This document shows positions 1 to 64,000 of a stretch of DNA of 64,000 nt, one piece after another. The notes beneath the pieces were generated by a model. The model ran no database searches. It was not told the origin of the DNA and saw nothing but the letters and a program-made list of their open reading frames with translations. Both the position numbers and the translations under genes were made by a program. Within the stretch, counting starts at the first letter, position 1. Every line of letters starts with the position of its first letter. The stretch spans positions 15,550,042-15,614,041 of the forward strand of contig CM055272.1 of NCBI GenBank assembly GCA_029237695.1, given 5' to 3'. Source of the stretch: Conchocele bisecta. Taxonomy: Eukaryota; Mollusca; Bivalvia; Lucinida; Thyasiridae.

Positions 1-524
1 TTGCGACGACCTGGATGATGTTTCCCTGAGCGAGTTCGGATGCTACGAGGAGTTGCCCGGAATTCACTACACAATCCCACCGGGATTCCAGAGCGTGCTC
101 GAGATTCTCGTGGACAAACTTCCACCTCAGAATATACTCTTAAACCACCCTGTCCGATGTGTGAACTGGGACAAGAAGTTTGACGGTTATAACGCGTGTG
201 TCGAGTGTGAAAACGGGGAGAAGTATTTCGCCAATCATGTGATAGTGACGGTTTCCCTAGGCGTTCTGAAGGCGGGGATTGAACGAATGTTCTCGCCGCA
301 GCTACCACCTGACGTACACGGTGCAATTGATAGGCTTGGTTACGGGGTAGTAGATAAAGTGATGCTCTACTTCGATAAGCCATTTTTGGACTCGGACGTG
401 TTTCGTCTCGAGCTGCTGTGGGATGATCAGAAATTCAAGGAGGAAGTGGGAATTCCGGACATGGCGAATACGTGGTACAGGAAGATCTACTCCTTCGAGG
501 TGGTCCACGAAAACCTCATACTAG
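1..524 (+). CDS. Polyamine/spermine oxidase, internal exon (5' open at window edge)
   Basis: Codes for 174 complete codons in the frame beginning at base 2, with the first residues CDDLDDVSLSEFGCYEELPG. The family (SMOX/PAOX, FAD-dependent amine oxidases) oxidises spermine or acetylated polyamines and releases an aminoaldehyde and H2O2. Visible family marks are DDVSL near residue 5, a PGIHYTIPPGF block near residues 20-30 (substrate/FAD cleft), PVRCVNW near residue 52 and VTVSLGVLK near residues 80-90, a conserved FAD-contact strand. The TTG at 53 is not a start: the frame is open to the window edge and the family N-terminus, including the dinucleotide-binding glycines, must lie upstream. The exon ends in CTAG|GTACGT at 524 (phase 1) and joins exon 14626-14752 to read LILG-WLCGKEA. 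SMOX versus PAOX cannot be settled from this part. Confidence 0.93.
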
Positions 525-589
525 GTACGTATCGGGCCAATTAACTCATTAATGTACATAACTCAGTTATTGCAGAATAACAGGTATAA

Positions 590-750
590 TCATTTGAACC
601 ATCTCAACTGTGGTAACAACATATACATGTGTATATTTGTTTCTGGAAAATCCTAAATATTTTCTTTCTATGTCATTAGAAGTATATGTCGCGACCACCA
701 TTTGAACTGTCTCGTTGAGACGGTTCAAATGAGTGGTCACAATGTATACT
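590..750. repeat. Family A hairpin MITE, degenerate, partly duplicated
   Basis: 681-750 is an imperfect palindrome whose arms contain CATTTGAACYGTCTCG and its complement GAGACGGTTCAAATG, flanked by AGTATATG and TATACT. A half copy at 590-635 lies just upstream, 66 bp after the exon donor. It matches seven better-preserved copies in the window. Confidence 0.8.
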
Positions 751-784
751 TTTGGTGAAAAATAAGTATGTATCTGGTTAACTA

Positions 785-1402
785 CATAACACATTAATGG
801 AAGAACTAACTCATTAAAGTGAAGGAGCGTTAGCGACCGCAGCCATTATTTCCTTTAAAATCCAAATATGTGAAGAATAACATTGCAGTCTCCCTTCCAA
901 AGTCGTGAAATCTGGTAAAATATATTACTTATTGTCAGTGCTCCAGATAAGGAATTAGTAATTGAGTAATGTCACTCCATCATTTCTTGAAGCAATTGGG
1001 TATTTCAAAATTTTAATTGGGTAAAATAAAATCACACTACTGTTTACTCATCAACAGACAGCAATTATTGAATAATTTGCTTCGAAATGAAAACATATCT
1101 TGGCATTTCATTACAATTCTAATGAAATACCAAGATGTGTTTTCATGGAAAATAAGAAAATATGCTATATTTGTGTTCTGTTTATTGTTTTCTGCAGCAT
1201 GATATTAAAGGTACCACACATTTTTTATTGCTTTTTGATACTCACTACTTCTGATTTCAATTAGGTTTTTGGCAATTTTAATTGGGTATTTAAGCAAATA
1301 CGCAGCTTATCTGGAGCTTTGTATTGTAGTTATATGTGAAATAAGTGGAGACAATTCTAGCCAGCGATTGCCTTAGAGAAAGTAGGGCAAATTATAAATG
1401 TT
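785..1402. repeat. Family J element, split by a family C insertion
   Basis: 785-935 carries the J hairpin region and its loop motif GAGCGTTAGCGACCGCAG. The J 3' part (AGCCAGCGATTGCCTTAGA...) resumes at 1328. The two halves align to uninterrupted J copies at 4105 and 4901. Confidence 0.75.
936..1321. mobile_element. Family C hAT-like MITE with 6-bp target duplication
   Basis: Ends are CAGTGCTCCAGATAAG and CTTATCTGGAGCTTTG (inverted). It is flanked directly by TATTGT at 930-935 and 1322-1327. CAG-starting termini with 5-8 bp duplications are typical of the hAT superfamily. No transposase is present, so it is non-autonomous. It is nested in a J element. Confidence 0.85.
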
Positions 1403-1406
1403 ATTA

Positions 1407-1477
1407 GAAGTATATGTCACGACCACCACTTGAACCGTTTCGATGAGCCACAATGCAGTTCAAATGAGTGGTCTTAA
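1407..1477. repeat. Family A hairpin fragment
   Basis: GTATATGTCACGACCACC followed by a damaged TTGAACCGTTTCG palindrome and GTTCAAATGAGTGGTC. The right arm is interrupted by CCACAATGCA. Confidence 0.7.
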
Positions 1478-1566
1478 TAGCCTAATAATATTTCTTGGCT
1501 AATTTGTATAGTGTTATACATTTCTATGAAACCATCATACATGTTAGTAATGTGGCTATAAATATA

Positions 1567-1952
1567 CAGAGCTCCAGATAAGCTGCGTATTTGCTTAAAT
1601 ACCCAATTAAAATTGCAAGTAGCGAGTATCAGAATGAAAAAGCAATACAAATTTTGTGGCACCTTTATCATGCTGCAGAAAACAATAAACAGAACACAGA
1701 TATAGCATATTTTTCTTATTTTCTATGAAAACGCTTCTTGGTGTTTCATTAGAATTGTCTCCAAGGAGACATTAATTCTAATTAAATATCAAGACATGTT
1801 TTCGTTTCAAAGTAAACTATTCAATAATTGCGGTCTGTTGATGTGTAAACAGTAGTAAGGTTTTATTTTACCCAATTCAAATTTTGGACCCAATTTCTTC
1901 AGAAATGATGGAGTGACAATACTCAATTACTATTTCCTTATCTGGAGCCCTG
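1567..1952. mobile_element. Family C hAT-like MITE (reverse orientation)
   Basis: Runs from CAGAGCTCCAGATAAGC to TTATCTGGAGCCCTG. It is the reverse complement of the copy at 936, about 386 bp. It abuts another C copy at 1953 with no intervening base. Confidence 0.85.
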
Positions 1953-2245
1953 CAGGGCTCCAGATAAGGAAATAGTAATTGAGTATTGATAAAAAAAAGA
2001 GTCTCAGTGGTGTAGATAATTGATAAAGAATCAACACCACAGACCTGTATAGTGGTATTGGCAAACAGTGTAGATCAAGATGAGACGGCTCACGCCCATC
2101 AGGACCTGCACTTTTTGCAAGTAATTTTCATATTTTTAAGAACAAATTTTGTATTGCTTTTTGATACTCGCTACTTTTGATTTCAATTGGGTTTTTGACA
2201 ATTTGAATTGGGTATTTACGTAAATACGCAGCTTATCTGGAGTGA
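1953..2245. mobile_element. Family C copy with internal family D fragment
   Basis: Starts CAGGGCTCCAGATAAGG and ends CTTATCTGGAGTG. The middle of the C sequence is missing. Positions 1990-2140 hold a family D fragment instead (GTAGATCAAGATGAGACGG... GCACTTTTTGCAAGTAATTT). Confidence 0.75.
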
Positions 2246-2584
2246 TGTAGCTGAGTTCATAGACTGACATCTATCTTTCATCAGGTGGAGAGAAATGTGC
2301 ACTTGTCAATGCACTGTTTGTTTAGTTGTTAAGTAATTTTGCAGTCTTTTATGATAACAAAATTAGGTATGCCATGCAGCCATCGAGTGCGTGTTGCGAT
2401 GAATATTCATTTACGGCGGTTGTCTGAAAACCTGAAAACGCGTGTAACACACCGCAACAAAATTAGTATTCATATTTTCATCAGTGTTTATTCTTGTCTA
2501 ATATTTCTTACATGTATTTATTTCACGTGGGCCACATATTCACGTTTGCTAATTTCTTTATTTAAATATATTTCCTTATTTTAA

Positions 2585-2650
2585 TATATGTTACCACTCA
2601 TATGAACGTCTCATCGAGACAGTTCAAATGAGTGGTAACAATAAAAACTT
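2585..2650. repeat. Family A hairpin core
   Basis: Palindrome TATGTTACCACTCATATGAA ... GTTCAAATGAGTGGTAACA around centre TCATCGAGA. No clear outer TTAA ends were found. Confidence 0.75.
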
Positions 2651-3269
2651 TTGGTGAGAAAGAAGGACAAAATATTTTTTTATGACAAAATTGCATGTGT
2701 TCATGGAAATCATGGATTCAAACACTAAATGGCAAACAATGTAGGTCCTAATCACGAGTGATTATAATGTGTGGCTCAGTGAGACAATTTAAAGAAAATT
2801 CAAACAAAAAATACGTATCCAGAAATAGTGATCAGTCTCCGCGAAAGTCATCTGTCCATTTGGACATGTCTGTTAAAATTGCCGTCGGTCCGACGGTAAA
2901 CCGGAAGTCGCCGGACCGAATGTCCGACTATAAAAAAAGAAAAAAAAATCTTTTTTTTTTGCTTTTTATTCTAAGCTTCAATGGAATCACCTTCCTTTGG
3001 TATGCGCTTCTGGTGCACATAGTAAGATTTTATTTTAGCTTTTCTTATTTTAGCTTTTCTTTTATGACTGATATACTTAAATAGCTAAAAAGGTCTTAAA
3101 TATCACACAAAATCAATTTTTATCTTTTATTAAAAAAAATTGGTCTGGTAAATTTTGTCCGATCTTGTAAAAATTTCAACTTAACCAGACTGAATGTTCT
3201 GTAAAATTTTGGCAGTTTCCCGGAGCATGTAAGTAGTGTAGATCATCACTCCGCGAACAAAGATCACCT
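2651..3269. other. Unassigned intronic stretch
   Basis: Contains an open frame at 2758-3084 (108 codons, K/S-rich then F/Y-rich) with no recognised domain, and A/T-rich tracts around 2930-2960 and 3120-3140. A short inverted GTCCGACGG/CCGTCGGTC motif lies near 2885. Nothing supports a gene. Confidence 0.4.
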
Positions 3270-3475
3270 GGGGCCCGAAACTTCGTACGAACAAAATTAG
3301 GATCGTCTGGAAATTTCAATTGATGGATTTACATTTATTGAGCATAGGCTGCATATGCAGCCTATGCTTAATATATGTAAATCCAATAATTATTTACAAG
3401 AAAGCATTGGTAATGTGAAATTTACAGACTCATTATTTTGCACTTACAAACATTTTAGTCGTACGAAGTTCGAAC
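3270..3475. repeat. Family Q palindromic element
   Basis: Central palindrome at 3330-3384 around GCTGCATATGCAGC, with arms GGATTTACATTTATTGAGCA. The outer parts GAAACTTCGTACGAAC and GTCGTACGAAGTTCGAAC are inverted. The same architecture recurs at 8308 and 56278. Confidence 0.75.
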
Positions 3476-4104
3476 AAAAGCCAGATTGTTCTCTTCTCAT
3501 GGCTGGACTTCATTCACAGGTTTGACTGTGCATGTGAATGTGTGCAGTGTGTTTTATAGCTTTGTAGGCTGTGGTGACAATGTTAAAACAAATGAACATC
3601 TGGAGAAAAAAAATGAAATTTTGAATGTGTTTGATTACGAAGGAATATCCTGCGCCTGAAGTAGAATATAGGTCAAGCTGACAGAAGTCACTACCGGAAC
3701 TGAGAGAATCATAAATGAGAAAAGGCTGCTGTTAATGGCCCCCAAATTATTCTGTTTTATTTCTGATGTCCCAGAATGAGTTCAGCTGTCAATTATTCAT
3801 GTTTGCTTTGCATGCCACATGTTACATCTCAATCAATAAATATCAGCCATGCCCGTGAAGTCTATTGCATGCATTTATGTTGTATTAGGCCGTAAGAAAA
3901 GTACTTGGTTCTGATATACGCCGTGTCAGAACAATCCTGGCGCATCAGGGCATTTTATCGTCGTGAGAATATGTGGCAAAAAAACATACTGTAAATTTGC
4001 CACATATGGTCAATGAAAAACATATACCATCTAAAAATATGTTAAAATCCAATTATGATGAAAATCTAGTTATTTTTCATCATGTCTAAGGAGGTCATGT
4101 AAAG

Positions 4105-4377
4105 GTTATTGTTCACATATTGGATTTTTAAGGAATTAAATGCGAGGGAGCGCTAGCGACCGCAGCATTTAGTTCTTTAAAAAATCCAATATGTGAACAA
4201 TAACATACTTATAGTTTCACCAAGTCTATAATAAAATTTCCCATCTGGGTATCGATTTTATATTTCCTGTTAATTTAAATATTGTAATATGCAACTCATT
4301 TGGGTTAAATCTTGCAATATGTGAAATAAATAGATTATTGGCTAGCGATTGGCTTAGAAAGTAGGCGAACTGTAAAG
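4105..4377. repeat. Family J element
   Basis: 4105-4204 is a hairpin with arms GTTATTGTTCACATATTGGA and complement. Its loop contains GGGAGCGCTAGCGACCGCAG. A 3' body follows, with CCATCTGGGTATCGATTTT and GCTAGCGATTGGCTTAGAAA. Confidence 0.8.
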
Positions 4378-4466
4378 TAACTATATAGAGCATATGTGTG
4401 AACCACAAGTTAAATTTACATGCAAAAATTAAATGCATCTGTCGAAAAAAACCATCTGAAACCCCA

Positions 4467-4707
4467 TTAACCCTTAGACCGCTACTCACAACAATTGTCG
4501 TCTGCTGTTGTTTTTATATCTTGCCTTATATCTCAATAAAAACATGGTTTGACAGCACTCCAAATTGGAAATGATTCTGAAGTGCTGTCAAATCATGTTG
4601 TAAATTATTTCTAAAGTGCTGTCAAAGCATGTTTTTGATGATAAAAATGGAAAATAGAAAATGAACAGCAGACGACAAAAAGAATAATATAGCGGTCTAA
4701 GGGTTAA
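4467..4707. mobile_element. Family B TTAA MITE, piggyBac-like
   Basis: TTAA|CCCTTAGACCGCTACT at the left is mirrored by AGCGGTCTAAGGG|TTAA at the right. The interior holds GTCGTCTGCTGTT and its inverted partner, and a GACAGCACT hairpin arm. TTAA duplication plus CCC-starting ends is the piggyBac signature. The element is non-autonomous. Confidence 0.88.
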
Positions 4708-4900
4708 TATATATTTAAAATAATCTGCCATCCCGTGTCACATTCCGCAAACCCCGCGTCCGAGAACCAAAGTACTTTTTTATGGCCTTATATACAACGT
4801 GTTGCACGGTGCACACTGAATGCCTCTATTTACATTTACATACATGTACATGCAGATGTACGTCAACATAGGTAATTTCATGAATGTACATGCATACAAG

Positions 4901-5185
4901 TTATTGGTCGCATATTGGATTTTTAAGGAATTAAATGCATGGGAGCGCCAACAACCGCAGCCTTTACTTCCTTAAAAATTAATATTTGAACAATAACATA
5001 CTTATAATTAGCCAGGTTTATAATGCAGTCTCCCATCCAAGTATTGATTTTCCGTTTCCTGTCGAACAGGTAATAATGAAGTCGGGTAATATGTAACTAA
5101 TTGGGGTTAAATCTTGCAATGGAGCTATAAGTGGATCGCGATGCTGGCCAGCGATTGGCTTAGAAAGTAGGGCAAATTATAAGTA
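4901..5185. repeat. Family J element
   Basis: Same order as the 4105 copy: hairpin arm CATATTGGATTTTTAAGGAA, loop variant GGGAGCGCCAACAACCGCAG, then CCATCCAAGTATTGATTTTC and CAGCGATTGGCTTAGAAAGT. Confidence 0.8.
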
Positions 5186-5291
5186 ATTAACATTGTCGTG
5201 TATTATCATTTATGACTGTGAAAATTTAAATGTTCATGCTGGAGATATGCAGCTACAGTTTGCTCGGAAAAAGTGATATGGTATTATACAA

Positions 5292-5360
5292 TGTATGTTG
5301 TTACCACTTAGTTGAACCGTCTCATTGAGATGGTTCAAATGAATAGTAACAACATATACT
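5292..5360. repeat. Family A hairpin core
   Basis: GTATGTTGTTACCACTTAGT ... GAATAGTAACAACATATACT palindrome around CTCATTGAGA, with a few arm mismatches. Confidence 0.8.
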
Positions 5361-5366
5361 TAACAT

Positions 5367-5556
5367 CGCAGGTTGAAGTAACGGACCGAGGCCTATAAAT
5401 ACATTAAATATGCCTAAAAGCATCAATAAATGAAAAAAAATAAGCTAAATATGGAGGGAGTAAACAAAATTGTTTAGCTTATTTTTTTTTCATTTATTGA
5501 TTCTTTTAGGCATATTTAATGTATTTATAGACCTCGGTCCGTTACTTCAACCTGTG
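5367..5556. mobile_element. Family H hAT-like MITE, perfect 8-bp duplication
   Basis: Ends CGCAGGTTGAAGTA and TACTTCAACCTGTG. CTTAACAT is repeated exactly at 5359-5366 and 5557-5564. The 190-bp element is nearly a continuous hairpin (TATAAATACATTAAATATGC arms). Confidence 0.88.
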
Positions 5557-5564
5557 CTTAACAT

Positions 5565-5917
5565 ATATCCGTTAAGAATTAACGAAATATGAATTTTGAC
5601 ACCTATGAATAAATTTTATAAATAAGATATTCATGATGAACATGCATGATAGTATAATACTTAGTGATATATTTTCAGACATTCATTCATACCAATAAAC
5701 CCACATGACTTAACAGGAACCAGTGATTTATTTGACGCTCGCATTCATTCATTAAACAAAATCAATATGTTACACATCATACTTGTCTGTCAAATAGCAG
5801 ATTTATGTTTAACCTAATGACAAGCTACATTGACCAATTAACAACGGGATACAATTAATATAGTAGTATATGAAACATTTTAGTGGAAAACATCCTATTT
5901 ACTTTATTTCATCTCGA
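5565..5917. other. No recognised feature
   Basis: AT-rich intronic DNA; nothing identifiable on either strand. Confidence 0.5.
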
Positions 5918-5988
5918 AGTATATGTTGTCACCACTCATATGAACCGTCTCAACGAGACGGTTCAAATGAGTGGTAACAACATATACC
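5918..5988. repeat. Family A hairpin core, near perfect
   Basis: GTATATGTTGTCACCACTCA and its inverted GAGTGGTAACAACATATAC flank GAACCGTCTCAACGAGACGG. Only two positions differ between the arms. Confidence 0.85.
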
Positions 5989-6078
5989 TTCATGGGAAAA
6001 TAAACAAAATAATGTGGATTAATTGTCACATGACTATATTGGTACATGTACATATACATTAATATTGTAGTAGTTAGG

Positions 6079-6441
6079 ATAATCTCTGCTAATGGATCGT
6101 GATGGCTTTTACTATTTCATCTGTCTTTTATATTTTCTGTATCCTTTTAGCTGAGACACCTGCTGTGTATTTTTTTTGTCACAATAATAGCTCATTCTGA
6201 GTGATTCTGTCCTCAGGTTTGGCCAGTGTTTTAGAAAAATATCCATAAACCAATGAAAAACATGTAAGTATTCATATTTTCACCTCGCTCGTCACACCAC
6301 ATCGCAAAACCTGATGACAGAATTACTGAGAATAGGCTGTTATTGTGACTAAAAATTAAACAGCAGGTGTCTCAGCTAGACGGATATAGAAAATATATAG
6401 ACAGATGAAGTAGTAAAAGTCATCCATATAGCGGAGATTAT
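6079..6441. repeat. Long inverted repeat element, about 87-bp arms
   Basis: The left arm from ATAATCTCTGCTAATGGAT to GAGACACCTGCTG is repeated inverted from CAGCAGGTGTCTCAGC to GCGGAGATTAT. Further inner inverted parts (GTCACAATAA/TTATTGTGAC) extend the fold. No second copy was seen in this window. Confidence 0.75.
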
Positions 6442-6699
6442 CTACATTTAAGCTAAAGCTGATATATACCTGAGCATTGGTTGCCAACGCAATGGTGTAT
6501 TTTATTCTGTGTGGTTTTGTTACTGTGGCAAACCAGACTTCAAGTTGCATACAAGAAATTCTTGCACATTTTTTGTCTCCTTACACTACATTAGTTCTGA
6601 GTACATAACTGTAATTACATTACATTACATCACATAAGCGTAATGATGGAGTCGTATTTGCAATGGAAATGATTCTAAACTTAACATCAGAGAAATATG

Positions 6700-7070
6700 T
6701 TGTAACTATAGGGATGGCAACGAATATTCGAATATTCGTTTATTGACCGAATATTTGAATATCAGTTTGGTATTCGAATGGAAAACTTATTTCAAGGTAT
6801 AATGTTTGGTTTACGTATTTCTCACCGTCGCACATAATCAATTGATCCCGCATGCATTCCTCTAAGGCTCTACTATCATGCTGTGACAAATCCACGACCG
6901 TCTAATCCCCGCTGATCCCGAGGTCATATACTTTATAGTCTTTTTTAGAAAACTTAACATCAGAGAAATATGTTAAAACTTCTATTTTCTTCATCGAAAA
7001 TTCTTAATATTTCATGTATTCATTCCTCTAAGGCTCTACTATCATACTGTGACATGCAAATCCATGACTG
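6700..7070. repeat. Dispersed repeat remnant with GAATATTCG palindromes
   Basis: GGGATGGCAACGAATATTCG begins a run of GAATATTCG/CGAATATT palindromes. Positions 6846-6920 and 7017-7075 share a CATTCCTCTAAGGCTCTACT block that leads into the 41-bp array. Confidence 0.55.
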
Positions 7071-7316
7071 TGCCGCTCCCGCTAATCCCAGGGTCAAGGT
7101 CACAGGCCCACTGCCGCTCCTGCTAATCCCAGGGTCAAGGTTACAGGCCCACTGCCGCTCCTTCTAATCCCAGGGTCAAGGTCACAGGCCCACTGCCACA
7201 CCTGCTAATCCCAGGGTCAAGGTCACAGGCCCACTGCCGCTCCTGCTAATCCCAGGGTCAAGGTCACAGGCCCACTGCCGCTCCTGCTAATCCCAGGGTC
7301 AAGGTCACAGGCCCAC
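7071..7316. repeat. 41-bp minisatellite, six units
   Basis: The GGGTCAAGG motif occurs at 7091, 7132, 7173, 7214, 7255 and 7296, exactly every 41 bp. The unit reads GCCGCTCCTGCTAATCCCAG then GGTCAAGGTCACAGGCCCACT. It resembles the CAAGGTCA motif of the longer arrays at 17-22 kb. Confidence 0.95.
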
Positions 7317-7390
7317 AGACTACAAATCTGCACATTTAGGGGCACCTGGGCCCACGCAGGCGGTATTGCTTACTGCCGATTCTACTTAAG

Positions 7391-7453
7391 AATGAAGACC
7401 AAAGTATAAAACAACAGCAGACGACAATTTTCGTTTCCCACATTCTACGGTTA
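7391..7453. repeat. Family B right-end fragment
   Basis: ACAGCAGACGACAATTTTCG ... CATTCTACGGTTAA; only the terminal B segment remains. Confidence 0.65.
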
Positions 7454-7546
7454 ATATAACTACTGAAGGTTGCCATTAGAGGAATGACCTTGAATTTACC
7501 ATTTCCATCGCTGGTGACGCCATGGAAGTCACAAGTCGAATAACCT

Positions 7547-7726
7547 TTAACCCGCTGAATTAAATTTTGTTGTCTGCTGTTTATTTTCTATTCAAAAACA
7601 TGATTTGACAGCACTTTAGAATCATTTCCAATGGAAATGATTCTAAAGTGCTGTCAAACCAGGTTTTTCTTGAGAAAAAATGGCAAAGCAGATGACAATT
7701 TTTGTTCCCAGCTTTCTAAGGGTTAA
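7547..7726. mobile_element. Family B TTAA MITE
   Basis: TTAA at both ends. The inner hairpin arms CAGCACTTTAGAATCATTTC and complement meet at CAATGG. Outer GTTGTCTGCTGTT and AGCAGATGACAA are inverted. Confidence 0.85.
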
Positions 7727-7828
7727 CTAATTGGTATTCATTCCCCAACATGTCCAATAAATACTCCTGTAGATCATCATACATACCACCTGAGGAGTCT
7801 GGCTATGTCATTCATATGACTTCTCAAG

Positions 7829-7949
7829 GTTAACTCGTTGAATGCTGGGAAATACAAATTGTCTTCTGCTGTTGTGTTACATGTTGTCTTCTTTGCCAAT
7901 AAAAACATGGTTTTACAGCAATTTAATTAGAATCATTTCCATTCTCCAT
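7829..7949. repeat. Family B copy truncated by a family C' element
   Basis: Starts TTAACTCGTTGAATGCTG and runs to TAGAATCATTTCCATTCTC, the hairpin centre, where C' begins. The right half of B is absent. Confidence 0.7.
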
Positions 7950-8253
7950 CAGGGCTCCAGATAAGGTGCATATTGGCGTATTTTACGCAATTATTTTAGT
8001 TGAATACGCATTGATTATCAAAAGTGGGAGTACAAAATACGCACAGAAATGAATGTGAAAATACTGTTATAAAGCTGAAAAATAACTTAGTTAAGTGAAT
8101 GTTTAACTTTGTTATAGTTTTTATCATTTGTTCCCTATTTAGTAATGAAAAAAATAAATAATCCATTTGTAAAAGTAAAATACACAATGATTTTGAAATC
8201 AGGGGGTATACAGTAATAGTACGCTTTAGACACAAAGCTTATCTGGAGCTCTG
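7950..8253. mobile_element. Family C' hAT-like MITE
   Basis: CAGGGCTCCAGATAAG at the left and CTTATCTGGAGCTCTG at the right. The body is ATTGATTATCAAAAGTGGGA and TAATCCATTTGTAAAAGTAA. No target duplication is visible, and it seems to have replaced the right half of a B element. Confidence 0.75.
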
Positions 8254-8307
8254 AAACTTGGGAAAATATGAGTACCGTAGTTCTCTCAGAAAAACTTCTC
8301 TGCATAC

Positions 8308-8480
8308 CGGGGGTCGTTTCACTAAACTTCCGTAAGACTAAAATGTTCGTAAGTACAAAATTATGATAGTCCGTAAATATCATATTAACATTGTTTTCTT
8401 GTAAACAATTGTTGGATTTACATTTATTGAGCATTGGCTGCATATGCAGCCTATGCTCAATAAATGTAAATCCATCAATG
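8308..8480. repeat. Family Q palindromic element
   Basis: CGGGGGTCGTTTCACTAAAC at the left, centre palindrome GCTGCATATGCAGC at 8437-8450, and GGATTTACATTTATTGAGCA arms. The right outer part is missing. Confidence 0.75.
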
Positions 8481-8818
8481 TAAATCCATGCTTCAAACGA
8501 GGTCCAAACGTGAGCTTTCTGTATTCCCATTCAATGGCAATAAATAAAACTCCCGCTTTTACTTTTGAAGAAAAAACATGCACAGAAACCACAACTGGTT
8601 TTCTGCATGGTAAACGTAGTGCAAACGTGGGCGAAACCAAAACGCCACGTGTAAACTCAGAACAAAAACGCAGACACTACTGTATAAAATCAATAACATT
8701 CTAGTTTGCCATGAAACTACAATGGTGGATTTAAATGTTACCAGTTGACTGGTTTTAATATGCCCTCACCGATAGGCAAGAGGGGATATAGCGTTAGTCC
8801 ATGTACGTACTGTATTTA
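8481..8818. other. Unassigned stretch with an open frame
   Basis: An 86-codon frame (8444-8704) runs out of the Q element into this stretch, but no domain is recognised and its start lies in a repeat. ATATGCCCTCACCGATAGGC at 8758 resembles a hairpin start seen in the K-type elements. Confidence 0.35.
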
Positions 8819-9190
8819 CAGTCGAACCTCCCCGAACGGCTACCTCTCTACAACAGCCACCTCTCTGTAACAGCCGCTATTTTATATCCCAAATGGATGT
8901 TTTCCTCTATATCTAACCCTTACACTGCTGAGCATGAACATTGTCGTTTGATGTTGATTTTGCATTCTTTCTCAATAAAAACATGTTTTGACAGCATTTT
9001 AGAATCATTTCCATTGGAAATTATTCGAAAATGCTGTCAAAACATGTTTTTATTGAGAATTATTGACGAAAATAAATAAACATCGGACGATAAAATTGTA
9101 TTCAGCATTAACCTCCCTACAACAGCCACCTCTCTATAACAGCCAATTTTGCCTCTTCCCATGGGTGGCTGTTGTAGGGAGGTTGCACTG
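8819..9190. mobile_element. TA-flanked mariner-like MITE with nested B element
   Basis: TA|CAGTCGAACCTCC at 8817 and GGGAGGTTGCACTG|TA at 9192 form inverted ends with a TA duplication, as for Tc1/mariner. CTACAACAGCCACCTCTC recurs inside. A B element (8917-9107) interrupts it. Confidence 0.8.
8917..9107. mobile_element. Family B TTAA MITE nested in a mariner-like MITE
   Basis: CTAA at 8913-8916 and TTAA at 9108-9111 flank it. Hairpin arms AAAACATGTTTTGACAGCAT and complement. Empty-site continuity (AACCTCCCTACAACAGCC) supports the nesting. Confidence 0.8.
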
Positions 9191-9214
9191 TACATTAGTA
9201 ACACTTTTCATTTT

Positions 9215-10030
9215 TAGCTCGCCAATGCACAAAGTGCCGAAGAGCTTATGGCATACCCCCGGCGTCGTCGGCTTTCATGGAACACCTTGTTATTTCATGC
9301 ATGCATTCCTCGGATGACCCTCTATCATGCTGTAGCAAATCCATGAGCCACCACCCAACCCTTACCCCAAGGTCAAGGTCACAAACTTAGCATGTTCATA
9401 AACTTAAAGTTGGGGTAAATGTTGTGTAACTTCTGTTTCTTTACAGGGAACACTTTGATATTTCATACATGCATTCATCTGATGATCCTCTATTGTGCCA
9501 CAACAAATCCATGACCCACCCCCACCCCTTTCCCCAAGATCAACATCATAATCTTAAACTTTGGAGTAAATGTCTTTTTATAACTTCTGTTTCTTCACAG
9601 GGAACGCCTTGATATTTCATACATGCATTCATCTGATGATCCTCTATTGTGCTACAGCAAATCCATGACCCACCCCTTTCCCCAAGGTCAAGGTCACAAA
9701 CTTAACACATTCATACATGCATTCCTCATGTGAATTAAGCCATCATGCTGTAGAAAATCACCAACTTCATAAACTTAAAAGTTGGGTTAAATTTTGTTTT
9801 ACTTCTGTTTTCAGGGAGCGCATTGATATTTCATACATGCATTCATCTTAACATGCTATAGCAAATCCATGACCCACCTTCCACCACTGACCCCAATGTC
9901 AAGGTTCACTGCACACCCCTTAACCCAAGGTCAAGTTTTATAATATTCATGTTTTTTATACAACTGGGCTAAGTTTGAGTGAAGGCTGCCAACAGGCGAG
10001 CTTCGTTGTCTTCTGACAACTCTTGTTCAA
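9215..10030. repeat. K-type composite element with degenerate tandem units
   Basis: Begins TTTTTAGCTCGCCAATGCAC and ends TCTTCTGACAACTCTTGTTC. Inside are four degenerate units of TTTCATACATGCATTCATCT, AAATCCATGACCCACC and CCAAGGTCAAGGTCAC. The same 5' and 3' ends occur at 17205-18595. Confidence 0.7.
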
Positions 10031-10300
10031 TAACTCCTGAACCGTTTCACCGATTTTGATAATACTTGGCCACAATGTGTGTCTAGGTATGGTGCTTTGT
10101 TTTGCACATGACTCACATTCAACCACCCAAGGTCACTGAGGACATATATGTTCACCTTTTTTGTACGGCAAAAATGTTAAAGTTTTTTTTACCAATAAAA
10201 AGATCAAGGTCACTGAGGACTTGTGTTTTTTTTTCTTTCTTTTTTTTAATATCAAGGCTGCCAGTGAGGCAATACGCTTCGTTTAACCGTGACAATTCTT
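10031..10300. repeat. Dispersed repeat, second copy at 49655
   Basis: CAATAACTCCTGAACCG, then GGTATGGTGCTTTGTTTTGC and GGTCACTGAGGAC, match 49665-49830 in order. No coding sequence. Confidence 0.6.
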
Positions 10301-10332
10301 CTTTGACCTGTTAAGATGGTACCATAACGACC

Positions 10333-10557
10333 TTAACTATACCGCCAAACAAATTAGGACTATATGTTTTATTTCTCTCTGTAAATATATCTTGGAATTT
10401 CATTAGAATTGAGTCCTGAGGACTCAATTCTAATGAAATTCCAAGACATATTCATGATATTTACAAGGAGAAATAAAAGAAAATATGATGAATTTTTGTC
10501 ATCCGCTAGTTTTGAACTATTTATAGCCCACATGTTTCCCAGCATGCAAAGAGTTAA
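10333..10557. mobile_element. Family G TTAA MITE (5' shortened)
   Basis: The hairpin GGAATTTCATTAGAATTGAG / CTCAATTCTAATGAAATTCC meets at TCCTGAGGA. The right end is CCCAGCATGCAAAGAGTTAA. The left end lacks the CTCTTTGCATGC terminus but starts at a TTAA. Confidence 0.8.
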
Positions 10558-10576
10558 CCCATTGCTTTCTGGGATC

Positions 10577-10905
10577 ACCATAATGACCTTAAATATTCGG
10601 ACACAGTTTATTCTGGGAAACACACATTAATATATGGTTGCAGCAAGGAGTGTTCATATATTTTCTGGTTGTACTGTCTTACTTTTTTTATAACAATATA
10701 TTTGGATGCAATTTGTTTTGGGAATTCCCTATTTTTTAGGGGTTTCCCAGAACAAATTGTGTCCGCATATTTAGGGTTATTATGGTGTATCACCTTTAGT
10801 ATGGTTGTACTTGTTTATCGCAATAACAATGTATTTAGATACAATTTGTCTTGGCAAACCCCCATTTTATAAACTGTGTCCAAATATATAGGGTTATTAT
10901 GCTGT
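10577..10905. repeat. Family U inverted-repeat element with an extra half
   Basis: ACCATAATGACCTTAAATATTCGGAC at the left is mirrored by CGCATATTTAGGGTTATTATGGTG at 10768-10792. A second right half with GTCCAAATATATAGGGTTAT ends near 10905. GGGAATTCCC-like inverted parts lie in the centre. Confidence 0.65.
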
Positions 10906-11181
10906 TTCACGTTTCTGTTTTGCCCCCTCTGGCATATCAGCGTGTTAGTCCCTTTTAAGTGCCTTGATATGAAGTGTAAACGTGACATTTCTGCCTATTA
11001 AGCCTCTTTATGTGCCTGTATGACCATTTTTGTCGTGTTATCATACCAGGTCAACAGACTAAATTTTCAACAATTCAAATTGTGAAATCACTGTCCAGTA
11101 TCCGGTGGTGTGACCACTGTTTGTACTTGTTGGGACAGTCTATATATATTCTTGGGCTGGAGATGTGAATAAGATTCTTCA

Positions 11182-11395
11182 GTGCTCCAGATAAGCTTTG
11201 TGTCTAAATTTGTGATTTCAAATTAAATGCGTATTTTATTTTTATGCCCCCGCCACCGAATAGTGTTATAGGCATCTGTACGTACATACGTCCGTCCCGA
11301 AACCTTAACGCTCGGGTAAATGGCTTATAATATCTGTTTCCTCGGATCTGGTTCAGATTTCACACATCCATTGCTCTGATGGTCTGCTTTCAGTG
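11182..11395. repeat. Family C' end followed by a single K-type unit
   Basis: CAGTGCTCCAGATAAGCTTT to about 11243 is a C' terminus. It then joins TTATGCCCCCGCCACCGAAT and CCCGAAACCTTAACGCTCGG, as in the 169-bp arrays. Confidence 0.65.
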
Positions 11396-11650
11396 GAATT
11401 CCACTGGTATTCCAGTGAAATACCGTCGAAATTTACCGGTGGAATGCCAGTGAAATTCCACTGGAATACCATTGGAATTCCGCTGGAATACCACTGGTAA
11501 GCCAGTGGAATACGTCAAAGTTACTAGTGGAATGACAGTGGAATTCCACTGGTATGCAGTGGAACACCAACAAAATTTACCAGTGGAATGGCACTGGTAT
11601 GCCAGTGAAATCCTGTCGCAATTTGAATTTACCGGTGGAGTTGAGTATTG
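11388..11650. repeat. 12-bp satellite array CCACTGGWATTC, array 1
   Basis: Repeated GGAATTCCACTGGTATTCCA and GTGAAATACCGTCGAAATTTAC words. GGAATTCC is palindromic, so both strands read similar words. Open frames across it are an artefact of the repeat. Confidence 0.9.
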
Positions 11651-11745
11651 GTGTTTAACGGCCTATTAAAAGCTAAGGTCATTTAAGGCCAGGCCAACGG
11701 GTTGGAATATCCCGTATTGAACCTGTCTAAACTCCAATGTAGCTT
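11650..11745 (-). mobile_element. SINE 3'-end fragment (minus strand)
   Basis: GTTTAACGGCCTATTAAAAG and CCAACGGGTTGGAATATCCC are the reverse complement of the retroposon tails at 29330-29420 and 44690-44850. Confidence 0.65.
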
Positions 11746-12690
11746 TCTACAAGTGGGCTTTAACAATAATAGTGTGGGACAGATTGATTGAACATAAATA
11801 TGCTACATTTGTAAATGCCCAGATAATGCAGATGTAGATGATTTGTGACCAAAACAGATTGCAAAAAAATCTTTTCACAGCGGATTTCTATTGGTTTCCT
11901 TAATATATATGACCCTGAAAATATATAGATAGAATATAGAGATACATAGATAGGCAGCAGCAATACGTGGAACAGACAGTAGTTCATTTGTTTATGAAAT
12001 CTCTTATTGTAGTTTGGTTGTGTGCATAAATTAATCAATCGTCAAGTGTCAGTCACAGTATGTGTGTCAGTCTTTTATCCAGTTTCTATTATTAGCCTGT
12101 CTTTTGATTTGTAATTTTATTGTGTCTTTAACACTGGAAAGTGATAGAATGTGAATCCAATATCGCATACGTTGTTTACTGGATCCAGTCGGTTACTGGT
12201 TAGTTCTTTCATAATTTGGAAATAAATTTTTTCTTATTACATTTAAATGATACATAGACTAGTCTTAATCCTTTCTACAAGTCTAGTTCATTGCTTGTGA
12301 AATAGTTTAACTGTGGTTTGATTGTTGTCTTACATATTGAAGTAATTCATGTTTAATTAAATTAATCATAAATAATTTAAACCATGTGACAGCTTAACTT
12401 CTAGTTGTTGTTGTATGTCTCTAATTCAGGCGCTTATTGTTCGCCTCAATCTCTCTGCAGCCACAAAGACTGCGAGAGCATTGTTCAGACACATATGTGT
12501 CTGTCTGTGTCTTGGAGGTTAATAATTCCCTGACATTTCAGTGAAAGTCTACATTGATATCTCAAATGGTAATTTCAGTGAGAATCATAAGGGTACACAT
12601 TCAAGAACCACCAATATTATACTAACATTCTCTAAATGTCCATAACACAAGATGAAACTCCTAAGACTTTGGACATTTAGGAACTTTGTA
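11746..12690. other. No recognised feature
   Basis: Intronic AT-rich DNA. I see no exon-like frame, long repeat or known family on either strand. Confidence 0.5.
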
Positions 12691-12950
12691 TTACAGTAAA
12701 TTCCTAGCATTCCTAGAATATTCCCAGACTGATAAAATTCCTTGCAACTGGGATTTCTGTGATTTTAATTAACAAGTTATTCCTAGGAATTTCTTAGGAA
12801 TCCCAACTTATAGCATACCTAGGAATGTTAAAATGAAAATATTCCTAGGATTCCTTAGATTTTCCTATGATGTGATGGAATGAATGATTTTTGCACTTTA
12901 ATTCCTAGGAAAATCCTAGGATTTTATACAGACTAGGAATAATTTTGACA
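12690..12950. repeat. Degenerate CCTAGGAAT-rich tract
   Basis: ATTCCTAGGA/TCCTAGGAAT words recur about a dozen times in both orientations (12710, 12780, 12821, 12842, 12901, 12915, 12942). It is a decayed, partly palindromic simple repeat. Confidence 0.65.
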
Positions 12951-13054
12951 AGGGTTATGCCCCTTTAAAATATGTTTGTCAATAATCTTTTCCAGATTAT
13001 AGCGCCATTTATGCCATAGTATACCTTAAATATAGATATATTATAATTGTACTG

Positions 13055-13566
13055 GAATACCATGATAGTCAAATCACTGGAATCCCATGTATGTTTAATA
13101 TGATTGATGTGTTCACTGGTATTCCACTTGACTCCCATGTATGTTTAATATGATTAATGTGTTCACTGGTATTCCACTGAGATCCCATGTATTATTAATG
13201 TGGTCACTGGTATTCCACTGGAGTCCATGTCACTGGAATATGGTCACTGGTATTCCACTGGAATTCCAGTCACTGGAATATAGTCACTGGTATTCCACTG
13301 GTATTCCACTGGAATTCCAGTCACTGGAATATGGTCACTGGTATTCCACTGGAATTCCATGTCACTGGAATATGATCACTGGTATTCCACTGGAATTCCA
13401 TCTCACTGGAATATGTCACTGGTATTCCACTGGAATATGTGGCATTGGAATACGATCACTGGTATTCCACTGGAATACCACTGGAATACCAGTGATTTCA
13501 CTGGAATATCAAAATTCCACTGGAATCCAGTGGAATTCCACTGGAATACCAGTGACTTTTTCAGTG
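13055..13566. repeat. 12-bp satellite array CCACTGGWATTC, array 2
   Basis: More than 30 matches to TTCCACTGGAAT or TTCCACTGGTAT, interspersed with ATGGTCACTGG spacers and the inverse GGAATACCAGTG. A 143-codon frame crosses it, but it encodes only repeat-derived STGIPLEF words. Confidence 0.93.
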
Positions 13567-13795
13567 GGGTAATTGGTAAAAATATTTTTTAGTAAAAAAT
13601 GGCGCGAAAACACAAAATGTAACTACATGTATAGATAAAAGGTGTTTTAATACAGTTTTATAAATAGCCCATAACCTGAAAATCAATTTTTTGTTTTTTT
13701 GGAATTTGTCCATTATGGCGGTTTTTAAAATCCCGACTTCCGACTGATTTTGATATGGTGGGTTTCATATTCCATTCAACATAACAAATTGTCCA

Positions 13796-13993
13796 CACAG
13801 GTGGAAGACTCAGACCTAGGACGACGAAATACTTGGCTCATTTGGAAAACATTACCCCACCCACCCATTTCCATACACTATACATTACAGCCTTAAAGGC
13901 TGTAATGTATAGTGTATGGAAATGGGTGGGTGGGGTAACCATTTTCAAATGAGCCATGTATTGGGTCCTATAGGTTCGAGTCTTCCACCTGTG
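13796..13993. mobile_element. Family I hAT-like hairpin MITE
   Basis: CACAGGTGGAAGACTC ends are exactly inverted. Inner arms CCCCACCCACCCATTTCCAT and complement meet at CAGCCTTAAAGGCTG. Flanks ATTGTCCA/AATGTCCA match at 7 of 8, a probable 8-bp duplication. Confidence 0.88.
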
Positions 13994-14141
13994 AATGTCC
14001 ATGCTGCAGAATCCCTGATCTAAAAGTGAGTGTCAAACCCTGAAAGCATCAAAGTTCATTATTTATGGGTTTTATTATTTTACGGTACATCATTTGTCTC
14101 TGCTGATAATTTCTGTGCAAGATTGCATCAATCACGATGGT

Positions 14142-14603
14142 TTGTTTGCTTGTTTGTTGGGGTTTAACGGCCTATCAACAGCTACGGTCATTTACAGTGG
14201 CGGATCCAGGATTTCACCAAGGGGGGGGGGGGGGGCCACATGATGGAATTTGAACGAGGTATGCTCATATATTTGAAGATCATAACAGTCCATACAATCG
14301 TAAAAAAAAAAAAATCGGGATTTCTGAAGGGGGGACCCGGGCGGATGATTTAAGTACGGGTCAATGGGTTTAGTACGAAATCCTATATATTAGCTGCACA
14401 AGTACATATACATGTTCAAGTACATGTACAAAGGGGGCGAAAATCCCAAAATCAGAACTGAATATTTACAATAAAAAAACTTTATATTCAACCCTGAAAT
14501 TAGAATGATCCTGATCTGATGCCAGGTCCTCGCCACATCAGAATCACTTGGCCCCCTCCCAAAAGCAGTAGGATCAGTTAAAATCTTACTACTTTTATAA
14601 TGC
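14142..14603 (-). mobile_element. 5'-truncated SINE-like retroposon just upstream of exon 2
   Basis: In minus orientation the tail is AACAAACAAGCAAACAAACC and the body matches the copies at 44460 and 48700 (TGCCAGGTCCTCGCCACA reversed). AATCACGATGGT occurs at 14130-14141 and again at 14604-14615, a 12-bp target duplication. The right copy ends 10 bp before exon 2. Another repeat beginning CAGTGGCGGATCCAGG (about 14197-14438) interrupts it. Confidence 0.82.
14197..14438. mobile_element. CAGTGGCGGATCCAGG-type element inside the SINE
   Basis: Starts CAGTGGCGGATCCAGGATTT, followed by a G15 run and an A13 run. The same start is seen at 51178. The right end is approximate. Probably a hAT-like non-autonomous element. 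Confidence 0.5.
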
Positions 14604-14625
14604 AATCACGATGGTACACTTACAG

Positions 14626-14752
14626 GCTGGCTATGCGGGAAAGAGGCGCTATACATGGAGTCTCTGTCCACCGACCAGGTGGCCGAGGATTGCTGTAAAG
14701 TCCTCAAGACGTTTCTCAAGAAAGACATTCCGCTGCCGTCCCGCGTTCTCAG
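14626..14752 (+). CDS. Polyamine/spermine oxidase, internal exon
   Basis: 127 nt, preceded by ACTTACAG and followed by GTAAGC. Frame enters at phase 1 and leaves at phase 2, completing G with the upstream exon, then WLCGKEALYMESLSTDQVAE... ending LPSRVL. The WxxGxEALxME and D/EQVAEDC pattern matches the part of SMOX/PAOX that lies between the substrate domain and the C-terminal FAD domain. Junction residues fit both sides. It sits between a retroposon ending 10 bp upstream and a family C/F nest starting 57 bp downstream. A 63-codon open frame across it at 14611 is in the wrong frame. Confidence 0.94.
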
Positions 14753-14809
14753 GTAAGCTGGCGGGTACAGGGTGTGGGATCATGTGTTTCCGAACGGCGT
14801 AACGTCGTG

Positions 14810-15345
14810 CAGGGCTCCAGTAGCCTATTTCATCAACATTGCAAAGTATACTTTAGTAGCAAAGTATACTTTAGTAGCAAAGTATACTTTGAGGGAGAAA
14901 TTTTCAATTTTATGATAAATTTATTAATTTTTATTATACTGAATGTTTTACATTATCACAGCCAATTTGGCTGTGATAATGTAATAAATTCAGTATAATA
15001 ATTCTGCATACTTTTAATCATGAAATATATGCATGTGTTAGTTCTATATGAAATAATGCATTTCAGGAAAAATAAATGATTACTCCCTCAAAGTTTACTT
15101 TGCTAGTAAAGTATACTTTGCAATGTTGATGAAATAGACTACAGATAAGGAATTAGTAATTGAGTATTGTCACTCCATCATTTCTGAAGCAATTGGGTAT
15201 TTCAAAATTTTAATTGGGTAAAATAAAATCACACTACTGTTACACATCAGCAGACAGCAATTATTGAATAGTTAATTTGCTTCTATATGAAAATATGTCT
15301 TGGCATTTCATTAGAATTGTCTCCTTGGTTAAGTACTGTAAGTGT
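14810..15345. mobile_element. Family C copy split by family F
   Basis: CAGGGCTCCAG at 14810-14820 is separated from AGATAAGGAATTAGTAATTG (15143 on) by the F insertion. The C body is then cut after GAATTGTCTCCTTGG near 15332. Confidence 0.85.
14821..15141. mobile_element. Family F MITE, 3-bp CAG duplication
   Basis: TAGCCTATTTCATCAACATT and its inverted right end AATGTTGATGAAATAGACTA. CAG sits on both sides (14818-14820, 15142-15144). The centre is TATCACAGCCAATTTGGCTG, a long perfect palindrome. Confidence 0.9.
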
Positions 15346-15641
15346 AAATAAAAACTAGAGCATGTGAATGTAAGAAATAAATGGTACTCGATTCTTTGTG
15401 AAAGTTATAAGTTATTGTAAATAACTTTCAGAGCACTCGTAAAACACATATCGTATTTGGTGCTCTACATATAGCATCAAAATCCGTCCGTTTGTTAGGA
15501 AGATTTTAAAGAAAATTTACTGTAAAAATGACGTCACAGATTACGTCACGTCGGAAAATCGGGTTCGGAACACACACTGCATGAGGTAGTGTGCTGTATT
15601 TGTTTTTGTCTTGTTCTGCTCTCACCACGTGTCCCTCCATC
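15346..15641. other. No recognised feature
   Basis: Intronic sequence with no clear family match. Confidence 0.45.
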
Positions 15642-15884
15642 CACAGGTTGAAGTAACGGACCGAGGTCTATAAATACATTAAATATGCCTAAAAGCATCA
15701 ATAAATGAAGAAAAAAAATAAGCCAACATTTTTTTTTAACCCCTCCATATATTCCATTATACAACCTTGTATAATGGAGTATATGGAGGGGGTAAAAAAA
15801 ATTGTTTTAGCTTATTTTTTTTTGCTACATTTATTGATGCTTTTAGGCATATTTATAGACCTCGGTCCGTTACTTCAACCTGTG
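15642..15884. mobile_element. Family H hAT-like MITE
   Basis: CACAGGTTGAAGTAACGGAC to CCGTTACTTCAACCTGTG, inverted. Centre ACAACCTTGT with ATACTCCATTATAC-like arms. Flanks do not show a duplication. Confidence 0.85.
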
Positions 15885-16330
15885 CAGTCTGATCTGGGTC
15901 TACACTGATTGTGAAATAATGTTAATAAGTGTGAAGAAAAGATGAATGTGGCAAATAATGCAGTCCCGGATCAGATTGTGCATATATGTAGGAATCCTGG
16001 ATGTTCTGGATCGACACGAGTCGCTCCACCACTATAACCAGAGTTCCAGTTAAGGTGCGTAATTTGCAGGTAAATTTCTTATTTCTCCATCAAAAATGGC
16101 AAGTTGGGAATGCTTTAGAATCGTCTCAATGAGACGATTCTAAAGGACTCCCAACTTGCCATTTTTGATGGAAAAAATAACAAAATTTCACCCCAAGTTT
16201 GTCAAATTACGCACTTTAACTGGAGCTCCGTATAACTGCTCCTTTTCATAACAATTCATGATACAAATCACCTTTTTTTACAAGCAATTTTAGGCCCTAA
16301 ACTACACAATTTGGACTGGATTTCTATAAA
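15885..16330. repeat. Dispersed repeat, paralogue at 57313, interrupted by C''
   Basis: GTGCAGTCTGATCTGGGTCT, AATAAGTGTGA, GCAGTCCCGGATCAGATTGT and GGATTTCTATAAATAAA occur in the same order at 57313-57555. The 57-kb paralogue lacks the C'' element and so gives an empty site. Confidence 0.75.
16039..16230. mobile_element. Family C'' hAT-like hairpin MITE, TATAAC duplication
   Basis: CAGAGTTCCAGTTAAG to CTTTAACTGGAGCTCCG. Arms TCAAAAATGGCAAGTTGGGA and complement meet at GTCTCAATGAGAC. TATAAC flanks both sides (16033-16038, 16231-16236). Confidence 0.88.
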
Positions 16331-16594
16331 TAAATTCAAATGGAAATAACAATCCCTCTGTGCATGCATATGCACCTGTTTGTTTGTTTGTTGGGCCACA
16401 AATATTGGGCAATAATCCAATTCAACTCCCAGGTAACAAAAGACCTAGCAGTACAACCCGGTATTACATTAACTGTAAATTTCCAGGCCCAATTTCTATA
16501 TATAATAATTATACAAGTCAGTATGCAGGCTTATATTCCACTACATAATTCAAAGAAGATATGGACTTACTTTGTGTAAGCTGAATATAAATAT

Positions 16595-16957
16595 GACACG
16601 ATTGTGTGCATGTCACAATATGGAACAGAACGCTCTGCTCCCGTCCTATTCTCTTCATGTTGCCTTACAAGTTATATGTATCTGTAACGGGAGAAATGGG
16701 GCTTATGGGTTTTGCGACCAGTGTAGATCCCGATCAGCCTGTGCATCCGCACAGTCTGACACGATTGTGTGCATGTCACAATATGGAACAGAACGCTCTG
16801 CTCCAGTCCTATTCTCTTCATGTAGCCTTACAAGTTATATGTATCTGTGACGGGAGAAATGGGGCTTATGGGTTTTGCGAACAGTGTAGATCCCGATCAG
16901 CCTGTGCATCCGCACAGTCTGATCGGGATCTGCACTGTTCGCCATTCCATCATTGAA
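16595..16957. repeat. 163-bp tandem duplication including a family E hairpin
   Basis: GACACGATTGTGTGCATGTC starts at 16595 and 16758. Copy 1 stops in the E hairpin loop (CCGCACAGTCT). Copy 2 goes on through the full hairpin GCGAACAGTGTAGATCCCGA ... GATCGGGATCTGCACTGTTC. Confidence 0.9.
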
Positions 16958-17074
16958 ACACCCGGGCGCAACAAAATAGGAAATTATATGGGTGAAAATA
17001 GAAACAACCCAGCGGCCCTAGTATCTTCAATGAAAACATGTTTTTATTTTTTATAGTATTTTTTCCCCTTTAAA

Positions 17075-17121
17075 TTAATGTCGCAGTCCATTCCAGTTAT
17101 TTTGGGTTGAAAGGGTTTAAG
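17075..17121. repeat. Family D right-end fragment
   Basis: GCAGTCCATTCCAGTTATTT then GGGTTGAAAGGGTTTAA, the D terminal segment. Confidence 0.65.
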
Positions 17122-17204
17122 CCAGACTTGATACTGCGAACATGTGAGTTGTTTGTGTGAAGTCTGACAGCTGTTTTACTTTCAAGTTTTTCAATATTTT
17201 ATTT

Positions 17205-18595
17205 TTAGCGCACCTTCCGAAGGAAGAAGTGCTTATGGCATACCCTCGGCGTCGTAAGCGTCCGTCTGTCTGTCCATCCGTCCGTCCGGGCACTCATTAG
17301 GGTACTTATGGGGTAGGGGGCGTGGCCTAAGACAATAGAAGACAATGGAACTTATTCCGTACCCCGTAAGCCTATTGTGTCTTACGGGGTATTTCCTTTG
17401 ATCTTTTATATAGCAAGTACCCCCTAAGGTCCGAAATGTAAGTTCGTCCGTCCGTCCGTCCGTCCGTCTGTCTGCCTGCCTGCCTGCCTGCATGTTTGTC
17501 TGTCTGTCTGTATGTCTGTCTTCAAAAATTATCTATATTTTCTGTTTCCTTGCTTGATTTCCAAGGGTCGTCTACTGCGCTGTGGCAAATCCACGTCCGT
17601 CCCGCCCCTTCTAAGCCCAGGGTCAAGGTCACATACTTTGTGCATCCCGAAACCTTAACGCTCGGGTAAATGGCCTATATTTTCTGTTTCCTTGCTTGGA
17701 TTTACTTCATATCTCACACACGCATTGCTCCAAGGGTCCTCTACTGTGCTGTTGCAAATCCACGTCTGTGTCGTCCCTTCTAAGCCCAGGGTCAAGGTCA
17801 CATACTTTGTGCATCCCGAAACCTTAACGCTCGGGTAAATGCCCTATATTTTCTGTTTCCTTGCTTGGATTTGCTTCATATTTCACACACGCATTGCTCC
17901 AAGGGTCCTCTACAGCGCTGTTGCAAATCCACGTCCGTGCCGCCCCTTCTAAGCCCAGGGTCAAGGTCACATACTTTGTGCATCCCGAAACCTTAACGCT
18001 CGGGTAAATGGCCTATATTTTCTGTTTCTTTGCTTGGATTTACTTCATATCTCACACACGCATTGCTCCAAGGTTCCTTAACTGCTCTGTGGCAAATCCA
18101 CGTTCGTCCCGCCCCTTCTAAGCCCAGGGTCAAGGTCACATACTTTGTGCATCCCGAAACCTTAACGCTCGGGTAAATGGCCTATATTTTCTGTTTGCTT
18201 GCTTGGATTTGCTTCATATTTCACACACGCATTGCTCCAATGGTCCTCTACTGCGCTGTGGCAAATCCACGTCCGTCCCGCCCCTTGTAAGCCCAGGGTC
18301 AAGGTCACATACTTTGTGCATCCCGAAACCTTAACACTTGGGTAAATGGCCTATATTTTCTGTTTCCTTGCTTGGATTTGCTTCATATTTCACACACGCA
18401 TTTCTCCAAGGGTCCTCTTCCTCTGCTAAGCCCAGGGTCAAGGTCAAATACTTTGTATCTCGAAACCTTAACACGCTCTGGTAAATGGCTCATAAATTTT
18501 GTTTCCCTTATCCAGCACGTTGTGTTTTCAAATGTGCCCTCGGTGCCTTTGCTGTCACCGGGCACGCTTCATTGTCCTCTGACAACTCTTGTTAT
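17205..18595. repeat. K-type element with a 169-bp tandem array
   Basis: 5' end TTTTTAGCGCACCTTCCGAA and GTGCTTATGGCATACCCTCG; 3' end CTCTGACAACTCTTGTTATT. CATCCCGAAACC occurs at 17643, 17812, 17981, 18150 and 18319, exactly every 169 bp. Units also hold GCCCAGGGTCAAGGTCACAT. No protein is encoded. Confidence 0.92.
17448..17522. repeat. GTCC/GCCT/GTCT microsatellite
   Basis: (GTCC)n passes into (TGCC)n and (GTCT)n, a compound tetranucleotide tract. Confidence 0.9.
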
Positions 18596-18597
18596 TA

Positions 18598-19070
18598 TTA
18601 TGCCCCCCACCACCGAATGGTGAGGGGGGCATATAGTGTTACCGGCGTTCGTCCGTCCGTCCGTCCGTCCGTCCGTCCGAGCAACCAAGGGTGTACAAGG
18701 GGCCATGGGGCGGAGCCTAACACAAAAGAATCCTTTGATTTATTCCATATGGCCCCTTATTCTATTGTTATACAAGGGGCCATCTCTTTGATCTAGAACA
18801 ATGGAAATGGCCCCTTATTCACTATTGGTCGTCCGTCCGTCCCGAAACCTTAACGCTCGGGTAAATGGCTTATAATTTCTTAAATAGTTTCCTTGCTCGG
18901 ATCTGCTTCACATTTCACACATGCATTGCTCCAATGGTCCTCTGCCACCCTGTGACAAATCCACATTCGTCCCGCCCCCGCTAAGCCCAGGGTCAAGGTC
19001 ACAAACTTGGTTTCTAGTATTAAACAGAGTGATACGGTGAGAATAGCCATGGTCTATGTGGTGTAAATAG
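18598..19070. repeat. Second K-type element with hairpin end
   Basis: ATGCCCCCCACCACCGAATG with inverted TGGTGAGGGGGGCAT at 18601-18633, a (GTCC)n tract at 18648-18680, a pair of ACAAGGGGCCAT blocks and one CCCGAAACCTTAACGCTCGG unit. Confidence 0.75.
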
Positions 19071-19085
19071 TTTGTTGGGTATTGA

Positions 19086-19315
19086 CTAACCCATTTCATG
19101 CTGAGGATACTCCGATTTTTGTTGAAAAAATCTCATTATTTTGTTCATTCATCGATAAAGGTATATGTTGTTACCATTCATTTGAACCGTCTCGTTGAGA
19201 CGGTTCAAATGAGTGGTAACAACATATACTTTAGAAAGGATATAAAGAAAATAGGGATATTTTTCTCTCAAAAGGTTCATACTACTAAAAGTGTATCCCG
19301 TCTGTAATGGGCTAA
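19086..19315. mobile_element. Family A MITE bounded by CTAA
   Basis: CTAA|CCCATTTCATGCTGAGG ... GTCTGTAATGGG|CTAA. The central palindrome at 19160-19231 is near perfect. Other full A copies use TTAA. Confidence 0.88.
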
Positions 19316-19689
19316 GTTGTCTGTCGACCATGTGAAAACTTGCCTACAGTTACACAGTAGACAGACTAAGTAGGTCACTAGTTCGTTATGCAAGATTAGG
19401 TTTTAATATCACCTGAATTACCGGTAGGTAAGAAAATAAGGTATAATTTTTGTGAATTGCACCTAAAAGCTGGTCAATTGCTGGTCAAGAGCTGTGAAGC
19501 ATTATTCAAAGATAATATTCAGAATTGGAAATTGGCTCATAAAAGTAACTATGTTAATTAAGCAATCATATTTCCACAGATTACAATAAAATTGCTAGAG
19601 ATTATAATTATATTCCATGGATCGGTCAGTTCAGTGTGAACTGAGGTCAAGATATGACAAATCTGGGCTTATTTGTTATTGAGGTGGTT
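19316..19689. other. No recognised feature
   Basis: Intronic AT-rich sequence without a family match. Confidence 0.45.
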
Positions 19690-19860
19690 GGACTAGATTT
19701 ATGAAAACGGGGTGTTTTTGTTTTCAAAAAGATGTAAATTATTTGCAAAAAGTGCAGATCCAGATGAGACGGCTCGTGACGAGCTGGCTCATCTGGATCT
19801 ACACTACATGTATATGCCAATACCTGACACCATACAGGCCTGTCGTGTTGAAAGGGTTAA
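19690..19860. mobile_element. Family D TTAA MITE, partial
   Basis: Hairpin GCAGATCCAGATGAGACGG ... GGCTCATCTGGATCTACAC and right end GTTGAAAGGGTTAA. The left end is unclear. Confidence 0.75.
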
Positions 19861-19924
19861 GTTTAATAGTGAGGTTGATCCTTGCCAGAATACCGATATT
19901 GCATGTTTGACCCTTGCTTTCTTG

Positions 19925-20072
19925 CTACTAATGCGAGTTGAATCGGATTATACTCTTTATAAAAGTAGTAAGATTAGTACTAATCATATAATGTTTAAGG
20001 AGTTGGGCTACATGTAAGTGACTCAGGTGTGGTGAGGATCTGGCACCAGGTTATTCCAATTTCAGGGCTGTA
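19925..20072 (+). mobile_element. SINE body fragment
   Basis: GAGTTGAATCGGATTATACT, AGTAGTAAGATTAGTACTAA, GATCTGGCACCAGGTTATTC and TTCAGGGCTGTATATTATT match the 44500 and 48700 copies. Confidence 0.7.
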
Positions 20073-20076
20073 TATT

Positions 20077-20461
20077 ATTGTTATGCCCCACCACGATAGT
20101 GGAGGGGGCATATAGTGTTACCCTTGTCCGTCCCGTCCGTCCGTCCGTCCGTCACGAAACTTTAACGCTCGGGTAAATGTCTCATAATTTCTTCATCCTT
20201 TGACCGATCTGCTTCATATTTCATATACACATTGCTCTAATGGTCCTCTACCGCCCTGTACCAAATCCAAGCCCAGGGTCAAGGTCACATACTTGGTGCT
20301 TCAAAAACTTTAACGCTCAGGTAAATATCTTATAATTTCTGTTCCCTTTCACGGATCAGCTTCATACTTCATATACACATTGCTCTAATGGTCCTTTACC
20401 GCCTTGTGCCAAATCTACGTTTGTCCTGCCCCCGCCAAGCCCAGGGTCAAGGTCACATACT
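20077..20461. repeat. 168-bp array, left part
   Basis: Begins TATGCCCCACCACGATAGTG and a (GTCC)n tract, then units of GGTGCTTCAAAAACTTTAAC. It is interrupted at 20462 by a TIR element and resumes at 21312. Confidence 0.88.
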
Positions 20462-21311
20462 CAGGGGACGAAAATTTTCAATTTTCTCACTCGTCCCGCA
20501 GGACGAGTACCCAAAAATCTCCACTCGTCCTGTGCCAAGTATCACTAGTCCTGCATATGTCCTTCTTTTCTTGATCACCCCACCCCGCCTTGGAAGAAAT
20601 TTCTAATGTCGGCCATGTTTGTTTATTTTTTGCAGACGACGTACATTAATATTCGGCAACTTTCGGGATATTTCATACTCGAATTGTCTATTATACGGAC
20701 TCATACGGAAACACACGAATATTATCGAATAACTCGACTCCGACAATGCGGGGTTTACATTTATTACGACACGACATGCACAACTAAAGAAATGTAACTC
20801 GGCCCGATCTCAACTCGTCACAAAGCGCTAATTTCCGACCTGATTTTCGAAACGATTTCCGGACAATTGTCAGTACTTTCTACTAAATCAGATCCGTAAT
20901 AATAATATAAAAATAGTATGCGTTATATTATTTATCATTCTCCCCGCAGTTGTTTATAATCAATGTAAACTTCAAACCTGTTTGTCGGCCAGCTACCAAA
21001 TTAGCCCCAACATCGACGTGTCCATTAGAATAGACACATACAGAGCTAGTACTGTTAGTGATCTCCCTTAGAATAATAAAACGTCATTTGCTTTGAACAA
21101 CGTAAACACGACTTCACAGACCATTTGGTAATGTTACTATCGTTACTACATGACATAGTTGAACCACATTATGTGACAGATGGATTATTGTTGTTAGCCA
21201 AGACTGGAAATTGTCACTCGTCCGGTCGGACGACCGACATGGATTTTCTACTCGCCCGAGCGGAAATGTCACTCGTCAATACGAGCGGACGAGTGGAATT
21301 TTCGTGCCCTG
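20462..21311. mobile_element. 850-bp TIR element W inserted in the 168-bp array
   Basis: CAGGGGACGAAAATT and AATTTTCGTGCCCTG are inverted with one mismatch. ATACT flanks both sides (20457-20461, 21312-21316), and the array continues in register after it. Inner ACTCGTCCYGCAGGACGAGT-type sub-terminal palindromes occur at both ends. No transposase was recognised. Confidence 0.85.
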
Positions 21312-22530
21312 ATACTTGGTGCTTCAAAAACTTTAACGCTCAGGTAAATATCTTATAATTTCTGTTCCCTTTCACGGATCGGCTTCATACTTCATATACG
21401 CATTGCTCTAATGGTCCTTTACCGCCTTGTGCCAAATCTACGTTTATCCTGCCCCCGCCAAGCCCAGGGTCAAGGTCACATACTTGGTGCTTCAAAAACT
21501 TTAACGCTCGGGTAAATATCTTATAATTTCCGTTTCTTTCCACGGATCAGCTTCATACTTCATATACTCATTGCTCTAATGGTCCTCTACTGTCCTGTGC
21601 CAAGTCCACGTTCGTCCTGCCCCCGCCAAGCCCAGGGTCAAGGTCACATACTTAGTGCTTCAAAAACTTTAACACTCGGGTAAATATCGTATAATTTCTG
21701 TTTTCTTTCACGGATCAGCTTCATACTTTCATATACGCATTGCTCTAATGGTCCTTTACTGCCTTGTGCCAAATCTACGTTTGTCCTGCCCTGCCAAAGC
21801 CAGGGTCAAGGTCACATACTTGGTGCTTCAAAAACTTTTAACGCTGGGTAAATCTTATTTATAATTTCTGTTTCCTTCCACGGATCAAGCTTCATACTTC
21901 ATATACGCATTGCTCTAATGGTCCTCTACTGTCCTGTGCCAAATCCACATTTGTCCTACCTCCTCCAAGCCCAGGGTCAAGGTCACATACTTAGTGCTTC
22001 AAAAACTTTAACGCTCAGGTAAATATCTTATAATTTCTGTTTTCTTTCACGGATCAGCTTCATACTTCATATACGCATTGCTCTAATGGTCCTCTACCGC
22101 CCTGTGCCAAATCCACGTTCGTCCTGCCCCCGCCAAGCCCAGGGTCAAGGTCACATACTTGGTGCTTCAAAAACTTTAACGCTCAGGTAAATATCTTATA
22201 ATTTCTGTTCCCTTTCACGGATCAGCTTCATACTTCATATACGCATTGCTCTAATGGTCCTCTACTGTCCTGTGCCAAATCCACGTTCGACCTGCCCCCG
22301 CCAAGCCCAGGGTCAAGGTCACATACTGAGTGCTTCAAAAACGTTAACGCTGACAGGTAAATATCTTATAATTTCTGTTTTCTTTCACGGATCAGCTTCA
22401 TACTTCATATACGCATTGCTCTAATGGTCCTCTACTGTCCTGTGCCAAATCCACGTTTGTCCTGCCCCCGCCAAGCCCAGGGTCAAGGTCACATACTTGG
22501 TGCTTCAAAAACTTTAACGCTCAGGTAAAA
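21312..22530. repeat. 168-bp tandem array, right part, eight units
   Basis: GTGCTTC positions 21319, 21487, 21655, 21823, 21994, 22162, 22330 and 22500 give spacings of 168-171. Units share GCCCAGGGTCAAGGTCACAT and CGCATTGCTCTAATGGTCCT with the 17-kb array. Confidence 0.94.
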
Positions 22531-22649
22531 AAAAAATTCACTTGGAATTTGGCCTCATTTATTATCAAAGCGATATGTGGGGCATTCTATGAACACATTT
22601 TCTAGTTTTTCCTGTAAATAGTCTGTTATGATTTTATTTATTTTATATT
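22531..22649. repeat. Dispersed repeat end, second copy at 28050
   Basis: TTTATTATCAAAGCGATATG and GAACACATTTTCTA occur here and at 28058-28110, both after K-type sequence. Confidence 0.55.
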
Positions 22650-22844
22650 TTTCATTTTTATCATCAAAAACATGCTTCGACGGCTCTTTAGAATAATTTA
22701 CAACATGCTTTGACAGCACTTCAGAATCATTTCCAATGGAAATGATTCTGAAGTGCTGTCAAACCATGTTTTTATTGAGAAATAAGGCAAGATATAAAAG
22801 CAACAGCAGACGACAATTGTTGTGTGTAGCGGTCTAAGGGTTAA
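22650..22844. mobile_element. Family B MITE, left end missing
   Basis: CATTTTTATCATCAAAAACA to TAGCGGTCTAAGGGTTAA, with the inner hairpin AGCACTTCAGAATCATTTCC and complement. Confidence 0.8.
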
Positions 22845-22946
22845 TTAATATTACTATGACACATTTGTTTTGGTGTGCGGGTATTTCACAATGGGTCTGA
22901 TATACCTCTTTGTTTGTTGTCTTAGATCTGGTTCACATTGGTACCC

Positions 22947-23303
22947 CAGAGCTCCAGATAAGTTTTGTATCTAAAGAGTATTTTACCCCATATTTCAAAT
23001 TCAATGCGTATTTTACTTTTACAAATGTATTATTGATTTTCTTCCTTATTAAATAGCGAACAAATGATAAACAAATAAAAAATAAATAAAAATTCACTTA
23101 TTTCAGCTGCAAAAGTTTGCTTTTTGCAGCTCAACTAAGTAAATTTTCAACTTTATTACCATATTTTCACTACTCAATTTGAAAATCAATGCGTATTTTC
23201 ACATTGCTATGAGTATTTTGTACTCCCACTTTTGATAATCAATGCGTATTCAGCTAAAATAAGTTTGTAAAATGCGCCAATACGCAGCTTATCTGGAGCT
23301 CTG
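22947..23303. mobile_element. Family C' hAT-like MITE
   Basis: CAGAGCTCCAGATAAGTTTT to CAGCTTATCTGGAGCTCTG. Body ATTCAATGCGTATTTTACTT. It holds a hairpin CAACTAAGT-type segment near 23105-23140. Confidence 0.85.
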
Positions 23304-23349
23304 TCTCCTGTAGCTTGATCATGATCTATATTGCTTGTTTCAAGCATGA

Positions 23350-23646
23350 TGGGTGTTTCATTGATGGAATGGCGAACAGTGCAGATCCTGATCAGACTGG
23401 ATGCACAGGCTAATCTTCATCTACACTGGTCGAAAAATCCATAAGCCCCATTTCTCCAGTCACAGCCACATACGAGACGAGCAATAAAATTCCGCATTTA
23501 CTATGAACATTTTGTTATCTTTCAATGTCATTTACATAAAATGTCAAAGTTTCTGTTTTATTTTTCATAAAAAGTCATGCATATTTTGGATACAAAATCA
23601 AGTACCTTGTCTCATAATTATGTGGCTGTGACTGGAGAAAGGTGGC
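23350..23646. mobile_element. Family E element with outer inverted arms
   Basis: GCGAACAGTGCAGATCCTGA, ACTGGTCGAAAAATCC and CATTTCTCCAGTCACAGCCA; then at 23628 the inverse TGTGGCTGTGACTGGAGAAA. The outer arms show that E is longer than its GATCAG hairpin. Confidence 0.65.
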
Positions 23647-23890
23647 TCAGAGCTCCAGATAAGCTGTGTATTTGCTTAAATACCCAATTAAAATTGCCAA
23701 AAACCCAATTGAAATCAATAACAAATCAAAACAGACCACAAATATAGCATATTTATCTTCTTTTCCATGAAGACAATTCTAATGAAATGCCAAGACATGT
23801 TTTCATTTCGAAGCAAACTATTTAATAATTGCTGTCTGTTGATGTGTAAACAGTAGTGTGATTTTATTTTACACAATTAACGCACATTTT
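23647..23890. mobile_element. Family C copy, truncated
   Basis: CAGAGCTCCAGATAAGCTGT through the C body to ACAGTAGTGTGATTTTATTT. The right terminus is lost. Confidence 0.8.
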
Positions 23891-23994
23891 ACACAATTAC
23901 ACATTTCTCCATATAACCACATAATATATGTACAAAAAATGGACCAAATTCCGAAATTAACATGCTGGGTAAATGTCACCAAGTACATTTTGTT

Positions 23995-24140
23995 GTGTCA
24001 TCGGTCTCGTTAGAGCGGGTAGGCGTATAGTGATTGGACTGTGTCCGTCCGTGTGTTTGTCCAGTTAAGAAGTTTGCCAGAGTTTCTCCAATCTTCCACT
24101 GGGGCATTTGTGTGACGACGGGCACATTTTATTCATTTTA
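23995..24140. repeat. Dispersed repeat shared with 32245 and 54690
   Basis: GTATAGTGATTGGACTGTGT, GTCCAGTTAAGAAGTTTGCC and TGGGGCATTTGTGTGACGAC recur, degenerate, near 54750 and 32270. Confidence 0.5.
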
Positions 24141-24380
24141 CTGGACTGTATTCTAGTTTATGTTGAATTAATTCCCCATTATTACCAAATGTTGATTATT
24201 ATCAACTGTTGGTTGTAAATAGTCATGAATACTGACACAACTCATTGTTCGTCATTTTTTTTGTTTTTACTTGACTGGCTTACTGTTTATGTTGAAATAC
24301 TTTCCTGTTATTGTCAAATGTTCATTATTATCAACTATTCATTGTAAATAGTAACTGGAGTAGACTGAGATAATGTTTAT

Positions 24381-24583
24381 TTAAGGACCAATCCAATCAT
24401 CACAACATGATTTTCAGACTAGTCCATTTATAAGAAGGGGTGATTTTTTTTATTGCTAAAAAAAATTAAAATTTCTTGCAAAAGTTGCAGATCCTGATGA
24501 GATGGCTCGCAACAAGCCGGCTCATCTGGATCCACACTTTTTGCCAATAACACTATACAGACATGTGTTGTTGAAAGGGTTAA
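24381..24583. mobile_element. Family D TTAA MITE, short form
   Basis: TTAAGGACCAATCCAATC at the left, hairpin GATCCTGATGAGATGGCTC, right end GTTGAAAGGGTTAA. Its last TTAA is the first TTAA of the next A element. Confidence 0.82.
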
Positions 24584-24809
24584 CCCATTTCAGTCTAAGG
24601 ATACAATAATTTTTATTGGAAAAATCTCATTCTTTTGTTTATTTCTCCATAAAGGTATATGTTGTTACCACTCATTTGAACCGTCTCGTCGAGACGGTTC
24701 AAATGAGTGGTAACAACATATACTTTCGAAATGAAATAAAGAAAATAGGATTATTTTCACCTAAAATGTTTCATACTACTATAACTGTATCCCGTCTTTA
24801 ATGGGTTAA
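24580..24809. mobile_element. Family A TTAA MITE, complete
   Basis: TTAA|CCCATTTCAGTCTAAGG ... CGTCTTTAATGGG|TTAA. A perfect palindrome at 24656-24723 has arms TATATGTTGTTACCACTCAT and complement. Confidence 0.92.
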
Positions 24810-24862
24810 GGACCAATCCAGTCATCACAAAATGATTTTCAGACTACAGGGGTCATACCACT
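24806..24862. repeat. Family D left-end fragment sharing a TTAA with A
   Basis: TTAAGGACCAATCCAGTCAT then AATGATTTTCAGACTA, the start of a short-form D that breaks off. Confidence 0.7.
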
Positions 24863-25235
24863 TATCTGGACAATCAGTTTATCCCACAAATGAAAATACC
24901 TGCTAATTAAGCGCATTCTATTGATCTATTGATCGGATATTGCAACGAAAGTCACACAGCTGCTTGCTCTTTCCATATACCAGTGTGAAGAATATATCGC
25001 CAAGGTAAACATTTTATTAAAATTTGCTGAAAACATTCCTGTCCACAAATTGTTTACAACGTCAAAAGTCGCGCGGGGGGCACAATCGAGTGCGCCAATT
25101 ACGTCATGGCCGAGTTGTTCTATAAATACAATAAATTCTATAAACATGGTGTTTTCCAAGAACTAAGGGTGACTGGTTTTTCTGCAGAACTACACGATGC
25201 TGTTTACACTGGTTTACAGGCGATAAACTTATGAT

Positions 25236-25448
25236 TTAACCCTTAACCTGCTGAATGAAATGTTGTCGTCTGCTGTTTATGTTTTATTTTCGATTTTTCT
25301 TGTGAAAAACATGGTTTGACAGCATTTTAGAATCATTTCCAATGGAAATGATTCTAAAGTGCTGTCAAACCATGTTTTTATTGATAAACAGGGCAAAAAT
25401 TAAAGCAACAGCAGACAACAGTTTTCGCGATCAGCAGGCTAAGGGTTA
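25236..25448. mobile_element. Family B TTAA MITE
   Basis: TTAA at both ends. CTTAACCTGCTGAATGAAAT and AGCAGGCTAAGGG are the inverted termini. The central hairpin around CCAATGG is perfect over 50 bp. Confidence 0.88.
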
Positions 25449-25719
25449 AATGTGAGAATAGAAGTTATAAGATTGTTATACTTTTGTGCGGATAACTGAT
25501 TGTAGATGTTAATTTTGAGGCAATCTTATGACTGATGATCTGACCCAATTTTAAGTGAGAAAGATGGCACGTACATTTTGCTAAAAAGTTTACATGGTTT
25601 GAGAAAGCAAGAACCGAGGATTGTTTTGTGAAAATTTTATGCCCATAGCTGCTATTTAAATAAAAAATGTTATAAAAACACTGCCATTTTTGTCTGGTAA
25701 TCAGTGGAGGATCCCTGTA

Positions 25720-25875
25720 GTCTATTTATAAGAAGGGGTGGTTTTTTAAAAAAAATATGAACATTCTTGCAAAAAGGTACAGATTCTGATGAGACGGCTC
25801 GCTACGAGCCGGCTCATCTGGATCTACACTTTTTGCCAATACCACTATACAGGCCTGTGGTGTTGAAAGCGTTAA
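25720..25875. mobile_element. Family D MITE, short form
   Basis: GTACAGATTCTGATGAGACG / GCCGGCTCATCTGGATCTAC hairpin. Right end GTTGAAAGCGTTAA, shared with the following D. Confidence 0.75.
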
Positions 25876-26068
25876 GGACCAATCCATTCTTTGCAAAATT
25901 ATTTTCAGACTAGTCCTTTTATAAGAAAGGATGTTTTTTTCTTTCTTAAAAAATATTAAAATTTCTTGTAGAAAATGCAAATCCTGATGAGACGGCTCGC
26001 TACGAGCCGGGTCATCTGGATCTACACTGTTTGCAAACACTGCTAAAGAGGTCTGTAGTGTTGAATGT
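25872..26068. mobile_element. Family D MITE, short form, abutting the previous one
   Basis: TTAAGGACCAATCCATTC ... GTCTGTAGTGTTGAATGTTG. Hairpin GAGACGGCTCGCTACGAGCC. The right end is degraded. Confidence 0.75.
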
Positions 26069-26103
26069 TGAGTTTATCTATCACAACCCATTGTCTATTA
26101 GGC

Positions 26104-26336
26104 TGGGGAACCTGACAATTATTGGGGGTGGGGGGGGGGGGACCCAATCTCGGTGTTGCTAGGGGGGTCCGGGGACAATTGCTCCCCTGAAAAATTTTGA
26201 AATGTATTACAAGAGGCGTGAAACGCCATTTCCTGCATTCTCAGCAAGTTTGAGGATGAGAAAATGTGCTTTATTACATCATTATTGAGGGGGCCAGGCC
26301 TCCCCTGCCCCGTCCACCCCCACTTCCGCCGCCCCT
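26104..26336. mobile_element. Probable hAT-like non-autonomous element with G-run
   Basis: A GGGGGTGGGGGGGGGGGGA run after the left end and CTTCCGCCGCCCCTG at the right, similar in style to the CAGGGGCGGATCC elements. Boundaries are approximate. Confidence 0.4.
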
Positions 26337-26560
26337 GATTGTTCGTCTACCATGAATGACCAAGATAGGCTTCTATGAATGAGAACAAACCCACTAGTGG
26401 CCACTATGATGAATTTGCAGTAATTACAGTAGCTCTGTGTAGTATTGTGTTCCAGGGTCAACGACCTATACTCAACAAATTACTTTGCCTGGTACAGTTC
26501 AACCTTTACCCTTATTGGTTTGGCTATGGCAGTATGGCTTTACCTGATCAATAAACCTTT

Positions 26561-27690
26561 TTATTAGCCGATCTATTTATAGATCGGTTAATATGTTGGT
26601 TATCCATCGAATTCTGAAAAAGTTTGTAGCAACCCTTTTCTCCGCTATTCGGTAATCTACGAACGCGAATTTTTCTGTATCACTTCCAAATTGCACCAAC
26701 CGATAAAGTTTGCATTTTTGGCAATTATCTCCGTTTAAAACTTTACTTATAGCCAAATAACACAATTTTGAATACTTAATGAGCTGAACGCCTGAAGAGA
26801 TTTAACCCGGAAGTTATTGTTGTTGAAGTCCATTGTTGGCTCTAATGGCCATATACGCCAACATACGCCGATTATTGGGCTAATTTAAAGCTTTTATTTA
26901 TTAAACAGAACAAGTTTCAGCCACGTATAATCGCGTAAAATGTGTTTATTCGGCTAATTTATAATCGACCTCTGCTCAAAATCTCCTTACTAGTAACCCC
27001 AGCATTTTCGGGTTTATCCCAGCATCTCGGGTTTATCCCATTGGATCGCGTACGCGCGTTAGTATTCACAAAATTTTCCACCAATCAAAACGAAGAATTG
27101 CCCTTCATAGCCAACTTTGATTTGTTTACTTATCATGCAGGGATGGCAGGGATGCATCCAGCACGCGCGATTGCGGCAATCCCCCTTAATTATTGTCAAT
27201 GCCGCAAATTATTGATTGTCTTGCGCCCGACATCGCGCAAAAAATCACGGATGGGGCACATTAGGCCAATCTGGGCATGTGCCTGAATACGCAGGAGCTT
27301 GCGTCTATTTTTAGATGACACTGTAACCGCTAGATATATATAGCCCTGGTAGCTCCGCCCACTCGCATGCTGCCACAGAATTCCGACAAACACACACACA
27401 GTGACTACAACTTTGTGTATTGCGGAGTGTAATTTGTAGATAAATAGAGCATACAGTACAGGTGTTACGCTGGAATATTTCGCAACATAATGGTGACAAC
27501 AAAACATTGCTGCTATGGCATTGCTGCTATTGGATGGATTTGGGAACGGGTTTCCAAAACCTGCACAAAATCGAGAAAAATGTCAACGCTGGGTACAGAA
27601 CTGTGGTCGAAAATAGTTTACCATTGACAATGTTACCAGAGACACCTACATATGTTCGATGCACTTTACCCTGATTTGATCGGCTAATAA
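26561..27690. mobile_element. 1.1-kb TIR element carrying a THAP-domain remnant
   Basis: TTATTAGCCGATC at 26561 and GATCGGCTAATAA at 27690 are inverted. The left end also holds a GATCTATTTATAGATCGG palindrome. The only recognisable coding trace is the THAP remnant near the right end, so most of any transposase is gone. Confidence 0.7.
27489..27675 (+). pseudogene. THAP zinc-finger domain remnant (transposase N-terminus)
   Basis: From ATG at 27489 the frame reads MVTTKHCCYG, the paired cysteines that open a THAP C2CH finger. After a frame change it reads FPKPAQNREKCQRWVQNCGR, a stop (TAG), and FTIDNVTRDTYICSMHF, ending in the diagnostic CxxHF. THAP domains bind DNA and sit at the N-terminus of P-like and related transposases and of domesticated THAP proteins. 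Spacing, W and P positions fit the family. The frameshift and stop make it a pseudogene. The element ends right after it, so no catalytic domain follows. Confidence 0.75.
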
Positions 27691-28110
27691 CATCATGCTC
27701 TGCATGACTTTTCATGTTGTTTATTGATCCTGCCACTCTCTGAGATGTGTATCCCTGTATGGGTCGGTTTGCCAGATTTTGTGTCACACACATATCTTCA
27801 GAAGTATTTGCTCTTGTCCGTCCATCCGTGCATCCATCCGTGCATGCATCCAAATTTTGTGTCACTCATATCTCCATGGGTTATCTTCCCCTTTTTGACT
27901 TAGAATTTGGCAATTTTGCCTTTTAACTCATAACACTTTTAAACTGTAATCATACGACATAGCTATACACCTGAAACTTGGTATGTAGCTTCCTTATTAT
28001 GAGTATATTTTTTAGTTGACCCCCGGGTCATGGATTATCGCACTTAGAAGTTTGTCTTGTTTATTATCAAAGCGATATGTGGGGTATCCGTGAACACATT
28101 TTCTAATTAT
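27691..28110. repeat. K-like repeat remnant with CATC microsatellite
   Basis: TTGTCCGTCCATCCGTGCAT tract at 27816-27850, TTTGTGTCACTCATATCTCC, and an end block TTATTATCAAAGCGATATGT shared with 22557. Confidence 0.5.
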
Positions 28111-28234
28111 TCATTTGTGGTCCAAATCTGGTTTTGTTGATTTGTAGCAGGTCATGAAGCGACATGTAAGAAATACCTTATCCTATTAGCAAACTCGCTA
28201 CCAATACAGCCTAATAAAATATTTAATATTTTGT

Positions 28235-28645
28235 CAGGGCTCCAGATAAGGAATTAGTAATTGAGTACTTTCATTTTCACTCCATCATTTCTGAAGAAAT
28301 TGGGTATTTCAAAATTTTAATTGGGTAAAATAAAATCACACTACTGTTTACACATCAACAGCCAGCAATTAATGAATTAGTTTGCTTCCAAATGAAAACA
28401 TATCTTGGCATTTCATTAGAATTGTCTCCTTGGAGACAATTCTAATGATATACCAAGATGTGTTTTCATGGAAAATAAGAAAAATATTCTATATTTGTGG
28501 TCTGTTTATTGTTTTCTGCAGCATGACAAAGGTACCACAAAATTGTTATTGCTTTTTGATACTCGCTACTTCTGATTTCAATTGGTGTTTTTGTTTTCAT
28601 TTTAATTAGGTATTTACGCAAATACGCAGCTTATCTGGAGCTCTG
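28235..28645. mobile_element. Family C hAT-like MITE, complete
   Basis: CAGGGCTCCAGATAAGG to CAGCTTATCTGGAGCTCTG, 411 bp. The centre GAATTGTCTCCTTGGAGACA is palindromic. The flanks TTTTGT/TTTCCA do not give a clean duplication. Confidence 0.88.
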
Positions 28646-28793
28646 TTTCCATAGAGACACTGTAAATATTGCTGCATCTATAATGATTTTAGCTATAATG
28701 ATTTTAGTGCCGAAATTGGCCACATCAGACAACAGATAAAACAGAAGGGACATTTCACATTGTACACCCTGATTATACAGTGTACTTCTACCA

Positions 28794-29028
28794 TTAACCC
28801 ATAGACCGCTACACACAACAATTGTCGTCTGCTGTTGCTTTTATATCTTGCCTTATTTCTCAATAAGAACATGTTTTGACAGCACTTCAGAATCATTTCC
28901 AATGGAAATGATTTTGAAGTGCTGTCAAAGCAGGTTGTAAATTATTCTAAAGTGCTGTCAAAGCATGTTTTTGATGATAAAAATGGAAAATAGCAAATAA
29001 ACAGCAGACGACAAAATATAAGGGTTAA
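28794..29028. mobile_element. Family B TTAA MITE
   Basis: TTAACCCATAGACCGCTACA to ACAAAATATAAGGGTTAA. It has the long form with two GCTGTCAAAGCA arms. Its right TTAA starts the next (T) element. Confidence 0.87.
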
Positions 29029-29230
29029 AGGTACATTCGCACTCGGTAGGCACAACATGTTCTTTATATCAGAGACATCATTGAAACATTTTCTGGCAAA
29101 ATAAACATTCACTCACCATTACCCCACGTATTGATTGGTATTATTATACATTTTATATCAGACGTAAATTTCCGCACCGATATCAGGGGCGATAACCCTG
29201 TTTCCTTAAAATGTTAACAGACATTTATTT
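29025..29230. mobile_element. Family T element, left half
   Basis: TTAAAGGTACATTCGCACTC ... CAGGGGCGATAACCCTGTTT matches the complete T at 46429. The right half is missing. Confidence 0.75.
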
Positions 29231-29259
29231 ATTCTCTATATTTATTTTTTGATGTGCAA

Positions 29260-29425
29260 TATATATACTGAATATATGTTTATTTTGATGTAAATATTCT
29301 GTTCTGATTTTGTGATTTCCCTCTAATGCAGCAGGTTGAATGCGGGGATCGAACCCGTTGGCCCGGCCTTCAATGACCGTATCTGTTGATAGGACGTTAA
29401 ACACCATTAAACAAAAAACAAACAA
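29260..29425 (+). mobile_element. SINE 3' portion
   Basis: TGCGGGGATCGAACCCGTTG, then GTTGATAGGACGTTAAACAC and a CAAAAAACAAAC tail, as in other copies. Confidence 0.75.
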
Positions 29426-29519
29426 CCTTAGAATGGACGTAAAACCCCAATAAATCAGTGAAACAATTAATGAATCAATAATTCAATCAATATTGGGAGA
29501 ATTTAACGGGGTATAACCT

Positions 29520-29625
29520 TTTAACTCTTTCACCCCTAAAAAACTGGAATGGATTTTGAACCAATTTTTGCAACCAATCCAACCATCACAAAATGGTTTT
29601 CAGGCTAGTCCATTTATGAAAAGGG
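29520..29625. repeat. Family D fragment
   Basis: TTAACTCTTTCACCCCTAAA, TGGAATGGATTTTGAACC and AAATGGTTTTCAGGCTAGTC. It resembles the right-edge copy at 63909. Confidence 0.65.
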
Positions 29626-29721
29626 AGTGTATATGATTCTGATTATTAGTCATGGATATTGTTCGGAAGGTAGATATTGATAAAACCCTGACTGCATCAG
29701 TCAGAAGTTAGTCACATATAT

Positions 29722-29925
29722 TGGATATATGTGGCTGTCACTGGAGACATTGAGCTTATAGGTTTTACGACCAGTGTAGATCCAGATCAGCCTGTTCACC
29801 CGCACAGTCTGATCAGTATCTACACTGTTCGCCATTCCATCAAGGAAACACACGTCTATTTGATCAGAAGCTATGCTGATCACAAATCCCATAAGCCCCA
29901 TTTTCGCAGTCACAGCCTATATATG
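29722..29925. mobile_element. Family E element
   Basis: TATATGTGGCTGTCACTGGA / CAGTCACAGCCTATATAT outer arms. Inner hairpin CAGTCTGATCAGTATCTACA. Confidence 0.75.
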
Positions 29926-29955
29926 CCAATGTCTAGCAAGAAGAATCGTAGCTAA

Positions 29956-30199
29956 TTAACTCTTTGCATGCTGGGAAACTTGTGGGCTATAAATAGTTCA
30001 AAACTAGCGGACAAAAATTCATCATATTTTCTTTTATTTCTCCTTGTAAATATCATGAATATGTCTTGGAATTTCATTAGAATTGAGTCCTGAGGACTCA
30101 ATTCTAATGAAATTCCAAGATATATTTACAGAGAGAAATAAAACATATAGTCCTAATTTGTTTGGCGGATATTTTCGCCGCTAGCATGCAAAGGGTTAA
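29956..30199. mobile_element. Family G TTAA MITE, complete
   Basis: TTAACTCTTTGCATGCTGGG ... CTAGCATGCAAAGGGTTAA. Perfect central hairpin GAATTTCATTAGAATTGAGT with complement. Confidence 0.9.
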
Positions 30200-30547
30200 T
30201 GGGTACACGGTTTGATCGTGATCAATAAAAAAAAATTGGCCGCACAGTGCGATAATGTGATTCATCGGTATTGGTCACATGGCCAGCCAGTGCATTCACT
30301 GATACTGAGAGACTGAAGATGATCCAGTTGAATGCTGGGAAACTTGTGGGCTATAAATAGTTAAAAGATAACAAATGACAAATCCTGTAAGCCTCATAAT
30401 ACTCCAGTCACAGCAACATTTATATATACATGTATATGCCAACGCCTCGCCAGTAGAATTGTTGCTAATTAACGGGTACACGGTTTGATCATGATCAATA
30501 ACACAAACATTGGGTGAACAGTGTGATTGTGATTCATCCATAATCAT

Positions 30548-31757
30548 GGTGCATGATCACGTGGTTATAACAACAACAAGTCAGTGGCTGAAAGTGTTGA
30601 AAGCTCGCCCACTCCAAAGTAAGGCATAAAAAAAAAAAAAGGTTTGTTTCCTGTTACGGCCCGAAAAAGATAGGGTCGGTAGGTAGGGTTTTTTTTTTTT
30701 GTTTTTGTTTTTTTTTTTTTTTTTACTGTATGTATCATTGTAATTTAGTCGGACCGGGTCGGGTGAATCAATTTTTGACACTGCTGTTAATATACCTACT
30801 GCCCTGTGGAAGAGAAAAAAATGTAGGGGGTGGGTGGGGGCGTGATCACCACAAAATTTAGGGAGGGTGACGAACAAAAGAAAAAAATGTAGGGGGTGGG
30901 TGGGGGAGGTTATGGACTTTATTGTGTCACATGAATATCTCTTCCACAGGGGAGTATGTATGTTTACTGGAATAGTCCAATATTGAAGCATTAATATTTG
31001 ACAGGAAAAATATTCAAAAGTCATAGTGTATCTAGAATCAATTGTTAGACACATTGAAGTAAACAATTACACAACTGTAACAGCTATTTTTTTTAAATTT
31101 CATGGGAAATAACTTATTTTCCCTTCAAAAATTTCATGCCGCGAAAACACATGACACACAATTCTAACGCTGTAAATCGCCAATACTTACAGAGCAAGTG
31201 GCCTTAAATGGCGTAGATTTGGTGTGGACCATGTTGTAAATGCCATTTATCGACGAGCCATGGTCTACCACCCGAATCTCATTGACCTTGCACAAAAAAA
31301 CATCGCAGAGCAATCAAACTGTTGCTCTCGCCGGCCATGTTGGATACGGGACAGGTAAAAAACGCGGTCACGACAACATTTTCCGGGACCGATGTAAAAT
31401 TGCCAATAAAAAAATTACAGTCGGGGGTAAAACTAGACGGTCGGTCGGGTAACCGGAAACAAACCTTTTTTTTTTTTACGCCTAAGTATTATTTGATATT
31501 TTCCTTAATGTGAAACAGATTTTGATGAAATATGGTGCAGCAAACGCGTCTTCATGAGCTGCGTTTGGTCGTCCAGGGAGTTCGGCACAGACTTATGTCG
31601 TTTTTGCGAAGAATCGATTTCCGTGTCGCTTTTGATGCGCCATATTTCATCAAAATCCGTTACGTAATAAGGACAAAACCAAAGAATACGTATCGGATGG
31701 ATTCTGGAAGTTTCTGTACTTGTTGTTGTTGTGAGTACCACGTGATCATACACCTTG
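30548..31757. mobile_element. Family O element interrupted by X
   Basis: GGTGCATGATCACGTGG and CCACGTGATCATACACC are the inverted ends, as in the copy at 38069. 30622-31493 is inserted between GTGTTGAAAGCT and AAGTATTATTTGATATTTTC. These are contiguous in the other copy. Confidence 0.78.
30622..31493. mobile_element. About 870-bp element X with poly-A-containing TIRs
   Basis: AGGCAT-A13-GGTTTGTTTCC at the left and GGAAACAAACC-T12-ACGCCT at the right are inverted. GTCGGTAGGTAGGG and GGGGGTGGGTGGGGG tracts occur inside. No convincing protein. Confidence 0.7.
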
Positions 31758-31799
31758 ATATTGTCACCAGCCAGTGCATTCACTGATACCGAGATACTG

Positions 31800-31910
31800 A
31801 TGATGATCCTGTTGAATGCTGGGAAACTTGTGGGCTATAAATAGTTCAAAGATAACAAACTAAAATTCATAATAGTTTTCTTTTATTTCTCCCTGTAACT
31901 ATCATGCGCC
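31800..31910. repeat. Family G left half
   Basis: TTGAATGCTGGGAAACTTGT ... TTTCTCCCTGTAACTATCAT, then cut at the TTAA of a D element. Confidence 0.7.
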
Positions 31911-32153
31911 TTAACCCTTTCAACACCAAGTAACTTAATGGGCTGTTCCATGCCACTGTTTCATGCTATTTCATTGGTCCATTCAAATTTTCAGGCTATT
32001 CCATTCTTCAGGAAGGATAATTTTTTCAAATTTGATAACTATTAACAAACAGTGGAGATCCTGATGAGACGGCTCGTTACGAGCCGGCTCATCTGGATCT
32101 GCACTGTTTGCAAACATTGTCTCTATAGAGGTCTGTGGTGTTGAAAGGGTTAA
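31911..32153. mobile_element. Family D TTAA MITE, complete
   Basis: TTAACCCTTTCAACACCAAG ... GTGGTGTTGAAAGGGTTAA. Hairpin GAGACGGCTCGTTACGAGCC. Confidence 0.88.
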
Positions 32154-32394
32154 ATAACTTCTTGCAAAGTGTCTGCCATTTGAACGTTCTCTGTCTGTGC
32201 AAAAACATGGTCTTGTATGTGCAAACAGGTTTGTTTTCTGATCTCTGTAGAGCTGGAAGGCTTATAATGTTTGGACTGTGTGTCCGTCTGTGTGTGTCTG
32301 CCCATCCATATATTGTTACATGGTCGACTGCCGTTGTTCGACACCGCTTACAGCCATGTTGAAACATACAGCGCGTGCTGTTTGACCATGCTCA

Positions 32395-32574
32395 TTTCGG
32401 CTGTGATAATGTAATAAATTCAGTATAATAATTCTGCATACTTTTAATAATCAAAGATATGCAGTCGTTTGTTCTATATAAAATAATGCATTTCGGGAAA
32501 AATGAATGAATTTCTCTCTCAAAGTATACTTAGCTATAGATAAGTATACTTAGCGATTTTGATGAAATCGGCTA
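32395..32574. mobile_element. Family F right half
   Basis: Starts at the central palindrome (CGGCTGTGATAATGTAATAA) and ends GATGAAATCGGCTA followed by CTG. Confidence 0.75.
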
Positions 32575-32814
32575 CTGGCACAAGGGGCTTTTGTGTGCAG
32601 ACAAGCCACATTTTCTTGTTAACTTTTATTTGTATGTACAGACAGGGTTTTCTATTTCAATGAGCGTGTATTTTCTCTGCAATTCCCAATTCACAGGTTT
32701 CCTGATAAAACACAATCAAGTCAGTAGACGTACATGTACTAGAAAATACATGTGATTTTGTACCTACTGGTAAGATGTGTGATTTTTCCTGAATTTTTTT
32801 TTTTATTGAAACTG

Positions 32815-32900
32815 CGATATTTTTGTCGTGCCCGCTTGCGGACAGCGCGATATAGTCGGTACATTGGTACGTACGTACGTGTGTTCGGGTTAAAATCTTG
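32815..32900. repeat. Dispersed repeat shared with 35293
   Basis: TTTTTGTCGTGCCCGCTTGC and GGACAGCGCGATATAGTCGG, followed by an ACGTACGT tract, occur at both places. Confidence 0.6.
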
Positions 32901-33070
32901 TGTTTTCATGAAAAGTCGCACCATTTCCTGTGTACATAAACATTACGTGATCCATTAATGGGAACGAGGCTGAATATCGATCGTCCCTATACAAGTAAAT
33001 GGGTAAAAAGGACATTGCAAAGTGTGTTGGTTCACTTGCAGCCAACTAGTTCTGAGTATATAACTCATTA

Positions 33071-33444
33071 CAGAGCTCCAGATAAGCTGCATATTTGCAT
33101 AAATACCCAATTAAAATTACCAAAAACCCAATTGAAATCAGAAGTAGTGAGTATCAAAAAGCAATGAAAAATTTGTGGTACCTAGCTTTATCATGCTACA
33201 AAAAACAATAAACAGACCACAAATATAGCATATTTTTCCATGAAAACCCATCTTGGTATTTCATTAGAATTGTCTCCTTGGAATGCCAAGACATGTTTTC
33301 ATTTAGAAGCAAACTGTTCAATAATTGCAATCTGCTGATGTGTAAACAGTAGTGTGATTTTATTTTACCCAATTCAAATTTTGAAATACCCATTTGCTTC
33401 AGAAATGATCGGGTGACAATACTCAATTACTAATTCCTTATCTG
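33071..33444. mobile_element. Family C copy cut by family F in its terminal repeat
   Basis: CAGAGCTCCAGATAAGCTGC to ATTCCTTATCTG, where TAGCC of an F element follows. The last C bases (GAGCCCTG) are displaced and not found. Confidence 0.82.
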
Positions 33445-33718
33445 TAGCCTATTTCACCAACATTGCAAAGTACACTTTACTAGCAAAGTATACTTTGAGG
33501 GAGAAATTTTCAATTTTATGATAAATTTATTAATTTTTATTGTACTGAATTTATTACATTATCACAGCCAATTTGGCTGTGATAATGTAATAAATTCAGT
33601 ATAATAATTCTGCATACTTTTAATCATGAAATATATGCATTTGTTAGTTCTATATGAAATAATGCATTTCAGGAAAAATAAATGATTACTCCCTCAAAGT
33701 ATACTTTGCTAGTAAAGG
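33445..33718. mobile_element. Family F element, right end lost
   Basis: TAGCCTATTTCACCAACATT through the central palindrome to CTTTGCTAGTAAAG, then unrelated sequence. Confidence 0.82.
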
Positions 33719-33846
33719 GTGTGCCATTACAGCCATTAGTGGCTTGCAGGAGGATGTCATGTCCACTGATGACACTGAATGGAATTTGATGTTACTGGTG
33801 CTGTACTTTCTTTACCAATACCCATTTTTTTTTTCCAGGCGACTTC

Positions 33847-34351
33847 TACTGTCTGTTTCACGAAACCTGCCCAAATTTTCGTGAAATTTGGTCAAATATT
33901 GATTACCGGTATACATGTATTACGAAAAATTTATTTGTCTATGGGAATTCAACATCGGGGAAAATGATGTGGAGGTGCTGTGGGAGAATTTAAAAAACGA
34001 AAAAATTGGAAATTGACGCCAAAACATGGCTTGGTATCTAACTAAGAAAATGAAAGTTAGATTTTGAAAATCGGTCCAGTATTTCTGAAATTCGAAAAAT
34101 ATCCACACATTAAATCCCCATAGACTCAGTCGTCACTCTGTGAAAATATCTATGGGGATTTAACATGGGGAACATTTTTTTTCACAATAAAATCAATATT
34201 GGACCAAATTTCATGACATAAAAAGAAGGCTCATGATCATCCTTAAATTTTGATAAAATTTAATATTAAAGAAAACCAAATATATTTTTTTCCCATTGTT
34301 TATATGGTCATAAAATTTGGGCAGGATTCGCAGGAAACAGACAGCAGGTAC
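33847..34351. mobile_element. Family P element
   Basis: TACTGTCTGTTTCACGAAAC at the left and GCAGGAAACAGACAGCAGGTA at the right are inverted. Inner arms hold CCTATGGGAATTTAAC-like blocks shared with 38955 and 51945. Confidence 0.65.
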
Positions 34352-34676
34352 AATTGGGTTCAGAAATAAGTCCCTGTCATACCATGTTTTGTCGTGAGAA
34401 AAATTGGAGAGAAAAAATTCACAATTTACTAAATGCCGTAAACTCCATTTTCTCGGCGAGCTGTCTAAAACTTGTTAAATTCCATTCATTCAATCAATCT
34501 TCTAGACATATTAGGTTTAGCTCATAAGGCCAGTGCTCCAGATAAGTTCTGTATCTAAAGAGTATTATACCCCCATATTTCAAATTCAATGCGTATTTTA
34601 CTTTTACAAATGTATCATTGATTTTCTTCCTTATGACAGGGAACACATGGTTACAAATAAAACAAATTTTAAAATA

Positions 34677-34895
34677 CCGTAATAACCCTAAATATTCGGA
34701 CACCTTACACAGTTACTATCATTGTCCTAAAATGTGAACAAATGGATTTTTGTTTCCGGTAATGTGTCAAAACCAGCCTGGTGGAATCATAAACAGTGCA
34801 GACCCTGATCAGACTGCTCCATTAGGAGCAGTCTGATCTGGGTCTACACTGTTTGCTCCGCCATTGCTGTCCGAATATTTAGGGTTATTATGGTA
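34677..34895. mobile_element. Family U element nested in C'
   Basis: ACCGTAATAACCCTAAATAT and ATATTTAGGGTTATTATGGT are the inverted ends, as at 10577. It holds an E hairpin. Confidence 0.82.
34793..34856. repeat. Family E hairpin nested in U
   Basis: AACAGTGCAGACCCTGATCA / GATCTGGGTCTACACTGTTT around GCTCCATTAGGAGC. Confidence 0.8.
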
Positions 34896-35292
34896 CACTT
34901 ATTTGAGCTGCAAAAAACACTGTTCAACTTTATTACAGTATTTTCACTACTCGATTTGAAAATCAATGCGTATTGTCACATTGCTGTGAATATTTTGTAC
35001 TCCCACGTTTGATAATCAGTGCGTATTCTGCTAAAATATGTGCGTAAAATATGCCAATACGCATCTTATCTGGAGCTCTGCATAAGGCATCATATTAAAG
35101 GTGTAACAGCTTGTCTCGAAGATGTCTGCGACAAATTGTCGTCAACGTCATAATGTCCCCCGGCGCCTGATCACATAAGAGGGTCTTGTAGACATTTCTC
35201 CTGGAACTCGCGGTAATCACGTTTCCTTATTAAAGCTGGGGTCCCATTTAGTAGGTACAAACTTTTACGGAAATTCAATAACTGTATAATTT

Positions 35293-35400
35293 TTGTCGTG
35301 CCCGCTTGCGGACAGCGCGATATAGTCGGCACATTGGCGTATGTACTCTGTCCGTACATACGTACGTACATGTACATGTGTCCGAGTTAAATTTTTTGTT
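35293..35400. repeat. Dispersed repeat shared with 32815
   Basis: TTTTTGTCGTGCCCGCTTGC, GCGCGATATAGTCGG, then a TACATACGTACGTACATG tract. Confidence 0.6.
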
Positions 35401-35811
35401 ATACTACACTGCAGCTCCATTATAACGCGGTGGTCGGGGTCCAAGATTTCAAACCGCGATCGAATCCGACCGCGTTATAAAATTTCGGGACATGCACGGG
35501 TACTGCACGGGTTACTGGTATCATTCGCATTTCGGTTACCAACTATTGCGGGAATTCCATTAGCAACGGACCCATATAAATAAAATCATGTCATTTGAAC
35601 AGAAGTTAAAGTAATTATTAATAATACCTATGTCATACAAACGTGTGTATTAATGTATTAAAATTATGAGTTATTTATAAAATCATGCTTATTACGTTGT
35701 ATAGTGCTCGCGATAGACAGACGCTTATTACAATGTATACTACTCGCGATCAACAGACGCTTAAACGGATTAATTGATAATAAACTAGAAAAAGTCGATG
35801 GCGCGCCATCG

Positions 35812-37242
35812 CAATATACCCACTTTCCCCAAATGCTAAGTCCGAAAGGGGGAGGTAATCCATGATGGAGGGTCGGATAAAAAATCCGAATTCACTTTGC
35901 GCATCAGCACATCAAAACGAAGCTACGAACCAAATATCAGACGTGTAGGTATTAAGGGGAAAAAGTTGATCGACCTACGAGGAAAAATAGTGAAATTCTA
36001 AGTCCGAAAGGGGGAGATAATCCATGATGGAAGGTCCGATCAAAAATCGGAATTCACTTTGCACATCATAACGAAGCTACATATCAAATATCAGAAATGT
36101 AGGTATTAAGGTGAGAAAGTTTTTCGACTTACAATGAAAAATAGGGAAATTGTGAGTCCGAAAGGGGGAGATAATCCATGATGGAGGGTCGGATCAAAAA
36201 TCCGAATTCACTTTGCACATCTGCACATGATAACGAAGCTACATACCAAATATCAGGCGCGTAGGTATGAAGGTTGAAAAAGTTTTTACGAGTTACAAGG
36301 AAAAAATGGGAAATTGTGAGTCCGAAAGGGGGAGATAATCCATGATGGAGGGTCGGATCCAAAAATCCGAATTCACTTTGCGCATCTGCACATGATAACG
36401 AAGCTACATAGCAAAATATGAGGCACGTAGGTATGAAGGTGAAAAAGTTTTTTCGAGTTACAAGGAAAAAATGGGTAAATTGTGAGTCCGAAAGGGGGAG
36501 ATAATCCATGATGGAGGGTCGGATCAAAAATCCGAATTCACTTTGCGCATCTGCACATGATAACGAAGCTACATAGCCAATATGAGGCGCGTAGGTATGA
36601 AGGTGAAAAAGTTTTTCTAGTTACAAGGAAAAAATGGAAATTGTGAGTCCGAAAGGGGGAGATAATCCATGATGGAGGGTCGGATCAAAAATCCAAATTC
36701 ACTTTGCGCCATCTGCACATGATAACGAAGCTACATACCAAATATCAGGCGCGTAGTAGATGAAGGTGAAAAAGTTTTTTCGAGTTACAAGGAAAAAATG
36801 GGAAATTGTGAGTCCGAAAGGGGGAGATAATCCCATGATGGAGGGTCGGATCAAAAATCCAAATTCACTTTGCGCATCTGCACATGATAACGAAGCTACA
36901 TACCAAATATCAGGCGCGTAGGTATGAAGGTGAAAAAGTTTTTCGAGTTACGAGGAAAAAATGGGAAATTCTGAGTCCGAAAGGGGGAGATAATCCATGA
37001 TGGAGGGTCGGATCAAAAATCCAAATTCACTTTGCACATCTGCACATGATAACGAAGCTACATACCAAATATCAGGCGCATAGGTATGAAGGTGAAAAAG
37101 TTTTTCGAGTTACAAGAACGTGACGGACGTACGGATCGGACGTACGGACGTACGGACGGGGACGGACACCCGTGACGAAAACAATATACCCGTTTTTTTT
37201 TACAAAAAAAGTGGGTATAATTACAAAAAAAGTGGGTATAAT
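35812..37242. repeat. Element with 163-bp tandem array, eight units
   Basis: AGTCCGAAAG at 35839, 36001, 36155, 36319, 36485, 36646, 36811 and 36974 (spacing 154-166). Units hold GGGGGAGATAATCCATGATG and CACATGATAACGAAGCTACA. Ends AATATACCCACTTT and AAAGTGGGTATA are inverted, and an ACGTACGGACGG tract closes the array. Confidence 0.9.
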
Positions 37243-37475
37243 AATGCCTATGGTCACGTGTCCTGCCTATTCATGCGGTTGATACGTGCATAATCTCAGG
37301 ATGTGGGGTCACGTGATCTATTGTTTACGCTGCAAGTCATATTGATGAATGAAATTTACGATTTAAGCGAGATTGCCGTGGGCTGCAGTGTAAACAATAG
37401 ACCATGTCATCCCATACCCAGATAATGCTGAAACACCAGTCTATTTATAGAACGCTAAATATTACACCTGGGAGT

Positions 37476-37674
37476 CACAGGTGGAAGACTCGGACCTAAT
37501 TGACACCAAAAAAATGCATATTAAAAAAAATCCCATTACCCCACCCACTTGGTCTCGTACATTGCCATCTTATATCAAGAGAAGATGGTAATGTACGAGA
37601 CCAAGTGGGTGGGGTAATGGGATTTTTGTAATAGGCATTTTGTTGGTGTCATAGGTCCGAGTCTTCCACCTGTG
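37476..37674. mobile_element. Family I hAT-like MITE, perfect 8-bp duplication
   Basis: CACAGGTGGAAGACTC ends inverted. CTGGGAGT is repeated exactly at 37468-37475 and 37675-37682. Arms ACCCCACCCACTTGGTCTCG and complement. Confidence 0.93.
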
Positions 37675-38068
37675 CTGGGAGTAAAGAAAAACACGCAATC
37701 ATTTATTAGCGACAATTATGTGTAATTGAATTGATTAATAAATATGCCTATTAACATGATTACCTGATTAAAGGTACATGTATAACATTTGCTAACATAC
37801 TAATAATAATCCTTTCATGGACTTTGAACTTCGTTGTTTGAATAAACTTGCAGAAATCACGAATCAAATGATTTTTTTTTTTTTCTCTCGATTTTTTTTA
37901 TTATTTTTTTGGGATCCACGAGAGACCCGCGTTATAATGGAGATCGCGCTATACGCGACCGCGTTATAATGGAGCTGCAGTGTATTAAAGCCTCGGCGCG
38001 ACATGCGGGCCGTGGCCATCTCCTGTAACCATTCCACCAGTTTTAAAAATTATGAGTGCTCCATACAC
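37675..38068. other. Right end of the TA element and short unassigned flank
   Basis: To 37982 it is the TA-flanked element; after that no family is recognised. Confidence 0.5.
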
Positions 38069-38491
38069 AAGGTGTATGATCATGTGGTACTAACAACAAC
38101 ACGTACACTGAAATTTCCAGAATCCATCTGACTCAAAGTACGTATTCTTTTATAGTGTCCTTATTACGTAACAGATTTTTATGAAATATGGCGCATCAAA
38201 CGCGTCTTGTTAAGCTGCATTTGGTGGTCTCTGTATTTTCGCTCAAACTTCTGTCGTTTTTGCGAAGAATCGATTTCCGTGTCTCTGACATGGAAATCGA
38301 TTCTTCGCAAAAACGCCATATAAGTCTGCCAAGCTCCCTGGACCACCAAATGCAGCTCATGAAGACGCGTTTGCTGCGCCATATTTCATCAAAATCCGTT
38401 TCATATTAAGGAAAATATCAAATAATACTTTCAAGATTTCAACACTTTCAGCCACTGTTGTTGTTGTTATAACCACGTGATCATGCACCTT
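38069..38491. mobile_element. Family O palindromic element, complete
   Basis: AAGGTGTATGATCATGTGG and CCACGTGATCATGCACCTT inverted. The centre GAAATCGATTTC... lies at 38272-38298 around GTCTCTGACATGGAAATCG, with long arms containing GAAATATGGCGCATCAAACG. Confidence 0.82.
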
Positions 38492-38520
38492 GATACACAG
38501 ATACACTCAGTTAGTAATCT

Positions 38521-38746
38521 TTAACCCTTAGACAATTGTCGTCTGCTGTTGCTTTTATATCTTGCCTTATTTCTCAATAAAAACATGGTTTGACAGCACT
38601 TCAGAATCATTTCCAATGGAATTGAGTCTAAAGTGCTGTCATGTTGTAAATTATTCTAAAGTGCTGCCGAAGTATGTTTTTGATGATAAAAATGGAATAT
38701 ATAGAAAATAAACAACAGACAACAAAACATTAAGGTGTAAGGGTTG
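38521..38746. mobile_element. Family B TTAA MITE, right end TTGA
   Basis: TTAACCCTTAGACAATTGTC to TAAGGTGTAAGGGTTGA, a decayed terminal TTAA. Confidence 0.8.
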
Positions 38747-38815
38747 ATTTTCCAATAATTTGTATTTATCAAGAAACTGATACATGATTTCAGGCAAAAT
38801 CCACAGACTTAATAA

Positions 38816-38945
38816 CTGGCTGTGACTGGAGAAATGTGGCTTATGGGTTTTGCGACCAGCGTAGATCCAGCTCAGCCTGTGCACCCGCACAGTCTGATAA
38901 GGATCTGCATTGTTCGCCATTCCATCAATGATACACCCGTCCATC
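38816..38945. mobile_element. Family E element, left part
   Basis: GGCTGTGACTGGAGAAATGT, GCGACCAGCGTAGATCCAGC and CATTGTTCGCCATTCCATCA. A matching right outer arm (CATTTCTCCAGTCACAGCCA) appears at 39592, beyond a P element. Confidence 0.7.
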
Positions 38946-38954
38946 CTGCTTCTA

Positions 38955-39535
38955 ATAAACAAACTACTGTCTGTTACACATTTTGCTGCCAAAAAATGTT
39001 TGGCCATTAAACACATTAAATCTCATAAATATCTAAAGTTAAGTACTTTTTCATCAATAACAAAAAAGTCACCCTCCCTAAATGTTTTTTTTTTATAAAA
39101 TTCCATCCACTATCGATTTTATTGCGAAAAAAACAATTTTTCCTATGGGAATTTAACATGGGGCAAAAAGGAGGTAAAGAGAGACAAGGGGGGTCGAAAA
39201 ACAAAAACAAATGGAAATTGACTTCGAAACCTGGCTAGATAGTTTGGAAATGATGTAACTAAGAAAACGAAAGTTAGATTTTGAAAAGCGGTCCATAATT
39301 GAAAAATGATGTTTTTTGTCCCCATGGTATTAAATTCCCATAGGAAAATTGTTTTTTCGCAATAAAAATAAAATATTTAATGGAATTTTGTCAAATATAT
39401 TTTTTGGGGGAGAGTGACTTTTTTATTATTGATAAAAAACTACTTACCTTTAGATATATCTCAGATTTAATGTCTTTAATAGCCAAATGTTTGGCGGCAA
39501 CAGAACGTGGAACAGACAGTAGATCATTTTCAGGC
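38955..39535. mobile_element. Family P element
   Basis: AACAAACTACTGTCTGTTAC and ATTAAACACATTAAATCTC at the left are mirrored by AGATTTAATGTCTTTAATAG and GGAACAGACAGTAG. Inner arms CCTATGGGAATTTAACATGG and complement. Confidence 0.75.
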
Positions 39536-39649
39536 TATGGAAGTTTGTTATTTGTTCAGGAGCTACACTGGTCACAATACCTAGACGCACCATTTCTCCA
39601 GTCACAGCCACATAATGGTCTCTCCCACTCCAGACTGGTGTTTCTATAA

Positions 39650-40264
39650 ATAAATAGCCGCCATTAATCGCCTGAGGATTTGCTTTATGATCACTTATTG
39701 CTGTCTGGGTCCATGGCCAGTAAATTAACCAGCTATATATGTTGTTTTTTCTGACTTAAAAAAATATAACTATTTCATTTAATTGTTCACGGAAATTATG
39801 ACCACTCATTTGAACCGTCTTATCTTTTATCCGATATAAAGAATGTTGGAAATAACTGTTCGAGTACCATAAATATTGGAAACCTTTTTTTAACATTTCT
39901 ATTTCTACAGTATTTTTATCCCCGTTGTCTCACATGTGATTTTTCTTTTTTATTAATACTTGCTGATAATTTTGGCAATTCTCATAAAGATACTTCTAAA
40001 AGAAACCTGCTGTTTTTTTATGAGAAATGCAATTTATTTGCAATTTATCATATTCCCAATTAATATGGAATACATCCCTGCAGATGCGATATTGAGCTAT
40101 TCTGTTAAGTATCATCTGTAGATAAAATCGGATTTATTAAACCAGGTAGGAGACTTATTTTATTAAATACCCCCTTCTATTAACCCATTCCTTTCGGAAT
40201 ACACCTTTACGGGTATGAAATTTGTTAAATATTTTTATTTTTATTTTTGTCACTTCTCAATGAA
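39650..40264. other. No recognised feature except a family A scrap
   Basis: GACCACTCATTTGAACCGTC at 39801 is an A arm; otherwise nothing assigned. Confidence 0.5.
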
Positions 40265-40330
40265 AGTATAATTATGTTGTGACCACTCATTTGAACCGGT
40301 TCAAATGAGTGGTCACAACATAATAATTTA
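40265..40330. repeat. Family A hairpin core, shortened
   Basis: GTATAATTATGTTGTGACCA, then CTCATTTGAACCGGTTCAAATGAG. The GTCTCGACGAGAC centre is deleted, giving a loop-less palindrome. Confidence 0.82.
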
Positions 40331-40464
40331 CTCACGACATATACTTCTGAGTGCATAGAAAGAAAATATTTAGGATTTTCCGCAATCATAGTGGCGTATC
40401 CTCAGCATGAGGTAGTTTCAATGAGTGGAAACAACATAGAATAGAATAAAATATAATAGAATTT

Positions 40465-40831
40465 ATTATAGGAATGAATGGCCTTTTTGTGGAATTTATG
40501 GGGGTATTAACTTGGAAAAGTCACGGGAATACTGGACGAAGGCCGGAAGGCCTCGTCCAGTATTCCCGCGAATTTTCCAAGTTTATATCCCCGATAAATT
40601 CAACAAAAAGGCCATTCATTCCTTATAATTCCAGCATTTGAAATAAATTCATCAAGAAAATGTGTTTATTTTCCGTTTTCTTAAGACTTATTTTAACTGC
40701 GCCTCACGGGTACGAAAAGTAGTTCGGCGTGGGAGTTTACTGGGATATAAATTTTGGACAGAGACTTGCTACGGGCCAATCAAATGTTAGGGAATTGTGT
40801 AAATATTTTTGTGCTGGAATTATTGACTTGA
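40465..40831. mobile_element. Family Y element, uninterrupted
   Basis: ATAGGAATGAATGGCCTTTT and AAAAGGCCATTCATTCCTTA arms. Inner hairpin ATACTGGACGAAGGCCGGAA / CGTCCAGTATTCCCGCG. A 3' body with CGTGGGAGTTTACTGGGATA follows. Confidence 0.82.
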
Positions 40832-41089
40832 ACACATACAAGTTTCTTGTCATATAAACAAATACATGTACATACAAATTTGTAGATAGTATTCCAAGAG
40901 TTACACATTACATTAGATAATTAATGGCTGGTTTTCTGTTCTCAAATGCTTCTTTCAAATATTTACACAAATTTACGACCATCCTTCTGTGATTTGTAGC
41001 TAATAGTGAAGTAAACTTGAATTCTCTTGGCCTAGCTCAGCTTCTAGAATGATGCAATATATTGTGATCTAATATGTGTGCGACTGGAG

Positions 41090-41198
41090 CATAATAAAGG
41101 TACCACAATTGTTCTCATTGTGCTTTTTGATACTCACTACTTCTGATTTCAATTGGGTTTTTAGGTATTTACGCAAATACGCAGCTTATCTGGAGCTG
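41090..41198. mobile_element. Family C right-end fragment
   Basis: ATAATAAAGGTACCACAATT to CGCAGCTTATCTGGAGCTGTG. Confidence 0.75.
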
Positions 41199-41344
41199 TG
41201 CAATAATAAAATGATAGACGTCTTCGATGTCTCTTGAATCGCAGGTGGGTGGGTGGTTGGTCGGGCGAACGCGATGGTGTAAATTGAAGGTAGGGGTTCC
41301 TCCTTATAGGAATCACGATTTGCCTGGTTTCCCTAGTGAAAATA

Positions 41345-41795
41345 ATCACTGGTATACCAGTGGAATTCCATGGCATCTCACCGGTATATTCCACTGGAAT
41401 TCCTGTGAAATACAGTCAAAATTTACCGGTGGAATTCCAATGAAATACCGGTGGAATTCCCCTGGTATTCCAGTGAAATGCCGTCAAAATTTACCAGTGG
41501 AATTCCAGTGAAATACCGGTGGAATTCCACTGGTATGCCAGTGAAATACCGTCAAAATTTACCGGTGGAATTCCACTGGTATGCCAGTGAAATACCATCT
41601 AAATTTACCAGTGGAATTCCAGTGAAATACCGGTGGAATTCCACTGGTATGCCAGTGAAATACCGTCAAAATTTACCGGTGCAATATCGGCAACATTTAA
41701 CGGTGGAATTTCAGTGAAATACCGGTGGAATTCCACTGGTATGCCAGTGAAATACTGTCAAAATTTACCAGTGGAATTCCAGTGAATGGTATTCT
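41345..41795. repeat. 12-bp satellite array, array 3, with longer-period form
   Basis: GTGGAATTCCACTGGTATGC and CAGTGAAATACCGTCAAAAT alternate; GTCAAAATTTACC words are about 67 bp apart. Same family as 11388 and 13055. Confidence 0.9.
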
Positions 41796-41849
41796 AGTTA
41801 ATTAGGTACATGTACTTCCTTATTAAGCTCATCATTATACACAATACTT

Positions 41850-41955
41850 AACCTTTAGACGCTATCTTTTTTTTTGTCGTCTGCTATTTATTTGCTATTT
41901 TCCATTTTTATCGTCAAATGGAAATGATTCTGAAGTGCTGTTAAAGCATGCTCTT
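41850..41955. repeat. Family B fragment
   Basis: TTAACCTTTAGACGCTATCT to TCTGAAGTGCTGTTAAAGCA; the centre is deleted. Confidence 0.7.
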
Positions 41956-41956
41956 C

Positions 41957-43080
41957 TGATTTACTAAAACCCCACACAAGCATAATTTAACTTTGATGAA
42001 ACAAAGCAGTCGAATAGCTAGCTGGCCCAGGCATTTTGGAGGAATCTTGTGTTTTCGAACATTCATCAGTAAAACATACATTGCCTTCAGACCTTTACCA
42101 CTCAGTGCCTGGTTGTTCAATACAAATGATCCAGTGTAGTTAAATACCACTCCTAAAGATATATAGTATCTCACTGGGCTGCGACTGTTGGCGACAAATT
42201 GCGAACGGCATTCGCGAGGGAGTTTCCAAAATGTCTCGAAACGTTTGCAGGGTTTCTCAATTTCCTCGCGTGAGTCGCATGAGGGCCTCGCTCTCGTGTC
42301 GCTAGAATTTTGAACATGTTCAAAAAATTTGCTCGACAAATTTTCTCTCAAAATAGTCGTTGTGGAGTTTCTCGAACCCGTCTCAAACCTTTCTCAATTT
42401 AGTTTCCGTGAGTCAGAAAGTGCGACCTATGAAACTAAATTGTGATTGATTGGAGACAAAAATGAGAATCTGACATTTCGGGCGCGAGACAGGCGCGAAC
42501 TGCCTATTTCTCAATTGTCATGCATAACTGTCGCGCGACATTCGCACGATTGTCGCGCGACAGTCGCAAGTGCAAACAATTTGCAATTTTGTTATGTATG
42601 CGAACTACCGGCAAATTTTGGCCCAAATTTCGCCGGGAGTTCGACATACTCGAACGTGTCGTAAGTATCAATTCAGTGTGATTGCAAGTGAAAATTTTCG
42701 CTAATTTGCGTATTGCAGCCCAGTGAGATACTACCTTAAGTAACGGAAATCATTCACAACTTCAATGCCCCGACCATTATATGTCCATAATTCATTGACC
42801 CTAGTAGGGCCTCTTTTTCTGAATACCATTATCTTTGTTTTATCACAGTTTACTTCTATGCCCCACTAATTGTCACAATAGTCACTTAACAAATTTAAGC
42901 TCTGCTGCAAATCATCCGGCGATTTACCAATTTTCATCTGCGAAAAGTAGTAATATCAATGACAATTTGTTAATCTCTAAACCGCTGCCCATTCGATCCT
43001 GTAAAAATAGTTCCAGATCTTCCTGAAGAAGATAGAAAACATCAGAGGAGACAGTACCTCACCCTGTCATAATAATATAA
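41957..43080 (-). pseudogene. Non-LTR retrotransposon reverse transcriptase remnant, split by element Z
   Basis: On the minus strand, 43080-42734 reads QGEVLSPLMFSIF, LLLFAD (the catalytic FADD region with the second D lost), GKSPDDLQQSLNLLSDYC and WGIEVNCDKTKIMVFRKRG, with frameshifts and stops. After the Z insertion it continues at 42163 with LGVVFNYTGSF and GLKAMYVLLMNVRKHKIPPK. These are RT motifs C-E and the thumb of a LINE-type (CR1/Jockey/RTE-like) polymerase, which copies its RNA at a nicked target. Endonuclease and 5' parts are not found. Lack of an intact catalytic pair and several stops make it dead. Confidence 0.85.
42164..42733. mobile_element. 570-bp TIR element Z inside the LINE remnant
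   Basis: TAGTATCTCACTGGGCTGCG and TTGCAGCCCAGTGAGATACTA are inverted. The interior is rich in GTCGCGCGACA-type words. Short similar flanks CCTAAAG/CCTTAAG could be a target duplication, but with five extra bases on one side. Confidence 0.8.
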
Positions 43081-43105
43081 CATATTCCGGTACCTATGCA
43101 CATAA

Positions 43106-43356
43106 TTAACCCTTTCAACACCACATGCCTGTAAAGCGGTATTGGCAAATAGTAGTGTAGATCCAGATGAGCCGGCTCGTGACGAACCGTCTCATCAGGA
43201 TCTGCACTTTTTGCAAGTAATTTTCATATTTTCGAGAACAAAAACACCCACTTTTTCATAAATGGACTAATCTGAAAATCATTTTGTGGCTGATGGATTG
43301 GTTTCAAAATTAACATATCAAAATCCATTCCAGTTACTTAGGGTTGAAAGGGTTAA
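43106..43356. mobile_element. Family D TTAA MITE, complete
   Basis: TTAACCCTTTCAACACCACA ... TTAGGGTTGAAAGGGTTAA. Hairpin GATCCAGATGAGCCGGCTCG / GACGAACCGTCTCATCAGGA. Confidence 0.9.
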
Positions 43357-43559
43357 GAGAAAAATTATGTAGCCTTGACATGTAACGTAATGAATACCTG
43401 TTTCTCATGGGAAGTATATAAGTGATTTGATTACTTAGCATTGTTGCAATGCTTGACCAGACATTGCACCCTCTATTGATCTACTGGTCAGTGCTTGTCT
43501 GGACACCACTGGCAGTATATGTGACATGACTACCAGGCTTACAGTGATTGTGGCCAATC

Positions 43560-43860
43560 TAACTCATGATCTGTGACTGGAGTAATGGGGCTTATTGTAT
43601 TTGTGACCAGTCTAGGGGCTTATGGTGTTTGTGATCCGTCTTATATTCAGATATGCGACTAGAGAAATGGGGCGTATGGTATTTTTGGCCAGGCTAACTC
43701 GTGATATGTGACTGGAGTAATGGGGCATATGGTATTTGTGAGCACTCTAGAGGCTTATGGTATTTGTGACCAGTCTTATCTTCAGATATATGACTGGACA
43801 AAGGGGCTTATGGTATTTCTGGCCATGGTATGCGTGGCCAATCTCACTCATGATGGTAAT
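43560..43860. repeat. Degenerate tandem repeats derived from family E arms
   Basis: GTGACTGGAGTAATGGGGCT, GGTATTTGTGACCAGTCT and ATATGTGACTGGAGTAATGG recur five times. Confidence 0.65.
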
Positions 43861-44110
43861 CTTCCAGTTACAGATTAATAACTATCCATAAAAACAAAAC
43901 ATAGCTAACTGGCAACAGGAATGAGTGTTCAATGTGCAGCAGAAATGCCAATCCGTTATAATGTAGGCTAGCATGGTGTGTTGCCATGGAGACCACAAAA
44001 AAGTGTCAGTTTCAGCATCAGTATCAGACTTATAATCAGTGTTATTGGTGTAATGCAAGTGGTTCTTTCACTCCAGTGACAGATTAATGCTTATTATCCC
44101 CATCACCAAT

Positions 44111-44346
44111 CACAGGTTGAAGTAAAGGACCGAGGTCTATAAATACATTAAATATGCCTAAAAGCATCAATAAATGAAGAAAAAAATAAGTTAAACTTTT
44201 TTTTTGCTCCTTCGAGATATACTCCATCTATAAATAGGCATATTTAATGTATTTATAAATGGAGTATATATCGAGGGAGTATTTTTAGCTTATTTTTTTT
44301 CACTTATTAATGCTTTTAGGTATATTTAATGTATTTATATACCTCG
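44111..44346. mobile_element. Family H MITE, right end missing
   Basis: CACAGGTTGAAGTAAAGGAC ... TGTATTTATATACCTCGGT, then a SINE begins. Centre GGAGTATATATCGAGGGAGT. Confidence 0.8.
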
Positions 44347-44862
44347 GTGTAAAAAAATACTTTCATGGTATTTCCATCCCATTCAGTTGGATGTTGGTCG
44401 GGGAGCACGCGAAGGGTAATTTAATGATCAGGATTCATCTATGCCGGAATGCCAGCTTATATTGTTTGGTCCTCATGTACCTTTTCGGCCTTCTGATACT
44501 TGAGAGCTAAATCATGTTATATGCCCCATTAAAAAGTATTAAGAATAGTGCTGATCATATTACTTTTGGGGTTGGAGCTAAGTGACTGGTGTGGAATGGA
44601 CCTGGCACCAGGTCAGGATATTCTAATTTCAGGGCTGAATATATATTTTTCTGTAAATATTGAGTACTGATTTTGGAATTTCCCTCATTATGGGCAGGTT
44701 AAATACGGGATAGTCCAACCCACTTGGAAAAGTCGCGGGAATACTGGACGAGGCCTTCCGGCCTTCGTCCAGTATTCCCGCGACTTTTTCATGGCCCTAC
44801 CTACATAACCTTAGCTGTTGATAGGCTGTTAAACACCAATAATTAATCAATCAATCCATCCC
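44347..44862 (+). mobile_element. SINE-like retroposon with a nested Y hairpin
   Basis: AATACTTTCATGGTATTTCC, TGGACCTGGCACCAGGTCAG, TTTCAGGGCTGAATATATAT and the tail TAGGCTGTTAAACACCAATA. 44726-44790 is the family Y core hairpin (GGAATACTGGACGAGGCCTT / GGCCTTCGTCCAGTATTCCC) without the rest of Y. Confidence 0.75.
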
Positions 44863-44986
44863 ATTTGTCATTCAGGTAAGACTTGAAACCAAGGTCCCAC
44901 CATCCCTACATGATCTCAGCTGTTGCTGGGCTGTTAAACTCATTCACTTCAGCTGGAAAAAAAGTTACTTAACTTAAAAGCTCCAG

Positions 44987-45369
44987 ATAAGGAATTAGTA
45001 ATTGAGTATTTTCACTCATTTCTGAAGCATGAAGCAATTGGGTATTTCAAAATTTTAATTGGGTGAAATAAAATCACACTACTGTTTACACATCAACAGA
45101 CAGCAATTATTGAATAGTTTGCTCCGAAATGAAAGCATGTCTTGGCATTTCATTAGAATTGTCTCCTTGGAGACAATTCTAATGAAATACCAAGATGTGT
45201 TTTCATGGAAAGTAAGAAAAATATGCTATATCTGTGGTCTGTTTATTGTTTTTCTGCAGCATCACAAAATTGTTATTGCTTTTTGATACTCGCTACTTCT
45301 GATTTCAATTGGGTTTTTGACAATTTTAATTGGGTATTTAAGCAAATACACAGCTTATCTGGAGCTCTG
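44987..45369. mobile_element. Family C hAT-like MITE
   Basis: AGCTCCAGATAAGGAATTAG to CACAGCTTATCTGGAGCTCTG. Central GTCTCCTTGGAGAC palindrome. Confidence 0.85.
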
Positions 45370-45478
45370 TAGCTTGTAAAATGTGACCCCCCCCCCCCTC
45401 CCCCAACGACATGAGGTTTATCAGATTAAATTAAGGTCAAGACATATGAGACCTGTGATCATCATATGATTAGAAAAT

Positions 45479-45695
45479 ACCGTATTTATTCTAATAAACG
45501 GTGACCCCCGGTTCTATGCAATTTGTGGGGATCAAAACGTGGAAAATAGGATCAAAATATGTTATTTTCACATACAAAAGCCATTTAAAACGATGTTTTA
45601 AATGGCTTTTGTATGTGAAAATAGCATATTTAGAATGCAAATATGGGAGGGGGCTATTATTAGAGAGGGGGCTACTATTAGAATAAATATGGTAA
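45479..45695. mobile_element. Hairpin MITE with CCGTATTTATTCTAAT ends
   Basis: CCGTATTTATTCTAATA at the left and TATTAGAATAAATATGG at the right, inverted. Centre palindrome CATTTAAAACGATGTTTTAAATG with ACAAAAGCC/GGCTTTTGT arms. Confidence 0.8.
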
Positions 45696-45697
45696 TT

Positions 45698-45990
45698 CCT
45701 GAATGTGATGGAATATATGTATAACATGTCTATGTGAACATTGCCTCATTACTGTATCCTATACGGCACTTGGAGTGGCCAACTTGGCCAACTTTGTGTG
45801 TTCAAGCTATCAGCCAATTTCACCTCTTGTGGCGTTTGACAAAGAACATAAAATGTGAAGTAGAACATTTATGATATAATATTGTTAACTATATGGAGAA
45901 AAGCTAGGACAACAAACTCCATGTGCCGTATAGGATACAGTAATGAAGCAGTGTTCAGATATGTTATTCATATATTCCATCACATTTAAG
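45698..45990. mobile_element. Element with about 60-bp TIRs
   Basis: GTGATGGAATATATGTATAA, ATTACTGTATCCTATACGGC at the left; GCCGTATAGGATACAGTAAT and ATATTCCATCAC at the right. No coding sequence. Confidence 0.78.
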
Positions 45991-46428
45991 AAGCAATTAT
46001 GTTTAAATCATATTGTCAGGGGTCACAAGGGTCGTTAAATGAAGATTTCCTGTTAAACAAACACAATGGGGTCACCAGGGTATCTGGTTTAGAGAGACTC
46101 CACTGTAATTAAGCACTCCATGAACAGTTTTTGTCATTTTCAATCATGAACAGACAATGACAAATGATAGAGAAACCCATCTAAAGTAAACACAATGGGG
46201 TCGCCAGGGTGTCCGGTCTACGTAGGAAATAGCGTTCCTTGTCCAGTCATGGTGAGATGTACATTCATTGACGTAAACATCTCGATGACGTCTATGTATG
46301 TGCGCCCGTGCTCGATATCTTCATTTTAGCTGACAACGCCTCAGTGAGCTCAATATGAATGTTATCTTCGTGTTTATTTGTGAAATGGTAATTATTATTA
46401 TGCGGGGTTATTTGAAAGTAAGTCAAGT

Positions 46429-46935
46429 TTAAAGGTACATATGCCCACTCAGTAGGCACAAGATGTTCTTTATATCTGAGCCATCATCTGAGGCAAAATA
46501 AACATTCATTCACCATATTACCCCATGTATTGATTGGCATTATTATACGTTTTATATCAGACGTAACTTTCCACACTGATGTCAGGGGCGATAACCGTGT
46601 TTCCTTAATATGTTAACGGACATTACTATTTATACTCTGTATTTATTTTTAGATGTGCAATTATCATACTTTATAATCTGTCGAAAATATTATTTTTTCA
46701 GGTGACGCATTTAATTCGTATAAATAATTAAAAAATACCATGCCTCATTTGCATATGAAAATAGCCTGATACCAACGCGCGTCACTATCAGTAAGATAAA
46801 TATTACTAAATGATTATATCTGTATAGCAGCCACTCGTAATCTTTAGAACGTGGAATAATGACACAATTATACACTTATTTAATTCCTATAAAGAACCTA
46901 CCTAGTGTGCCTACTGAGTGGGCATGTACCTTTAA
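46429..46935. mobile_element. Family T TTAA element, complete
   Basis: TTAA|AGGTACATATGCCCACTCAG ... CTGAGTGGGCATGTACCT|TTAA. A partial copy lies at 29025. TTAA targets fit piggyBac or Kolobok; the family is not resolved. Confidence 0.85.
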
Positions 46936-47087
46936 GATGTCAACATCATTTTGTATTAAAGGTTAAAACGCATGTACATGTACATGGTCGGATGTTTCAG
47001 TGGTATAATTGAAAGTTAGCGATGCGATAAAATAAACATACACGTATCCCAATCATCACACAAGGTCAACTTGTATACTAACACTTA

Positions 47088-47172
47088 AACCGCTATCTTA
47101 ATTTTTTTGTCGTCTGCTGTTTATTTTCTATTTTCCATTTTTATCATCAAAAACATGCTTTGACAGCACTTA
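47088..47172. repeat. Family B left fragment
   Basis: CTTAAACCGCTATCTTAATT to GCTTTGACAGCACTTATAG. Confidence 0.65.
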
Positions 47173-47345
47173 TAGTATCTTATCACCATGCCAACTGCTT
47201 GTGGTATTGGGTGAGCACTATTATGTAGATTGTGGATGTAGCACAGTTTTTGTGTCATTTAATTAATTATCTCCATGCTTGTATACACATTTACATAATC
47301 CGTCTGGTAAACATGACGTATGTGTACATGTATGATCAAAAGTGT

Positions 47346-47561
47346 GTATAGCGAGCGCTTAGAATGCGGGAAATAAAAATCGCCGCCTGCTGCTTTTTCT
47401 TTTGTCTTTATTCGCAATAAAAGCATAACTTGGCAGCACTTTAGAATCATTTCCTGTGGAAATGATTCTAAAGTGCTGCAAACTTATGTTTTTGTTGATA
47501 AAAATGGAAATTAAAATGTAAACAGCAGACGACAAAATTTAATTCTGCATTGCAAGGGTTA
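47346..47561. mobile_element. Family B-like hairpin MITE
   Basis: CAGCACTTTAGAATCATTTC / GAAATGATTCTAAAGTGCTG around CTGTGG; right end TTGCAAGGGTTAGA. TTAA is not kept. Confidence 0.75.
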
Positions 47562-47628
47562 GATGTACGACTTGTCACCAAGCCATGCTAAATTTGTTGC
47601 CCGCCATTATAAAAGAACCAGACTTTCA

Positions 47629-47872
47629 TTAACTCTTTGCATGCTAGCAGCGGAAATATCCGCCAAACGAATTATGAGTATATGTTTTATTTCTCTCTGT
47701 AAATATGTCTGGAAATTTCATTAGAATTGAGTCCTCAGGACTCGATTCTAATGAAATTCCAAGACATATTCATGATATTTATAGGGAGAAATAAAAAAAA
47801 ATACAATGAATTGTCGGCTGCTATTTTTTAACTATTTATAGCCCACAAATTTCCCAGCATGCAAAGAGTTAA
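47629..47872. mobile_element. Family G TTAA MITE, complete
   Basis: TTAACTCTTTGCATGCTAGC ... CCAGCATGCAAAGAGTTAA. Hairpin around GAGTCCTCAGGACTC. Confidence 0.9.
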
Positions 47873-48042
47873 TGTCATGTGCTGCCAAAACTTGTTTTAT
47901 GTTAATTAAGAAATGAGTGAAAATGATAATCAGCAGATGACTATAATCAGTTGCCATGTTTTATAACCCATTGTAAGCTGATTACAGTAGCATGAAATTT
48001 TTTAGATTTATTTCTCGTCATATTTTCTTTGTTTCTTCTCAA

Positions 48043-48115
48043 AAGTATATGTTGTTACCACTCATCTGAACCGTCTCGACGAGACGGTTCAAATGAGTGG
48101 TAACAACATATATTT
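48043..48115. repeat. Family A hairpin core
   Basis: AGTATATGTTGTTACCACTC and complement around CCGTCTCGACGAGACGG. Outer AACCCATT/AATGGGTT ends sit at 47967 and 48181 without TTAA. Confidence 0.85.
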
Positions 48116-48360
48116 TTATTGAGAAATAAAGAAAATATTCAGATTGTTTTTATATTAAAAATAGTATTCTATCGATAGTCAATGGGTTTGGGTTTGAAAT
48201 AAGTTATGTTTTTGACATGTGACCCGTTTCACTCATTAACTTCGTTAAAGACTAAGAAATTTGTAATTGTAAAATTTAACTTTAGAATAACATTCAAATC
48301 CTTAGTGGATGTAAATATGGATGTAATGATAAGTGCATCTAGGTGCACAACAGTAACATT

Positions 48361-49199
48361 ATAGGAATGAATGGCCTTTTTGTGGAATTTATTGGGGTAT
48401 ATAAACTTGGAAAAGTCGCGAGAATACTGGACGAAGGCCGGAAGGCCTCGTCCAGTATTTCCGCGACTTTTCCAAGTTTATATCCCTGATAAATTCCACA
48501 AAAAGGCCATTCATTCCTTATAATTCCGCCCCGTGCAGGCACCGGGGCGGGATCAACTGATCCTGAGAATAGTGCTGCAGTAGCCATTGCTTGTCTTAAA
48601 AGGCGACTAAACTGGCTTAACGATTGGGTTCATACTTTCCGGAACCCACTATACCGTATTTGGCACTCATGTACATTTTTGGCTTTCTTGTATGTGAGAG
48701 TTGAGTCGGGCTATGCCCCATATATAAAAGTAAGATTAGCGCTAATCCTATTACTTTTAGGGGATGGGATAAATGATGCTGGTGTGGCGAGGGCCTGGCA
48801 CCAGATCAGGTTGTTCTAATTTCAGGACTGAATATATATTTTGATTGTAAATATTGAGTTCTGAAGTTGGGATTTACCCCCCTCGGACAGGTGGATACGG
48901 GACTCGACCCCGTTGACCCGTCTGCGTGTAGACTCCCTGAGGCTTGTACCTCTATGTCAGAAAAGCGGACGTTAAACCCTATTCACTCACTCACTCCTTA
49001 TAATTCCAGCATTTGAAATAAATTCATCAAGAAAATGTGTTTATTTTCCGTTTTCTTAAGAATTATTTTAACTGCGCCTCACGATTACGGAAAGTAGTTC
49101 GGCGTGGGAGTTTACTGGGATATAAATTTTGGACAGAGACTTGCTACGGGCCAATCAAATGTTAGGGAATTGTGTAAATATTTTTGTGCTGGAATTATT
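48361..49199. mobile_element. Family Y element interrupted by a SINE
   Basis: Same sequence as 40465-40831, with a 467-bp insertion after CATTCCTTATAATTCC. Right body CGTGGGAGTTTACTGGGATA ends near 49199. Confidence 0.88.
48528..48994 (+). mobile_element. Full-length SINE with 13-bp target duplication
   Basis: TCCTTATAATTCC is at 48515-48527 and 48995-49007. The element starts with a GC-rich GCCCCGTGCAGGCACCGGGG, has TGGTGTGGCGAGGGCCTGGC and CGGGACTCGACCCCGTTGAC, and ends ACGTTAAACCCTATTCACTC with (CACT)n. Length 467 bp. The Y copy at 40465 is its empty site. Confidence 0.92.
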
Positions 49200-49654
49200 A
49201 ATTAGTTAATTACCACAGTAACGAGAGAAGGTAATTCATAAAAATCTTTGTACAAACATTTTGATCGTACACACTTTATTGAAACGGGCCCCTGATCCAC
49301 TGGGTGCAAAATTTGAAACCGAATGCTTACAAATACAATAACCCCCATTTTGTAATGGCAGACAAGTATTTCCTCAATCACAGGTTTGATTGTACAGGTA
49401 ATTTGTTATTGAAACCCTGGTTGATCCTTTAGGATATACTGCTGTGCTGCGTTTATGCCTCTCGATTACGACAGATTTTATCAATGACGATTTACTACTC
49501 CCATTTCCTATTGGCACGGACCAGCCGGTACAGACCAATACAGCGATCAATCTGCAAAACATGAACACACCTGTTCAATCAGTATTCAGATACACATCAT
49601 TATCCTCTAGCCGTCCATGTACGTACGTACATACGTTAGTAAGTTAGTAATGCC
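49200..49654. other. No recognised feature except a family Q scrap
   Basis: CATTTTGATCGTACACACTT and GAAACGGGCCCCTG near 49258-49294 resemble the Q right end. The rest is unassigned. Confidence 0.45.
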
Positions 49655-49940
49655 ATTCATTTTTCAATAACTCGTGCTTCACTGATTTTTCATAATATTT
49701 GGACACAATGTGGGTCTAGGGATGGTGCTTTGTTTTGCATACGACCCACATCCGACCGCCAAAGATCAAGGTCACTGAGGACTTTAGGTTCACCTTGTTT
49801 GTAAGGCAAAAAAATGTAAAAATCTGGCCTTTGTTCACAGGTGGTATTTATATAGTAATTGTGCCATTGGGACAACAAAAGTGTGGCCTTTACAGCCAGG
49901 TGATTGCTATTTGGAGGTGGTCTTTAGCACAGGTTTGACT
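49655..49940. repeat. Dispersed repeat shared with 10031
   Basis: GGGATGGTGCTTTGTTTTGC, GATCAAGGTCACTGAGGACT and TTCACCTTGTTTGTAAGGCA. Confidence 0.6.
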
Positions 49941-50105
49941 GTACATGTAAATGTCGGATAAACACATTGACACGGTAAAATAACCAATTTCGCCATGTGT
50001 ATGTTATTTCTTAATGTTCTTGATACTGCTTTGACAGGTTTATATAGCTAACTTATCAAACACTCTGGATAACCGATTGCAAAAATCACTCTTCCATGTG
50101 TTATA

Positions 50106-50355
50106 TTAACCCTTAGACCGCTACTCACAACAATTGTTGTCTGCTGTTGCTTTTATATCTTGCCTTATTTCTAAATAAAAACATGGTTTGACAGCACTTC
50201 AGAATCATTTCCAATGGAAATGATTCTGAAGTGCTGTCAAAGCATGTTGTAAATTATTCTAAAGTGCTGTCAAAGCATGTTTTTGATGATAAAAATGGAA
50301 AATAGAAAATAAACAGCAGCCGACAAAAAAAATAAGATAGCGGTCTAAGGGTTAA
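50106..50355. mobile_element. Family B TTAA MITE, complete
   Basis: TTAACCCTTAGACCGCTACT ... AGATAGCGGTCTAAGGGTTAA; the best preserved B termini in the window. Confidence 0.92.
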
Positions 50356-50459
50356 AGAGATGGGGTTAAATTGCTACCCTCGCGAGAGGTGTGGAGTGGG
50401 GTAGCAATTTTGTTTCTAGAGCTACACTGGTGACAAATCTCATAAGCCCATAATATGTC

Positions 50460-50879
50460 CAGAGCTCCAGATAAGCTGCGTATTTGCGTAAATACCCAAT
50501 TAAAATTGTCAAAAACCCAATTGAAATCAGAAGTAGTGCGTATCAAAAAGCAATGAGAACAATTGTGGTACCTTTATCATGCTGCAGAAAACAATAAACA
50601 GACCACCAATATAGCATAATTTTCTTATTTTCCATGAAAACACATCTTGGTATTTCATTAGAATTGTCTCCAAGGAGACAATTCTAATGAAATGCCAAGA
50701 TATGTTTTCATTTCGAAACAAACTATTCAATAATTGCTGTCTGTTGACAGTGTAAACAGTAATAAGTGTGATTTAATTTTACCCAATTAAAATTTGAAAT
50801 ACCCAATTTGAAATACCCAATTGCTTCAGAAATGATAGAGAGACAATACTCAATTAATAATTCCTTATCTGGAGCCCTG
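50460..50879. mobile_element. Family C hAT-like MITE
   Basis: CAGAGCTCCAGATAAGCTGC to CTTATCTGGAGCCCTG. Flanks TATGTC/TATGTT match at 5 of 6. Confidence 0.87.
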
Positions 50880-51042
50880 TATGTTTGTGATTGATCCAGT
50901 CTCTGAAGTTAATGTTTGATTGAGCAGAAATAGAAGTTGCTAATGACAACGATTATCGCTACTGATAACTACGGGTGTGTTTACAACAAACAACATGAAC
51001 TCGGTTGTGGTTGACATAATGTCGGTCAATTAAATGGCTATT

Positions 51043-51545
51043 CAACTCTTTGCATACTGGGAAACTTGTAAATAGTTGTAAATAGTTAAAAAATAACGCA
51101 TTCAAATTTGTTATGTTGTCTCTTTCATTTCTCCCTGTAAATATCATGAATATATCTTGGAATTTCATTAGAATTGCAGGGGCGGATCCAGGATTTAAGG
51201 TTAGGGCCGGGGGGGGGGGGACTTAATTGAAATAGTTTACTTTATTTTTTATATACTAGCACCGTTCGGTCGTCGACCGAGCTCCCTGCTAGGAGGTCCG
51301 GCGGTTACTGCCCTCCGCAATTTTTTTCATATCTACACCCAATTTTGCTGCGTTTTTGGCGCATCTTGACGCAAAAATATCTGTACTCGCCGAATTTTAC
51401 GCGGCTTTTAGGGATTTTCCCCTACGTGAATCCGCCCTCAGTCCTGCCGACTCGATTCTAATGAAATTCCAAGACGTATTCACAGAGAGAAATAAGAACA
51501 AATATTCTTAATTTGTGGGCTGTTATTTTTTTCATCACTAACATA
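51043..51545. mobile_element. Family G MITE interrupted by a CAGGGGCGGATCC element
   Basis: CAACTCTTTGCATACTGGGA ... GGAATTTCATTAGAATTG, then the insertion, then CGACTCGATTCTAATGAAAT. Confidence 0.78.
51178..51446. mobile_element. hAT-like non-autonomous element nested in G
   Basis: CAGGGGCGGATCCAGGATTT at the left and GTGAATCCGCCCTCAG at the right are approximate inverted ends. A G11 run follows the left end. The host duplication is not clear. Confidence 0.6.
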
Positions 51546-51559
51546 CAACCTCACATATA

Positions 51560-51702
51560 CATCTTTGGCATTTTGTATGTGACAGTTGAATCTGGTTATT
51601 CCCTTATGTGAGTATTACGATTATTCGTAATCCTATTTTAGGGGAAGGGGCCAAATGACTTGGTGTTGTTAAACACCAATAAACAAACAAACAAAACTAA
51701 CA
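51560..51702 (+). mobile_element. SINE fragment with tail
   Basis: TTTGGCATTTTGTATGTGAC, ATTCGTAATCCTATTTTAGG and GTTAAACACCAATAAACAAA. Confidence 0.7.
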
Positions 51703-51747
51703 TGCAAATGTTAATGACTGCATCTACTAGTACTACGTACATGTACG

Positions 51748-51938
51748 CAGAACTCCAGTTAATGTGCGTAATTTGGAGGCAAATTTCTTATTTCTCTATC
51801 AAAAATGGCAAGTTGGGAGTGCTTTAGAATCGTCTCAATGAGACGATTCTAAAGGACTCCCAACTTGCCATTTTTGATGAAGAAATAACAACATTTCACC
51901 CCAAGTTGGTCAAATTACGCAGCTTAACTGGAGCTCTG
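51748..51938. mobile_element. Family C'' hAT-like hairpin MITE
   Basis: CAGAACTCCAGTTAATGTGC to GCTTAACTGGAGCTCTG. Flanks CATGTACG/CCTGTACG match at 7 of 8. Sister of the 16039 copy. Confidence 0.9.
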
Positions 51939-51944
51939 CCTGTA

Positions 51945-52410
51945 CGTCTGTTCTACGTTTTGCTGCCAACGATCAAACTTTTGGATATTAAACACATTAA
52001 ACTTGCAAAAATATGTAAATGGAAGTAATTTTTTATCATTAACAAGAAAGTCACCCTCTCCAATTTTTTGATTTGGTTAAATTTCATCAAATATTGATTT
52101 TATAGCAAAAAGAACGGTTTTCCTATGGGAATTTAACATTATGGGGCTTAAAAAAAAAGAAAATATTTTCAAAATATAACTTGTTTTCTTAGTTACATCA
52201 TATCCAAGCTATCTAACCAGATTTCGGAGTCGATTTCCATTTTTTTTTGTATTTTGACTCGTGCCCCACTGCTTCCACCTCTTTTTCCCCCATGTTAAAT
52301 TCCCATAGGAAAATTGTTTTTTCGCAATAAAATCGATATTTGATGGAATTTTATGAGATAAAAAAAAAAATTGGGGAGGGTGACTTTTTTGTTATTGATA
52401 AAGAACTACT
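51945..52410. mobile_element. Family P element, right end unclear
   Basis: GTCTGTTCTACGTTTTGCTG, TCCTATGGGAATTTAACATT and inverted AAATTCCCATAGGAAAATTG; ends in GGAGGGTGACTTTTTTGTTA. Confidence 0.7.
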
Positions 52411-52411
52411 C

Positions 52412-53300
52412 AAAAATGGGCGTGGCCTGTGGGGTCAAAAATGGGCGTGGCCCGTGGGGTCAAATTGGGGTCAAATATTATTTTTGACTGAATATGGTCA
52501 TGTCATATATCAAATTGAAGGTATCAATGAGGCGATCACTCTGGTGCATTTTTTGTCGAAATCGGATTGTTATGTCATCCAAGATGGCTGCCGAAAGGTC
52601 AAAAGGTCGTTCTTTTATTAGAGATTTCAAAATTCTTCTTCACATGAACCGCTTGGCCCATGGTAGCGAAACTTAAAAGTTATGGTCCATGGGTGAAGCC
52701 TTTTCAGATTTGTTAAAATGGAGGTCATCGCTAATCCAAGATGGCCGCCGTCTAAAAATAGCATAAATTCTTAAAAAATCTTCTTCTCATGAACCGCTAG
52801 CCGGATTTCGACTAAACTTGGTAGGAATGATCGATTTACAATGCTCTTTCAAAGTTGTGAAAATGGTGACCCCGGGGTCAAAAATGGGCATGGCCCGTGG
52901 GGTCAAATTGGGGTCAAATTTTATTTTTTACTGAATATGCTCATGCCATATATCAAATTGAAGGTATCGATGAGGCGATTGCTCTGGTGCAATATTTGTC
53001 GGAATCGGATGATTATGTCATCCATGATGGCCACCAAAAGGTCCATTTATTCAAAAGTTTGGACGTCTTTTTCTCAGGAACCACATGGCCGATGCTGGCC
53101 AAACTTCATAGGAAGTTAAGATCCTTGGGTGAAGCATTTTCAGATTTGGTAAAATGACAGTCATCGCTTAATCCAAGATGACCGCCATCTAAAAATAGCA
53201 CAATTTGTTTAAAACACATGAACTCAATGTCACATTCTCCTCTGGTGTTCATGGAGTCAGGTGAGCGAATTAGGGCCATCATGGCCCTCTTGTTTTACAT
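52412..53300. repeat. 443-bp tandem pair with GGCCATCATGGCC end
   Basis: GGTCAAATTGGGGTCAAAT at 52458 and 52901 marks two units. Each holds CAAATTGAAGGTATC and an AATCCAAGATGGCCGCC-like motif. The right end AATTAGGGCCATCATGGCCC plus TCTTGTTTT is a common terminus of invertebrate repeats. Confidence 0.8.
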
Positions 53301-53433
53301 ATATTGACATGTATCTTGGCTAAATTATGTTTATGTGAATTATTCACAAAATGAACATAACAGCTTGTTGACAGGATGTTAACATTCCACATTAAAAGCT
53401 GCATTGCTAAATATACAATGATAATTTATACAC

Positions 53434-53809
53434 CCCAGTATTTTCACTCCATCATAGCTGAATCAATTGGGTATTTCAATATTTTAATTGGGTAAAATAA
53501 AATCACACTACTGTTTACACATCAACAGACAGCAATTATTGAATAGTTTGCTTCGAAATGAAAACATGTCTTGGCATTTCATTAGAATTGTCTCCTTGGA
53601 GACAATTCTAATGAAATACCAAGATGTGTTTTCATGGAAATTAAGAAAAAATATGCTATATTTGTGGTCTGTTTATTGTTTTCTGTAGCATGATAAAGGT
53701 ACCACAAATTTGTTATTTCTTTTTGATACTCGCTACTTCTGATTTCAATTGCGTTTTTGGCAATTTTAATTGGGTATTTACGCAAATACGCAGCTTATCT
53801 GGAGCTCTG
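53434..53809. mobile_element. Family C copy, left end missing
   Basis: Starts at TATTTTCACTCCATCATAGC; ends CAGCTTATCTGGAGCTCTG. Confidence 0.82.
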
Positions 53810-54000
53810 CACCGGTATAAACCTTGTATGTCATTGTGTGTCTGAATAACTAACACTTCCATGAAAAAACAGAGGTGTCAAATTGTATCATGTTTGTTCA
53901 GTCAACATTTGTTTCATAGAGTGCACAGTGTGAGATTGAAGCAAAAATGACATCCGCACAGGGGGGATGCTTTATGTGCACTTTTATCTAAGAGCCCAAT

Positions 54001-54328
54001 TTAATAACCCTTAGACCGTGATCTTATTATTTTTTTGTCGTCTGCTGTTTGTTTTCTATTTTCCATTTTTATCATCAAAAACATGCTTTAACAGCACTTT
54101 ACAATTATTTACAACATGCTTTGACAGCACTTCAGAATCATTTCCATTGGAAATGATTCTGAAGTGCTGTCAAACCATGTTTTTGTTGAGAAATAAGGCA
54201 AGATATAAATGTTGTTGTGAGTAAATTATTCTAAAGTGCTGTCAAAGCATGTTTTTGATGATAAAAATGGAAAATAGAAAATAAACAGCAGACGACAAAA
54301 AAAAATAAGATAGCGGTGTAAGGGTTAA
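54001..54328. mobile_element. Family B TTAA MITE, long form
   Basis: ATAACCCTTAGACCGTGATC ... GATAGCGGTGTAAGGGTTAA. An extra hairpin half is included, so three GCTGTCAAAGCA-type arms are present. Confidence 0.82.
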
Positions 54329-54689
54329 TGAACTTTAACAAATCAACAACATGCCATGATGTCACATGGGTCTAATGTATTGTATTGTATTGGGATGTAA
54401 AAGCAATACGTCGAATGTACGTTACATGTAGCATTTATGAATTCATAGAAGGTGTAAATATTACACCACAGAAAATAGTTTGGATACACTACGATGACCA
54501 CCGGGACAAATCATGTTTGATTTAGTTCTCAACCAGTGTAGCCAAAGATCAACCTGTGTATTGGTAACAAATAAACTTACCACCCATTTTCCCCAGAAAT
54601 TGTGAAGGTGTCTGGATCTTTGCTAAAATTGGCGAAAATAGCCACGATTTTCATACTGACAAAACCTTGGCAGGAGATACCTGTATTGT

Positions 54690-54870
54690 GCCTCTCTGCT
54701 GCTTCCCCCTCCCACCTCCTGATAGAGGTGGTGGGTGGAATATAGTGTTTGGACTGTGTGTCCATGTGTCCGATTAAGAAGTGAGCCAGAGACTCCAATC
54801 GGCCGTTTGGGGCATTTGTGTACTGACAGGCCACATTTTCATGTTTTAATTTGTTAAGCGATAAGCGACC
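54690..54870. repeat. Dispersed repeat shared with 23995
   Basis: CCCTCCCACCTCCTGATAGA with inverted TGGTGGGTGG, then ATAGTGTTTGGACTGTGTGT and GGGGCATTTGTGTACTGAC. Confidence 0.55.
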
Positions 54871-54992
54871 TATTATTGCTAAAAAAATGTGCTGAATTAA
54901 CATTTTTGTGCTCTCATACTACAGTTTGTTAAGACTTGTGCCATAATATCGTAGAACGTCTCCTAACCGGATGCCCCAAACTTTCCTCGCTG

Positions 54993-55295
54993 TAGCCTAT
55001 TTCATCAACATTGCAAAGTATACTTTACTAGCAAAGTATACTTTGAGGGAGTAATCATTTATTTTTCCTGAAATGCATTATTTCATATAGAACTAACAAA
55101 TGCATATATTTCATGATTAAAAGTATGCAGAATTATTATACTGAATTTATTACATTATCACAGCCAAATTGGCTGTGATAATGTAATAAATTCAGTATAA
55201 TAAAAATTAATAAATTTATCATAAAATTGAAAATTTCTCCCTCCAAGTATACTTTGCTACTAAAGTATACTTTGCAATGTTGATGAAATCGGCTA
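54993..55295. mobile_element. Family F MITE, perfect CTG duplication, 30 bp before exon 3
   Basis: TAGCCTATTTCATCAACATT to AATGTTGATGAAATCGGCTA, with CTG at 54990-54992 and 55296-55298. Central palindrome CACAGCCAAATTGGCTGTG. Confidence 0.92.
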
Positions 55296-55325
55296 CTGAT
55301 CAATTGTATGTGTTGTTTGTTTCAG

Positions 55326-55443
55326 GACGCGCTGGGGGAACAATCAGCACACGCGTGGTGCCTACTGTTACATCCAGGTCGGCTCGACTATAGCCGACGT
55401 CGAAACCCTCACCGAGCCCATCAATGATACTGCTTCCGGCAAG
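55326..55443 (+). CDS. Polyamine/spermine oxidase, internal exon
   Basis: 118 nt after TTTGTTTCAG and before GTAATT. Phase 2 entry completes an R codon with the previous exon, then TRWGNNQHTRGAYCYIQVGS and IADVETLTEPINDTASGK, leaving in phase 0. The RxW...TRGAY/SYxxVGS block is one of the most conserved stretches of SMOX/PAOX enzymes, near the FAD and substrate channel. The final GEA...STTHGA block of the family is expected in a later exon. I did not find it before 64000. The exon tail and donor are repeated twice downstream (see finding). Confidence 0.94.
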
Positions 55444-55690
55444 GTAATTGTCTTACCACAAGTATTACATATAGGGTTAGGGTTTTTGTAGGCAAGTATT
55501 ACATATAGCCCAATCATGATACTGCTTCCGGCAAGGTAATTGTCGTACCTAGGTATTACCGCAATTATTACATATAGGTTTAGGGTTATTGTACCTACTA
55601 CATACCGCAAATATTACATATAGCCCATTCATGATACTGCTTCCTGCAAGGTAACTATCGTACCTACTACCACAAATACAACATACATGT
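55414..55690. repeat. Tandem copies of the exon 3 end and splice donor
   Basis: ATGATACTGCTTCCGGCAAG|GTAATTGTC at the exon end recurs with GT at 55536 and, as TTCCTGCAAG|GTAACTATC, with GT at 55651. ATTACATATAG and GGGTTAGGG-like spacers separate them. Confidence 0.92.
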
Positions 55691-55828
55691 AGCTGTGCTA
55701 ACGAAAGCGTTAACTAAGTGACACTATACCATAAAAACAACATTCAAAATTGCAGTTATAACATTGGTTTGTAGCTAGTGGAGACATGTTACAGCATTAA
55801 TGACACTGCATGCCACAAGGCAACTTAT

Positions 55829-56206
55829 GGAGCCCCACAAGGGACGTAGAATTCTTTTTTTTTATTAATTTGTTCCCATAAAATAACAATTTGTTCCCTC
55901 AATTTAACAATTTGTTCTCACAAATTAACAATTTGTTCCCACAAATTAACAATTTTTTCCCTCAATTTAACAATTCGTTCCCACGAAGTAACAACGGGAA
56001 CGAATTGTTATATCGCGGGAACGAATTGTTAATTCGAGGGAACAAATTGTTAAATTGAGGGATCAAATTGTTAATTCGAGGGAACAAATTGTTATATCAT
56101 GGGAACGAATTGTTAATTCTAGGGAACAAATTGTTAAATTGAGGGAAGAAACTGTTATTTTGTGGGAACAAATAAATAAAAAAATCCATGTCCCCTGTGG
56201 GGCTCC
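55829..56206. repeat. Inverted minisatellite element with GGAGCCCC ends
   Basis: GGAGCCCCACAAGGGAC at the left and GTCCCCTGTGGGGCTCC at the right are inverted. The left arm is about six 18-21 bp units AACAATTTGTTCCCACAAAT. The right arm is about eight units in the opposite sense, GGGAACAAATTGTTAAATTG. The arms meet near 55992. Confidence 0.92.
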
Positions 56207-56277
56207 GTAGTGACTATAGACGGTAAATACAACATACCGGTAATGGCATAATTTTGTGACACCACTTTGCTAATCAT

Positions 56278-56512
56278 CAGGGGGCCATTTCACTAAACTT
56301 CATACTAAAATGTTCGTAAGTGCAAATTTATGATAGTCTGTAAATTTCACATTAACAATGTTTTCTTGTAAACAATTATTGGATTTACATTTATTGAGCA
56401 CATGCTGCATATGCCATCAATCCATAAATCCATCAATTGAAATTTCCAGACGATCCTAAAGTTGCACTTACGAACATTTTAGTAGTACAAAGTTTATTGA
56501 AACGGCCCCCTG
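56278..56512. mobile_element. Family Q element, both ends present
   Basis: CAGGGGGCCATTTCACTAAA and ATTGAAACGGCCCCCTG inverted. The palindromic centre is damaged (GCTGCATATGCCATC). Confidence 0.8.
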
Positions 56513-56562
56513 GTGAATAGAAGCAACTAGAATAAATGAATGTTATAAAAGTAATCAAGGCC

Positions 56563-56740
56563 ACCCCCAAAAAAAAAAGTACTTTGCAACTCCGATATCG
56601 CCGTGTCAGAAAAATCTCTGCGCGTCCAAGCATTTTATTTTCATGGACAAATAAGAAAGCATTGTAAATTCGCCACATGATCGATCAAAGACACTACAAT
56701 GAAAAAATATGTTACGTCCAATGATTTTACTCAGGTTATA
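56563..56740. repeat. Partial copy of the AAGTAC TIR element
   Basis: AAAAAGTACTTTGCAACTCC, GATATCGCCGTGTCAGAAAA and AATTCGCCACATGATCGATC align to 3897-4010. Confidence 0.65.
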
Positions 56741-57005
56741 ATACCTTAATTAAATATATATGGGAACCACATGTTCAATTGACAAGCAAAATGCATCTGG
56801 TGTCTTGAAAAAGTATGTCCGTTCGTCACGCGGTTGAAGTTTTTGTTTGAGCTTGTATCTCAAGGGATCGTAGCTAGTTATTTCCCTTTGCAAATCAATT
56901 AATAGATATCCAGTCCTTTGCTGTATTTCAGCATTTGTTTCTTACTGAATAGCAGAAAAAATATGTTTTGCAAACAGAGTGGACCCAAATCAGACTGCAC
57001 ATCTG

Positions 57006-57312
57006 TAGCCGATTTCACCAAATTTGCAAAGTATACTTTACTAGCAAAGTATACTTTGAGGGAGAAATCATTAATTTTCCTGAAATGCATAATTTATATA
57101 GAACTAACGACTGTATATATTTGATGATTAAAAGTACATGTATACAGAATTATTATACTGAATTTATTACATTATCACAGCCAAAATGGCTGTGATAATG
57201 TAATAAATTCAGTATAATAAAAATTAATAAATTTATCCTAAAATTGAAAATTTCTCCCTCAAAGTATACTTTGCTAGATAAGTATACTTTGCAATGTTGG
57301 TGAAATAGGCTA
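57006..57312. mobile_element. Family F MITE, complete
   Basis: TAGCCGATTTCACCAAATTT to AATGTTGGTGAAATAGGCTA. CTG at 57003-57005, CGG at 57313-57315. Central CACAGCCAAAATGGCTGTG. Confidence 0.88.
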
Positions 57313-57555
57313 CGGTGCAGTCTGATCTGGATTTACTCTGATTGAAATCACATTAATAAGTGTGACAATATGAATCTGGCAGATAACGCAGTCCCTGATC
57401 AGATTGTACAGACATGTAGGATGACATGGATCAACGCTAGTCGAAAACACTGTTATGACTCCTTTTCACAACAATTCGAGCTATGTTCGCCCTTTTTACG
57501 AACAATAAGGCCCTACAATATACAATTTGGAACGGATTTCTATAAATAAAGTCAA
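57313..57555. repeat. Dispersed repeat, paralogue of 15885-16330 (empty site)
   Basis: GTGCAGTCTGATCTGGATTT, GCAGTCCCTGATCAGATTGT and AACACTGTTATGACTCC mark the uninterrupted equivalent of the C'' insertion site at 16039. Confidence 0.75.
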
Positions 57556-57903
57556 AGGGAGATAACTAGCTACGATCCCTCATAGTATTATAGGCCTACA
57601 GCCACAATACTTGCACGCATTTATCAGGCAGTGATATGTACCGCAAACCACTGTGAAACATATGACCTACAAGTGAGCTTGACCTACAGTTGCAATATTT
57701 ACATAGTTATTTCCCTTGGTTAATGTTTTTGTTTGAGCTTGCATCTTCAATGGTATTAGGTCTACAGCCGCCGTATAAGCTATCGTTAAGAAGTGAAGTT
57801 TTCTAGCAAATACGGTAATTTCATGAAGCCACACTAAGTTATAGTTAAGAAGTGAAGTTTTCCAGCAAATACTATAATTTCATCATGCAACTATATGCTA
57901 CGG
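57556..57903. other. Degenerate CAAATACGGTAATTTCA repeats, otherwise unassigned
   Basis: AGAAGTGAAGTTTTCTAGCA and AGAAGTGAAGTTTTCCAGCA occur twice. They foreshadow the 44-bp array at 58130. Confidence 0.5.
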
Positions 57904-58115
57904 TTAACCGTAACTATGTGGGAAACAACATATTTCGTCTGCTGTTGTTTTATATTTTATCTTCCCTCTCAATAAAATCATGGTTTGACAGCACTTTAGA
58001 ATCATTTCCATTGGAAATGATTCTAAAGTGTTGTCAAACCATGATTTTGATAAGAAAAATGGAAAATAAAAAATAACAGAAGACGACAAAAATTCATACA
58101 CCATTGTAAGGGTTA
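57904..58115. mobile_element. Family B TTAA MITE
   Basis: TTAACCGTAACTATGTGGGA ... CACCATTGTAAGGGTTAA. Hairpin around CCATTGG. Confidence 0.85.
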
Positions 58116-58290
58116 AGAAGTGAAGATTGCTGGCAAGTACGGTAATTTCAAAGACAGTTAAGATTGGAATTTACTGGAAAACACGGTAATTTCAAAGACA
58201 GTTAAGAGTGGAATTTACTGGCAAATACGGTAATTTCAAAGACAGTTAAGATTCAAATTTACTGGCAAATACGGTAATTTAATCAAGCAA
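58116..58290. repeat. 44-bp minisatellite, about four units
   Basis: TTTCAAAGACAGTTAAGATT then GGAATTTACTGGAAAACACG; GACAGTTAAG at 58153, 58197 and 58241. It follows a B MITE whose TTAA falls within a unit-like GGGTTAAGAAGTG. Confidence 0.85.
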
Positions 58291-58548
58291 TAAGCAAAAA
58301 CTGATTTCATTTTTCCATTTCTCTAATCTGCATGAATTGATTATACTCTGGTATGCTTCTGAATTACACTTTCTATATTAGCACTAATGTGTCGCATTTT
58401 CTGAATGATTAGATGCTACTAAATCAATACCAATTCAGGTTTATAATGCGTGTCTACGCATGTCACCGTACAAGTTGGCATTTGTGGGTGTTCGGTGACG
58501 TACATAAACCTTGAGGCATTTCTGGGTACTCAGTGATGTACATAGACC

Positions 58549-58746
58549 TTAACCCTCACTACGCGGGAGACAAACAATTTCATCTACTGTTTTTCATTTT
58601 TGCCTTAATTCTTCACAAAAAACCTGTTTTGGCAGCACATGTGGAGACGATTCTCATGCGCTGTCAAAACAGGTTTTTATCGAAAATTATTGAAAATAAA
58701 ACATTTCCAACAGACGACAAAATTTAATTCAGCGTAGTAAGGGTCA
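58549..58746. mobile_element. Family B MITE inside the 38-bp minisatellite
   Basis: TTAACCCTCACTACGCGGGA ... AGCGTAGTAAGGGTCAG. Left TTAA coincides with the ACCTTAAGG of the unit; the right TTAA is mutated. Confidence 0.8.
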
Positions 58747-58945
58747 GTGTGTGCTCAGTGATGTACATAGACCTTAAGGCATTTCTGTGTACTCTAAGTG
58801 ACGTACATATTCTGAGTGATGTATATAGACCTTAAGGCATTTCTGTGTACTGTGTACTCAGTGATGTACATAGATCTTATGGCATTTCTGGATACTCAGT
58901 GATGTACATAGACCTTAAGGCATTTCTGTGTACTCAGTAAAAAAA

Positions 58946-59256
58946 TGTGAATGCTTGGATTTAACTACAGCACTGGCTCGATGACCTTGCATGTCGTCTC
59001 CCAAGAATGGAAGAAAGGAAGGAGGTGGATACAGAGGGGGGGCCTAGCTCTTAATAGAATAGTCCCATCTGGTTCTTTAACGTGCCCAGACTCACTTCAA
59101 ATCTGATACACAGGACCGCCTTTTAAAGTCCTCACCCGAAAGGACTAGTAGAGCAGGAAATACAAAGTATCTCAGAAATACTGACACACTGGCCGAAAAT
59201 CAACCTGGGTCGCCAGTGTGGCAGTCCGACGGTGCTACCCTCGGCCACGGTTGCTC
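58946..59256 (-). mobile_element. tRNA-derived SINE (minus strand) in the minisatellite
   Basis: Reverse strand reads AACCGTGGCCGAGGGTAGCA (A-box-like, tRNA Ser/Leu type), GGACTGCCACACTGGCGAC, then CCCAGGTTGATTTTC (B-box-like). A body follows with GGGCACGTTAAAGAACCAGA. Minisatellite units flank both sides. Confidence 0.72.
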
Positions 59257-59747
59257 CTAGGTACTCAGTGACGTACATAGATCTAAGGTATTTCTGGGTA
59301 CTTAGTGACATACATAGGCATTGCTGTGTACTCAGATACATACATAGACCTTAAGGTATTTCTGAGTACTCGGTGACATACATAGGCATTTCTGTGTACT
59401 CAGTGACATACATAGACCTTAAGACCTTAAAGGCATTTCTGTGTACTCAGTGACATACATAGACCGTAAGGCATTTCTGTGTACTCAGTGACATACATAG
59501 ACCGTAAGGCATTTCTGTGTACTCAGTGACATACATAGACCTTAAGGCATTTCTGTGTACTCAGTGATGTACGTAGACCTTAAGGCATTTCTGTGTACTC
59601 AGTGACGTACATTGACCTTAAGGCATTTCTGTGTACTCGGTGACATACATAGACCGTAAGGCATTTCTGTGTACTCAGTGACGTACATATACCTTAAGGC
59701 ATTTCTGTGTAGTCAGTGACTTACATAGATCTTAAGGCATGTCTGGG

Positions 59748-60072
59748 TACTCCATCATTTCTGAAGCAATTGGGTATTTCAACATTTTAATTGGGTAAAA
59801 TAAAATCACACTACTGTTTACACACAGCAGACAGCAATTATTGAATAGTTTGCTTCATTTGGCATTTCATTAGAATTGTCTCCTTGGATGTGTTTTCATG
59901 GAAAATAAGAAAAATATGCTATATTTGTGGTCTGTTTATTGTTTTCTGCACCATGATAAAGGCACCACAAAATTTGGATTGCTTTTTAATACTCGCTACT
60001 TCTGATTTCAATTGGGGTTTTGGGAATTTTAATTAGGTATTTAAGCAAATACGCAGCTTATCTGGAGCTCTG
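59748..60072. mobile_element. Family C copy, internally shortened
   Basis: TACTCCATCATTTCTGAAGC to CAGCTTATCTGGAGCTCTG; half of the central palindrome is deleted (GTCTCCTTGGATGTG). Confidence 0.82.
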
Positions 60073-60100
60073 ATTGATTGTCTGATTGGTTTGACCCTTT

Positions 60101-60392
60101 CAACATTACAAACCTCTTTAGCGGTGTTTGCAAACAGTGTAGATCCAAATGAGCCGGCTCATGGCGATCCATCCGTCTCATCAGGATCTGCACTTTTTAA
60201 TTTCATATTTTTCAGAGAAAAAAAACAACCCCTTTTCATAAATGGACTTGTCTGAAAATCATTTTGTAACAGGATCTGCACTTTTTTAAAGTAATTTTCA
60301 TATTGGTTTATAGAAAAATTACCCCCTTATAAATGGACTCGTCTGAAAATAATTTTGTGCTGGCGTTGTAACCTCAACATGAAAAGGGTTAA
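60101..60392. mobile_element. Family D MITE with internal duplication
   Basis: TTGACCCTTTCAACATTACA ... ACATGAAAAGGGTTAA. GGATCTGCACTTTTT ... TTTTCATA ... AAATGGACT occurs twice. Confidence 0.78.
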
Positions 60393-60624
60393 TGACGTCT
60401 GATCATTAACTTCTCACGATTCATACTGAGCTAACGAGATTGTTGCTAATCATATGTAGACATCTATAGGGTTTCCACAGGTAATCATAATGAGTTGACT
60501 TGCCGTGTTAACGAGGTGGCTACGTATCGTATCGTTAGTAGATTCTGTAATGATATGTAAGTGCATAGGCAGGAAAAACCTAGATCTCACACACTTGTGT
60601 GTATCTGGTTGCATTATCATTCAT

Positions 60625-60863
60625 TTCATGCATGCTAGCAGAGAAAATAACAGCCAACAAATTAGGAGAGTTTTTCTCTGTAAATATGTCTCGGAATTTC
60701 ATTAGAATTGAGTCCTGAGGACTCAATTCTAATGAAATTCCCAGACATATTCATGATATTTACAGGGAGAAATAAAAGCAACATAATTTTTTATAATTAA
60801 TTGTCGTTTTGCCATTTTTGAACTATTTATAGCCCACAAGTTTCCCAGCATGCAAATAGTTAA
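60625..60863. mobile_element. Family G MITE
   Basis: TTTCATGCATGCTAGCAGAG ... CCAGCATGCAAATAGTTAA. Perfect GAATTTCATTAGAATTGAGT hairpin. Confidence 0.82.
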
Positions 60864-60869
60864 AGGTCC

Positions 60870-61570
60870 TTGGTCTCGGATGTGGATGAACTGTCTGAGC
60901 AAAACGATATTGGTACTTTAAGAGCATTTAACGGTAGACTTGTATCAGTTTTCTCAACAACAATATGACCCTATATGCCATTGACATGAAAAAGAATTTA
61001 GAAAAAACAAAAAAAAATTAATATTGAAAAAATAATTAGCGTTGCAAATGCCAGTTTTGCTAAATATAGAATTCATGTTTCCCGCTTCCTGCACTCGCAC
61101 TTAGTAGCCACGTGCCTGTCACAGTTAACATTCAGTTTCCAAATTTTTCAATTCGGTTATTTTTTTATGAACTTGCACGTACATCGTGTGTTATTAAGGT
61201 ACTACTTAGTACCGTGTTTATGGTGATTATATTGACGTGTGCAATGTTGACTTGTATAAAGCTTTTGAAGCATTCTAACCAAGTTTGCCTTTTTGGTGAA
61301 TTACTTTTTATTATTAAATATTTAATATGTGAACTACATGTATACTGCATTGTCTTACTGGTTTGCCCACCCAGTCATGTGCATATGTTCGTTTGAATGT
61401 AGCGCCACCCGTAAACATGTTTTCAAATTACAATACGATTACAAGTTCGGCTGTTTGACACCGAATCGATCATGCACATGCAGTACATGGTGCATGTATA
61501 TGAATTTACATCAACAAGGCTCAGCATCTGGTTCTAAATATAACTTTGTACTTATTGAAACATAAATGAT
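60870..61570. other. Unassigned intronic stretch
   Basis: Open frames of 94 and 78 codons (61112-61565) show no domain and no splice context. Nothing else recognised. Confidence 0.4.
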
Positions 61571-61572
61571 CA

Positions 61573-62215
61573 TAGATATTGGCGAAAACGTAGCAATATG
61601 CGATTAATTGAGACAAAATGATGTGCTTTCATTGGTTGAGAAACTAGGGAAAACAATAAGTATCAGTTATTGTTCACATATTGGAGTTTTAAGGAATTAA
61701 ATGGGAGCGAGCGCTAGCGACCGCAGCATTTATTTCCTGAAAAATCCAATATGTGAACAGTAACATACTTACAGTTCAGCCAAGTGTACACTGCAATGTC
61801 CCATCCAAGTATTGATTTTCCATTTCCTGTCGAACAGTTATTCATTAAATGATTATAGATATTGGCGAAAACGTAGCAATATGTCATTAATTGAGACGAA
61901 ATGATGTGCTTTCATTGGTTGAGAAACTAGGGAAAACAATAAGTATCAGTTATTGTTCACATATTGGAGTTTTAAGGAATTAAATGGGAGCGAGCGCTAG
62001 CGACCACAGCATTTATTTCCTGAAAAATCCAATATGTGAACAGTAACATACTTACAGTTCAGCCAAGTGTACACTGCAATGTCCCATCCAAGTATTGATT
62101 TTCCATTTCCTGTCGAACAGTTATTCATTAAATCTGGTAATAACTAACTGATTGTCGTAAGTGGAGCACAGTGCTGCCCAGCGATTCGCTTAGAAACTAG
62201 GGCAAACAATAAGTC
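61573..62215. repeat. Family J element in 283-bp tandem duplication
   Basis: TAGATATTGGCGAAAACGTA begins at 61573 and 61856. Each unit has the J hairpin (TTATTGTTCACATATTGGAG), loop GGGAGCGAGCGCTAGCGACC and CCATCCAAGTATTGATTTTC. The 3' J body follows only the second unit. Confidence 0.92.
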
Positions 62216-62394
62216 CCGTTTCATGGCGGGTGACGTATTCACAATGACAAACGGTGATCACCGATCATAGGTTGCACTGTTTGACAGGTGTATCGTTTTG
62301 TTGGCAGGCAGTGTATATATCCACACAGATGTGCTGACTAGTATATTTTACAGGTGTCAGAGTGATCTGGATGCCAATCTGACAAAACTGAGCT

Positions 62395-62738
62395 TATTAT
62401 GCCCTCTACGCGATAGCAAGGGGGGGCATATTGCGTTGCTCTTGAGGTTACGTCCGTACGGCCGTGTACATAATTTAACGTCAAAAAGTTTGTAAGAAAT
62501 TCTCCAACATGTAATATCTTCAAGATTATGCGAAGGATTGCTTCCATACTTTGACACTTGAAACACCTGAACATTTGTCACACACTCGCGTCACCATTAA
62601 CACGACCTTGACCTTTGTCACCTTCGAAATGTCGCTGAAACACTTTGTTTGGTGGCTTTGCCTTGTTTCTTGTTCGCTTGTATGGTCCAGTATGCCAGAG
62701 GGCATACCCCTCTTTTACAAACATAATCTCTTGTTATA
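62395..62738. repeat. K-type element with hairpin start
   Basis: TATTATGCCCTCTACGCGAT and inverted GGGGGGGCATATTGCG at the start, ACGTCCGTACGGCCGTGTAC, and the end CATAATCTCTTGTTATAATT. Confidence 0.65.
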
Positions 62739-62744
62739 ATTACC

Positions 62745-62895
62745 TTTGCGACCAGTGTAGACCCTGATCAGACTGCGCTTCCGATCTACATCCTGATCTG
62801 ACAAGATCTGGCTTATTACCTTTGCAACCAGTGCAGACCCTGATCAGACTGCGCTTTTAAAAGCGCAGTCTGGTCAGGGTCTACACTGTTTGCCA
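62745..62895. mobile_element. Family E element, partly duplicated
   Basis: GCGACCAGTGTAGACCCTGA, then GCAACCAGTGCAGACCCTGA, and the hairpin GACTGCGCTTTTAAAAGCGCAGTC. Confidence 0.78.
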
Positions 62896-63109
62896 ATCAA
62901 AAACTAACAATTTGTTAAATGTGTAGCGATCGGTAGGTGTAGTTACCGTTATCAGGGTCTAACCTGTTCGCCAGTCAGTCAATGAACCGTCCATTAAATC
63001 TGTAGCAAACAGTATATATGTGTTATTATCAGATTGCAAACGTGTGGTGGTATATGATCAGGGTCTACGCTGCTCACCAAACTATTCATTATGTCTATTT
63101 GCGAGGGAG

Positions 63110-63262
63110 AGGCTGTAGCCTAGTTTGAAGGCTTGTGGAATAGCGGACTTTCAATCCGGAGGTTGTGGGTTCAAACCTTGGCTAAGGCATAAACAAATAC
63201 TTTCATAGTATTCCATCCTTCTGGGCTGTCGGATGAGACTAAACTATGGTCCCGTCTCTATA
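63110..63262 (+). mobile_element. tRNA-like SINE head
   Basis: GCTGTAGCCTAGTTTGAAGG (A-box-like), an anticodon-type stem CGGA-loop-TCCG, then GTGGGTTCAAACCTTGG (B-box GGTTCAAACC) and AATACTTTCATAGTATTCCA, which is shared with the SINE at 44352. Weak T and acceptor stems argue against a functional tRNA. Confidence 0.7.
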
Positions 63263-63277
63263 TGACATTATAAGGTT

Positions 63278-63675
63278 TGATCATGTCCAGCAGGCCGCGG
63301 GTTCAAACAGTTCCTCGGGCCACAGCAAACGTTTGCACACGGCTGGACATGATCAAACGTTATTGTTACATTTCCAACAAAAAACTGATGTAATTTGAGC
63401 ATTATATTCAGTATTTTCGGTACTTTTATAAAATCGTCCCATTCACGTAGATAATTTTCGGTATGCATATTCCGGGGCCGCATCATGAACGTCATGAACG
63501 TCATGAAGTAGTGACGTCATGAAGGCACTTCCGCGTAGTGACGTCATGAAGGCACTTCCATTACGCGCGGCCCCGGAATGAGCATTGCCTAAAGCCATGT
63601 GCAAACAGCACGCGCTATTTGTTTGCACATATGTGCAAACAACGGAAACCATGTAACAATACCTGTTGCTGGCAC
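63278..63675. repeat. Inverted-repeat element with paired TGACGTCA sites
   Basis: GTTTGATCATGTCCAG / CTGGACATGATCAAAC at 63278-63356, ATTGTTACAT / ATGTAACAAT outer arms, CCGGGGCCGC / GCGGCCCCGG inner arms. Inside, GTAGTGACGTCATGAAGGCA occurs twice (63509, 63536). Confidence 0.75.
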
Positions 63676-63904
63676 GTTAAACTCTTTCACTTTCTATTTG
63701 CGAACGGTATGGGTTATTACCCGGGTGTGTGTGTAGCAGCTGATCCAAGGGTCTAGCCAGAAATGAAGTAAGACTGGTTTGTCAAATTTGCTCTCAGTTG
63801 TTTTGTTGTGGCTGGAACAAATAGACAACAGATGTTTGTCACATGTAGGCCATCTTGTCACAAAATGGACCTTACCATTTTCATAGCCAGCATAGATCCA
63901 GATC

Positions 63905-64000
63905 AGTTTAACGCTTTCACCCCTAAATAACTGGAATGGATTGTCATATGTCAATTTTCCAACCAATCCAATTGTCACAGTATGATTTTCAAACTAGTCA
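63905..64000. repeat. Family D left part, cut by the window edge
   Basis: TTTAACGCTTTCACCCCTAA, CAACCAATCCAATTGTCACA and GATTTTCAAACTAGTCA match the D left part at 29520. Confidence 0.7.

Follow-up and report, generated by a model that had tools for sequence, protein, structure and literature searches.

Three tandem copies of an exon-intron border in a spermine/polyamine oxidase gene of the bivalve Conchocele bisecta

One earlier paper is said to trace human introns to tandem arrays. Duplications that carry AGGT or that cross an exon-intron boundary are demonstrated or proposed sources of introns (PMC4974935, PMC2891723), and human segmental duplications contain internal tandem repeats at exon-intron boundaries, with 162 alignments before manual inspection and 27 intron modifications after it (PMC2812944). 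Tandem AGGT dual-specific splice sites are described in the polyubiquitin gene UBC (PMC10809524). The choice among competing donors has been studied in human genes, where donors of near-equal strength flanked by long introns showed a preference for the upstream one (725 events); in five minigenes carrying a pair of identical strong donors, splicing took place exclusively at the upstream one. When the identical donors were weakened, smaller exons kept the upstream preference and larger exons were skipped, and before the strength filter a downstream preference appeared in every architecture class (PMC9225289). Among the matches listed in the literature on minisatellites at splice donors and on duplicated donors there was no matching case, and 10 matches out of 157 on spermine-oxidase splicing in molluscs included no relevant mollusc case; the matching passages of a paper on polyamine-oxidase evolution contain nothing on intron positions (PMC3517346).

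The locus described here lies in a window of 64,000 nucleotides from Conchocele bisecta (contig CM055272.1, positions 15,550,042 to 15,614,041), and all coordinates below are counted from its first letter. A sequence-only reading of this window had reported that the tail of an exon and its 5' splice site are present three times in tandem, with donor GTs at 55444, 55536 and 55651 and spacings of 92 and 115, and repeat finding and motif scanning returned the same three copies at the same distances. The motif GATACTGCTTCC[G/T]GCAAGGTAA starts at 55426, 55518 and 55633, and copies 1 and 2 reproduce the 27-mer quoted in that reading exactly, whereas copy 3 has three mismatches to it. Within 55326-55850, at offsets of 30-250, the longest exact repeat measures 29 nt, whereas none of 200 first-order Markov samples exceeded 12, so we reject chance similarity and take the copies to be a true duplication. 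The animal's own genome (1.89 Gb in 1196 contigs, all counts being lower bounds) matched the 27-mer, allowing up to three mismatches, at these three places only among those listed, and it matched the 301-nt stretch 55400-55700 at least once, at a single listed place. A dispersed element as the source of the array was rejected on the latter count, itself a lower bound. The array is a nested local duplication, further copies of which were absent from the genome searches (again with counts as lower bounds).

Such a local duplication is of a kind already described. As in the repeats of human segmental duplications, where alternative splicing can follow, the units span an exon-intron boundary and the splice signals are duplicated; those repeats, however, vary in copy number and are supported by RNA, whereas the clam array comes from one assembly and has its extra copies on the intron side (PMC2812944). 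With the intron-gain cases it shares tandem duplication and the AG|GT carried by every copy (here always AAG|GT, i.e., a duplicated AGGT), and the potato duplication also crosses a boundary (PMC4974935). Those cases, including the ones in Drosophila (PMC2891723), gave a new spliced intron, whereas in the clam it is a donor border that was copied, and its copies sit inside an existing intron. UBC too has tandem AG|GT at regular units, but its repeats are coding and its sites are shown to be used, whereas the clam copies are intronic and their sites putative (PMC10809524).

The array runs in the order D1-T1-G1-T2-D2-T3-G2-T4-D3-T5, in which D is the exon-intron border, T an ATTACATAT-type spacer and G either GGGTTAGGGTTTTTGTA or GGTTTAGGGTTATTGTA, all on the + strand. 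The likeness extends to the left of the core quoted earlier (AGCCCA...GTC), so that each D measures 38 nt and holds 29 nt of exon and 9 nt of intron in every copy, i.e., the unit combines exonic and intronic sequence as tandem duplications across an exon-intron boundary do. D1 (55415-55452) comprises the exon tail and the first 9 nt of intron 4 with the true donor GT at 55444, D2 (55507-55544) is the first intronic copy with the decoy GT at 55536, and D3 (55622-55659) is the second, with the decoy GT at 55651; the 29-nt core ATGATACTGCTTCCGGCAAGGTAATTGTC of D1 is identical in D2 (0/29 differences) and differs at 3/29 positions in D3. The spacer of unit 1 (55453-55506) is made of T1 (55453-55473), G1 (GGGTTAGGGTTTTTGTA, 55474-55490) and T2 (55491-55506), and that of unit 2 (55545-55621) of T3 (55545-55576), G2 (GGTTTAGGGTTATTGTA, 55577-55593) and T4 (55594-55621), both spacers being backed by repeat families D4 and D5. 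A diverged final spacer copy, T5 (55660-55692), closes the array, which amounts to a unit of 92 nt and one of 115 nt followed by an incomplete third. Spacer motif T, with up to three mismatches, occurs at four places on the + strand of a 164-kb region (the window plus 50 kb on each side), all of them in the array, and at none on its - strand. A AGGGTTAGGGTT-like motif, formed of two telomere-type repeats, is also seen in each spacer (55473-55490 and 55576-55593), and AGGGTTAGGG was found at 55473 only within the 164-kb region scanned.

Aligned to each other, units 1 and 2 differ in 9/92 columns, plus gaps of 11 and 12 nt, and copies 2 and 3 differ in 5/60 over a 60-nt stretch. Between copies 1 and 2 the D core has 0/29 differences against 6/54 for the rest of the units, a contrast that might point to constraint or conversion at the core; with a Fisher p of 0.087 we make no claim of constraint on the decoy donor. 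The two copy junctions both join ...ACATAT to AGCCCA, and there the exon (GAGCCCA) and the spacer (ATATAGG) share the 2-nt AG, a microhomology that fits slippage or end-joining as a possible origin. The array had been called a minisatellite, a loose term for two units of unequal length and a partial one, at which Tandem Repeats Finder gave no row at a score of 50 or 30.

By homology, the host gene is a spermine/polyamine oxidase. Modeled over the same 164-kb region, it consists of five exons that encode 482 aa in a stop-free frame, the flanks having yielded the ATG exon, the long exon 2 and the last exon, which encodes PVIQFAGEATHPSFYSTTHGALLTGEREAKRILGLYSDAAQ, and exon 3 having been located by motif. 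Exon 1 spans -23813 to -23648, exon 2 -387 to 524 (in the window, 1 to 524), exon 3 (GWLCGKEALYMESLS...RVLR) 14626-14752, exon 4 (118 nt, ending in TRWGNNQHTRGAYCYIQVGSTIADVETLTEPINDTASGK) 55326-55443, and exon 5 100257-100382, with exons 2 to 4 on the + strand. Exon 4 rests on SMOX likeness, the open model and colinearity with relatives; the earlier reading had numbered it exon 3, and it is the third exon inside the window but exon 4 of the five in the gene model. An exon 3 ending at 14737 also keeps the frame (477 aa) and was set aside in favor of 14752 because of the donor CAG|GTAAGC at the latter and the colinearity of the resulting protein with its relatives, a choice by which exon 4 is unaffected. 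The introns flanking exon 4 measure 40,573 nt (14753-55325) and 44,813 nt (55444-100256).

The whole-length homology is accompanied by the amino-oxidase domain PF01593, which scores above cut-off at exons 1 and 2 and is carried by the homologues as well. The model protein matches human SMOX (7oxl) over residues 12-480 with an E value of 1e-105 and the solved peroxisomal N1-acetyl oxidase (5lae) with one of 8.4e-78, and exon 4 by itself resembles 7oxl (E 1.3e-05). Its closest relatives include proteins that are 71-74% identical (the best of them 73-74%) as well as those of the bivalves Mercenaria mercenaria (71%), Potamilus streckersoni (70%), Mya arenaria (68%) and Mactra antiquata (68%). Set beside spermine oxidase and peroxisomal N1-acetyl-spermine/spermidine oxidase, the likeness is whole-length and the model protein is free of unusual features, its substrate being a predicted one. 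Paralogues in the genome other than L015 and L019 were too distant to help in locating the exons of this gene, and two loci that match the C-terminal part (C3 and C16) have long stop-free open frames and no comparable border.

Splicing from donor 55444 gives the whole 482-aa enzyme, colinear with its relatives. The exon 4/exon 5 border is reached by 20 of the 23 aligned relatives (P0028, P0041 and P0068 end before it), and 0 of the 20 have an insertion between the K441 and P442 columns. Donors 2 and 3 were rejected as the true donor, since their use brings in a stop and the relatives are without insertion at the junction. The first in-frame stop past donor 1 is the TAG at 55489-55491 (+ strand), ahead of the second donor as had been claimed. 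Exon 4 is lengthened from 118 nt to 210 nt via donor 55536 and to 325 nt via 55651, and either decoy yields, by computation, one and the same product of 456 instead of 482 aa, in which 441 residues are kept, 15 are added and the final 41 are missing. The border duplication, the extra donors and the predicted truncation described in the sequence-only reading thus stand; its exon number and its minisatellite label do not. If donor 2 were used, the TAG would be 44 nt upstream of the last junction, and if donor 3 were used, 159 nt. By the usual 50-55 nt rule, clear targets of decay would be found only among transcripts spliced at donor 3, whereas those spliced at donor 2 might escape.

We consider it likely that the array is a neutral local tandem duplication across the exon 4/intron 4 border, tolerated since among equal donors the one nearest across the exon is favored. 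A segment starting at 55415, with 29 nt of exon tail, and running into intron 4 would have been duplicated and then copied again, into the intron, the 11- and 12-nt indels arising between units and the copy junctions sharing AG. As copy 1 alone runs on into conserved coding sequence, the exon was probably the source of the copies, and as both exon and intron halves are found in all three, genomic DNA and not mRNA was copied. The copies themselves, the gene model, the effects on the coding sequence and the lack of further hits in the genome searches are results, whereas the direction of copying, the neutrality of the event and the choice of donor are what we infer. Donor 55444 would be the working donor. 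With 40.6 kb of intron on one side and 44.8 kb on the other, exon 4 is probably recognized by exon definition. Of several donors equal in strength, the one at the shortest distance from the acceptor across the exon would be favored, which here is the correct one; exon definition and cross-exon proximity would in this way make the decoys tolerable. A favored correct donor would also explain the persistence of the copies.

The computed U1 pairing of the true donor and of the two extra donors made by the duplication is nearly equal (-6.6, -6.6 and -6.5 kcal/mol). The donors of exons 1, 2 and 3 pair at -8.8, -8.2 and -11.0 kcal/mol, which makes the true donor at 55444 the weakest of the gene's four by this measure; this counts against the account above, as does the skipping of larger exons with weakened donors in the human study. 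A GT inside exon 4 (CAGGTCGGC, 55378) pairs at -6.9, matching the border donors. On the human precedent for donors of near-equal strength the decoys are predicted to be mostly ignored, the rule of donor choice being one that comes from human genes and is applied here to a bivalve gene. The downstream preference seen before filtering in those same human data (PMC9225289) argues against a simple reading. The array may be regarded as a natural counterpart of a test construct, with one donor repeated behind one exon, and RNA data could use it to reveal whether the human-derived rule of cross-exon proximity applies in a bivalve.

It is unlikely, in our estimate, that the decoys are really used to make an unproductive or truncated isoform, with copy number tuning the dose of the enzyme. 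Both decoys nearly match the true donor in strength and lead to the same 456-aa product, and donor 1 has a low strength compared with the gene's other donors; cross-exon proximity, however, favors donor 1, and since the best database relatives are about 73% identical, no transcript product of the species itself was recognized among them.

Recursive splicing is reportedly the subject of a 2026 paper, and the AAG|GT copies might be read as dual-specific or recursive sites, at which the units of 92 and 115 nt would be removed as small introns and the donor rebuilt each time, leaving a correct mRNA. AG|GT is present in all three copies, and the pyrimidine fractions before D2 and D3 (0.59 and 0.65) fall within the range of the gene's four acceptors (0.53-0.82), but such an acceptor would have AAG at its end and pyrimidine runs of just 5 and 6 nt, and we regard this reading as very improbable. 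The same slim chance attaches to an extended form of it, in which the AAG|GT borders would act as a splicing array heading the 44.8-kb intron, with units removed recursively, failure producing the truncated and partly decay-prone isoform, and copy number setting the dose of this polyamine-catabolizing enzyme.

The extra donors might alternatively be of help, in that clustered U1-binding sites would reinforce the recognition of a weak donor that opens a very long intron. The true donor is indeed the weakest of the four and sites of equal U1 pairing follow within 207 nt downstream, yet the local duplication rate explains the copies without selection and a chance match of equal strength exists inside exon 4 (-6.9 at 55378), so that we give this reading scarcely any weight. 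An assembly artefact is the least credible account, since the copies differ in spacing (92 and 115), in 3/29 core bases and by indels of 11 and 12 nt, differences that simple misassembly of one sequence would not yield.

A neutral duplication is also supported by how common such copies are here. At least one copy of the local 27-mer (up to three mismatches, 30-250 nt to either side) was found for 8.5% of window positions and two or more for 4.0%; when the count is limited to downstream copies and taken over the 164-kb region, the values are 5.0% and 1.8%. Among the gene's eight splice borders, a small sample, one has local 27-mer copies, namely this donor. With 4% per border and the borders treated as independent, two copies would be expected at one or more of eight borders with a probability of about 28%. 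Given this background and one border in eight, chance placement is credible, and the location of the array is unsurprising for this genome.

The donor array sits between two MITE-like elements. The first (54992-55296) is palindromic, with ends GTAGCC...GGCTAC and long inverted arms, and its end is 29 nt upstream of exon 4, which leaves the acceptor and any branch point squeezed in between, or else the branch point inside the element; a related copy is found at 57005-57313. The second (55829-56206) has the ends GGAGCCCCAC.../...GTGGGGCTCC and is filled with inverted 21-nt tandem repeats. Elsewhere in the introns of the gene there are long-unit tandem arrays at 16594-16922 (unit of ~163 nt), 17560-18418 (~169 nt), 21312-22529 (~168 nt), 35839-37116 (~162 nt) and 61563-62133 (~283 nt), and intron 4 also holds a 38-nt minisatellite (AGGCATTTCTGTGTACTCAGTGACATACATAGACCTTA, ~11.5 copies) at 59286-59752. 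A CCAA-type tetranucleotide run, at about -500 to -400, directly precedes the acceptor of exon 2.
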